IMG/VR virus record: IMGVR_UViG_3300029986_000006
Location: 1-36,203 of that record
DNA: 36,203 bases
Strand: one strand, 5' to 3'
Source of the DNA: a virus
The position numbers and the translations under genes were made by a program. The stretch's first letter is position 1; each line of letters opens with the position of its first letter. The notes below the pieces were generated by a model. That model was not told the origin of the DNA and made no database searches. It was given only the letters and a program-made list of their open reading frames with translations. This document shows, piece after piece, positions 1 through 36,203 of the stretch.

Positions 1-127
1 ATAATCCATTAAGCGTATGTAATAGTTCCCAACACAGGCAAATAACCTGTTGTGCAAACAATGTCTGTCATTGGTGATTGAACTTCAAAATATATAACGC
101 CAACAGCACTTGATATGGCCTCATTAA
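1..127. repeat. Terminal direct repeat (left copy), circular contig overlap
   Basis: These 127 bases are identical to 36077-36203. The baseplate J gene ends here at base 9, and the next structural gene (35499-36071) begins 13 bases beyond it when the two copies are superimposed, so the join is biologically continuous. An overlap of exactly 127 is what a de Bruijn assembler with k=127 leaves on a circular contig. I infer a circular or circularly permuted genome of 36,076 bp rather than true short terminal repeats. Confidence 0.95.
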
Positions 128-1088
128 CACGGCTCCATCTTATTGTTCCTGCTGGGCTTCCATCGTTTAATATCAAATCATATAAGTTTGCTTGAATGTT
201 TGTTGTAACAGTTGCTAAATCAGTGCTGTATTGTAAGCCTGTTATTGTTATGTTTATTTGATTAGGTAATGGTGCAACAACGGTTACATTTGCTGTAACT
301 GGTCTTAATGTGTTGATATATGTTGCTAAGTTTGCAACGTCTGTTGCAAGCGGTATTCCACCCGTTGAAGCGTATAAATCATCCATGCAAAAACGAACTG
401 TGACCGTGCCAGAGCCTAATTCCTGGGGGGAACACCACGCCCTGGTTACGCCTGCATAGGCCAAGGACCAATTCACATAATCATTTGCACAGCCGCCTTG
501 TGGGGCTAAGGCTGTTCGGGCCAGGATACGGGCCAATAACTCAGCGTCTGTTTCCTGATCTGTGCCACCAGTTAGGCCAGCACTTCCAACGCTTGCTTGG
601 CTTTGAAGGCCAGCTACAGAGCTTGTTAAAGTCACAAGCGTAGATGATGCTTGATTGCCTGCGGAACCGGCTATAACGGCACTAACTGGGATGCTTGCGG
701 TTGTTGTGGTGAATGTGGTTGCGGCTGTTACAACATATTGAATGCTTGATGCTGTTTGAAAAATTACGCCTGTTGAAACAGTTGTTCCAACTGTTCCAGA
801 TGCTGTTAAAAATCCAGTTGCTACAGTTGCTGTTTTTCTGTTTAAGCCCCATACCAAAGCCCAACCATCAAGATTTGATCCTGTTGCATACAATGGCGAT
901 GTTTGATTAGCTGCATAATTAATAGCATTGTATAATTCACTAACTGCGGCTGATACAGTGTAAGCATGAGCATTAACAACAGTATATGGAAGATTAGCGT
1001 CTGACCCAGGAATATTTGAATTTAGATCAGCAATTGTATTAGCTAAAATTTGTTGAAAAGTCGGAATTGTAAAACCAGTTAAACTCAT
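9..1088 (-). CDS. Baseplate J-like protein (Mu gp47 family)
   Basis: This 359-aa protein is a baseplate wedge component that links the tail hub to the fibres in contractile tails. The family signature GGTDQETDAELLARIL is present at about residues 173-188, followed by the usual C-terminal half with a run of beta strands. Its length is normal for Mu gp47/P2 gpJ relatives. It lies between the gp46-like gene (1133-1585) and, across the circular junction, the gp48-like gene (35499-36071), which is the Mu order. The start ATG is preceded by an AGGT SD site lying in the 3' arm of a 10-bp hairpin (1092-1121), so its translation may be controlled. The 3' end of the gene is present a second time at the right end of the window because of the terminal overlap. 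Confidence 0.93.
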   Translation of the reverse strand: MSLTGFTIPTFQQILANTIADLNSNIPGSDANLPYTVVNAHAYTVSAAVSELYNAINYAANQTSPLYATGSNLDGWALVWGLNRKTATVATGFLTASGTVGTTVSTGVIFQTASSIQYVVTAATTFTTTTASIPVSAVIAGSAGNQASSTLVTLTSSVAGLQSQASVGSAGLTGGTDQETDAELLARILARTALAPQGGCANDYVNWSLAYAGVTRAWCSPQELGSGTVTVRFCMDDLYASTGGIPLATDVANLATYINTLRPVTANVTVVAPLPNQINITITGLQYSTDLATVTTNIQANLYDLILNDGSPAGTIRWSRVNEAISSAVGVIYFEVQSPMTDIVCTTGYLPVLGTITYA

Positions 1089-1091
1089 ATC

Positions 1092-1127
1092 TATACCTAT
1101 AAAATTATCTCTATAGGTATATTTATC
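1092..1127 (-). promoter_or_regulatory. GATAAATA motif overlapping an SD-masking hairpin before baseplate J
   Basis: On the minus strand GATAAATA occupies 1127-1120, and its last bases form the start of the hairpin arm TATACCTATA (1121-1112). This pairs perfectly with TATAGGTATA (1101-1092), which contains the AGGT SD of the baseplate J gene. If the motif is a promoter with initiation 6-7 bases downstream, the transcript would lose most of the 5' arm and the SD would be free, while read-through RNA would fold. The motif and stem are seen; the regulation is inferred. Confidence 0.5.
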
Positions 1128-1132
1128 TTTGT

Positions 1133-1585
1133 TTAATTATTTGACTGTATCATATCCCACAAATTATCAAACTTAACTACTGTATTTGTTCCATCTGTTT
1201 TGTATATATCAATATAAATCATCAAAGTGTTTAGGGCTGGAATATCAGTTTTAATTATTATTTTTTCAGCAACACCCTGATCAATCATCCATTGTAAAGC
1301 CTCTGTTATATATGTCTTTGCTCTTGAAGCTGTTTCATAATTAAGCTTTGAATTTTGAAGCAAATATAATCGTGATCCTGTTGTTAAGCCAGTATAAGCA
1401 TCTGCCCAAAAACCATGTTGATATGTTGATTTATCAACTAAATCAGTGTCAGAAGGCTTACGCCAAGTTAAGAGGCTTATATAAATTGCATTATATAAAT
1501 CTCCACCTGTTGCAAGATCGCCATTTGCAATAGAATATCCACCTGAAAGTTGCGTATTATCATAAATTAATGAAATGTCAGTCAT
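1133..1585 (-). CDS. Baseplate wedge protein, Mu gp46 (GP46) family
   Basis: This 150-aa protein matches the phage GP46 family in length and in its core: a GDLATGGDLYNAIYISLLTWR segment followed by an HGFWADAY-type stretch, then a predicted alpha/beta C-terminal half. These proteins resemble T4 gp25 and build the baseplate wedge that joins the sheath. It sits in the conserved Mu order between the spike (1778-2512) and baseplate J (9-1088). A perfect 13-bp hairpin with a GATAAATA motif lies directly before the start codon, and the SD site falls in its 3' arm. Confidence 0.9.
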   Translation of the reverse strand: MTDISLIYDNTQLSGGYSIANGDLATGGDLYNAIYISLLTWRKPSDTDLVDKSTYQHGFWADAYTGLTTGSRLYLLQNSKLNYETASRAKTYITEALQWMIDQGVAEKIIIKTDIPALNTLMIYIDIYKTDGTNTVVKFDNLWDMIQSNN

Positions 1586-1588
1586 AAA

Positions 1589-1625
1589 AAATACCTGTGA
1601 AAATTATTATTCACAGGTATTTATC
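1589..1625 (-). promoter_or_regulatory. GATAAATA motif overlapping an SD-masking hairpin before gp46 gene
   Basis: GATAAATA is at 1625-1618 on the minus strand. Bases 1622-1610 (AAATACCTGTGAA) pair perfectly with 1601-1589 (TTCACAGGTATTT), an unusually strong 13-bp stem with an 8-base loop. The CAGGT SD of the gp46-like gene is in the 3' arm, about 8 bases before its ATG. It has the same layout as the hairpin at 1092-1127. It lacks a U-run and so is not a good terminator; I read it as a translational control element. Confidence 0.5.
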
Positions 1626-1821
1626 TTTTTATTATATAAGTATTAACATTGGAGTTGATGTACTTATCAAGATATGTCCCTTTAATATAATACAATTCGA
1701 TGTTATTTATTGGACATATTTTTCCATGTCCACTTAATATATCTTCTTCCCCCTTTAATAGGGTTTTGTGGACACATTTAACCTGTTGGTCCACCTGTAT
1801 TTGAAGAACCACTTTGAACAT
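1621..1821 (-). CDS. Doubtful small ORF downstream of the spike gene
   Basis: This open frame of up to 66 aa overlaps the last 44 bases of the spike gene and ends within a GATAAATA motif. The only ATG has no SD site, and the first 15 codons are a shifted reading of the spike C-terminus. The remainder contains two Cys (KCVHK and KICPI) and no domain I recognise. It may be a real short gene with a GTG start, a +1 extension of the spike, or chance. It is listed because it would fill a gap of about 150 bases in an otherwise tightly packed operon. Confidence 0.25.
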   Translation of the reverse strand: MFKVVLQIQVDQQVKCVHKTLLKGEEDILSGHGKICPINNIELYYIKGTYLDKYINSNVNTYIIKR

Positions 1822-2512
1822 TCGTATGAACGTGATGTTCTAAATCTATGCCACCTGCCGTGATATTTCCAGTTGCTGTGATCGTGCCATTTACGGTGAA
1901 ATTCCCCGCAAGTGTGGCTGTGCCACCAGTCGCAGTCATTGCGATAGAAGCCGCTGTAACGCTTGCATTTCCGCTCGCATTAACCGTCACGGTTGGGGCT
2001 GTGACGGTGACACCAGACGCATTTGCGACAATCACAGAACCACCGAAGGTCACTGTGATTGCCGATTGCGTCATAATAACCGTTCCGGCACCGTTGTTGA
2101 TTGTGAGCGTTCCGCCCACACCGTTAATGTATATATCAGCGGCTTTTTCCGTCGATAAGGCGATACGGTGAGCACTGGCGGCATTAGACGCTGTAGGTGT
2201 GTCCAAGTTGCTATAAACCGCAACATCGCCTGGATGGCCTCCTAACGGCCTGTAGCGACGATCATCTAAGCACAGGGCAACAGCACGGCTTGCCACCATG
2301 CCAGGATGAACAACCACACATTCAGCCGCTGAGTTACCAGAAGCGGGCAAGGGGATAGAATTAAAACCATAACTTTGAAGTCTAGGAACATCATTATAAA
2401 CTTCCCCATTGTAACCGTTCAATTGGACTGCTTGCATCCCACCAGCATCATTAACTAAACTTAATGTCGCACGTTTAACGCTGTTTATCATTCGTCTATC
2501 ATAATCGCCCAT
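1778..2512 (-). CDS. Baseplate central spike, Mu gp45/P2 gpV type
   Basis: This 244-aa membrane-piercing spike forms the tip of the contractile tail. The N-terminal half (about residues 1-110) is the OB-fold-containing gp45 region with a DDRRYRPLGGHPGDVAVYS segment. Residues about 120-215 are short repetitive Val/Thr/Ala/Gly strands typical of a trimeric beta-helix. The C-terminal tip carries EHHVHT, an HxH motif of the sort that binds an iron ion at the apex of P2 gpV-like spikes, and ends in the usual SNTGGPTG. It lies directly after the hub gene (2521-3624), with an 8-base gap. Confidence 0.9.
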   Translation of the reverse strand: MGDYDRRMINSVKRATLSLVNDAGGMQAVQLNGYNGEVYNDVPRLQSYGFNSIPLPASGNSAAECVVVHPGMVASRAVALCLDDRRYRPLGGHPGDVAVYSNLDTPTASNAASAHRIALSTEKAADIYINGVGGTLTINNGAGTVIMTQSAITVTFGGSVIVANASGVTVTAPTVTVNASGNASVTAASIAMTATGGTATLAGNFTVNGTITATGNITAGGIDLEHHVHTNVQSGSSNTGGPTG

Positions 2513-2520
2513 ATATCACC

Positions 2521-3624
2521 TTATTGATTGCTTGTGTTTGTATTGCTTCCGCTATTTGTATCTGTTGCCACGTCTTGCCATCTGGAAAGGGCAGGGTCTT
2601 TGAAACTTGGGTCTGGTGTAAATGCTTCGGGTGGCATTAATACCAGTTCACAAGTTGTTCCTGACCCTTGATCAAGTGTATATGTGATTTCAGCAATTAC
2701 TAAATCTGTATATATATTATAATAATCATCATAAACTGATACCATTTGATTTGTTTTAAACAATGATCCGTCTTTCATTCTCCAATCACTTGTTGAATAT
2801 GAAAAAGTTGTAGATCGCCCTGATCTATGTGCAATTTCCCAATTGGCACGTTTCTGGCAATCATCACCTGTTCCGTTATATTCCATGACTTTTATTAAAA
2901 CGCGATTTGCTGGCATGGTTGAATCAACGGCTGTGTAAGACAGGCTTGAACCAAGTTGGTTAGCTACTTCCAAGTTTTGAATGCCTTGACCCATAACAAC
3001 AATTTTACCATAACGTTGAGTTGCGTTTGTTTCGCGTCGTGATGCAATTATGTTGTTATCAGTTGCTTTTTTTAATCTCTGGAGCTTCCCGCTTCCCGCT
3101 GTTCCAGCTTGTGTTAAAAGAAGATTGCCTTTTTCATCGTCTGTAACAATGACATAGCGTAATCTTGCAAGCTTCTCAATTATTTCAAATATTGGTTCGC
3201 CAAGTTCTGGCATAAAGTTTATAAAAGCGTCTCCAACATCTGTTGATTTTATAACATCAATTGATTGCTGATTACACAAATCAACAGCAATTTGATATAA
3301 ATTCATGTTTTGATATGAGCCCATATGTTGATTGCTACAATCAACAATATCTCTTGTCTTACTTCTGCCTGATACATTTATAGAGTGGCTTCTAATGGAT
3401 ATGTTGTCTGCATATCGATCAATGTAACCAGTTAGAACTAAGTCATTGCCGAACCATATTTCACATGGTGCATTAGCCCTAACTTCTACTGGTAATCCGC
3501 CAACATCCATTGAAGACATTGATAAAGAAAATGTTGAACACGCTTCATCTAAACTTCTATGAACTTGAACAGATTGCCAACCAGATAAATTAACTCCATT
3601 AACAACTAATTTTACTTTATCCAT
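2521..3624 (-). CDS. Baseplate hub protein, Mu gp44 / gpD-like (tail protein P)
   Basis: This 367-aa hub protein connects the tube to the spike. It opens with VKLVVNGVNLSGWQSVQVHRSLDEACSTF, a typical beginning of Mu gp44 and T4 gp27-like hubs. The following sequence has the expected beta-rich hub domains, including the RYVIVTDDEKGNLLLTQAG segment (about residues 155-173) common in this family. Its place between the gp43-like gene (3634-4899) and the spike gene (1778-2512) is the Mu gene order. The C-terminus ends in a short Asn/Ser/Thr-rich tail that looks disordered. Confidence 0.9.
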   Translation of the reverse strand: MDKVKLVVNGVNLSGWQSVQVHRSLDEACSTFSLSMSSMDVGGLPVEVRANAPCEIWFGNDLVLTGYIDRYADNISIRSHSINVSGRSKTRDIVDCSNQHMGSYQNMNLYQIAVDLCNQQSIDVIKSTDVGDAFINFMPELGEPIFEIIEKLARLRYVIVTDDEKGNLLLTQAGTAGSGKLQRLKKATDNNIIASRRETNATQRYGKIVVMGQGIQNLEVANQLGSSLSYTAVDSTMPANRVLIKVMEYNGTGDDCQKRANWEIAHRSGRSTTFSYSTSDWRMKDGSLFKTNQMVSVYDDYYNIYTDLVIAEITYTLDQGSGTTCELVLMPPEAFTPDPSFKDPALSRWQDVATDTNSGSNTNTSNQ

Positions 3625-3633
3625 TTTTTCCTT

Positions 3634-4899
3634 TTAATTATCACTAATAAGAGCATCAATATCTTTTGGCATAAACAAACTATTTGTTATATTTGCTTCA
3701 TTTCTATTTATCAGGCTGTCGCGTTGTGTTGCGTCACCATAAATTATGTGGGCAACCAAATAGCTTGGAAGTGAAGCACCTAGCGAATATGTCTTTATTT
3801 GTGGTTTTTGTGCAGCACGAGTATTTAAATCATCAACAACCGATGATCTTAAAGCACGTAATGCAGTGAATTCATTGGATGATGTGTTTGCATCTAATAA
3901 AAGACTGTCTATTGATGCTGTGATGGTGTTTCTGTCTGCAATAACATCACTATATGAAGCATAATTATAAACAGTTGTTGCTTGTGCCATTAAGGCAACG
4001 CCATGTTGGGCATTATAATGATTTATAGCGTTTGTGACGTTGGCTTGATTTTGGCGAGAAGGGGTTACAATGCCTGTTGGCTTGCCATTGCTTCCAACAC
4101 TTCCGAGGACGCCAACACCAACCTTTTTAGGTGAAACAGGTGTATAAGCGTTGAAAAGTGTCAATCCAGCATTAAAAGATGATCTGGTATAATTATCATC
4201 ACCAATTGCACGGCCTAACTTATCAACACTTGACAGTAAATTATTAACAGATTGAAAGATTGATCCTAAACCAAGTGGGTTGTTTTTGGCGTTAGTGATC
4301 ATATTAGCAACGTTGCTAATGAAAGCTGCCACATTGTTGATATATGAAGCAATTCCATTAACTAATTTATAATAGCTCTTAACTGTGCTAACAACAGTGT
4401 TATAAACATAATCAAAACCTGATACCGCTGTTGAAAGCGTTCCATAAAGGGAAGTTGTTCCTGCATTAATAAGATTGTTTGTTTTTGCAATAACATTTGA
4501 TTGTGTATTAACTGTTCGGTTGGGAAATTGCTTAATACCACTTTCAATGAATATTATTGAAAAATGAGTTATCAAACCACTTGTGTCATTGTGTGATGTG
4601 TAGTCTTCAACACATACATTCAATTCACCATAAAGGGGATGCACAAACTTTCCAGGGCCATAAGCATCTAAAGCACGAATTAAATCAGATGATCGTTGAA
4701 TATAATCAGCACCAATTACATAAGCTTCAATCTTAAAGTATCTTGCACGTCTGCCTAAATCTTCAACATAATTAACATCTTGATATGTGTATTCATGATT
4801 TTCAAGGCGTCTTCCGCCTCTTATTTCTTGGTTTTCATAATCAAAAATAATTCCACGAAAACTTGCTTGTAATATATTTTTTTGCCATTGTGTTGCCAT
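3634..4899 (-). CDS. DNA circularisation N-terminal family tail protein (Mu gp43-like)
   Basis: This 421-aa protein begins with the conserved DNA_circ_N domain (about residues 1-125), with RGIIFDYENQEIRGGRRLENHEYTYQD and DLGRRARYFKIEAYVIG followed by a PGKFVHPLYGE segment. Despite the family name, members are baseplate or tail proteins encoded between the tape measure and the hub, as here. The start codon overlaps the tape-measure stop (TAATG), suggesting coupled translation. The middle and C-terminal parts are helical and less conserved. One in-frame copy of GATAAATA (3712-3705) lies near its 3' end, 80 bases before the next gene. Confidence 0.88.
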   Translation of the reverse strand: MATQWQKNILQASFRGIIFDYENQEIRGGRRLENHEYTYQDVNYVEDLGRRARYFKIEAYVIGADYIQRSSDLIRALDAYGPGKFVHPLYGELNVCVEDYTSHNDTSGLITHFSIIFIESGIKQFPNRTVNTQSNVIAKTNNLINAGTTSLYGTLSTAVSGFDYVYNTVVSTVKSYYKLVNGIASYINNVAAFISNVANMITNAKNNPLGLGSIFQSVNNLLSSVDKLGRAIGDDNYTRSSFNAGLTLFNAYTPVSPKKVGVGVLGSVGSNGKPTGIVTPSRQNQANVTNAINHYNAQHGVALMAQATTVYNYASYSDVIADRNTITASIDSLLLDANTSSNEFTALRALRSSVVDDLNTRAAQKPQIKTYSLGASLPSYLVAHIIYGDATQRDSLINRNEANITNSLFMPKDIDALISDN

Positions 4900-6797
4900 T
4901 AACTTCCATCTACCTTGCGTAATCCTGTGTTGAACTCCATTGCTACGTTTTTATCATTTCCAGTTTGACTTATATTAAGTCCTGCTGGTGCATCAACCTT
5001 TAATCTAACAACGCTTTCTGGCTTGCTATTGTTTGATGATTGATAAAGCTTTTGTGCCAAGCCTCCTCTATAGTCGGCTTCGCCTTCTTTATCGGCAGGA
5101 CGTTCATAATATTTTGATACGATTGAACCGGCTGAATAAGCATCATTTGCAGAGGCTAACTTGCGGCCTGCCCCTTGTTCATTTCCTGCCTTCAACTCGT
5201 AATTCATAAAGTTCAATTGTTCGTCTAAGCTTGATCCTTTGATTGATTTACCAAATACGCGGGCAAATTCCGATTGTCTGTCTGGGTGCCATTGTCCAAT
5301 TCCATACGCCTTGCCGCCGTCGCCAACCGCGTTAGGGTTGCCGTTGCTTTCTCTGATCACGCTTGCGGCTAATCCTGCACTTGGAGCCGAACCCCAGCCC
5401 ATCGATTTGAACGTATCCATGATCGCATTAGCAGATGATGAAACAGCCTCTTTGCCGTAATTGAGGGCACCAGATGCTGTTTCACCTACGGTATGTCCAA
5501 CATTGCGAACAACGGTTGAAACGGTTGTTACACTGTCACCAACAGCAAGCCCAAGTTTTTGAAAGGAATCTTTTATCTTTTGAATTTTATCATCAAAGTA
5601 GTTGCAAATTTTATCAATGATGCCAACAACATATTCTTTTATGCTATCCCATATTTCAATTGTTTTACCTTTAAGCCAATCCCAATGTTTCCATATCTTG
5701 TAAGCACCAACACCAACGGCAGCAACCGCCGCTGCAATAGCAAGTGGTATGATCCCAATAGCACCAACAACCACACCGATCACAGCACCAATTGCTTCAA
5801 ATCCAGCAACAGCTATTGATATAACGGTTGATATTCCAGATAGGAACACACCAACGGCAACAAATGCCCCGGCCAACATTGTTACGCCTGATATGATCAT
5901 TGCGATTGTGGCGGTTAAGTGTTTGTTGTTTTTAATAAAGTTTGTTATTCCATTCAAAATTGGTGTGATTAATGGCAATATTCTATCGGCAATTATGTTT
6001 GATATGCCGGTCATGCTTGCGGATAAATCACGGTTTGCTTCTGTCCATTCTTTCGAATGGGCTATCATTTTATCATTCATAACCAAGCCAAGTTCACTTG
6101 ATCTATTTTTTAATTCTTCAATACCTGCTGAACCTTTTTTCAAGAATGGAAGAAGTTCAACACCAGCACGGCCAAATAATTCAGTTGCCACTTGTGCTTG
6201 TAAAATTGGTGATTTGATTTTGCTGATCTTGTCGGCAAGCTCTGGCAACATCTGATCAACATTCTTGATTTCCCCATTTGATTTCCTAACGGATATGCCA
6301 AGGGCGGTAAAAAGGGCAGCGTGTTCCCCTAAGCCCTTTGAAGCGTCTGCGGTTGAACGTGATAAATGAACCATAAGATGGTCAAATTCTTCCGACCCAA
6401 CGCCAGCCGCTGCCCCGGCATAGGCGTATTGCTGTACGGCCTCGGTAGTCATGCCTAACATGCTGGCTGTGCGTCTGGCTTCCCCACCAAGGGCAGCGAA
6501 GTTTTTAACAACCTCAACCATACCGGCGACAGAGGCAAAGCCACCAAGAGCGACAAGACCTTCTTTAAGGCCAAAGACGCTTTGTGTAGCTTCACCAACG
6601 CCACTTTTCATGTTCTTGAAATGTCCAGAAAGCTTTGTGAGGACTGAGTTTTGACCCATCCCCCCAAGAGCTTTGGAAACATTCTTTGAATCATTGCCGA
6701 AGCTTTTTAAGCCAGCCGACAATTTTTTAATTGTTGAGCTTGATTTATCAACAGCTTCAAATACCGCCTGAATAGTAAACTTTTTGTTATCCGCCAT
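4899..6797 (-). CDS. Tail tape measure protein with C-terminal lysozyme-like domain
   Basis: This 632-aa protein sets tail length and passes through the tube during DNA entry. Residues about 1-280 are a helical coiled region typical of TP901-type tape measures (AALGGEARRTASMLGM, LFGRAGVELLPFLKKG). About 290-375 is a long hydrophobic stretch with several potential membrane segments. From about residue 465 there is a phage tail lysozyme domain, with VIRESNGNPNAVGDGGKAYGIGQW carrying the likely catalytic Glu, for local peptidoglycan digestion. It is short for a tape measure, implying a tail of roughly 90-100 nm. It starts within the stop codon of the frameshifted chaperone (TAATG) and overlaps the next gene by one base. 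Confidence 0.93.
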   Translation of the reverse strand: MADNKKFTIQAVFEAVDKSSSTIKKLSAGLKSFGNDSKNVSKALGGMGQNSVLTKLSGHFKNMKSGVGEATQSVFGLKEGLVALGGFASVAGMVEVVKNFAALGGEARRTASMLGMTTEAVQQYAYAGAAAGVGSEEFDHLMVHLSRSTADASKGLGEHAALFTALGISVRKSNGEIKNVDQMLPELADKISKIKSPILQAQVATELFGRAGVELLPFLKKGSAGIEELKNRSSELGLVMNDKMIAHSKEWTEANRDLSASMTGISNIIADRILPLITPILNGITNFIKNNKHLTATIAMIISGVTMLAGAFVAVGVFLSGISTVISIAVAGFEAIGAVIGVVVGAIGIIPLAIAAAVAAVGVGAYKIWKHWDWLKGKTIEIWDSIKEYVVGIIDKICNYFDDKIQKIKDSFQKLGLAVGDSVTTVSTVVRNVGHTVGETASGALNYGKEAVSSSANAIMDTFKSMGWGSAPSAGLAASVIRESNGNPNAVGDGGKAYGIGQWHPDRQSEFARVFGKSIKGSSLDEQLNFMNYELKAGNEQGAGRKLASANDAYSAGSIVSKYYERPADKEGEADYRGGLAQKLYQSSNNSKPESVVRLKVDAPAGLNISQTGNDKNVAMEFNTGLRKVDGS

Positions 6798-7212
6798 TAC
6801 ATCCCTTTATTCTGCCTATCAATGTGTTTGTTTGCTCTTTTGAACCATATGTCTAATTCGCTTATAGTCATTTTTTCAATAACGTCTATACACCAACCAG
6901 TTGCCATTGAAAGAGCAAACAATTCATCAAGAAAATCTTCTTTATTATTTAAAATTATAAAAAAGGTTCAATTTCTTCCATCAGGCCGTTAACGTCTTTT
7001 ACCTTCATCTTTTCAATAAAGTTCAAACCAACTTTTGATAATATGGAAATAATTTTCAACATCTTAGCCATGTCATTATCTTCTGATTTAAACTTAGTGA
7101 AATCGCCTGCTGTTGGTTCTCTTAAAAATATTTCTTCAATCATTACATTGCTTTCAACTGTTAAAGGCTTTGATAGTTTGAATTTTATTATTGCGTCTTC
7201 TTCTTTAATCAT
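6797..7212 (-). CDS. Tail assembly chaperone, -1 frameshifted long form
   Basis: Tail assembly chaperones coat the tape measure and are commonly made in a short form and a -1 frameshifted long form. The zero-frame product (6955-7212) ends one codon after TTTTTTA. Reading in the -1 frame from base 6958 is open for 53 codons and stops at 6799-6797, exactly overlapping the tape-measure ATG. The extension reads as a real protein (DELFALSMATGWCIDVIEK, then MTISELDIWFKRANK), ending DRQNKGM. The predicted fusion is 138 aa. Open frame, slippery site and gene position all agree; only the efficiency is unknown. Confidence 0.85.
6955..7212 (-). CDS. Tail assembly chaperone, short form
   Basis: This 85-aa zero-frame product lies between the tail tube and the tape measure. 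It opens MIKEEDAIIKFKLSKPLTVESN and includes EIFLREPTAGDF, a segment usual in Mu gp41/lambda gpG-like chaperones, followed by a predominantly helical C-terminus. It is expected to be more abundant than the frameshifted form. Confidence 0.85.
   Translation of the reverse strand: MIKEEDAIIKFKLSKPLTVESNVMIEEIFLREPTAGDFTKFKSEDNDMAKMLKIISILSKVGLNFIEKMKVKDVNGLMEEIEPFL
6958..6964 (-). promoter_or_regulatory. Programmed -1 ribosomal frameshift site
   Basis: The minus strand reads T TTT TTA in the zero frame, a canonical X XXY YYZ heptamer (the same one as HIV-1 gag-pol), directly before the stop codon TAA at 6957-6955. I did not find a strong stem-loop just downstream; the following bases are AT-rich. 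Confidence 0.8.
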
Positions 7213-7232
7213 TTTATTTTCCTTTTTATAAA

Positions 7233-7586
7233 TTAGTTATAATCGTGTCCAGTGCCTTCAAATTTGAAAGATACTGTGCCTTCACTTGTGTCAAGTTTGA
7301 ATTCATCAACAGCATTTGCACCAGTTAAGCCGTAACTGTTTCCGCCTGCGGTTTTTACAGTAACATTCACATTTGTTAAGTTTGCTAAATCTTCGATGTT
7401 TACGCCTTCATCAACATAAATTGTTCCAGAAATATAGCTGGCAACAGCTTCTTGTTTGATGTTGATTTTTCCGTTGCTTGCAACTTTGCTTTCTTGTTTA
7501 ATATTTTGAATTGATATATCAAACTTACCTTCTGTTGAGTATGTTTGTCCGTCAATATTCAAATAGGATATACCTGCTATAATCAT
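7233..7586 (-). CDS. Tail tube protein (Mu gpM-like)
   Basis: This 117-aa protein forms the inner tube of the contractile tail. Its length and features fit the Mu-type tube family: an early GQTYSTEGKFDISIQ segment, and an ending VSFKFEGTGHDYN of the sort seen in tube proteins. It follows the sheath gene (7704-9188) and precedes the chaperone, as in Mu. A perfect palindromic terminator (7650-7681) and a separate GATAAATA motif (7630-7623) lie between sheath and tube, so the tube gene probably has its own transcript, fitting its need for high expression. Confidence 0.88.
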   Translation of the reverse strand: MIIAGISYLNIDGQTYSTEGKFDISIQNIKQESKVASNGKINIKQEAVASYISGTIYVDEGVNIEDLANLTNVNVTVKTAGGNSYGLTGANAVDEFKLDTSEGTVSFKFEGTGHDYN

Positions 7587-7622
7587 TTGTTGTTATTCCT
7601 TAAATGGTTAATTTGATATATA

Positions 7623-7630
7623 TATTTATC
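7623..7630 (-). promoter_or_regulatory. GATAAATA promoter-like motif before tail tube gene
   Basis: The minus strand carries GATAAATATATATATC, with the motif 37 bases before the tube ATG and just downstream of the sheath terminator. That is the expected place for an independent promoter. No convincing -35 box is visible. Confidence 0.45.
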
Positions 7631-7649
7631 ATTTAGGTTCATAATAAGA

Positions 7650-7681
7650 AAAAGGAACGGAAAATATTTTCCGTTCCTTTT
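7650..7681. terminator. Bidirectional intrinsic terminator, 32-bp perfect palindrome
   Basis: Bases 7650-7665 and 7666-7681 are perfect inverse complements (AAAAGGAACGGAAAAT and its reverse complement). T-runs occur on both strands. On the minus strand it lies directly after the sheath gene. Confidence 0.85.
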
Positions 7682-7703
7682 ATTTCTACCTTATTTATTG
7701 TTC

Positions 7704-9188
7704 TTAGGCAGATGGGAATTGTAAGTAAAGTTCCCCTTTTATTCCAATCACATAAAGTGGTGATACAATTTGGAATGGCAATAGAACATCAACGCGAGTT
7801 GCATCTAATGTATTGCGTTGAACTACTAAACGCTTTTTGAATTCAGCAAGATTATCAACAATTCCTCGATTGACCAAATCGTTATAAATTGAAACGATAG
7901 CGTTTCTTATAACTGTTGGTGTTGCTACTGCTTGACCACCTGATAAATTGTTATTGTCATTCGCAAGTTTGCTATTACTGAAGTTTTGAACTAATACATA
8001 ATCCAAATAACGGAAGAAATAAGCAGTTGTTGCTAATGTGTTGATATCAAGCAACGCATTGTCTGGAAGGCCAGCCGCATTAACTTGATAGTTTGTGATA
8101 AGGCGTTCTAAGAAAACATTTCCATTACGGTCTGCTGTTGTGCAGGCAATACCGTTTAAATATAATGTTTGTCTGTCTGTGTTCTTAAAGCGACTTTCCT
8201 TTGGTGGTGCTTGTATACCAATAACCTGAAGATTAGTTAATGCTATTGCTGGATCATTGTTCAATGATACTGAAGCTGTTCCGCTTACGCCTGCGGCTAA
8301 TTCATATGCTGGGTTTGGAGTGTCATATATACCAACATAAGAAATATGGCTGAAGTTTGTTGCTGCACCAAATGTTTGAAGACTTGATAATGATCCAACA
8401 ACAGCACCAATTGCTTCACCATAAAGAGCACGGTTAGGATTCCAACGGCTGTTTAATTCAGTGTTAATTGCGTTTGATGTTGTTAAATCACAGAATGAAA
8501 GAACCCAATATTCAAATGGTTCATCGCCAATCGAAGCGATTGCTTGTGTTATGTCTGGATTGGTTAATCCGCCTGACATTGCTGTAACAGATGTGGTTAT
8601 TCCTGTTGGTGTGATTTCGTCTGGACTACCAATGTAGTTGAAACGCAAATCAACCTGATTTCCTACAGTGCCCTTGTGCTTGGATGTAAAAGCGATTGTT
8701 CCAGCGGTTGCAACGGCTGTGACAGGGAGGGCTTTATTAGCGTTGATGATCGCTGCTACGTTACCGGCTATGACGGTTGCCGTGTCGCCAACTGCTACGG
8801 ATGTTTGTGTAACCTGACCAGCTACATAAAGAAATATGGTGCCTGCGGTTGTGGCTGTGCCTGTAAAGGTTACAGAGCCTGTAGCAACAACGCCTGCGGA
8901 ATTGTCGGCCATTGGAACGGCCCATATTTCTTGCAATGAGTTGTTGCCTTGTGCATAGACGAACATACGATGAAGGACGGAGCCGGCACCAAACAAGGTT
9001 ATTGCTTCTGATTCACTATGAACACTGATTGGGGTTAATGCGGTTGCTGTGCCTGTTGAAAGCATTTGACCTAACAATACTGTTCTAAGATTTTGTGAAT
9101 ATGAGCCAGCCTTGCTTGTATCAAGTTCAATATGAACGCCCGGCACACGTATATTGTTTGCTATTTGGTTAAAATTAATGTTTCCCAT
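7704..9188 (-). CDS. Tail sheath protein (Mu gpL-like)
   Basis: This 494-aa contractile sheath protein has an N-terminus (IRVPGVHIELDTSKAGSYSQNLRTVLLGQML) that is a clear tail sheath signature. The C-terminal region, with GIACTTADRNGNVFLERLITNYQ (about residues 347-369), LDINTLATTAYFFRYLDY and a final GELYLQFPSA, matches Mu gpL-like sheaths. About residues 95-200 form a variable Ala/Thr/Val-rich insertion domain, coded by a locally GC-richer stretch. It lies upstream of the tube gene, and a strong terminator separates the two. Confidence 0.93.
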   Translation of the reverse strand: MGNINFNQIANNIRVPGVHIELDTSKAGSYSQNLRTVLLGQMLSTGTATALTPISVHSESEAITLFGAGSVLHRMFVYAQGNNSLQEIWAVPMADNSAGVVATGSVTFTGTATTAGTIFLYVAGQVTQTSVAVGDTATVIAGNVAAIINANKALPVTAVATAGTIAFTSKHKGTVGNQVDLRFNYIGSPDEITPTGITTSVTAMSGGLTNPDITQAIASIGDEPFEYWVLSFCDLTTSNAINTELNSRWNPNRALYGEAIGAVVGSLSSLQTFGAATNFSHISYVGIYDTPNPAYELAAGVSGTASVSLNNDPAIALTNLQVIGIQAPPKESRFKNTDRQTLYLNGIACTTADRNGNVFLERLITNYQVNAAGLPDNALLDINTLATTAYFFRYLDYVLVQNFSNSKLANDNNNLSGGQAVATPTVIRNAIVSIYNDLVNRGIVDNLAEFKKRLVVQRNTLDATRVDVLLPFQIVSPLYVIGIKGELYLQFPSA

Positions 9189-9203
9189 TTATGATATTCC
9201 TTA

Positions 9204-9449
9204 TTATTTTACGTCTGAAGTTGATGTATCAGTGCTAGATATAGTGCTAGATACAGTGCTTGTTGATGCTGAATTAGAAACTTTTTCTAGATCGCCTTGT
9301 GCATACAAACGATGAAAGTGGGTTGCTTGTTCAGCATCCATTAAGGCTGTGTCATAAACTTTTTCAACATCAAGAAAAACATTCTTAATTTGATCAAAAA
9401 CCTTAACTGCAATTCCTTCAATTTCTTGTATTTTTACTTTGTATTTCAT
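9204..9449 (-). CDS. Small tail protein, DUF2635-like (Mu gp38 position)
   Basis: This 81-aa protein lies directly upstream of the sheath, the place of Mu gp38/DUF2635. The core YDTALMDAEQATHFHRLYAQGDLEKV resembles the DUF2635 motif in which a conserved aromatic/Arg pair precedes GDL. An in-frame GTG three codons earlier would extend it, but AAAGGTG lies at good distance only from the ATG at 9449, so I use that. The last 25 residues are a Ser/Thr-rich tail encoded by short repeats of TAGTGCTAGATA, likely disordered and prone to length variation. Confidence 0.7.
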   Translation of the reverse strand: MKYKVKIQEIEGIAVKVFDQIKNVFLDVEKVYDTALMDAEQATHFHRLYAQGDLEKVSNSASTSTVSSTISSTDTSTSDVK

Positions 9450-9483
9450 ATTGTTCACCTTTTAATGGTTTATTGTTATATTG

Positions 9484-9491
9484 TATTTATC
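9484..9491 (-). promoter_or_regulatory. GATAAATA promoter-like motif before DUF2635-like and sheath genes
   Basis: The minus strand reads GATAAATACAATATAAC, 35 bases before the ATG, inside the gap of about 64 bases after the tail terminator candidate gene. No hairpin is associated. Confidence 0.45.
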
Positions 9492-9513
9492 AGCGATAAA
9501 AAATAAGGTGCCG

Positions 9514-10050
9514 TTATGAATTCAAATCATATTCTTTAGTGTACGTTATATCTTCATAGGTCGCTGTCACATCAATCTTTGAAAGTGTTGATGTTGCTAA
9601 TCTTACTGGCTTTGTATCGTAAGCAATTTTCCATGCTGTTTGTTCAATAACGTGGGCTTTATCGCCTTTTGATAATTCACCCCAAGGGATGTGTGAGTTT
9701 ATTTCTGTAATTCTAAAATCAACAAAACTACTTACGTTTGTTAGAATGATATTCTTAATCTGAGTTGAGATTGTGTTTAGCTGTGTCATTGGGGAGTTTA
9801 ATGACCCTGTGCCATCTACAGCCGATATAACAATTTCAGTTGCTAGGGTTAATGTGTGGTGAAATATTGGCTGTTGTAACGAGCGTTGCTCGGTTTCTTC
9901 GCTCAGCATATAAATGGCAAGCCATGGTGTTGGTGTGCTTGATGTGAATGGCAATACGGCATTGTTATAAACATTTGATCCGCAATCTGTTGTCCCGGTC
10001 AAAAGTTCAATGAATAAATTTATAATGTCATTTCTATCTACTATCGCCAT
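9514..10050 (-). CDS. Tail terminator/completion protein candidate (Mu gp37 position)
   Basis: This 178-aa protein has a PTPWLAIYMLSEETEQRSL segment followed by HHTLTLATEIVISA, and later WKIAYDT. This strand pattern (input stated in a sentence-like 'T..W.ai.. .E......' followed by beta strands ending in a hydrophobic pair) is usual in minor tail and tail-terminator proteins coded just before the sheath. The function is inferred mainly from position. I use the ATG at 10050, which overlaps the previous stop (TAATG) and has AAGTGGA upstream; a GTG three codons earlier is possible. Confidence 0.6.
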   Translation of the reverse strand: MAIVDRNDIINLFIELLTGTTDCGSNVYNNAVLPFTSSTPTPWLAIYMLSEETEQRSLQQPIFHHTLTLATEIVISAVDGTGSLNSPMTQLNTISTQIKNIILTNVSSFVDFRITEINSHIPWGELSKGDKAHVIEQTAWKIAYDTKPVRLATSTLSKIDVTATYEDITYTKEYDLNS

Positions 10051-10370
10051 TAAATCCACTTAATATAAAGTTTTGTAAATCCTGTTCCATCATCATTTTG
10101 TGAGCTACAAATACCTTTTTGATTTCCAATTGTGAATGTAACGAAGTTTATGTTAGAATATGATGGAATATTTGATGTTTTAATTATTAATATTGGTATT
10201 TGTTCATTGATAATTACGCCATTTTGATCAATATACGTGAATGGCTCAATGTCTAAAATAGCACTTGTTACCACTTGGTTAGAAGTTCCAGGCGAGAATA
10301 TAACAGGCTGGCTAAAACCATCTTCATTGTCAAAAAATAAGTTATCATCAGATGGTAGATATAAAGCCAT
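10050..10370 (-). CDS. Head-tail joining protein candidate
   Basis: This 106-aa protein is mostly beta strands and has no motif I can name with certainty. The start MALYLPSDDNLFFDNEDGFSQPVIF, with an acidic early stretch followed by a beta barrel, and its position between the capsid and the tail terminator candidate fit a gpFII-like head-tail joining protein. It overlaps the next gene by one base and follows the previous one after one base, so the three small genes here are translationally coupled. Assignment is by context. Confidence 0.5.
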   Translation of the reverse strand: MALYLPSDDNLFFDNEDGFSQPVIFSPGTSNQVVTSAILDIEPFTYIDQNGVIINEQIPILIIKTSNIPSYSNINFVTFTIGNQKGICSSQNDDGTGFTKLYIKWI

Positions 10371-10371
10371 A

Positions 10372-10590
10372 TTATTTCTTTCTTAAACTTTTTGTTGAAA
10401 CTTCACGGTTTAAATCTGGTGTTGTATCTTCTTTTATTTCTTTAATAATTTCTGGTGCTTCTTCAAAATTTAAAGTTGCACAACCAAAAGCTAATAAAAG
10501 CTTACAGTCGGCGTTTGAAACTTCTACAATTTCGCCTCGGACTACTGGCTTTTTACCTGCAAATGTATCTTTTAAAATTTTAACTTTCAT
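10372..10590 (-). CDS. Small post-capsid protein of unknown function
   Basis: This 72-aa protein opens MKVKILKDTFAGKKPVVRGEIVEVSNADCKLLLAFGCA. The pattern of beta strands with 'G..V..G.iveVs..da..Ll..G.a' is common in small proteins encoded directly after the major capsid gene in lambda- and Mu-like phages. These may be decoration or accessory packaging proteins (the gpFI position), but the role is not established. The C-terminal third is charged, ending SLRKK. It is separated from the capsid gene by an intrinsic terminator. Confidence 0.6.
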   Translation of the reverse strand: MKVKILKDTFAGKKPVVRGEIVEVSNADCKLLLAFGCATLNFEEAPEIIKEIKEDTTPDLNREVSTKSLRKK

Positions 10591-10606
10591 TTTTAAATCC
10601 TGGGTG

Positions 10607-10635
10607 AAAAGACGGGGAATAATTCCCCGTCTTTT
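10607..10635. terminator. Intrinsic terminator after the capsid gene
   Basis: AAAAGACGGGGAA (10607-10619) pairs with TTCCCCGTCTTTT (10623-10635) around a 3-base loop. The U-run is four bases on the minus strand and longer on the plus strand. On the minus strand it follows the capsid stop by 15 bases, and probably allows partial read-through to the downstream tail genes. Confidence 0.75.
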
Positions 10636-10650
10636 TTATGTAAAATTAAA

Positions 10651-12531
10651 TTAAACTAAAGTTACGCCTGTTCCATTTACAAGAGCATCTGGACGGCGGA
10701 GGCCGCAACCAGCATCTTGACGTAATGAAATTACTGTTTCGCCTAACAATTGGTTAACGTAAGGATTAACAATAAGTTCTGGGGCACCATACATTGCAAT
10801 GTAAACTTCGTCAAACTTGCCGAAAAGAATGTTTTCAGAAGGAACATTGTTTGAAGTTACATAGCTATACCCTGCTAATTCTTTTGCCTTACCATCAAGA
10901 ACGAAATCGCCTGTTGTATCAGTGTTTCCGGCGAATTGACCTTTCTTAACACGCTTCAAGAATACTTCAACTGCACGGCTGAATAACCACTTGAAATTGT
11001 CACTATTTGGAACATTCAAGGATGCTAAAACAGCTTCCATTGCGTTGAGCTTTGCCCAGTCAGGATCACCAGCAAATGCATAAGCATTTAATGATGTTGA
11101 CTGTAATACACCGACAATGTTTCCCAAGCCATTTAAGCAAGCACTATCTAAAGTGACTGCCATTTGTTGGGTCAAAATGTCTTGTATCAAAGAACCAATA
11201 TATGGATCACTGTTGTAAAGCATTGTGTTTGTTACAGTTGATGATCCTGCAATTGGTGTTGGTGTTAATGAAATGTGGGTTGATGTAATATCGCTTGATG
11301 CAAATGTACCTGTTTCCCCTGGTGCTGTTATTGTAAGAGGGTTTTTAACAACAGGAATTTGGATAAGACCTTTTGCACCTTCAAGAACTTTAGCACCAGC
11401 TTTTACTAAGCCAGTATCAGCAAACCATGGACGGCCTAATTCACTGCCCATATAGTTTGTGTTTGAAAGACCATTAACTGTTTGTGAAGTGCCTGTACCT
11501 GAAATATATTGAGTTGTACGTTTGTTTAATTCGCCGACTGGTAACATGATTGAGCGGCCATTTGCTTCTTTACCAAAACGGCTTGAAAGTTCTTGGTTTA
11601 CTTCTTTTACAAAGCCATCAATGCCACGGCCTTCGGCAAGTGAGCGAACAGCACGAGCCAATGAAGTTTCATAGCTTACTGATTCTTTCTTACTGAAACC
11701 CATTTCTGTTCCACTAACTGCATTTTGGTCTGCAATTGGGTTGATTGCGTTCGCACGGCTTGAACTCATTTGTTCAATAATGAATTCATTGAATTCTGCT
11801 GCGGAACGGCTGTTAGCAATAAAATCTTCAGCTTCATTCAAATAACCATATCGTGCTGCTGATTGATAGATTTTTGCCTTTTCTTTTTCGTTGTTGTTTT
11901 CTTCTGACATAATTGATTTAACCTCTATTTTAGTTATGGTTGTATTTGTATTTATCATATCCGTTGAAATATCTTTTTCTAACGGTGTATTTTCAACGGA
12001 TATTATTTCGTCTGTTGAAATCTCTTCTTTATTTATATCTATGCTTCTTCCTACACCAACCGTCTGATCAGCAGGGATAGATACAATACTTATTTCTAAT
12101 GGTTGCCATTCACAAACGGCAACGCCTGTTTTTTCGTTGTATTCATAACCTGTAATTACATATCCAACTGATATATTCATTCGTATTTGGTCTAATACGT
12201 CTTGATAAACTTCCTCTGCTAATTGAGATTTAGAAAATCTTACAGTTGCACGGCCTACACCGTCTTTATCAATTGAAACTGTTTCAATTACGCCAATTTG
12301 CTTTGTTTTATCGTGATCTAACAAAAGAGGGGCACGGCCAGATTGAATAAATGTTAAATCAATATCATTCTTTTGATGTGATAAAACTTCTATGTATTCT
12401 CCTCTGTCATATGGTGTTTCAGATGAAAACGCTATTTCAATGGTTCTTAAATCTTCATCTGCTTTAATTTCAGATGAACTACCATCAAATGAGCGTTGCA
12501 AATCACTTATCTTTATTATCTTCTTTTCCAT
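10651..12531 (-). CDS. Prohead protease-major capsid protein single ORF
   Basis: This 626-aa ORF joins two normally separate head proteins. Residues about 1-185 are an HK97/Mu-like prohead serine protease, with LLLDHD (His) and RMNISVGY (Ser), followed by WQPLEISIVSIPAD. Residues about 208-626 are an HK97-fold major capsid protein with an N-terminal charged scaffold-like arm, MLPVGELNKR, and a C-terminal VISLRQDAGCGLRRPDA. The linker between them looks like an intergenic region: it has GATAAATA (11956-11949), an AGAGGTTA SD and an ATG at 11910 starting MSEENNNEKEK. The capsid could therefore also be made alone as a 419-aa protein. The open frame extends to 12585, but those 18 residues are a shifted reading of the portal tail, so I start at 12531. 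Confidence 0.9.
   Translation of the reverse strand: MEKKIIKISDLQRSFDGSSSEIKADEDLRTIEIAFSSETPYDRGEYIEVLSHQKNDIDLTFIQSGRAPLLLDHDKTKQIGVIETVSIDKDGVGRATVRFSKSQLAEEVYQDVLDQIRMNISVGYVITGYEYNEKTGVAVCEWQPLEISIVSIPADQTVGVGRSIDINKEEISTDEIISVENTPLEKDISTDMINTNTTITKIEVKSIMSEENNNEKEKAKIYQSAARYGYLNEAEDFIANSRSAAEFNEFIIEQMSSSRANAINPIADQNAVSGTEMGFSKKESVSYETSLARAVRSLAEGRGIDGFVKEVNQELSSRFGKEANGRSIMLPVGELNKRTTQYISGTGTSQTVNGLSNTNYMGSELGRPWFADTGLVKAGAKVLEGAKGLIQIPVVKNPLTITAPGETGTFASSDITSTHISLTPTPIAGSSTVTNTMLYNSDPYIGSLIQDILTQQMAVTLDSACLNGLGNIVGVLQSTSLNAYAFAGDPDWAKLNAMEAVLASLNVPNSDNFKWLFSRAVEVFLKRVKKGQFAGNTDTTGDFVLDGKAKELAGYSYVTSNNVPSENILFGKFDEVYIAMYGAPELIVNPYVNQLLGETVISLRQDAGCGLRRPDALVNGTGVTLV
11949..11956 (-). promoter_or_regulatory. 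GATAAATA motif before an internal capsid start
   Basis: GATAAATACAAAT on the minus strand precedes the in-frame ATG at 11910 by 38 bases, the spacing seen at true gene starts in this genome. AGAGGTTA sits about 11 bases before that ATG. This suggests separate transcription and translation of the capsid protein from within the fused ORF. Confidence 0.45.
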
Positions 12532-14068
12532 TATCTTCGCTGGTATCCTCATTATTATTTTCATTATCTTGATTTGAATTATCATTTGTATTTATCGCAG
12601 GAACCATCCAAGCAAATGTTAAGCCTGCTTTTTCAAGTGCTTCTTTGTCCTTTATAATATCGGCTGTTAATTCGTCAAACTCTATGCCTCTTTCAGCCGC
12701 AACTTGTGAAAGGCTGGTAAGACCGTTTTGAAGTTCAAGAACTGTTGCTTGACCGTCTTTTAATGGGTCAATCCAATCATAAGCACGCCATACAACTTTG
12801 ATATTTGATAAACGGGCAAAGTCAGCCATGTTTAATGTTCTTTTGATAGCACCACTTAAAATAGCTATTTCAAGCCATTTTTTATAAATTGGTAAAACAA
12901 AATGTTCTTCAAAAAATATTTGTTCGTGTCTTGCTGTGTCTCTGAAATCTAATAAAGCTAATCTTCCACTTGAATAATTAACGGCTGATACATCACCTGT
13001 TAAATTCAAATAAGGCGTGTTCAATCCCATTGAGGTTGATTGAAGCTGTGCCTTGCGAAAATCTGCGAATGTAGTTGTTGGATGGGTTGCGGTTGTGTCC
13101 TGAATCTCATAGCCGGTAGGCAACACACCAAGATCACCGAGCTTACCGCCAAGGCTGGCAATCGATCCTCTTTGTTCATCGTCAAGCTGATCAAGGGTGT
13201 TTGTGCTTACCTTCAGCCATAAAGCCATCTGTGCCGCGTTTTTAGACGCCTGGAGAGAGGCTTGCTCATATTCGGCTAGTTGGCCCATAGCGAAGAGAGA
13301 AGGGGCCAGGGAAGGCGTTCCGCGTGTCTGTGTAGGACGTTCAACCTTAAAAAAATGGATTACGTCTTTTGCGGCTATGCGTTCTGGTGCTGGACCGCTT
13401 GCCATGCTCATGCCCTGGAAGTCGCCAGGATGTGCCGGTAAGACCCAATAGGCGACAACACGGCCATGTTTATCAAACTCAATTGAGTTTCTAATTATAT
13501 TTCCGCTATCTGGTGCTGTGGTGTTGTATGTTTCTTGTAAATGATCACTTTCAAGCATTTTAACTCTAAAATTATAATCACTTCCTGCCTCTGAACCTGT
13601 TATGAACAATACCAGAACTTCACCGTCTCTTTTCCAGCTTTTATAACCAAGCTCCATAAAGTCTTTGAAGTTTAAGCGAATGTCTGTTGAACAGTTGCCA
13701 AGGCTACACCAATTATCCCAAGCCGCTTTAATGCCTCCTGTTGATGGCTTATCCTGGCCTGTACCTGATTTGTTAGGGACATTTGGTAAAATCTTTGGGC
13801 CATTCGGACCAATTACAGCACTTGTCATAGTTGCAATGTATTTTGCTGCTATTGCATTTTCTCTGACATATTGACGGGCTGTATAGCGTGTTTGTACTAA
13901 ATCTTGCTGTGTTTCAAATTGTGATGTTGTACGGGCAAAAGTCATATATCCAGGCAATGCATTCATAAAATTAGCATTAGCAAGAGAACGCTTGTTTTCA
14001 TTTTCAATAAGCAATTGCTTTGTATCAACTTTGGTTGATTTATTTCTTTTAAATATATTCCATTTCAT
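12503..14068 (-). CDS. Portal protein, lambda gpB family
   Basis: This 521-aa portal forms the dodecameric DNA gate at the head vertex. Early residues ARTTSQFETQQDLVQTRYTARQYVRENAIAAKYI and the middle segment with DVIHFFKVERPTQTRGTPSLAP followed by ASLQASKNAAQMALWLK are typical lambda portal signatures. The C-terminal 25 residues are Asn/Asp/Glu-rich and probably disordered; their DNA also carries a GATAAATA motif (12596-12589) and the start of the next gene, which overlaps by 29 bases. I start at the ATG at 14068, which has GGAAG upstream, rather than the TTG five codons earlier. The gene follows the gpW-like gene after one base. Confidence 0.92.
   Translation of the reverse strand: MKWNIFKRNKSTKVDTKQLLIENENKRSLANANFMNALPGYMTFARTTSQFETQQDLVQTRYTARQYVRENAIAAKYIATMTSAVIGPNGPKILPNVPNKSGTGQDKPSTGGIKAAWDNWCSLGNCSTDIRLNFKDFMELGYKSWKRDGEVLVLFITGSEAGSDYNFRVKMLESDHLQETYNTTAPDSGNIIRNSIEFDKHGRVVAYWVLPAHPGDFQGMSMASGPAPERIAAKDVIHFFKVERPTQTRGTPSLAPSLFAMGQLAEYEQASLQASKNAAQMALWLKVSTNTLDQLDDEQRGSIASLGGKLGDLGVLPTGYEIQDTTATHPTTTFADFRKAQLQSTSMGLNTPYLNLTGDVSAVNYSSGRLALLDFRDTARHEQIFFEEHFVLPIYKKWLEIAILSGAIKRTLNMADFARLSNIKVVWRAYDWIDPLKDGQATVLELQNGLTSLSQVAAERGIEFDELTADIIKDKEALEKAGLTFAWMVPAINTNDNSNQDNENNNEDTSEDNGKEDNKDK
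12589..12596 (-). promoter_or_regulatory. GATAAATA motif inside portal 3' end, before protease-capsid ORF
   Basis: The minus strand reads GATAAATACAAATGATAATT within the portal coding sequence, 58 bases before the chosen protease start. Its extended form GATAAATACAAAT is identical to the copy before the internal capsid start. Confidence 0.35.
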
Positions 14069-14069
14069 T

Positions 14070-14582
14070 TTAATATCTTCCAAAATTATTTTTTACAACT
14101 GGTAATCTATTGTTATTGCGTTCCAAATAAACACGCCATGCAAATTCAGCTTCCCAACTCATTAATTCACTCTTTGACATACGGCCAACCGAACGATTAG
14201 CTATAGCCATTGAGTTTTGATCAGTTGTTGATCGTTCTGCTATACGGGCACGTATTGCCGCTAATACAGTTTCATTATAAGTTAAGGTTATTACAGTTGA
14301 TGTTGTTGGGTCTGGTAAAACAGTTAGAACGCCAGTTTCAACCGTCTTGCGGTTGCTGTTTGCGTCTAAAACTGTGATTGAATATGGGTATTGATTGACA
14401 ACCCAACCGCTTGTAACGGTTGATGGCACAATAAACTTTATATCGCCTGATATAGTTTCTGTTTGTGAATATGATAATGATGCTACTGAGAATGTAGCAG
14501 AAACAGCATCTGATATGTGATGTTGTCTTACACATTTTACTAAAGCATCACCAATATTAACTTTTAATTGTTCGTTAGCCAT
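14070..14582 (-). CDS. gpW-like head completion protein with added N-terminal beta domain
   Basis: This 170-aa protein lies between the large terminase and the portal, the place of lambda gpW. Its C-terminus (about residues 132-157) has RSVGRMSKSELMSWEAEFAWRVYLERNN, which resembles the gpW helical core in which RMS..EL is followed by a helix with WR. The first 110 residues form a separate beta-rich domain beginning with KVNIGDALVKC and including TETGVLTVLPDPT-like strands; such N-terminal domains are frequent in related phages but their role is unknown. Confidence is good for head completion and low for the extra domain. Confidence 0.7.
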   Translation of the reverse strand: MANEQLKVNIGDALVKCVRQHHISDAVSATFSVASLSYSQTETISGDIKFIVPSTVTSGWVVNQYPYSITVLDANSNRKTVETGVLTVLPDPTTSTVITLTYNETVLAAIRARIAERSTTDQNSMAIANRSVGRMSKSELMSWEAEFAWRVYLERNNNRLPVVKNNFGRY

Positions 14583-14612
14583 TCTTTACCTTTTGTAATT
14601 TATTTCATATTC

Positions 14613-14620
14613 TATTTATC
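14613..14620 (-). promoter_or_regulatory. GATAAATA promoter-like motif before gpW-like and portal genes
   Basis: TTGATAAATAGAATATG on the minus strand starts just after the terminase stop codon and lies 30 bases before the next ATG. There is no clear -35 box and no hairpin. Confidence 0.45.
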
Positions 14621-14622
14621 AA

Positions 14623-16527
14623 TCAACGCTTGCCAGGGGCTTTAAATATTGCGGATGGTAATTTATACGTTTCGCCTTTTGCTATAGCCGCTGCTTTATC
14701 ATCGCAAATAATTTTAATCTTCTGTAAATCAAGTTTTAAACCTTCCAAAACAGCAAGAGCATAAACACGGCAATCAAGAGGTTCATTCTCTTTTCTTAAT
14801 GGGTGCCAGTGTTGCTTTGCTTTTCCAGCAACATATTTTGTTCGTAATTCTTCTGCTGTTAGACCTCTAAAATATTGATTGTCATAGCCAGCTTCTGCTG
14901 GAAAATGGCAATACATTATATTAATTTCTTTTGAACTATCATATTTAGCCTTTAAAGCCTGAAAAACCTTTCGTTTAGCCGGATCAACACCAAGTAGATA
15001 AACTGGTTTGTGTGTCACACGGTTTCTTGAAGGTGATAAAGGCCATATTGTACGGCTCCAACCATCTTCACCCTTAATAGCAAATACCTTCTTTGATCGT
15101 CTTTTGTAACATTCATTAACAATTTCTGTTGTGAAGTTTCCACCACTATCAATAGCCATTGCACGAATAGATAATTCAACTCCATCTTCTCTTTTAAATT
15201 TTCTATCTAAAATATTGTCTATGCCTTCCCATGCCTCTGGTGTTATCGGTTGATTTGGGATATTGCCATATTCTAAAGACCAACTTTCACCTTGTAATCC
15301 CCAACCAACAATTTCATATTGAAATCTGTCACCTTGGGTATCAACGCCAACTGTAATTGCAAGAACTTGGTTTGGTATTGATGTTACAGAATAATCTTCT
15401 AAATGTTCCATCAACTCGTTATCATTGATTGCAACATATTCTTCTTTATAAAGTTCTCCCAAGATTGTGTTTTTGAAAACCTTGATTTGTTGTGGATTAT
15501 CTTTTGATGCAATCCACTTTTCGGCAAGCTCGCCCAAGGTCACAAATGGGCTATAGAGGGTTGAAAGGTGGAATCCTGCAATCTTGCCCTTTGGGCCGGT
15601 TGCTATCCATCGACCACGCGACACAGCGGCATAGCGTTGACTGTCTGACCAGTTCGCCTGACAGTGTTTGCAGATATAAACGGCGGTTTCCGTTTGGTGT
15701 TCATGTGTGCCGTCTTCAAGGGGTAACTTCTGCCACTTCACTTGCTCCCACGATAAAACCTGTTCGGTCTGACACTCAGGGCAGGGAACATGAAAAAGGC
15801 GTTTGTCTGAGTTTTCCCAAACCGGCCATATGCGGCTAGAGCCTTCATTGCCAGGGCTAGAAGACATAACGATTTTTCGGTTTTTGAAGGTGGTTGTGCG
15901 GGCTGAAGCGATGTTTACAGGGTCGCCTTCGTCGCCTGCCGAACCTTCATATCTATCTACCTCGTCTAAAAACAAATATCGGATGGGCAAACTTGCAAGA
16001 TCAGTTGGAACATTTGAGCCAACAATTGCAATATATCCGCCTGTGAATTCCTTGTATTGTTGGGTATCACCACTATCATTCTTTAATGAACGCTTAAAAC
16101 AATCATGTAAGATTGGATTATCTCTAATCATTGGTGTTAAGCGTGTTGATGTGAATTTCTTTGCTGATTTAATATCAGTTTGAACCATCAAAATAGGGCC
16201 AGGATCAATAGAAGCAACATAACCAATGTAATTATTTAAAAGTTCAGTCTTTGAAATTTGACTGCCCATAACACAACATATTGTTTCAATGCTATCATCA
16301 TTAAAAACTAAGTGCATTTCTTCTTGAAATTTAAATGGACGAAACTTTCCAGGCAATGCAGAACTTTCCTTCGAAAGTATGCGGTATTGTTCGGCCCATT
16401 CTAAACAATTAATATCTAACTTTGGTTCTAAGCTCTTTTCAAAAATTGCAAACAATTCTGAGGCGTCAGCCATTCCAATGTTTAATTTATTTTTAACTAA
16501 GCTTTTTGATGTTTGTTTGTAACTCAT
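14623..16527 (-). CDS. Terminase large subunit, GpA family
   Basis: This 634-aa packaging motor cuts and translocates phage DNA into proheads. Residues 88-95 (GSQISKTE) form the Walker A-like P loop and 184-189 (YLFLDE) the Walker B. Two CxxC pairs, CPECQTEQ and CKHCQANW, at about 250-295 form the zinc-ribbon-like insertion usual in GpA. The nuclease domain has GVDTQGDRFQYEIVGWG and later AIDSGGNFTTEIV with the acidic metal ligands. Its length is normal. The small subunit overlaps its start by 35 bases. GpA-type terminases cut at cos sites, but I could not identify a cos. Confidence 0.95.
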   Translation of the reverse strand: MSYKQTSKSLVKNKLNIGMADASELFAIFEKSLEPKLDINCLEWAEQYRILSKESSALPGKFRPFKFQEEMHLVFNDDSIETICCVMGSQISKTELLNNYIGYVASIDPGPILMVQTDIKSAKKFTSTRLTPMIRDNPILHDCFKRSLKNDSGDTQQYKEFTGGYIAIVGSNVPTDLASLPIRYLFLDEVDRYEGSAGDEGDPVNIASARTTTFKNRKIVMSSSPGNEGSSRIWPVWENSDKRLFHVPCPECQTEQVLSWEQVKWQKLPLEDGTHEHQTETAVYICKHCQANWSDSQRYAAVSRGRWIATGPKGKIAGFHLSTLYSPFVTLGELAEKWIASKDNPQQIKVFKNTILGELYKEEYVAINDNELMEHLEDYSVTSIPNQVLAITVGVDTQGDRFQYEIVGWGLQGESWSLEYGNIPNQPITPEAWEGIDNILDRKFKREDGVELSIRAMAIDSGGNFTTEIVNECYKRRSKKVFAIKGEDGWSRTIWPLSPSRNRVTHKPVYLLGVDPAKRKVFQALKAKYDSSKEINIMYCHFPAEAGYDNQYFRGLTAEELRTKYVAGKAKQHWHPLRKENEPLDCRVYALAVLEGLKLDLQKIKIICDDKAAAIAKGETYKLPSAIFKAPGKR

Positions 16528-17026
16528 TCAATAACCTTTTCATTTCTTTATCTAATATTTTAACAACTTCTTCATAGTTCTTTTGTGTAAGATCAAGTGC
16601 TAATGCTGTTGGAAGCGTTTCTAATTGTGTTTTAAATGTAACAATTGCAGACGCAATAACTTGTTTAGCATCTTCTAATGGTATAACTTCTTTTGCTGCT
16701 TCTTTGTATTTCAATTGGGCAATACGCCATTCAATAGCCGCTTTTCTGCGGTCAGCTTCTGCTTTTTTAATGCCTTTTGTTAGTGGGTCTATATCAATGT
16801 CTTCATCTGTTTTTACATAATCAGGTGATTTATCTGGATGATGATTGTAATATTCTGATATGGCTTGATCCTTATCAAACAAGGCTTTGCCTTTAGTTCC
16901 GAGGTTTGTTAAGACGCCATTCTTAACCATTCGGCTTAGATATGAGGGAGAACTATCAAGTATTTCTGATAATTGTGTGGTTGTTATTAGGTCTTTTTTG
17001 TTGGATTTTTCATCATTTTCATTCAT
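16493..17026 (-). CDS. Terminase small subunit, Nu1 family
   Basis: This 177-aa DNA-recognition subunit of terminase opens with an acidic stretch and then a winged helix-turn-helix (about residues 15-55), LITTTQLSEILDSSPSYLSRMVKNGVL followed by KGKALFDKDQAISEYYNH, the Nu1/MerR-like fold of lambda Nu1. The rest is a charged helical region (about 70-175) for oligomerisation and binding to the large subunit. It sits directly upstream of the large subunit and overlaps it. Nu1-type partners imply a specific recognition site, expected nearby or upstream. Confidence 0.88.
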   Translation of the reverse strand: MNENDEKSNKKDLITTTQLSEILDSSPSYLSRMVKNGVLTNLGTKGKALFDKDQAISEYYNHHPDKSPDYVKTDEDIDIDPLTKGIKKAEADRRKAAIEWRIAQLKYKEAAKEVIPLEDAKQVIASAIVTFKTQLETLPTALALDLTQKNYEEVVKILDKEMKRLLNELQTNIKKLS

Positions 17027-17051
17027 TTTTGCTCTTTTTTATCCATTTTTA

Positions 17052-17189
17052 TTACTTTTTATGGTCAAATACCTGAACTTTGTTAAAAATTTTGTGTGTC
17101 CAAATGTTACACGATGGTTGAACTGCCCACGGATGGTCGGTCGGGGAAGTACCTTTTGTTGCAGTGCAATATATGGTTTGATCGTTCAT
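17052..17189 (-). CDS. Small unknown protein, 45 aa
   Basis: This short ORF fills the gap between the 17226-17816 gene and the small terminase. It starts MNDQTIYCTATKG and includes DHPWAVQPSC, with no family I know. Support comes from its start: GCAGGAT is 7 bases before the ATG, and a GATAAATA motif (17212-17205) with a small hairpin holding the SD in its loop precedes it, the same arrangement found at known genes here. It could instead be untranslated leader for the terminase genes, or contain the packaging site. Confidence 0.4.
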   Translation of the reverse strand: MNDQTIYCTATKGTSPTDHPWAVQPSCNIWTHKIFNKVQVFDHKK

Positions 17190-17212
17190 TGCATCCTGCA
17201 ATTCTATTTATC
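17188..17212 (-). promoter_or_regulatory. GATAAATA motif with SD-containing hairpin before the terminase operon
   Basis: GATAAATA is at 17212-17205. ATTGCA (17202-17197) pairs with TGCAAT (17193-17188) around GGA, which is part of the SD of the 45-aa ORF. Initiation 6-7 bases after the motif would begin inside the 5' arm, as at the other hairpin sites. Confidence 0.4.
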
Positions 17213-17225
17213 ATTTCATATCTAA

Positions 17226-17816
17226 TTACACTCGCATGGTTGCTAAAGCTTTCTCAAAAGCATTAATAAAGTTGGTTGCATAATCTCTTACTGCAACCTT
17301 CTCTGCTGTGGCTGTGAAGTGCATACGCTTTGTGTAATGCTTCTGTTTAACAAAGTTCCACATGGCTACAAGGTTCTTACCTGCACGTTGGAAGATTGTA
17401 TTGTTCTTAATAAAATAGTTTTTGTTGTTCAACAATGCTGTTGGACGCTGTGACTTGATAGCCCCGCCTTGTGATGTACGGCTTACGTTTTCATCTGCAA
17501 TGGACATAACAGCGTGACCAGAATTAGGCGTTCTTGTTCCGCCATCTTCTTGGATGCTCATAAAACCAGCACGATCAAGCAAACCTACACTGCATGATAA
17601 GTTTGATTTGGTTGCTTTGGTTACAACAACGCTATTAGGTATGAAATCTGTTCTAAGCTTCATATTGCGTCTTATGTCTGCCTGTATCTCTTGACGTGCT
17701 GTAAACGCTGTTTGATTTAGGGCTTGTGCAGTAGCAAATGGTATTTGCTTTTCAGCGGCTGTTGAAAGCCAACGTGACATATCGTCTTTTACAGTTATCT
17801 TAAATTCATCACTCAT
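17226..17816 (-). CDS. Minor structural protein candidate (gpZ-like)
   Basis: This 196-aa protein has QALNQTAFTARQEIQADIRRN near the N-terminus, then LRTDFIPNSVVVTKATKSNLSCSVGLLDRAGFMSIQEDGG and an ending with paired helices. This pattern, helical N-terminus followed by a small beta domain around 'FM..QE.GG', occurs in tail-completion and minor tail proteins loosely related to lambda gpZ. Its position before the terminases rather than after the portal is unusual for that role. I use the ATG at 17816; a TTG two codons earlier overlaps the previous stop. The function remains a family-level guess. Confidence 0.5.
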   Translation of the reverse strand: MSDEFKITVKDDMSRWLSTAAEKQIPFATAQALNQTAFTARQEIQADIRRNMKLRTDFIPNSVVVTKATKSNLSCSVGLLDRAGFMSIQEDGGTRTPNSGHAVMSIADENVSRTSQGGAIKSQRPTALLNNKNYFIKNNTIFQRAGKNLVAMWNFVKQKHYTKRMHFTATAEKVAVRDYATNFINAFEKALATMRV

Positions 17817-17818
17817 TA

Positions 17819-18157
17819 TCAACCACCATGCAAAAACTTAATAATTTCATAGACTGCGAAAAATCCGGCTATGACATAGCCGCAAAAAGTTCCAATCTTT
17901 TTTAATACACTTTTTGGTTCAATAGAATTTTCTAAATCTTCAACTTCTCTATTAAGCGTTTCTATATCGTTTTTATATTTGATTAATTCAAGTCTGACTG
18001 CATTTATATCAACATCATGAACGGTTAAGCGATTGTGGGCACGTTCAACAGATGCTTGAAGATTTCTATTTGTTATTTCTACGCTTGCTATTAAGGCGGA
18101 GATTTGTCCCTTTATCTCGTATAAATGTTGATTTGTTTGGTTGTTGTCTTCCGCCAA
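17819..18157 (-). CDS. Coiled-coil protein with C-terminal membrane segment
   Basis: This 112-aa protein has a long heptad-type helix (about residues 5-80, with LYEIKGQISALIASVEITNRNLQASVERA and IETLNREVEDLENSIE), then one hydrophobic segment FCGYVIAGFFAVYEIIKFL near the C-terminus. Architecture and size resemble XhlA-like or other holin-associated proteins, and the lysis genes begin just across the divergent intergenic region. The start is TTG at 18157, chosen because AAGGTGA lies at the proper distance. It is the first gene of the leftward late operon. A role in lysis or in anchoring is inferred, not shown. Confidence 0.6.
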   Translation of the reverse strand: MAEDNNQTNQHLYEIKGQISALIASVEITNRNLQASVERAHNRLTVHDVDINAVRLELIKYKNDIETLNREVEDLENSIEPKSVLKKIGTFCGYVIAGFFAVYEIIKFLHGG

Positions 18158-18193
18158 TTGATTTCACCTTAATTATTTGTTTTTGTTTTCTTT

Positions 18194-18223
18194 TATTTAT
18201 CACTGCTATTAGATTGATAAATA
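18194..18223. promoter_or_regulatory. Divergent pair of GATAAATA motifs
   Basis: One copy points left (18201-18194) towards the coiled-coil and terminase operon. One points right (18216-18223, TTGATAAATATCTATAT) towards the holin and spanin genes. The motifs are separated by 14 bases and lie 37 and 30 bases before their respective starts. This head-to-head pair at the only divergence point of the structural and lysis genes is the best positional evidence that the motif is a promoter. Confidence 0.55.
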
Positions 18224-18252
18224 TCTATATATTAATAATAATAAGGTGTATT

Positions 18253-18450
18253 ATGGAATTCAATAAAACAATCAAACAGGCGTTCGGCCAAGCATCAACA
18301 TTCGCTGGAATATCTGCACAATTAACTATTCTAGGTGCTGTTGTTCCTTCACCATTCAATATTGTTTGCTTTGTTGGTGCGTTTGTAACGGCAACAATGG
18401 CAATCATATTGAAAGAAGGTTCAAAGCCAGATGGTGATGAAAATGTTTAA
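18253..18450 (+). CDS. Holin candidate
   Basis: This 65-aa protein has two hydrophobic segments (about residues 12-29, FGQASTFAGISAQLTILG, and 33-53, PSPFNIVCFVGAFVTATMAII) separated by a short turn, and a charged C-terminus KEGSKPDGDENV. Size and layout fit a class II holin. It begins at the ATG at 18253, preceded by AAGGTG at good distance. It is first in a compact plus-strand lysis group followed by spanin genes, and its 3' end overlaps the next gene by 20 bases. The endolysin is located further downstream rather than next to it. Confidence 0.7.
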   Translation: MEFNKTIKQAFGQASTFAGISAQLTILGAVVPSPFNIVCFVGAFVTATMAIILKEGSKPDGDENV

Positions 18451-18976
18451 CTTCATCACTGGTTTGTTCTCTGGTGGAACATCCATTCTAACCAGCATCG
18501 GCACATATGCAGCCGTCTTCCTTTTAGCCCTTGGGATAGGCGTGTTTGCTGGTATGCGTCTTGATGCCTATCAACAGACAAAGGCCGCTCTAGAGGCTTC
18601 TCAGGCGGTTGTAAGCACTATCGGCAAACAGGATACTGCTACAGCGGCCATAGAGACGAAAGACGCTGATCAACAGGTTAAGATCGTCACTAACACAATC
18701 ACCGTTGTTAAGCGTGTTCCCGTCTATGTGAAGGTGAATAAAGCCTGTCCAACGGTCCCGGCTGGCTTCGTTGCCATCCATGACGCTTCTGCATTGTCGG
18801 TAGAGCCTAAATCAATGACAGAGGATCAAGCGTCACAGCCATCAAATAAGACGCTTCAAGATGTTGCAAACAAGGTTGTTGAAAACTATGGAACCTGTAA
18901 TGCAACCATTCAAAGATTGAATGACCTTCAAGAATGGGTAAAACAACAACAACAAATTTCAAATGAGGATAATTAA
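18431..18976 (+). CDS. Inner-membrane spanin candidate (Rz-like)
   Basis: This 181-aa protein has one N-terminal membrane segment (about residues 16-42, GGTSILTSIGTYAAVFLLALGIGVFAG) followed by a largely helical periplasmic domain, including AALEASQAVVSTIGKQDTATAAIETKDADQQVK and a C-terminal TCNATIQRLNDLQEWVKQQQ. Rz-type i-spanins have this signal-anchor plus coiled-coil layout. The very next gene encodes a small lipoprotein of Rz1 type, so the pair would bridge the two membranes for the last step of lysis. The start is uncertain: ATG codons at 18431, 18437 and 18443 are all possible. The DNA is GC-richer than its neighbours. Confidence 0.7.
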   Translation: MVMKMFNFITGLFSGGTSILTSIGTYAAVFLLALGIGVFAGMRLDAYQQTKAALEASQAVVSTIGKQDTATAAIETKDADQQVKIVTNTITVVKRVPVYVKVNKACPTVPAGFVAIHDASALSVEPKSMTEDQASQPSNKTLQDVANKVVENYGTCNATIQRLNDLQEWVKQQQQISNEDN

Positions 18977-18977
18977 A

Positions 18978-19118
18978 ATGAAACGTATAAAGATATTTTT
19001 AGCAGTTGCATTAATCGCTTTTATAACAGGTTGTTCAACGGCAACCGTTGTTAAAAAGCCATTTCCTGAGCCACCAGGATCGCTAATGGTTAAGGCGGAA
19101 CCGCTGAAGCCACTCTAA
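18978..19118 (+). CDS. Outer-membrane lipoprotein spanin (Rz1-like)
   Basis: This 46-aa protein has a basic start (MKRIKIF), a hydrophobic segment and a lipobox FITGC at residues 15-19, giving Cys19 as the lipidated residue, followed by a Pro-rich periplasmic tail PFPEPPGSLMVKAEPLKPL. That is the standard form of an Rz1-type outer-membrane spanin. It starts two bases after the Rz-like gene, with GAGGAT upstream, in the arrangement where the o-spanin follows the i-spanin. A terminator ends the group. Lipobox, proline content and context all agree. Confidence 0.85.
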   Translation: MKRIKIFLAVALIAFITGCSTATVVKKPFPEPPGSLMVKAEPLKPL

Positions 19119-19130
19119 CGGAAAAACACT

Positions 19131-19158
19131 AAGACGCTGATTTTACAGCGTCTTTTTT
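19131..19158 (+). terminator. Intrinsic terminator after the spanin genes
   Basis: AAGACGCTG (19131-19139) pairs with CAGCGTCTT (19146-19154) around a 6-base loop and is followed by a T-run. It lies 12 bases after the Rz1-like stop codon. Confidence 0.88.
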
Positions 19159-19330
19159 GTTGGCCTTGGCGATTACGGCAAACACGTTGCCGCTGTCTAT
19201 AGGCAATTCATTATACTGAAGTATTAAAAGCCCCAAATACCGCTTGACGCCCGCTAAATCCGTGAGACATTGAATTTATCAGGAACGAACATGGTGTTTG
19301 CGAATGGTTCAAAAAGTAAGGATTACGAAT

Positions 19331-20212
19331 ATGAATATCACTAATAAACTGATCATCGGCAACGACAGTAAATCTAAGATTGTCAAGCTGTTTAAAGAAA
19401 ATTCAATTGAAATTTCTTCCATTGAAATCAATGACGGTTACGCGGTTGTTTGGGCCGATACGGAAGAACTTATTGATGAAGATTTCATCTTCCATTTGAA
19501 TGAAAAACTTAAGGCTTCGGTCTTTGCTTGCTTCATTCAAGCGGGAAAGCGGATTGCCGGTTATTGTGCAGTTAATAAAGAAGGCGAATGCGTTGATGAA
19601 GTCATTGACGAAGAAACCTTTGATAAGATGGTTAAAGAGTTTGCAACATTCAAAAGTTGCGAAAGTGAAAATTGCAATGAAGGCAATTGTCTTGAATGCG
19701 AATTTCATGTTGTTGAAAATAAAAATGTAACTAAAACTGAAATTGAAATGGAAAATAAAATGGAAAATGTTGTTGTTGTTGAAAATGTAAATGCTGATCT
19801 TTTCGCCATGTTCGATAATGAAGAACTTGAAGAAGTTGGTATTAAGAAGCCTGCTGTTACTAAGGTCAGGGAAGCAAGGGGCGTTTTGGTTGGTTCTTAT
19901 ATCAAAAAGAATTCTGAAAAGCCTGTCAGTACCATTAGCATTCCTGCCCAAGTTCTTAATGAACTTGAATGGAAAAAGGATACTAAGGTTTTAATTACCC
20001 GTAAGGTTGTTGATAATGTCTTGTTGGTGACAATTACCGCTAAGGATACAAGCCGATTTAAGCTTTCTGGTGGTGGTAAGAACGAAAATTACAACAGCCT
20101 ATATGTTAAGGCTGGGGATATTCTGAATACCGTTGTCAAGGGGGTAAAGGCTATCCATCAAGTTAAAAATGGTTCATTAAACATCATTGTTCAACTTGAT
20201 CAAGTTGCCTAA
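19331..20212 (+). CDS. Unrecognised 293-aa protein with Cys cluster and AbrB-like segment
   Basis: I do not recognise the whole protein. Residues about 1-100 are a compact alpha/beta domain. About residues 108-127 have a Cys cluster, KSCESENCNEGNCLECEFH, with four Cys and a His that could bind zinc. An acidic low-complexity linker with MENKMENVVVVENVNADLF follows. About residues 200-240 read STISIPAQVLNELEWKKDTKVLI, resembling the AbrB/MazE swapped-hairpin pattern 'isiP..vl..Lgw..gd.v.i'. This would be a DNA-binding domain, so it may be a regulator. The ATG at 19331 is chosen for its AAGGA; an upstream in-frame ATG at 19298 lacks one. It stands alone between two terminator-like hairpins. Confidence 0.75.
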   Translation: MNITNKLIIGNDSKSKIVKLFKENSIEISSIEINDGYAVVWADTEELIDEDFIFHLNEKLKASVFACFIQAGKRIAGYCAVNKEGECVDEVIDEETFDKMVKEFATFKSCESENCNEGNCLECEFHVVENKNVTKTEIEMENKMENVVVVENVNADLFAMFDNEELEEVGIKKPAVTKVREARGVLVGSYIKKNSEKPVSTISIPAQVLNELEWKKDTKVLITRKVVDNVLLVTITAKDTSRFKLSGGGKNENYNSLYVKAGDILNTVVKGVKAIHQVKNGSLNIIVQLDQVA

Positions 20213-20220
20213 TTGAATGA

Positions 20221-20250
20221 TGGTAATGGGGGTTTATGCCCCCATTACCA
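20221..20250. terminator. Strong hairpin without U-run between convergent genes
   Basis: TGGTAATGGGGG (20221-20232) pairs perfectly with CCCCCATTACCA (20239-20250) around TTTATG. It lies 8 bases after the 293-aa gene and contains the stop codon of the opposing gene. With no T-run on either strand, it may protect mRNA 3' ends or work with a protein factor. Confidence 0.55.
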
Positions 20251-20457
20251 GCAACATTTAATGTATAATGCGTCATTCCTGGATTTAAACATCATAACAA
20301 TAACTTGATCATGGCTTTTTATGGTTGGGGAATAGGCAAATCTGTAATCCCAATCGTCATTGCAATAGGTTATACACCAGACTATCAAATCTAACTCGCG
20401 TTTCTTTGAATATGGAAAAATTACTTCATAATAAATTTGTTCTTTATCATCGTTCAT
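20245..20457 (-). CDS. Small unknown protein, 70 aa
   Basis: This protein starts MNDDKEQIYYEVIFPYSKKRELDLIVWC and has a pattern of alternating hydrophobic strands with several aromatics and Cys (WCITYC, ending IKCCW). It has no known family signature. It is a lone minus-strand gene between two plus-strand genes. A weak SD-like AGAGAT is upstream, and TATAAATA lies only 6 bases before its ATG, too close for a normal promoter with a leader. Coding potential is judged from amino-acid composition; it could be an expressed accessory (moron-like) gene. Confidence 0.55.
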   Translation of the reverse strand: MNDDKEQIYYEVIFPYSKKRELDLIVWCITYCNDDWDYRFAYSPTIKSHDQVIVMMFKSRNDALYIKCCW

Positions 20458-20477
20458 ATGTATATTTATATCTCTTT

Positions 20478-20560
20478 GATAAATAAAATGTTGATGGCTT
20501 TTTCATTTTTCCATCAAAGCATGTGTTAAAGGCAGAGTTATAAAAGGCTCTGCCTTTTTC
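20478..20560 (+). ncRNA. Candidate short RNA: motif, hairpin and terminator, upstream of lysozyme
   Basis: GATAAATA at 20478-20485 is followed by TTGATGG (20491-20497) pairing with CCATCAA (20511-20517), then an intrinsic terminator at 20528-20559. No ORF longer than 13 codons lies between. A transcript of about 70 bases is predicted. The elements are seen; the RNA itself is inferred. Confidence 0.4.
20528..20559 (+). terminator. Intrinsic terminator before the lysozyme gene
   Basis: AAAGGCAGAG (20528-20537) pairs with CTCTGCCTTT (20548-20557) around a 10-base loop and runs into five T. It insulates the lysozyme gene from upstream plus-strand transcription. Confidence 0.85.
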
Positions 20561-20564
20561 ATTG

Positions 20565-20602
20565 GATAAATATCATCACAAACAATTTTAGGTGATGATA
20601 TG
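20565..20602 (+). promoter_or_regulatory. T4 gene e-like late promoter and SD-masking hairpin for lysozyme
   Basis: GATAAATA (20565-20572) runs into TATCATCAC (20571-20579), which pairs perfectly with GTGATGATA (20592-20600). The 3' arm contains the AGGTGA SD and touches the ATG at 20600. Initiation 6-7 bases after the motif would delete nearly all of the 5' arm. In T4, lysozyme mRNA is likewise masked in read-through transcripts and free in transcripts from the late promoter. The sequence is seen, and the parallel is inferred. Confidence 0.55.
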
Positions 20603-21052
20603 AATATTAGTAAGAATGGTATTGCTTTAATACAATCATTTGAGGGATTACGCCTTCAGATTTATAATGATACAGCCGGTTTAGAAACAATCGGAATTGG
20701 CCATTTGCTTACACAAGCAGATAAAGACAATGGTACATATGATAATGGAATTTCTGTTGATGATGCACTAAGCCTTTTGCGTAGTGATCTAAGCCATGTT
20801 GAAAACTATCTAAACGGCTTATCAATATCATTTACACAAAATGAATATGATGCCTGCTGTAGCCTAGCTTTCAACATCGGTACTGCAAACTTTGATAGTT
20901 CATCGGTTAAGCGTTGTATGCTTGCTGGTGATATACAAGGGGCAGGGGATGCGTTTTTGCTTTGGGATAAAGATCATGTGAATGGTCAATTGGTTGTTGT
21001 GCAAGGATTGCTTAATCGCAGAATTAAAGAACAACAATTATTTTTATCATAA
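20600..21052 (+). CDS. Endolysin, T4-type lysozyme (GH24)
   Basis: This 150-aa muramidase cleaves peptidoglycan in lysis. The catalytic triad has T4 spacing exactly: Glu15 (SFEGLRL), Asp24 (YNDTAG) and Thr30 (ETIGIGH), against T4 E11-D20-T26. The conserved 'AFNIGTANF..SS..k' and C-terminal GLLNRRIKEQQLF are also present. There is no signal peptide or signal-anchor segment, so it needs the holin to cross the inner membrane. The gene is on its own between terminators, and its SD site lies in a hairpin overlapping a GATAAATA motif, so expression timing is probably tightly set. Confidence 0.93.
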   Translation: MNISKNGIALIQSFEGLRLQIYNDTAGLETIGIGHLLTQADKDNGTYDNGISVDDALSLLRSDLSHVENYLNGLSISFTQNEYDACCSLAFNIGTANFDSSSVKRCMLAGDIQGAGDAFLLWDKDHVNGQLVVVQGLLNRRIKEQQLFLS

Positions 21053-21076
21053 TGGTATGTGATTTGTGATTAGAAT

Positions 21077-21181
21077 GATAAATAGATATGAATGAGAATT
21101 GAGACGCTTATTCATCTTCTTAAAATAATGTATGTTTAAAAGAAAAGACGCTTAACATTCCTTCGGTTAAGCGTCTTTTTT
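21077..21181 (+). ncRNA. Candidate short RNA downstream of lysozyme
   Basis: GATAAATA at 21077-21084 precedes a hairpin (ATGAATGAG at 21088-21096 with CTTATTCAT at 21107-21115, one G-U pair) and then a strong terminator at 21145-21181. The longest ORF is four codons (ATG at 21088). A transcript of about 90 bases is predicted. Its build is the same as the candidate at 20478-20560 on the other side of the lysozyme gene. Confidence 0.4.
21145..21181 (+). terminator. Intrinsic terminator after lysozyme region
   Basis: AAGACGCTTAAC (21145-21156) pairs perfectly with GTTAAGCGTCTT (21166-21177), followed by a T-run. The core GACGCTTA also occurs at 21103-21110 within the candidate short RNA. Confidence 0.92.
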
Positions 21182-21286
21182 GTCATCAATGGAGGTTGTT
21201 AGGCACATTGCCCAACAGGCTTATTTATGATCGGTTAGACACTAATCATAGACGGTTCCGAAGCCTGATAGACAGATTTCTAAAAT

Positions 21287-21549
21287 GGGGAGAAAATGGG
21301 GACGAAAAAAAGCTGGCTGTAAACGGTTGATTTATAAGGCTAAAAAAATGCTTCCAGTTCTCGAAGCGTTGAGGATTTAAATCCCTTAAACGCCAAAAAG
21401 AACAGCAAAATCAAGGCTCTAAGAGAAATCTTAGAGCCTTTTTTGTTGGGGGGACGAAAAGGGGACGGTTTAGAAAGCCATTGATTTCTAAGACATTCCA
21501 GTTCTGTATATGGGGACGAAAAGGGGACGTTCTAAGACAGAACTGGAAT
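21287..21549. other. Candidate attachment (attP) region with repeated sites
   Basis: GGGGACGAAAAGGGGACG occurs exactly at 21450-21467 and 21512-21529, with a variant at 21287-21304. TTCCAGTTCT occurs at 21352-21361 and 21496-21505, and inverted at 21539-21548; ATTCCAGTTCTGT/ACAGAACTGGAAT form a 13-bp inverted repeat. TTCTAAGACA occurs at 21486 and 21530. The stretch 21351-21395 (CTTCCAGTTCTCGAAG, then a T-arm-like GAGGATTTAAATCCCTT) resembles the 3' part of a leucine tRNA gene and is followed by a terminator, as expected of an attP core in a tRNA-integrating phage. Repeats are seen; the attP role is inferred. Confidence 0.45.
21413..21444 (+). terminator. Intrinsic terminator with GAAA loop
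   Basis: AAGGCTCTAAGA (21413-21424) and TCTTAGAGCCTT (21429-21440) form a perfect 12-bp stem closed by GAAA and followed by T residues. No phage gene ends just before it, so it may be the terminator of a host tRNA gene carried in the attachment site. Confidence 0.85.
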
Positions 21550-21556
21550 CTAAGCC

Positions 21557-22738
21557 ATGCCTACCATGACCGAAAAACACGAAATGAGGGACGGGCGGTT
21601 GACCCTGTTCATAGACCCATCAATAGCCAAACCAGTTTGGCAAGCCAGGATGAGAATCCCGGATCGTAAGGGCTATATCTTCAAATCTACAGGCACCACG
21701 CTATTAGCCGAAGCTTGCCGGGTTGCGGAAGACATTTTTGATGAACTTCGGTTCAAGGCTAAATCTGGCGTCCCTCTGAAAGATAGAAAATTCAAAGACA
21801 TTCATCCCGAATGGATTAAAACAGGTGCTGCCCAACTGTCTAGCCATCGCCAGACGCTTCATACAGGTTCCGCTAATCGCTACTTTATCCCGTTCTTTGG
21901 TGCTAAGAGCCTTACATCAATCAATGAAACAACATTCGAATCATATTGGGAATGGCGGCTGGCTTACTGGTCAAATGTGAAAGAGGAAGACAGGCCAGGA
22001 AATGCGGCTGTTATACCAGCACAAAAATCAATCCTTATGGAAAAGGGATTGCTAAGCCAGATTTTCAAATGGTGCAAACGGAAGGGCTATATTCAAAACC
22101 TTCCAATGATTGAAATGCCTAAAATTAAATCTAAGGGTAAAGAGGCTAAAAGGCGTCCTCATTTCATGCCGGAAGACATGAAAAAATTACTTAAATATGT
22201 TGATGTTTGGGTTACTGGTGGGCAGCACGATTTACACCGTTTTCAGCGAAAAATGGTTAAGTTCATGTGCTTGTGGATGTATTGGACAGGTATGCGGCCT
22301 AATGAGGTTTTACAAGTTAGGTGGCGTGATACAGAGTTTTTTAATGGCACGATTAAAATTCGCGTTGCCCCAACAACTAAGACAGGCGAACGAACGGTTA
22401 TAAGCATGGACGAACTTGCGTTCTTGTGCCCGGTCATATCAGAGCTTACAGGACACGAAGAAGAGGATGATTTAGTTTTCTGTGATAGAGACGGAAATCC
22501 TCTAAACATCGCATATAAGACGATTAAAGAGCTTTTTAATGGGGCTGGAGTGCTTAAAGACAGTTTTGGTAGGGAACACACCAGCTATAGCTTTAGACAC
22601 ACATACGCAACAGAACGGCTATTGGCTGGCGTCCCGGTTGATAAGCTGGCTAAAAATATGGGAACGAGTGTTCAATACATCATGTCTCACTATGACCATT
22701 CAACAACGGAAGAATTTGCGGAAATCCTGACAAGATAG
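21557..22738 (+). CDS. int: Tyrosine recombinase, phage integrase
   Basis: This 393-aa integrase performs site-specific integration and excision. Residues about 1-60 are a small arm-binding-like domain, and 75-190 a SAM-like core-binding domain (HTGSANRYFIPFFG, then the GLLSQIFKWCKRKG helix). The catalytic domain has Arg in YWTGMRPNEVLQVRW, Lys in TKTGERTV, then YSFRHTYATERLLAGVP and the nucleophile Tyr in MSHYDHS. The first His of the usual HxxR is Tyr (YSFR) and LGH is MGTS, variants found in a subset of phage integrases. The ATG at 21557 is used; 21566 is an alternative. The region upstream is dense in repeats, and a bidirectional terminator follows. Confidence 0.93.
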   Translation: MPTMTEKHEMRDGRLTLFIDPSIAKPVWQARMRIPDRKGYIFKSTGTTLLAEACRVAEDIFDELRFKAKSGVPLKDRKFKDIHPEWIKTGAAQLSSHRQTLHTGSANRYFIPFFGAKSLTSINETTFESYWEWRLAYWSNVKEEDRPGNAAVIPAQKSILMEKGLLSQIFKWCKRKGYIQNLPMIEMPKIKSKGKEAKRRPHFMPEDMKKLLKYVDVWVTGGQHDLHRFQRKMVKFMCLWMYWTGMRPNEVLQVRWRDTEFFNGTIKIRVAPTTKTGERTVISMDELAFLCPVISELTGHEEEDDLVFCDRDGNPLNIAYKTIKELFNGAGVLKDSFGREHTSYSFRHTYATERLLAGVPVDKLAKNMGTSVQYIMSHYDHSTTEEFAEILTR

Positions 22739-22752
22739 GTTGTCATATTCTT

Positions 22753-22780
22753 AAAAAAGGGCGGAATTCCGCCCTTTTTT
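22753..22780. terminator. Bidirectional terminator between int and the nuclease genes
   Basis: The 28 bases form a perfect palindrome built on AAAAAAGGGCGGAA and its reverse complement, with U-runs both ways, between two convergent genes. Confidence 0.92.
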
Positions 22781-23147
22781 ATTGGAATAAATCAAGTTCC
22801 GTTATAACTATGAAAATTATTCCTCGGGCTTCACACCACTTTTCTGCTGATCGCCATTTAGCGATGTTGATAGGTGCTTTACATTGGCTGACTGGTTTGA
22901 TTTCAATTGCGTATGTCTGACCGTCTATCACAGCCACATAATCAATCACATAGAGGCGATTTAAGAGGCTGTGAGGGCAGGTATATGGAACTTTGATAAC
23001 TTCATACCCTATGGACGTAACCGCCCTAGAATCGTCGCATATCGCCAGGAAATGGCATTCCCATTTTGAGCGATATTTTATGCCTTTCGTGTTGATGAAT
23101 TTGGCTGGGTTTGAAGGGCGATAGACGCCCGATCTAAACTTTGCCAC
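22779..23147 (-). CDS. TnsA/T4 gp4-like PD-(D/E)xK nuclease, head completion candidate
   Basis: This 122-aa protein starts VAKFRSGVYRPSNPAKFINTKGIKYRSKWECHF, like the T4 gp4 head-completion and TnsA-type family in which 'NP.Ky....i.YRS.WE' opens the nuclease fold. The PD-(D/E)xK residues are visible as Asp in YVIDYVAV and the ExK in AIEIKP. The C-terminus has KWRSAEKWCEARGIIFIVITE. I choose the GTG at 23147 because it gives this family start and has CAGGAA upstream; an ATG at 23219 would add 24 out-of-family residues. It overlaps the GIY-YIG gene by 14 bases. In T4, gp4 acts on head DNA ends; the role here is inferred. Confidence 0.7.
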   Translation of the reverse strand: MAKFRSGVYRPSNPAKFINTKGIKYRSKWECHFLAICDDSRAVTSIGYEVIKVPYTCPHSLLNRLYVIDYVAVIDGQTYAIEIKPVSQCKAPINIAKWRSAEKWCEARGIIFIVITELDLFQ

Positions 23148-23511
23148 GGTAAAACTTTCCTGACAGACATTTGTTATAAAATTTAAAATCACCATTTGGT
23201 AATTTTGCCCGCAATACATCGTTTAAAAATAACTGTTCGTCTTCAGTGTATGTTAGTTGTGTCTTTGTTTTGTGAAAAGATATGATTTCCCTCTTAAAAT
23301 TATCTTTTCCATATAATTTAATATCGTTTTTTAAATCTTCGCTTGAACCGTAGTAATTTTTCCAGTCGCTTGGCTTTAATTGCTTCTTAACAACACGCCA
23401 TAAATTTTTTTTACCGATGTATTCACGGTTGTTAGTAAGATTTGTTACGCGATATATGAAGCCTAAATATTCTGTTAAATCAATTGTTGTATCGTAAATC
23501 CATTCTGCCAT
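23134..23511 (-). CDS. GIY-YIG endonuclease, Seg-like
   Basis: This 125-aa protein has a GIY-YIG nuclease domain: GFIYRVTNLTNNREYIGKK (residues 17-35) gives the paired GIY/YIG strands, followed by WKNYYGSSEDLKNDIKLYGKDNFKREII, as in T4 Seg enzymes. The catalytic Glu is probably in TYTEDEQLF. There is no clear C-terminal DNA-binding domain, so it may be a stand-alone homing-type or repair nuclease. It is encoded directly upstream of the gp4/TnsA-like nuclease and overlaps it. Its start codon follows a GATAAATA motif with a hairpin containing the SD. Confidence 0.85.
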   Translation of the reverse strand: MAEWIYDTTIDLTEYLGFIYRVTNLTNNREYIGKKNLWRVVKKQLKPSDWKNYYGSSEDLKNDIKLYGKDNFKREIISFHKTKTQLTYTEDEQLFLNDVLRAKLPNGDFKFYNKCLSGKFYRGKV

Positions 23512-23512
23512 A

Positions 23513-23539
23513 AAATAACCCCTTTTGAGGTTATTTATC
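23513..23539 (-). promoter_or_regulatory. GATAAATA motif with hairpin before the GIY-YIG gene
   Basis: GATAAATA (23539-23532) also encodes the last codons and stop of the upstream gene (GAT AAA TAA). AAATAACC (23536-23529) pairs with GGTTATTT (23520-23513) around a loop holding AAAAGG, with the SD spanning loop and stem. Initiation after the motif would skip the 5' arm. Confidence 0.45.
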
Positions 23540-23743
23540 TTCTTCTTCCATGACTTTCATTATAAAGCATTTATTTGATTGCTTGTTAAAAATTAGTGGA
23601 TTGAAGCGTTTGTAAAATGAAATTATTTCTTCTGCCTGATTTAGATTAAAAAATGTGGCTTCTTCAACAAGATGGCACCATTCCCCATCATTCAATATAA
23701 GTGTTTGATCATTTTCTCTCAGGCAAATGACATATTCTTTCAT
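23531..23743 (-). CDS. Small unknown protein, 70 aa
   Basis: This protein starts MKEYVICLRENDQTLILNDGEWCHLVEEATFF and ends with an acidic MKVMEEEDK. It appears to be a small alpha/beta domain and has no family I recognise. The frame extends seven codons upstream, but AAGGA lies at correct distance from the ATG at 23743, so I start there. A GATAAATA motif is 25 bases upstream of that ATG. It is the first gene of a three-gene leftward group with the GIY-YIG and gp4-like nuclease genes. Confidence 0.6.
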   Translation of the reverse strand: MKEYVICLRENDQTLILNDGEWCHLVEEATFFNLNQAEEIISFYKRFNPLIFNKQSNKCFIMKVMEEEDK

Positions 23744-23767
23744 TTTGTAGTTCCTTAATTGCATACT

Positions 23768-23775
23768 TATTTATC
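23768..23775 (-). promoter_or_regulatory. GATAAATA promoter-like motif before the nuclease group
   Basis: GGATAAATAAGTATGC on the minus strand lies 25 bases before the ATG at 23743, at the edge of a 300-base non-coding region. It may transcribe the 23743-22779 group. Confidence 0.45.
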
Positions 23776-24088
23776 CTTATTTATTCAATTTTTTAGATTG
23801 CCTGTAAACTATTGATTTATAAGTCTTTTTAGGGAGATTGCAAAAACCTCCTGTGATTATACGGGAGAAAAAACGCTTCCCGTAAGTCATTGATTTTGTT
23901 ACATAATTTTACAGTGCTATTTTTCAATAAATGGCGGTTTTCCGCCATTCGTGATTTTGAAATTAATCTTTATGCTATTTTTTAACAAAAAACCTATTTC
24001 AGATGCTATTTCTCTTTAAAAAATTGCTTGAATTGATCATAGCAATCTATATCATTGTTTTTAGGTTGTTGCTTGTGAGGTTATGAAA
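23776..24088. promoter_or_regulatory. Non-coding AT-rich control region
   Basis: No convincing gene. It holds a hairpin AATGGCGG/CCGCCATT (23930-23937 with 23942-23949), a second stem ACGGGA/TCCCGT at about 23860-23884, and three copies of TGCTATTT at 23915, 23973 and 24004, which could be operator repeats. TTGAAT and TATCAT with a 16-base spacer (about 24030-24057) could form a rightward sigma70-type promoter for the next gene. All of this is weak evidence individually. Confidence 0.35.
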
Positions 24089-24313
24089 ATGCTTACTACA
24101 AACAAAATTCAAACGGGCTTTTTTGACGTTCTATGGAACGGTGAAAAGACCGAATATCAAATCATCAATGGTTCTGCTGGGCTGTCTGGTGCTGATACGC
24201 CTAACATATACGGCATTATCAATCTTGAAACTGGAAAGCGTCGTTGGATAGGAACTTTGCAAGCTTGTAAGAAGGTTATCACTCATACGATTGAGAAGAG
24301 GTCTAAAACCTAA
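24089..24313 (+). CDS. Small unknown protein, 74 aa
   Basis: This protein begins MLTTNKIQTGFFDVLWNGEKTEYQIINGSAGLSG and ends with a basic ITHTIEKRSKT. The pattern is of beta strands followed by a C-terminal helix (LQACKKVITHTIEK). No family is recognised. I use the ATG at 24089 with GAGG nine bases before it; an ATG two codons earlier is too close to that SD. It has its own terminator and a possible promoter and operator region upstream, so it may be a regulator or accessory gene expressed independently. Confidence 0.6.
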   Translation: MLTTNKIQTGFFDVLWNGEKTEYQIINGSAGLSGADTPNIYGIINLETGKRRWIGTLQACKKVITHTIEKRSKT

Positions 24314-24331
24314 ACGCCAATTCATCACAAT

Positions 24332-24366
24332 AACAAAAGCCCGGCTAAGGTAGCCGGGCTTTTGTT
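24332..24366. terminator. Bidirectional terminator, 16-bp perfect stem
   Basis: AACAAAAGCCCGGCTA (24332-24347) pairs perfectly with TAGCCGGGCTTTTGTT (24351-24366) around a 3-base loop, with T-rich flanks both ways. It lies between convergent small genes. Confidence 0.9.
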
Positions 24367-24437
24367 TTGGGTTATCTTAATATACAGATACGATCCATAT
24401 AGCCGTAGAACGCGATAGGAAGCCCATACAGGGCATG

Positions 24438-24683
24438 TTATGGGTTTTCTGGTGTCGCACTAGCTTTAGGGGCTTCCTGGACTGTACGGGCTTCTAATGC
24501 GGTTTTAGCAGATAGGGCCATAAGAGCTTCGAGGGCCGCTTGGTTCTGTTGTTCGGCCTTGTTTGTGCGGGCTTCGGCTGATCTGGCGAAAATGCGGTTG
24601 CGGATGGCTTCAGCCTCGCGATATCTGGTGCTGTAGCTGGTTAATAGGTTGGTGTTGGTTGATGTATGTGTTCTGTAATTCAT
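24438..24683 (-). CDS. Small helical Ala/Glu-rich protein, 81 aa
   Basis: This protein starts MNYRTHTSTNTNLLTSYSTRYREAEAIRNRIFARSAEARTNKAEQQNQAALEALMALSAKTALEARTVQ and ends PKASATPENP. The centre is one long charged, Ala-rich helix that could form a coiled coil. There is no known family. GGGAG lies nine bases before the ATG, and the ATG overlaps a stop codon of an upstream open frame (ATGA). The DNA is clearly GC-richer than its surroundings. It is the last gene downstream of the replication operon, on the far side of the iteron cluster. Confidence 0.6.
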   Translation of the reverse strand: MNYRTHTSTNTNLLTSYSTRYREAEAIRNRIFARSAEARTNKAEQQNQAALEALMALSAKTALEARTVQEAPKASATPENP

Positions 24684-24907
24684 CTTAAAAGCTCCCTGGA
24701 TATGTTCTGTGGATACATTTTATTTAGTAAAGTTGATTGTAGGTATTGATTAAGTTGTTGATTTGCTTGATATAAATGATTGTTGGATAGGTTGGATACA
24801 TTATATCCATTTTTTTTGGAATTAAGACGCTGTAGCAAGATAGATGGGGATGGTATATATATATATATTTTATATAATTTAAGAATAAATGTATCCAGTG
24901 TATCCAC
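24680..24907 (-). CDS. Doubtful ORF across the iteron region, 75 aa
   Basis: This frame stops at TGA overlapping the next ATG, which favours a coupled gene. However, its first codons (MDTLDTF) are simply two TGGATA repeats, its middle covers the AT microsatellite, and it has no SD. I think the repeats are the functional element here and the ORF probably incidental. Confidence 0.25.
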   Translation of the reverse strand: MDTLDTFILKLYKIYIYIPSPSILLQRLNSKKNGYNVSNLSNNHLYQANQQLNQYLQSTLLNKMYPQNISRELLR

Positions 24908-25014
24908 TATCTACCTAACTACTTGATTTTATTCACAAAAATCAAGATATACTTTCCTCAAAACATATCCAAAACTGCGGGTTTACAAGGAAAAGTATAT
25001 CCAAAACATATCCA
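24697..25014. other. Candidate replication origin: TGGATA iterons plus AT-rich tract
   Basis: TGGATA occurs on the plus strand at 24697, 24710, 24784 and 24793, and as TATCCA at 24804, 24892, 24901, 24966, 24998 and 25009, giving ten copies in 318 bases in two opposed groups. Longer forms are TGGATACA and TGGATATG. Between the groups lies an alternating AT tract (24855-24890), a natural melting site. The cluster is directly downstream of the SF3 helicase gene. I infer a phage origin bound by a replication protein. Confidence 0.6.
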
Positions 25015-26619
25015 TTAAATTATTTCAATTAGCCATTTCTTGTTGTTAAAGCGGTCTTCTTCAAAATAATAATCATCATTATTTGTAAAAGTGCCTGTTC
25101 CCGTCCAAGCAACATCAGTAAAAATGTCTGTTGTTGTGCGTCGTGTGCCAATAGCCCACTTAATTTTATTTTGTAACTGTATATGACCTACATTTGATCG
25201 CAACCAATCACCTAATTCTTTGTAAAAATTATTTCTTCCGCCTGTCATTTGGCCTGAAACCTTAGCACAAGCTGTATAATATTCCCACGCCAACGATTTT
25301 CTAATGAATTTAAAATCTGCATCGAGAAATATTTTTTCCCAAGTTTGAACTTTCAATGATTTTTGTGTTCCAACAAGGTTGTTATAGTCTTCACCGTGAA
25401 GGGCACGGCTTACAGTAACTTTTCCCCATTTTTTAACAAGGCTGTTCATATATTTTCCAAGTTCATTTGTTTGGCGTAAAATCCATTGTCCTTCATGAAT
25501 AATCCATTCTTTGGCTTCTTCTTTGGTGTTGTTCATCAAGCGTGAAACGTGAATTTCAAGAGGTTCATTGCCTGCTATGATGCTGAAACGTCTATCACTA
25601 TCGTTGTTGGCAAGCTTAACAGTTCCACCACTATTGTTTGAAGACATACACCCCCACATTAAATTATCGCCGTCAAATGCTGGAAGACCTTTTGGGTTAT
25701 AAACTTTCTTTTCGCTTCCTATGAACGCTAATAATTTACGGTGATCATAACTATCCTCAGGTTTTTCATTGATAAAGCCGATTACCTTACCGTAAAGAGC
25801 GTCATGAAAAGCACCAACGATGTTTTCAACTTCAAGGTTTGGAGCACAAACCCAACTGCCGAGCAAATTTGAAAGAACTGTTCCGGCAAATAAGCTTTTG
25901 CCTGTTCCGCCTCCATCATTGAAAACCAACCAAGGGATAGTTATTTCGCCAGGATCACGCCACTTATGAACCAAACATTTTTCGAGGTGTTCAATGTTTT
26001 CTTTTTTTCCACCACACACGGAAAATATTAATGCGTCAAAAATCCAATGTTGTGGTTCATCAACTAATTCAACTGGTTTCATTTTCAAACAATTTAAAGT
26101 TGATGGTGTAGTTTGTCTTGCGTAATTTATATCAACTTTTTTTCTGCCTTCTTTTTCAAGTATGTTCCAGAAAATTTTAGTTGTTTCTTCAGGTGCAAGT
26201 TTGTTGAAATATTTAAAGAATGATGAACTATCAAGAAAACGCCACTTAAATTGATCAACATCAAAGGTTGAGTATTCACATTTAACGGTTAGTTTTTCCT
26301 CGAATGATACGGCAAACGAGTTTCCATCTGCTACATAATGTATATCATGTTGGTGTATTATATCGCTTATCACATTGTATATTGTTTCTTCCGCCGTCTT
26401 CAAGTCTTCCTGGCTTATGTATTGTGTGTTTGTAATTGCGTCTTTGTCGGCAATGAAACCACTAAGTTTCTTGTTTACCTGCTTTATTTTTGTTGCTTTT
26501 TCAACGGCTGATAATACGGTTGATTTATCAATTTCTGAAAGTTGACCTTCACATTCTGCAATAGCGTTATTGATCAACTTCAAATCTTGTTCTTTTTTCA
26601 TGCTAATAACTTCTGCCAT
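25015..26619 (-). CDS. Replicative SF3 helicase (D5/DUF5906-type)
   Basis: This 534-aa helicase has an N-terminal helical region (about residues 1-120). A D5-like linker region follows, with TFDVDQFKWRFLDSSSFFKYF. The ATPase core includes Walker A NDGGGTGKSLFAG (about residue 233), Walker B VIGFINEKPED, sensor-type MSSNNSGG and the arginine segment DSDRRF. A C-terminal winged-helix-like region with FYKELGDWLRSN ends it. SF3/DUF5906 helicases unwind DNA at phage and mobile-element origins. It is encoded one base after the primase gene, and iterons begin immediately after its stop. Confidence 0.9.
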   Translation of the reverse strand: MAEVISMKKEQDLKLINNAIAECEGQLSEIDKSTVLSAVEKATKIKQVNKKLSGFIADKDAITNTQYISQEDLKTAEETIYNVISDIIHQHDIHYVADGNSFAVSFEEKLTVKCEYSTFDVDQFKWRFLDSSSFFKYFNKLAPEETTKIFWNILEKEGRKKVDINYARQTTPSTLNCLKMKPVELVDEPQHWIFDALIFSVCGGKKENIEHLEKCLVHKWRDPGEITIPWLVFNDGGGTGKSLFAGTVLSNLLGSWVCAPNLEVENIVGAFHDALYGKVIGFINEKPEDSYDHRKLLAFIGSEKKVYNPKGLPAFDGDNLMWGCMSSNNSGGTVKLANNDSDRRFSIIAGNEPLEIHVSRLMNNTKEEAKEWIIHEGQWILRQTNELGKYMNSLVKKWGKVTVSRALHGEDYNNLVGTQKSLKVQTWEKIFLDADFKFIRKSLAWEYYTACAKVSGQMTGGRNNFYKELGDWLRSNVGHIQLQNKIKWAIGTRRTTTDIFTDVAWTGTGTFTNNDDYYFEEDRFNNKKWLIEII

Positions 26620-26620
26620 T

Positions 26621-27706
26621 TTATTTTCTTCCTTTTATATTTTTTAATAATCTAACACTTTGCCAATATTCGTAAGTGGTCTTTTCTAATTTCTTTTTTA
26701 AAATTTCCATTTCTGATGGTGGCGTATGATTTCCAAATTCGCGTTGAGCACAACCTATAACTTGATTTAAGTATCTATCCGATAGATAGACAGATTTTGA
26801 ATGTCTGCCCTGTGGTGCGTTGATGATCGCTTCACGGAGCTTTTCTTTTAGCTCCCATACATCAACCTTCGTTCCATATTTACCGAAGGCATGGCCGCAA
26901 GCTCGAACAATCGGCATATGGAATCGAGGGCCAATGTCTGCGAGGAGGCTATCAAGGGTGTTGTGGTTGTGAGTGCCGCCAAATGAACCGCCTGAATATA
27001 CAGCAACTGGTCTAACGTAGGTTGGCATCGAAACAGCGTCTGAAGCCTTACTAACAAGCCCTGATCGTCTATCCCCTAGTGGGTCATCAACGCCAATGAA
27101 AATAGGACGGGCTGTGTAGTTCGGTTGAACAGTTCGGAAAGGTGCATCATCAACAAATTCCTGCGTATCTAACGCCCAATGTTGAAGTTCAGTATCTGTA
27201 TGAGATTCACAAAACCAAAACCATACGTGAGCCGAAAGAGTATTCCATCCTTTAATGCCAGCGGAGCTAGACCATTGATAATGGTAAGTGACGCCTTGAA
27301 ATTCGGCAGGCAACAAACTAACGAGATATTCTATGCCATCTGTTAAAGGGTCTAAACCATCTGGAAATGGTATTTCATCAAAATCCATACAACACCAATT
27401 TAGACCGTCTGTATTTTCTTTGTAATGCGGTCCTAGTTCATCGCTACCCTTGGATTTGCGTCTTGTAACTAAGCCGTTAATTGCAGGCTGTTCGTTGCGT
27501 AATCCACGCAAAACGCAAGCATTAGGAACACTTTCAATCATGGTAAAAAATTCTGATAGTTCATTTATGTTTGATATATCAACTTCATTGTGTTCATACC
27601 AAGTGGCATTCCCATAATCACGCTTAACAATTTCACCATCAACTTTATGGAATTCCTTGCATAAAATGTGAGGTTCTTCCGCAATTATAAATGTTATTTT
27701 ATTCAT
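26621..27706 (-). CDS. Archaeo-eukaryotic-type primase (prim-pol-like)
   Basis: This 361-aa protein has the AEP motifs: CCMDFDEIPFPDG (DxD metal site, about residues 104-116), then SSSAGIKGWNTLSAHVWFWF with the conserved His, and RTVQPNYTARPIFIG as the third motif. The C-terminal 120 residues have HNTLDSLLADIG and a helical PriCT-like region (YLNQVIGCAQREFG). It would make primers for phage replication. It shares an ATGA overlap with the upstream gene and lies one base from the helicase gene, giving a compact primase-helicase pair like those of many plasmids and phages. Confidence 0.82.
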   Translation of the reverse strand: MNKITFIIAEEPHILCKEFHKVDGEIVKRDYGNATWYEHNEVDISNINELSEFFTMIESVPNACVLRGLRNEQPAINGLVTRRKSKGSDELGPHYKENTDGLNWCCMDFDEIPFPDGLDPLTDGIEYLVSLLPAEFQGVTYHYQWSSSAGIKGWNTLSAHVWFWFCESHTDTELQHWALDTQEFVDDAPFRTVQPNYTARPIFIGVDDPLGDRRSGLVSKASDAVSMPTYVRPVAVYSGGSFGGTHNHNTLDSLLADIGPRFHMPIVRACGHAFGKYGTKVDVWELKEKLREAIINAPQGRHSKSVYLSDRYLNQVIGCAQREFGNHTPPSEMEILKKKLEKTTYEYWQSVRLLKNIKGRK

Positions 27707-28308
27707 ATTTTCACCTTTATATTACCATCCGTAGCTACATCAAACATTTCCCATCCCGGCATTGTATTTAATCTGTAAGCATCTATTAATTCTTTTGTTA
27801 AGAAACTAAAAAGTTCTTCATATTCTTCGCCTATTATTTCATATTTTCCAGTTTCTTCGCATATTTCCATTATATAATCCGAAAATTTATCAAAATATCC
27901 TAATGGTAATGGGTACGTTTCAACATTTTGATATGTTAGTTTGAGTAATGTTGCATCTTTTTTTGTTGTATATCCATAAAATGTATTCCAAGGAACATCG
28001 TGCATTTTATTAGTTAATCTGCATTCAAAATATTCTATTGCCTTAATTATTTTGAATAATGCAAGCATAGGTGTTTTTATTATAATTGAAGTTCCTTTTT
28101 TGCTGTTATGATCCTTGTGGAATATAACGGTTTCATTGCATCGTTCGGAAACGTCTTTTTCATATATAACGCGGTCTTTTTTATTATTAACGCCTTCTGC
28201 ATTTTTAATTATGAAGAAATATTCTTCGCCAGCATGTGATTTTATTCTATCAATAAACGCTTTAGCCTGATCTATGCGTTTTTTCTTAACTTGTTCAACG
28301 ATGTTCAT
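27703..28308 (-). CDS. Unknown protein, first gene of the replication operon
   Basis: This 201-aa protein opens with a basic helix MNIVEQVKKKRIDQAKAFIDRIKSHAGEEYFFIIKN, includes FHKDHNSKKGTSIIIK, and is AT-rich with many Lys, Tyr and Glu. I recognise no family. It overlaps the primase gene by four bases (ATGA), so its product likely belongs to replication or its control. AAGGA lies ten bases before its ATG. A terminator-like hairpin sits between its promoter candidate and its start, so the operon may be attenuated. Confidence 0.7.
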   Translation of the reverse strand: MNIVEQVKKKRIDQAKAFIDRIKSHAGEEYFFIIKNAEGVNNKKDRVIYEKDVSERCNETVIFHKDHNSKKGTSIIIKTPMLALFKIIKAIEYFECRLTNKMHDVPWNTFYGYTTKKDATLLKLTYQNVETYPLPLGYFDKFSDYIMEICEETGKYEIIGEEYEELFSFLTKELIDAYRLNTMPGWEMFDVATDGNIKVKI

Positions 28309-28324
28309 AATTGTTAGTCCTTAT

Positions 28325-28366
28325 AAAAAATTGAGCCTACCAAGGCTTGGCTTCCTTGGTAGGCTC
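28325..28366 (-). terminator. Leader terminator (attenuator candidate) before the replication operon
   Basis: GAGCCTACCAAGG (28333-28345) pairs with CCTTGGTAGGCTC (28354-28366), and on the minus strand the stem is followed by AATTTTTT (28332-28325). It lies upstream of the first replication gene, 17 bases from its ATG, and downstream of the promoter candidate, which is where an attenuator would be. Confidence 0.7.
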
Positions 28367-28375
28367 GGTTTCCTC

Positions 28376-28454
28376 GAACAGCATTAGTGAGGATAGAAAA
28401 AATATATTATGGATAAAACTAAAACTTCAAAATCTATTTTTACTAACGCTGTTC
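28376..28454. ncRNA. Structured leader with long-range inverted repeat
   Basis: GAACAGCATTAGT (28376-28388) is complementary to ACTAACGCTGTTC (28442-28454) with a single G-U. On the plus strand the first arm also forms the loop of a small hairpin TCCTC/GAGGA (28371-28375 with 28389-28393). Short ORFs exist on both strands: 21 codons from 28410 (+) and 18 codons from 28483 (-). It could be a leader RNA or an antisense regulator. Confidence 0.4.
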
Positions 28455-28489
28455 AAAACCAAACTGCCAAGTAGGTTCTTCATATTTTA

Positions 28490-28519
28490 TTTATATCAGG
28501 TGCAACAGCATTAAAGCAA
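28490..28519 (-). promoter_or_regulatory. Sigma70-type promoter candidate for the replication operon
   Basis: On the minus strand TTGCTT (28519-28514) and TATAAA (28495-28490) are 18 bases apart. Predicted initiation is near 28483, giving a leader of about 175 bases that holds the inverted repeat and the terminator. Confidence 0.5.
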
Positions 28520-28685
28520 GATTTAATTATTTTTTCAGTTAAATATTTTTAAGCAGGCGTCAAGCAATACTTTTGAAGCATTTTTCAAAGATTACAACAA
28601 CAAACTGTGTCTTTTTTGCAACAGTTTTAGGGAAAAAGCAATTATTTTCACAGAACAGCAAAAAAATGCTTGCAGAATTTGATTT

Positions 28686-28694
28686 TGGTATAAT
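28686..28694 (+). promoter_or_regulatory. Extended -10 promoter for the rightward accessory block
   Basis: TGGTATAAT (28686-28694) is a perfect -10 with an extended TGn. A weak -35 may lie near TGCTTG. TATAAATA follows at 28702-28709, 40 bases before the next ATG. Confidence 0.6.
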
Positions 28695-28748
28695 CATCGT
28701 GTATAAATAAAAGTAGTAGTACAACAACATTAAGAAGGAATAAAAAAA

Positions 28749-29018
28749 ATGAACAAGGATCAACTAAGAACATACAACATTGCATTCAACCGGCATTATG
28801 AATTTATCAAGCATGGCGTTAATAGATTGTTGGCCCAAGTCCTTGGCCACGAGGTGATGATCAAGATAAAAGATGAAGATTATTCATTCGACATCAAAGT
28901 TCGTACCACGTATAACATTGAAGAATTAATCGAACATTATTCAATCGAATTAGATCAATTTGGATTGATTAAGAATGATAAAGATTTAATGTTAGTAAAG
29001 TTAAGTATATCAATTTAA
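28749..29018 (+). CDS. Unknown small protein, 89 aa
   Basis: This protein starts MNKDQLRTYNIAFNRHYEFIKHGVNRLLAQVLGHEVMIKIKDEDYSFDIKVRTTYNIEELIEHY and ends LVKLSISI. It appears to have an N-terminal helix followed by strands, with no known family. Its C-terminal LVKLSI echoes the ends of other proteins in this block (LVKLKF in the 29866 gene), suggesting distant relation. It is first in a plus-strand block behind a good promoter, and shares a near-identical leader, ACAACATTAAGAAGGAATAA, with the next gene. Small early accessory proteins such as anti-defence or host-takeover factors are often found in such places. Confidence 0.7.
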   Translation: MNKDQLRTYNIAFNRHYEFIKHGVNRLLAQVLGHEVMIKIKDEDYSFDIKVRTTYNIEELIEHYSIELDQFGLIKNDKDLMLVKLSISI

Positions 29019-29043
29019 AAACAACATTAAGAAGGAATAAAAA

Positions 29044-29418
29044 ATGAAATACGAATTTTATACAATATTAAAAGAAGAAGAAGACTGTTTTCGGTTTACT
29101 AATTGGATAAAAGAAAATGGCTTAAGCGAATATATTAAAAATATGACGCCACATTTTCACGTTTATAAGATTACCAATGAAATTAAAAGCAACACAACGA
29201 AACGCCAAAAATACAGTGCATATGATGTTGATCAATTGATCCATTACCGTATTCAACAATCTATTTGCTATGTAGTAAGGTTTGAGTTTGAAGCCCCGCT
29301 AAGTCTCGCAACAATTTTTAAGTTAACGTTCAATACAACATCCATCGATAATATAATAAATGAAGTAATAAACAAACTCAAAGAAGATGGTGTAAAATTT
29401 AAGAAAAAACAACAATAG
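29044..29418 (+). CDS. Unknown protein, tandem paralogue 1 (124 aa)
   Basis: This gene is duplicated by the next one. Both begin MKYEFYTILKE and share a C-terminal block FKLTFNTTSIDNII followed by FKKKQ, while the middle regions (about residues 20-90) differ strongly. Here the middle reads FTNWIKENGLSEYIKNMTPHFHVYKI and includes RYRIQQSICYVVRFEFEAPL. The SD leader AGAAGGAATAAAAA is also shared. No family is known. The fold is probably alpha/beta with strand-rich ends. As an early accessory gene, an anti-defence or host-interaction role is possible but not shown. Confidence 0.75.
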   Translation: MKYEFYTILKEEEDCFRFTNWIKENGLSEYIKNMTPHFHVYKITNEIKSNTTKRQKYSAYDVDQLIHYRIQQSICYVVRFEFEAPLSLATIFKLTFNTTSIDNIINEVINKLKEDGVKFKKKQQ

Positions 29419-29434
29419 AAGAAGGAATAAAAAA

Positions 29435-29872
29435 ATGAAATACGAATTTTATACAATATTAAAAGAATATGAAGACTATGATCACTTAGCCAACTGGCTT
29501 CGTGAATATGGGTTAGATGATGAAAGTACAAACATTGAAGAACTTAATCCAATTTATTTGGATGTTGAAATTCAATCTAATCTAATAAAATGCCAATCTT
29601 TTAATCAAAAAGTTATAGATGATTGCATATCAATCGAGGTTGCATATGCAACCAGAAACGTCATTAAAATTGTTTTTGAAGCTCCCCAAGGCTACGCATC
29701 AATTTTTAAGTTAACGTTCAATACAACATCAATCGATAATATAATAAAAGATATAATGCAAGGTCTTAAAAAAGTTGGAATAAAGTTTAAGAAAAAACAA
29801 AACTTAAGCATAGAAGAATGGATTGCAAGTCAAGAATATGAAGCACTGACAGGAAAGGTGATAGAATGGTAA
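29435..29872 (+). CDS. Unknown protein, tandem paralogue 2 (145 aa)
   Basis: This is the second copy of the pair. It has the same first 11 residues as paralogue 1, then EYEDYDHLANWLREYGLDDE, a diverged middle with IKCQSFNQKVIDDCISIEVAYATRNVIKI-like strands, and the shared FEAP...FKLTFNTTSIDNII block. It carries an extra 25-residue tail (NLSIEEWIASQEYEALTGKVIEW) absent from the first copy. DNA identity is near complete at both ends and low between, so either selection or recombination has acted on the centre. It overlaps the next gene by seven bases. Confidence 0.75.
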   Translation: MKYEFYTILKEYEDYDHLANWLREYGLDDESTNIEELNPIYLDVEIQSNLIKCQSFNQKVIDDCISIEVAYATRNVIKIVFEAPQGYASIFKLTFNTTSIDNIIKDIMQGLKKVGIKFKKKQNLSIEEWIASQEYEALTGKVIEW

Positions 29873-30291
29873 AAAATTACAAAAAGAAATCAAAATATTG
29901 GGATAGTTGTGTAAGCGATAATGTAAAGCGTGAAATACAAAGCCAACGCGGAATAAAGACGCAAGTTGAACTATCTAAAATATATAATCTAAGCCAACAA
30001 TATATATCAAAAATAATGAATGAAAAGCTTTATTACTATACAAAATTTACAATGACCAGTCTGGACAGTGATGATTTGGAAACTTTCTCCTGGTATTTAA
30101 AAGATACAAAAAAAGCAGGATTTATATTGATTGATATAAAGTGGGATATAACAACATCAATGACCTCTAGCTGTTGGTTAGAACTTGGTTTTATTAATAT
30201 AGACGATGCTATTTTAGTCAAACTAAAGTTTGACGGTTACGATTGGCAGAAGTGGCATGACAATCAATTAACATCATATGATCAATTATAA
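29866..30291 (+). CDS. Helix-turn-helix candidate protein, 141 aa
   Basis: Residues about 30-52, KTQVELSKIYNLSQQYISKIMNE, form a plausible helix-turn-helix (helix, SKIYNLS turn, then recognition helix QQYISKIM), preceded by a basic N-terminus MVKNYKKKSKYWD. The C-terminal two thirds are strand-rich, with SCWLELGFINIDDAILVKLKFDGYDW, similar in pattern to the other proteins in this block. It may be a transcription regulator for the rightward block or for lysogeny. The start overlaps the previous gene by seven bases. Confidence 0.6.
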   Translation: MVKNYKKKSKYWDSCVSDNVKREIQSQRGIKTQVELSKIYNLSQQYISKIMNEKLYYYTKFTMTSLDSDDLETFSWYLKDTKKAGFILIDIKWDITTSMTSSCWLELGFINIDDAILVKLKFDGYDWQKWHDNQLTSYDQL

Positions 30292-30310
30292 TTATAATGG
30301 GAATAATATT

Positions 30311-30481
30311 ATGGATAAGAAAGAAACATTAGCAATGTATGAAAAAATGCTTGAAAAATTTTTATTAACAAATAACAAGGTGATGATAAACAATCTAAAA
30401 CATCTGATTGCAATATTAGAACTGGAAATAGCAACAAACGAAATTGTTGTTTTATGTGATGAAATAACTAAAAAAGAATAA
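30311..30481 (+). CDS. Small helical protein, 56 aa
   Basis: This protein reads MDKKETLAMYEKMLEKFLLTNNKVMINNLKHLIAILELEIATNEIVVLCDEITKKE. It is almost entirely helical with heptad-like leucines, so it may dimerise. No family is recognised. The frame continues upstream to 30278, but the ATG at 30311 has a GGGAAT SD and follows the previous stop, so it is preferred. It is the last gene of the rightward block, ahead of a terminator shared with the opposing gene. Confidence 0.55.
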   Translation: MDKKETLAMYEKMLEKFLLTNNKVMINNLKHLIAILELEIATNEIVVLCDEITKKE

Positions 30482-30516
30482 AAAAAAGAGCCTTGGAGAA
30501 ATCCAAGGCTCTAATT
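30482..30516. terminator. Terminator between convergent genes
   Basis: AGAGCCTTGGA (30487-30497) pairs perfectly with TCCAAGGCTCT (30502-30512) around a 4-base loop. The minus strand continues into seven T, making it strong for the leftward gene (30527-30934). The plus-strand U-run is weak. Confidence 0.88.
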
Positions 30517-30526
30517 CTTTATGGGC

Positions 30527-30934
30527 TTACTTCTTCTTTGGCCCTCTGCGAGCATCGCCAAACTTTTTAGCCGCTTCGTCTTTGTTCTCTGCGGCCCTGG
30601 CAACGAGAGGCTTAACCAAGCTTTCGTCACCGTCTTTTACCGCTACAATGACGTCATTGTAGAATGAAATGACTTCTTCCAGGCTGTTAAAAGCCCACCA
30701 TTGAACGCCATCAACAATCAAGGGCGAACGCATAAGCTTTGTCTTAAAGCCAGCCCCAGACTGTTTAAACCAAGCGGTAGAGCCGGAAGGCAACAGGTTA
30801 TTCTTGATCGCGTCACCGGCGATAGTGATTTGTTGCTGAACCTTCTTGATAAAGGTTGCTTCCGGGCTAAAGCCAGCAGCCGCAAAAACAGGGGCAGTAG
30901 TGGCTTTAGCCTTATATTTGTCAGTAAATGACAT
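30527..30934 (-). CDS. Unknown basic protein, 135 aa
   Basis: This protein starts MSFTDKYKAKATTAPVFAAAGFSPEATFIKKVQQQITIAGDAIKN and ends with a charged EAAKKFGDARRGPKKK. The middle, STAWFKQSGAGFKTKLMRSPLIVDGVQWWAFNSLEEVISFYNDV, is a compact alpha/beta-like domain. I know no family for it. GGAG lies nine bases before the ATG at 30934, which I prefer to the first in-frame ATG at 30985. Codon use is GC-richer than the adjacent rightward block. The basic C-terminus suggests nucleic-acid binding. It is single, monocistronic, with its own terminator. Confidence 0.65.
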   Translation of the reverse strand: MSFTDKYKAKATTAPVFAAAGFSPEATFIKKVQQQITIAGDAIKNNLLPSGSTAWFKQSGAGFKTKLMRSPLIVDGVQWWAFNSLEEVISFYNDVIVAVKDGDESLVKPLVARAAENKDEAAKKFGDARRGPKKK

Positions 30935-31161
30935 TTTGCAAACTCCATATTCAAGTTTTGAAAGAGCGTAGCGGGTTGTTGCCAACCGCTTAAAACGAAC
31001 TTTCTATCGAATAACGCACGGTGTCAAACAATTTTTTGTAGAAACGCTTATAAAAAATCTCAGGCAAAATTTCAAATATGATGTTGCAATATTTCAAAGA
31101 TAGAGCGATAAGAGTTTTACCAACCCGCTAATGAGGTTGGAAACAAACTTGTGGTGCAAAA
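30935..31161. promoter_or_regulatory. Divergent intergenic region with inverted repeat
   Basis: No gene is visible. AGCGGGTTG (30970-30978) and CAACCCGCT (31121-31129) are exact inverse complements lying near each end of the region, one by each divergent start. Each also forms a small local hairpin (GGTTGTTGCCAACC-type and CCAAC/GTTGG-type). They may be paired operators or attenuators for the divergent genes at 30934 and 31162. Confidence 0.35.
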
Positions 31162-31323
31162 ATGAACGAACTTAAAGCAACAAACATTTTGGAAATGCGT
31201 TCCGCCTTCCTTCTCCCGTTTGAAACTGAGACGGTTTTGAAGCACTTGAAGCCCGCAAATGATGCGTTTGCCGATGGTGGCAAAGCCTTCTTGGAAGAAT
31301 GGGCAGAAGAGGGGCGGGCTTAG
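31162..31323 (+). CDS. Small unknown protein, 53 aa
   Basis: This protein reads MNELKATNILEMRSAFLLPFETETVLKHLKPANDAFADGGKAFLEEWAEEGRA, an amphipathic mostly helical small protein. The stop codon TAG is followed directly by the ATG of the next gene, so the two are probably translated together. There is no known family. The SD (GTGG) is modest. GC content and codon use match the 30527 gene and not the AT-rich early block, so this pair may belong to a separate acquisition. Confidence 0.5.
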   Translation: MNELKATNILEMRSAFLLPFETETVLKHLKPANDAFADGGKAFLEEWAEEGRA

Positions 31324-31521
31324 ATGGTTGTTGAAATCTACACAGAGGGCGGAAAGCTCTTGATCCGCAAACAGCTAGGAAGTTGCCTAGAAACTGCCCT
31401 GGTAGCCGCAACGGAGGTTGCCACGTTGATCAAAGCGTCTGTGGCCTTCTCGGTCAAGCGTGACGGCCAGTTGTTCGCAACTGGCCTAGCCTTCCGCAAA
31501 AGGAAGCTGGCAACCGTCTAA
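31324..31521 (+). CDS. Small unknown protein, 65 aa
   Basis: This protein starts MVVEIYTEGGKLLIRKQLGSCLETALVAATEVATLIKASVAFSVKRDGQLFATGLAFRKRKLATV, with a beta hairpin, then a central hydrophobic helix and a basic C-terminus. It follows the 53-aa gene with no gap. There is no SD of its own beyond the preceding codons, so coupled translation is likely. No family is recognised. A terminator lies 60 bases downstream. The pair forms a small rightward unit in front of the end of the late operon. Confidence 0.5.
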   Translation: MVVEIYTEGGKLLIRKQLGSCLETALVAATEVATLIKASVAFSVKRDGQLFATGLAFRKRKLATV

Positions 31522-31580
31522 TTAACCGGCTAAAACCCGCGTGGTGAAGCTCTAAAACGCTTCACACGCACCAACTAGAC

Positions 31581-31610
31581 GGGCTGGGGCGACGGTTCCA
31601 GCCCATTTTT
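31581..31610 (+). terminator. Terminator of the small rightward pair
   Basis: GGGCTGG (31581-31587) pairs with CCAGCCC (31598-31604) and is followed by ATTTTTT. Confidence 0.8.
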
Positions 31611-31623
31611 TATGTGGGTGACA

Positions 31624-31653
31624 AGAAAAAAGGGAGGCTCGAAGCCTCCCTTT
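31624..31653 (-). terminator. Terminator at the end of the late operon
   Basis: AAAGGGAGGCT (31629-31639) pairs with AGCCTCCCTTT (31643-31653). On the minus strand the stem is followed by six T and lies 45 bases after the last late gene (31699). Confidence 0.88.
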
Positions 31654-31698
31654 CATATTAAGCTATCGGCAGGGGTCGAACCTATCCCAAAGTATGGA

Positions 31699-32175
31699 TT
31701 AAGACGCCTGTGTGGTCGCGTCTGGTACTGCAACAAGGTAAGCTGTATCAGATATGACCTTGCGGGCCGCTGTCTTGGCTGTGAGGCGGTCTTGTTGCAG
31801 GGCTGGTAGCTTAGTGGTGTCAAACGCCAAAGCCGTCCAGGTGTCCTCTAAACCGCGTGGAATGTAGCTATCAAGTGTGGCTAGATCGCTAATCGCTTGG
31901 TTGCGTGAAGCCCAATCCACGTTACGCTTCAATTGGTCTGCTGTTAGCGGTACGAGCGTTGGTGTCCCAACCACTTCACCATTGACCAACTCATAAGTGT
32001 AGCCAGTGCATGTGTTAGCGGTAGCATCAAATGGCTGCTCATTCACTGGATAAACTCCAATAGCAGAGCGTTCATCGCCTGTTAGACCGCGTAAGTATGC
32101 ATCACTATAATTGACGCTATCAGTTGAAATATTGGTTGATATAAACCATTCATTATTATCTAAAATTGCCCACAT
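31699..32175 (-). CDS. Tail fibre assembly protein candidate
   Basis: This 158-aa protein is the last gene of the late operon, directly after the large adhesin gene, the normal place of tail fibre chaperones. It opens MWAILDNNEWFISTN, and its central section has SAIGVYPVNEQPFDATANTCTGYTYELVNGEVVGTP, the beta-type domain in which a product name such as DUF4376 often appears. The C-terminal half is helical (WASRNQAISDLATLDSYIPRGLED). GGAAAATAA gives a good SD. It could instead be a small fibre part. The chaperone role is inferred from position and domain pattern. Confidence 0.6.
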   Translation of the reverse strand: MWAILDNNEWFISTNISTDSVNYSDAYLRGLTGDERSAIGVYPVNEQPFDATANTCTGYTYELVNGEVVGTPTLVPLTADQLKRNVDWASRNQAISDLATLDSYIPRGLEDTWTALAFDTTKLPALQQDRLTAKTAARKVISDTAYLVAVPDATTQAS

Positions 32176-32190
32176 TGTATTATTTTCCTT

Positions 32191-34500
32191 TTATCTTGCT
32201 GTTGCTGGTGGGACGTTTGACCCACCAAATGGATTTTCCGCGAACGCGGCATATATAATCGTTGCCCCGCTTAAACTTGCATCATCACCAGAACCACGGC
32301 ACATAAAGCCGTTTGATAGAAAATCAATCGATGTTCCAGTATTTTCTGCTGCTGATGACATGACCAATCTATCATTCACAACGTTAAATGTGTTTCTTGC
32401 TGTATCTACTAATAGCCAATTACCAGAAGTAGAAGTTGATGCTTTTAACAAAATAAATTTAGGCTTAAATCCAGTGTAGACGAACGTATTTGTTGCCCCT
32501 GTATAACTGCCTATCTTGCTAAATCCTGACACTTCTGCCCACAAGTAGGCAACATAAGTCGCACTTGCATTTAGGAAGCCCGTTCCAGCAGTTGCTTGAA
32601 ATTGGGTTGATGTTGGTAAAGTTGTTCCCCAAGCGTTCGTTAAGGAAGCCGTAACAGCATTTGAATTCAACACAAGATAATTGTTTGTAGTCGTGCAAAC
32701 GGCTGAGTGATAAACCATTGGTGCTTGTGCGGCACTACGGCAAGCAATGATGATCATCTTAGGCACAGCCCCAAGATTATGATTGACGGTCACAACCCCG
32801 CTTGCTGGTGCGGTAAACGTCTGAATGTCAAATCCAGAAGTTGATGATTTACGCCACATCCAATCCACCAAACTATCGCCACTATCATTGACATATGCTG
32901 GTGATGAATCAGTACCAAGGCTAAAGCCGTCACTATTGAAACTTGTCAAAGTGTTTGCGTCTGTAACTTCCATTCCGGCATTGTTTGGGACAATGTATTT
33001 TGTTGCTCCTCGCACACTGTCAAACCAACGGTGTCCTTGTGATAATGATCGTGTTTTAGTCCACACAAAATCAGGTGGAAATGATTTACCAGTGATGTTT
33101 GCTACTGCCCCTGTTCCTGTTCGTGTATTTACATCAAAGAAAGCCTTTGGTTTAGTGATTGAAACTGCTGGTAAGTTTGCTGAACACAAAGCCTTAAAGC
33201 CAGTTGGTGGAGTGTAAGCCCACGAGGTTTGACCAAAATTGGCTGTAACGGTTTTTGTAGAGTTTGTGGATGATTGTGCTAACCAAGGGCGATAAGTTTT
33301 ACCAGAAAGCCCGGTTACAGCCGGATTTGTTCCAGTTGCTGGATTACTAGAAGCCATCCAAACACCATTTTTAGAAAAATACAATTTACCGTTAGTTGCA
33401 TCATAGGCAATACCAATAGTATCACCAGTGGCAAACGTCACACCATACGCTGTAGAAACACTGTTTACCCAAGTATTCCCATTGTTTCCGGATATTGTTG
33501 CGTAAGTCCCATCTGCTGCAATTATTCCAGCAGCAACCCCATTATCATACGTAGTATAAGCATCCATATGGATTTCCCAATAATATGCTCCTGTAGTCAT
33601 CCAATGCGAACCAAATGGTCCAGATTGATTAACTACTGACCCAACTACAGTTGTTAAATTCGCATTGCTTAAGGTATATGAAACGCCAGTTTCAAGCGGA
33701 TTCCATGTAGCGTAGTTATATGAAGGACTATCAACCATCTGATCAGTTGAAAGTATATTAGTGGGCGTCCAGTTGTTGCCTTTACCGCTCGTATCAGTGC
33801 CAAGCGATGCAGCATTATGAAATTCAAGACGAAAGCCGTTTGTTCCGTAGTTTTGGACGTTGGGCCTAATAGGAACCCAAACGCCGGTTACAAGGTCTGT
33901 CTTACCAAAACTTGTTGGAGTAAGGGCAAGTCCATCAACGAAGTTAATATCAGCCAAATAACCATCAAAATAAAATGGTGTTGTGTAATTTGGAAGTGGA
34001 GCACCTATATATTGTGGTGTGCTTGCTGTATTCCATAGAGAAATAGATGTATTTTGAGCCGGATAAATTGCTGTTGAAAATGATGTTACTTGTTGGCCGT
34101 TGACATACAAACGGACGCGGTTGGCGACGATGGCTTGAGTAGTATCAAACGCTACAACAACATGACAAAACGCACTTGGATCACGGAATACCTGTGTGGT
34201 TGTCAAATTTATAATGCTGGTATTACTTACAGCGTAGTTGAATACAAGCGAATCGGTGGACATATTAGTGTTACCGAAACCAAGTCCCCAATAGTTAGTT
34301 GAATTGGCGAAGTATCCAAAAATCGTGTTATCGACGCCCATTTGCCCACGCTTCATCCAGAATGATAAAGTTTGGGTAGTTTGGTTTCCGCTAACTGTTG
34401 GCGTTATCAACAACGAAGGGCTTACACTACTTCGGAAACGCAAACTGTTCTTAATTACAAAGCCGCCACTTTCTAATCCATTATCACTTAATACGCTCAT
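32191..34500 (-). CDS. Large tail adhesin with LamG and SPRY domains
   Basis: This 769-aa tail-tip protein is likely to bind the host receptor. Residues about 25-190 are a concanavalin-like LamG domain (TLSFWMKRGQMG, then RVRLYVNGQQVTSF and YFDGYLADINFVDG). About 265-420 are a SPRY domain (GAYYWEIHMD, GDTIGIAYDATNGKLYFSKNGVW). The remaining C-terminal half, with KSFPPDFVWTKTRS, VDWMWRKSS, FTAPASGVVTVNHNLGAVPKMIII and a final YAAFAENPFGG, is a type seen in many phage adhesins. The start overlaps the stop of the fibre gene (TAATG). This modular adhesin would largely set host range. Confidence 0.85.
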   Translation of the reverse strand: MSVLSDNGLESGGFVIKNSLRFRSSVSPSLLITPTVSGNQTTQTLSFWMKRGQMGVDNTIFGYFANSTNYWGLGFGNTNMSTDSLVFNYAVSNTSIINLTTTQVFRDPSAFCHVVVAFDTTQAIVANRVRLYVNGQQVTSFSTAIYPAQNTSISLWNTASTPQYIGAPLPNYTTPFYFDGYLADINFVDGLALTPTSFGKTDLVTGVWVPIRPNVQNYGTNGFRLEFHNAASLGTDTSGKGNNWTPTNILSTDQMVDSPSYNYATWNPLETGVSYTLSNANLTTVVGSVVNQSGPFGSHWMTTGAYYWEIHMDAYTTYDNGVAAGIIAADGTYATISGNNGNTWVNSVSTAYGVTFATGDTIGIAYDATNGKLYFSKNGVWMASSNPATGTNPAVTGLSGKTYRPWLAQSSTNSTKTVTANFGQTSWAYTPPTGFKALCSANLPAVSITKPKAFFDVNTRTGTGAVANITGKSFPPDFVWTKTRSLSQGHRWFDSVRGATKYIVPNNAGMEVTDANTLTSFNSDGFSLGTDSSPAYVNDSGDSLVDWMWRKSSTSGFDIQTFTAPASGVVTVNHNLGAVPKMIIIACRSAAQAPMVYHSAVCTTTNNYLVLNSNAVTASLTNAWGTTLPTSTQFQATAGTGFLNASATYVAYLWAEVSGFSKIGSYTGATNTFVYTGFKPKFILLKASTSTSGNWLLVDTARNTFNVVNDRLVMSSAAENTGTSIDFLSNGFMCRGSGDDASLSGATIIYAAFAENPFGGSNVPPATAR

Positions 34501-35444
34501 TATCTCATATCCCCTATAAAAGTGCAGTGGATATGTGTTGAATCAACAACATGATACTGAATACGATCAACTGCTAATGGTGTGGTGGTTAATGTTGGTG
34601 CAACACCACTTGGAAACTTAAAATATGTTCCATAAGCAAATGTTCTAGCACCAGTGCTATCTTGATTGATTACGAACACGCCCTTCGCACCAACTGTTAT
34701 ATTTGTTGGATTCGCTAAAGTGGCGTTACCTGTTAGCGTGATAATGAAATCGTTTGTAGTGCTGAAATCTGGTGTAACGGTTGCTCCATAAGTTAAAGTG
34801 CCAATTGAACCGCGTTGCTGTGCTGTCCATGTGTTTGAAACTGTTGTTACGGCAATTCCAGTTGTTGGATTTAACAATATCCATTTTGCTAATGTTGTAT
34901 CGTATTGAAGTTCAATCCAATGTGTGGAAATATCACCAGCAACCAATGGTAAGCCATTGCCCTTGACAATAGTTGCCGCTGTAATTGTTCCGCTGTTTGG
35001 TGTGAATGTTGGTGTTGTTGTTACGTTTGCAAAGCCTGCTTTAACCACCAATGTCATACCGTTTGTTAATGCGGTTATAGCTGGTGTGTAAGAGGCTGTT
35101 ATTGCGTCTGCGGTTCCGCCTGCAATTGCGACCGAATAGGCGTTTTGTTGAAATCCAACTTTTGTTGCGTATGTTGTATTGACCGCAAATGCAGTTGTTA
35201 TTAATCCATTAACGGCTGATAAAAGCTGTGATTTATTGGCTGAAGTTTGATCTAGAACTAGACCGGCACCAGTGACAACATTACATAATTCCTCTTGAAC
35301 TACGTTTGCCCAATCTTGGGTTAGTGGTGTTGCTGGTGTCCCTAGAGATTTGTTACCTACTGTAAAATATCCGGCTGTCCCTGCTGTGTAGCTTGTATCT
35401 GCTGCTAAAACACTTGAATTATATGGATGATCAATTCTTTTCAT
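34500..35444 (-). CDS. Tail fibre protein
   Basis: This 314-aa protein begins MKRIDHPYNSSVLAADTSYTAGTAGYFTVGNKSLGTPATPLTQDWANVVQEELCNVV, a common start of fibre proteins that attach to Mu-like baseplates. It then has a repetitive Thr/Gly/Ala/Val-rich stretch typical of trimeric beta-fibres, with PTGIAVTTVSNTWTAQQRGS and TGNATLANPTNITVGAKGVFVINQD. It ends with a compact domain. It lies between the gp48-like gene and the large adhesin, and probably links the adhesin to the baseplate. The start has AAAAGGTG upstream and a GATAAATA motif 43 bases before it. Confidence 0.8.
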   Translation of the reverse strand: MKRIDHPYNSSVLAADTSYTAGTAGYFTVGNKSLGTPATPLTQDWANVVQEELCNVVTGAGLVLDQTSANKSQLLSAVNGLITTAFAVNTTYATKVGFQQNAYSVAIAGGTADAITASYTPAITALTNGMTLVVKAGFANVTTTPTFTPNSGTITAATIVKGNGLPLVAGDISTHWIELQYDTTLAKWILLNPTTGIAVTTVSNTWTAQQRGSIGTLTYGATVTPDFSTTNDFIITLTGNATLANPTNITVGAKGVFVINQDSTGARTFAYGTYFKFPSGVAPTLTTTPLAVDRIQYHVVDSTHIHCTFIGDMR

Positions 35445-35486
35445 TAAAACACCTTTTGTTATTATTTCTTATTTAATTGTTAATTG

Positions 35487-35494
35487 TATTTATC
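35487..35494 (-). promoter_or_regulatory. GATAAATA promoter-like motif before the fibre genes
   Basis: GATAAATACAATTAAC on the minus strand lies just after the gp48-like stop and 43 bases before the fibre ATG. It could raise expression of the fibre and adhesin genes. No hairpin is seen. Confidence 0.45.
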
Positions 35495-35498
35495 TAAA

Positions 35499-36071
35499 TT
35501 ATGAATATGTGAATATCAAAGTTGTTTCTGCTGGCTTAATTTTATTAAACAATGTTTCAAAAAACACGTTTGACCAACTAGCTAAAGGATCGCCAACAAC
35601 CGAAGAACCAACACTAAAATAATATGTTTGTGATGATCCTACGTTAATTTGCCATGTATAAGCCCAATCATTGCCATTATATAAACTATCGCCAACACAT
35701 GATGAACCAACCAAAAAAGGTCTAAATTCAGTTATTGTAATTGTATATCCAAGGCTTTGTGCAAGCGTTGTGAAATAGCTTATTGATTGACCGCCTGTTG
35801 AACGCCAAACGGTTATTAAGTTGTTTAATCTTTGTTGAACGGTAAAGCCAACGCTTGATAAGCCTGCCTCTTGTTCTCTCATAGGCAATAATTCATTTGT
35901 TGATAATGGATTTGCTTCTTCAATTAAAACATTTAATGTGTTTAACAAGTCCGTAAATGGCTGTGCAATACCAAGCCAAAATCCATCACTAACCGAATTT
36001 CCATTGAAAAGCGGTCCTGGTGGCAATAATGTCTTTAATTGTTCTGCTACTTGTGCATTTGTATAATTCAT
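35499..36071 (-). CDS. Baseplate wedge protein, Mu gp48 / DUF2313 family
   Basis: This 190-aa protein starts MNYTNAQVAEQLKTLLPPGPLFNGNSVSDGFWLGIAQPFTDL, close to the DUF2313 (YmfQ, Mu gp48) opening in which 'LLPPG.a' is conserved. ANPLSTNELLPMREQEAGL is followed by RLNNLITVWRSTGGQSISYFTTLAQSLGYTITITEFRPFLVG, also a family signature. The last part has GNDWAYTWQINV and a C-terminal helix FNKIKPAETTLIFTY. It attaches fibres to the baseplate. It follows baseplate J across the circular junction by 13 bases. Confidence 0.9.
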   Translation of the reverse strand: MNYTNAQVAEQLKTLLPPGPLFNGNSVSDGFWLGIAQPFTDLLNTLNVLIEEANPLSTNELLPMREQEAGLSSVGFTVQQRLNNLITVWRSTGGQSISYFTTLAQSLGYTITITEFRPFLVGSSCVGDSLYNGNDWAYTWQINVGSSQTYYFSVGSSVVGDPLASWSNVFFETLFNKIKPAETTLIFTYS

Positions 36072-36076
36072 TTTTT

Positions 36077-36203
36077 ATAATCCATTAAGCGTATGTAATA
36101 GTTCCCAACACAGGCAAATAACCTGTTGTGCAAACAATGTCTGTCATTGGTGATTGAACTTCAAAATATATAACGCCAACAGCACTTGATATGGCCTCAT
36201 TAA
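36077..36203. repeat. Terminal direct repeat (right copy)
   Basis: Exact copy of bases 1-127. See the left copy for interpretation; it should be removed when the genome is circularised. Confidence 0.95.
36085..36203 (-). CDS. Partial duplicate of the baseplate J 3' end
   Basis: Last 39 codons plus the stop of the gene at 9-1088, present again only because of the contig overlap. Not a separate gene. Confidence 0.9.
   Translation of the reverse strand, partial: NEAISSAVGVIYFEVQSPMTDIVCTTGYLPVLGTITYA

Follow-up and report, generated by a model that had tools for sequence, protein, structure and literature searches.

In bacteriophage T4, gates over the ribosome site keep early transcripts silent. 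The T4 genes e, I-TevI, 49, segB and soc have been reviewed as regulated, or predicted to be regulated, by such gates (PMC3014915, PMC2988022), and the leader of gene e reads TATAAATACCT...AGGAGGTATT-ATG. T4 late promoters, whose box is TATAAATA, are described as showing no -35 conservation and as being AT-rich downstream of the box (PMC2988020), and T4-type cyanophages use NATAAATA as their late box (PMC2984593). In the openly licensed papers that we searched, no self-truncating promoter/hairpin gate was described outside the T4-family phages. Here we describe a phage in which, in our judgement, four late genes probably carry promoter-cut gates over their ribosome-binding sites.

The window, that is, the whole 36,203-nt stretch of DNA that was analysed, is an IMG/VR virus record. 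Its two ends share an exact 127-bp repeat, which is the usual sign of a circular assembly, and because of it we take the genome to be probably circular and complete, at ~36,076 bp. The phage is a temperate myovirus with Mu/P2/lambda-type parts, among whose genes we found a terminase, a portal, a protease-capsid fusion, a contractile sheath, hub and wedge genes, a spanin, a lysozyme and an integrase. Its nearest known proteins are distant, TerL matching Roseobacter phages at ~39% and the sheath Bordetella phages at ~40%. A preliminary description of this DNA had reported a T4 gene e-like masked ribosome site in an 'otherwise unrelated myovirus', and the latter wording holds: the structural genes are of Mu/P2/lambda type, and no gp55 is detectable.

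A late-promoter-like box

The 8-bp motif GATAAATA occurs 17 times in the genome, against 2.6–2.7 expected occurrences. Most sites lie on the coding strand, 20–42 nt ahead of a late-gene start, and 11 of the 17 fall outside annotated genes, despite a coding fraction of 88%. The region from 23.8 to 35.4 kb, where replication genes lie, contains none of them. Upstream of the sites we found no conserved -35 element, and AT makes up 77% of the 20 nt that follow the box. The T4 box itself, TATAAATA, was also considered as the box of this phage and rejected, since it is not enriched (4 occurrences vs 3.7 expected).

We infer that GATAAATA is the core box of the late promoters of this phage. Like T4-family late promoters, these would have an 8-bp box in place of a -10 element, no -35, AT-rich DNA downstream and many late genes with one box each. 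They differ in the first base of the box, which is G here rather than T, and the genome does not encode a detectable gp55.

Some boxes have surroundings of a different kind. At 20478–20560 (+) and 21077–21182 (+), a terminator-like hairpin comes within ~100 nt after a GATAAATA box, and the space between them holds no same-strand ORF of ≥60 aa; these two stretches, which flank the lysozyme gene on both sides, are candidate late small RNAs. After the box at 11949–11956 (-), which lies inside the protease-capsid fusion ORF, come AGAGG and an in-frame ATG at 11910, an arrangement suggesting that the capsid part may be expressed separately from that ATG.

The candidate gate at the lysozyme gene

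At the lysozyme/endolysin gene (20600–21052, +; PHROG 7, E 1.5e-36), one of the 17 enriched boxes lies at 20565–20572, 27 nt before the ATG. The 5′ arm of the putative gate, ATATCATCAC (20570–20579), overlaps the last three bases of this box and forms with the 3′ arm, GTGATGATAT (20592–20601), a 10-bp inverted repeat without mismatch, closed by a 12-nt loop. The Shine–Dalgarno (SD) sequence AGGTGA (20590–20595) has its first two bases in the loop and the others in the stem, where the A and T of the ATG are also paired. The preliminary description was therefore correct in placing the motif here and in having it overlap a perfect inverted repeat, and essentially right that the repeat covers the SD and touches the ATG.

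If transcription starts at the predicted site, ~20578, most of the 5′ arm is missing from the RNA. The computed cost of opening the ribosome site is 10–14 kcal/mol on read-through RNA and 2.7 kcal/mol on RNA started ~6 nt after the motif. Taken in isolation, the 49-nt hairpin stands out from shuffled sequences only modestly (z -1.7), so the case rests on where the hairpin lies. A second, terminator-like hairpin (20526–20560, +), with a 12-bp stem and a T-run, ends just before the box and would insulate it and already limit read-through from upstream. Since no same-strand gene ends near the box, lysozyme offers the cleanest of the gates.

Three further genes share the layout

The gate had been presented as a feature of the lysozyme gene. 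This did not stand, as three other genes, all on the minus strand, share its layout. The gp25-like baseplate wedge gene (1133–1585, -; PHROG 180, 7e-37) has a GATAAATA box at 1618–1625, which contains the stop codon of the ORF at 1621–1821; its 13-bp stem AAATACCTGTGAA/TTCACAGGTATTT (1589–1622) holds the SD in the 3′ arm and is followed by a T-run and the ATG at 1585. At the J/gp6-like baseplate wedge gene (9–1088, -; PHROG 6, 8e-68), another site of the enriched motif (1120–1127) is joined to a 13-bp stem, TATACCTATAGAG/TTTTATAGGTATA (1092–1121), again with the SD in the 3′ arm. The GIY-YIG endonuclease-like gene (23134–23511, -; PHROG 447/314) has its box at 23532–23539, whose end shares bases with the stop codon of the gene before it, and a 10-bp stem, AAATAACCTC/GGGGTTATTT (23513–23536), whose 3′ arm likewise includes the SD. 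Between read-through and box-started RNA, the computed opening cost falls from 16.7 to 2.0 kcal/mol at the gp25-like gene, from 16.3 to 3.6 kcal/mol at the J/gp6-like gene and from 11.4 to 2.1 kcal/mol at the GIY-YIG gene. Other genes driven by a box precede the J/gp6-like and GIY-YIG gates.

A T4 gp4-like head completion gene (PHROG 218) adjoins the GIY-YIG gene (PHROG 447), and the pair (22779–23511, -) lies inside a Mu/P2-type temperate phage. In cyanophages, relatives of PHROG 447 are annotated as 'NAD synthetase'.

Stem statistics, folding and T4 controls

Each GATAAATA box was scored for a stem with its 5′ arm beginning at the box end. The boxes of the four genes scored 30 (1625-), 26 (1127-), 23 (20565+) and 22 (23539-), and the other 13 reached at most 13; arm scores as high as those of the four are found at 0.5% of random positions. 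With the downstream sequence shuffled, motif-anchored stems at 4 of 17 boxes have P ~3.5e-7, for a score threshold that was chosen after the sites had been seen and that falls in a wide gap between the two score classes. The same four genes rank first to fourth among 46 gene starts for the cost of opening the ribosome site (16.7, 16.3, 11.4 and 10.2 kcal/mol; median of the 46, 3.1). When the RNA was started 5–7 nt after the box, a position assumed from T4, these costs fell to 2.0–3.8 kcal/mol. At all four genes the 5′ arm overlaps with the late box as well as with the predicted start site, the 3′ arm sequesters the SD and/or the AUG, and the RNA from the gene's own promoter is computed to lose the structure. 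In three of the four gates, as in T4 e, CC or CCT follows the box directly or after one further base. A search of Rfam gave no match.

Four T4 genes treated as controls gave similar values, with opening costs on full and box-started RNA, respectively, of 17.4 and 4.1 kcal/mol for e, 13.9 and 1.3 for I-TevI, 13.4 and 3.0 for gene 49, and 15.7 and 5.8 for segB. For soc, the two values were 8.1 and 5.7. The identical stem scan on T4 placed gene e first among 32 exact TATAAATA sites. By this one scan, the share of boxes with a gate is 4/17 here, compared with 1/32 exact boxes in T4.

The geometry matches that of the T4 e gate (PMC3014915): the 3′ end of the late box (AATA) begins the 5′ arm, the SD and start-codon region lie in the 3′ arm, RNA from the own promoter would be without the 5′ arm, and the opening energies drop from 10–17 to 2–4 kcal/mol, as they do from 17.4 to 4.1 in T4. 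Unlike at T4 e, the box is GATAAATA and not TATAAATA, the arm sequence is another one, a terminator-like hairpin stands upstream of the lysozyme gene, and the phage is a temperate one of Mu/P2 type without a detectable gp55. As at T4 I-TevI and segB, the GIY-YIG gene follows another gene and has a late box that overlaps a stem masking the SD. It differs from them in being a free-standing gene after a small gene without assigned function and next to the gp4-like gene, and no intron was seen at it. The proposed gene e-like design is supported by anatomy, by folding and by the T4 values, and is not special to lysozyme. By function the gates would work like that of T4 gene e; they do not count as part of the gp55 late-promoter system.

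Proposed mechanism and alternative explanations

In the mechanism that we propose, transcription would start about one helical turn downstream of GATAAATA, near +6 from the box end. At the four genes, the box end and the next 5–10 bases would serve as the 5′ arm and the ribosome site as the 3′ arm. RNA reading in from upstream would contain both arms and be closed to ribosomes; RNA from the gene's own promoter would miss most of the 5′ arm and be translated. Translation would in this way depend on the firing of the gene's own late promoter, as at T4 e, 49 and I-TevI. We infer the translation block, the start site and the biological timing. A role in early/late timing is less certain, because a terminator-like hairpin precedes the lysozyme motif and two of the gates sit behind motif-driven genes; the gates may instead separate own-promoter mRNA from any read-through mRNA, not just early from late.

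An unlikely alternative, although the best of those considered, is translational coupling, in which the stem would hold the downstream gene closed on polycistronic RNA until its 5′ arm is melted by a ribosome completing the upstream gene, the overlap with the promoter being incidental. The stop codons in or at the boxes of 1625- (ORF 1621–1821) and 23539- (ORF 23531–23743) would suit it, as would the stop codon 6 nt before the box at 1127-. The lysozyme box, however, has no upstream same-strand gene end nearby, and a terminator-like hairpin stands between. Moreover, the strongest masking is found at precisely the four motif-anchored starts, even though many gene junctions in this genome are close or overlapping.

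We consider it quite improbable that the inverted repeats act on transcription, either as intrinsic terminators that stop read-through RNA or as promoter-overlapping operators of a DNA-binding protein. The T-run after the 1625- stem could terminate upstream transcripts, but the lysozyme and J/gp6-like stems have none. The arm sequences and loop lengths (4–12 nt) differ among the four sites while the layout stays constant. This makes a shared operator protein less likely and points to pairing in RNA rather than to one DNA operator; a single operator was accordingly rejected as an explanation. That the stems arose by chance in AT-rich leaders, GATAAATA being no promoter, is the least credible reading: the modest score of the lysozyme stem alone and the failure of gp55 HMM and sigma region searches to find a reader of the box would fit it, but the enrichment and position of the motif, its association with stems at 4 of 17 sites and the top four opening costs all speak against it.

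If promoter-cut gating is right, its occurrence at four genes of a structurally unrelated temperate phage would mean that such a design is a general one and evolves easily. Since the box ends in ATA, a gate already arises at three of the four genes from CC or CCT after the box and AGG/GG-TAT before the start codon, as it does in T4 e.

The reader of the box and the origin of the gates

Neither a T4 gp55 query nor an HMM of eight gp55s found a gp55 in the genome; the control recovered T4 gp55 at 9e-75. Sigma70_r2 and r4 searches gave nothing convincing, and neither a sigma region 2 nor any other known reader of the box was detected in this apparently complete genome. AlphaFold models of two proteins without assigned function, made without an alignment, were too poor to use (pLDDT 37–38). 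Judged by sequence, whatever reads the box is not a gp55 of recognisable kind; this raises the question of which factor recognises a T4-like late box in a phage where no gp55 turns up. Our tentative picture, which we rate slightly below even, is that of an apparently complete 36-kb temperate phage whose late genes would be expressed from a T4-like box lacking a -35. With no recognisable gp55, it would rely for this on an unrecognised factor of its own, on a host sigma or on co-infection by a T4-like phage, and in the same picture T4-style self-truncating gates would have evolved independently at four genes.

Single-protein and alignment queries with lysozyme, TerL, portal, sheath, capsid and helicase returned only near-identical contigs (3300029908_000188 and 3300028873_000131) or distant phages. 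The near-identical copies show three substitutions over 20 kb in one and a 13-base gap in the other, none of them in a gate. Comparable enrichment of the box was not seen in the distant relatives (~34–43%), nor such a leader in the lysozyme relatives L003, L004 and L006. The lysozyme matches P22-type and Pseudomonas-phage enzymes at ~42% and that of the T4-family phage Acj61 at 36.5%. The preliminary description had left the choice between convergent use and an old shared module. Convergence is probably the origin of the gates, as P22-type and Pseudomonas-phage enzymes are among the best lysozyme matches and the lysozyme arms do not resemble those of T4; an old module fits less well with arms that differ from those of T4 and between genes, and with a lysozyme at least as P22-like as T4-like. 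Local gene exchange may have occurred at the GIY-YIG and gp4-like genes, since both of these neighbours have many T4-family relatives.

Other sequence features

The heptamer AAGACGC/GCGTCTT is strongly over-represented in the genome (17 occurrences vs ~2.8 expected; for example at 19131 and 21145) and lies partly in terminator stems. Two adjacent paralogous genes without assigned function at 29044–29872 (+), both beginning MKYEFYTILKE, belong to a rightward cluster beginning at 28749. Immediately ahead of the integrase start, a tandem direct repeat of GGGGACGAAAAGGGGACG (21450–21561, +) possibly represents integrase arm sites near attP.
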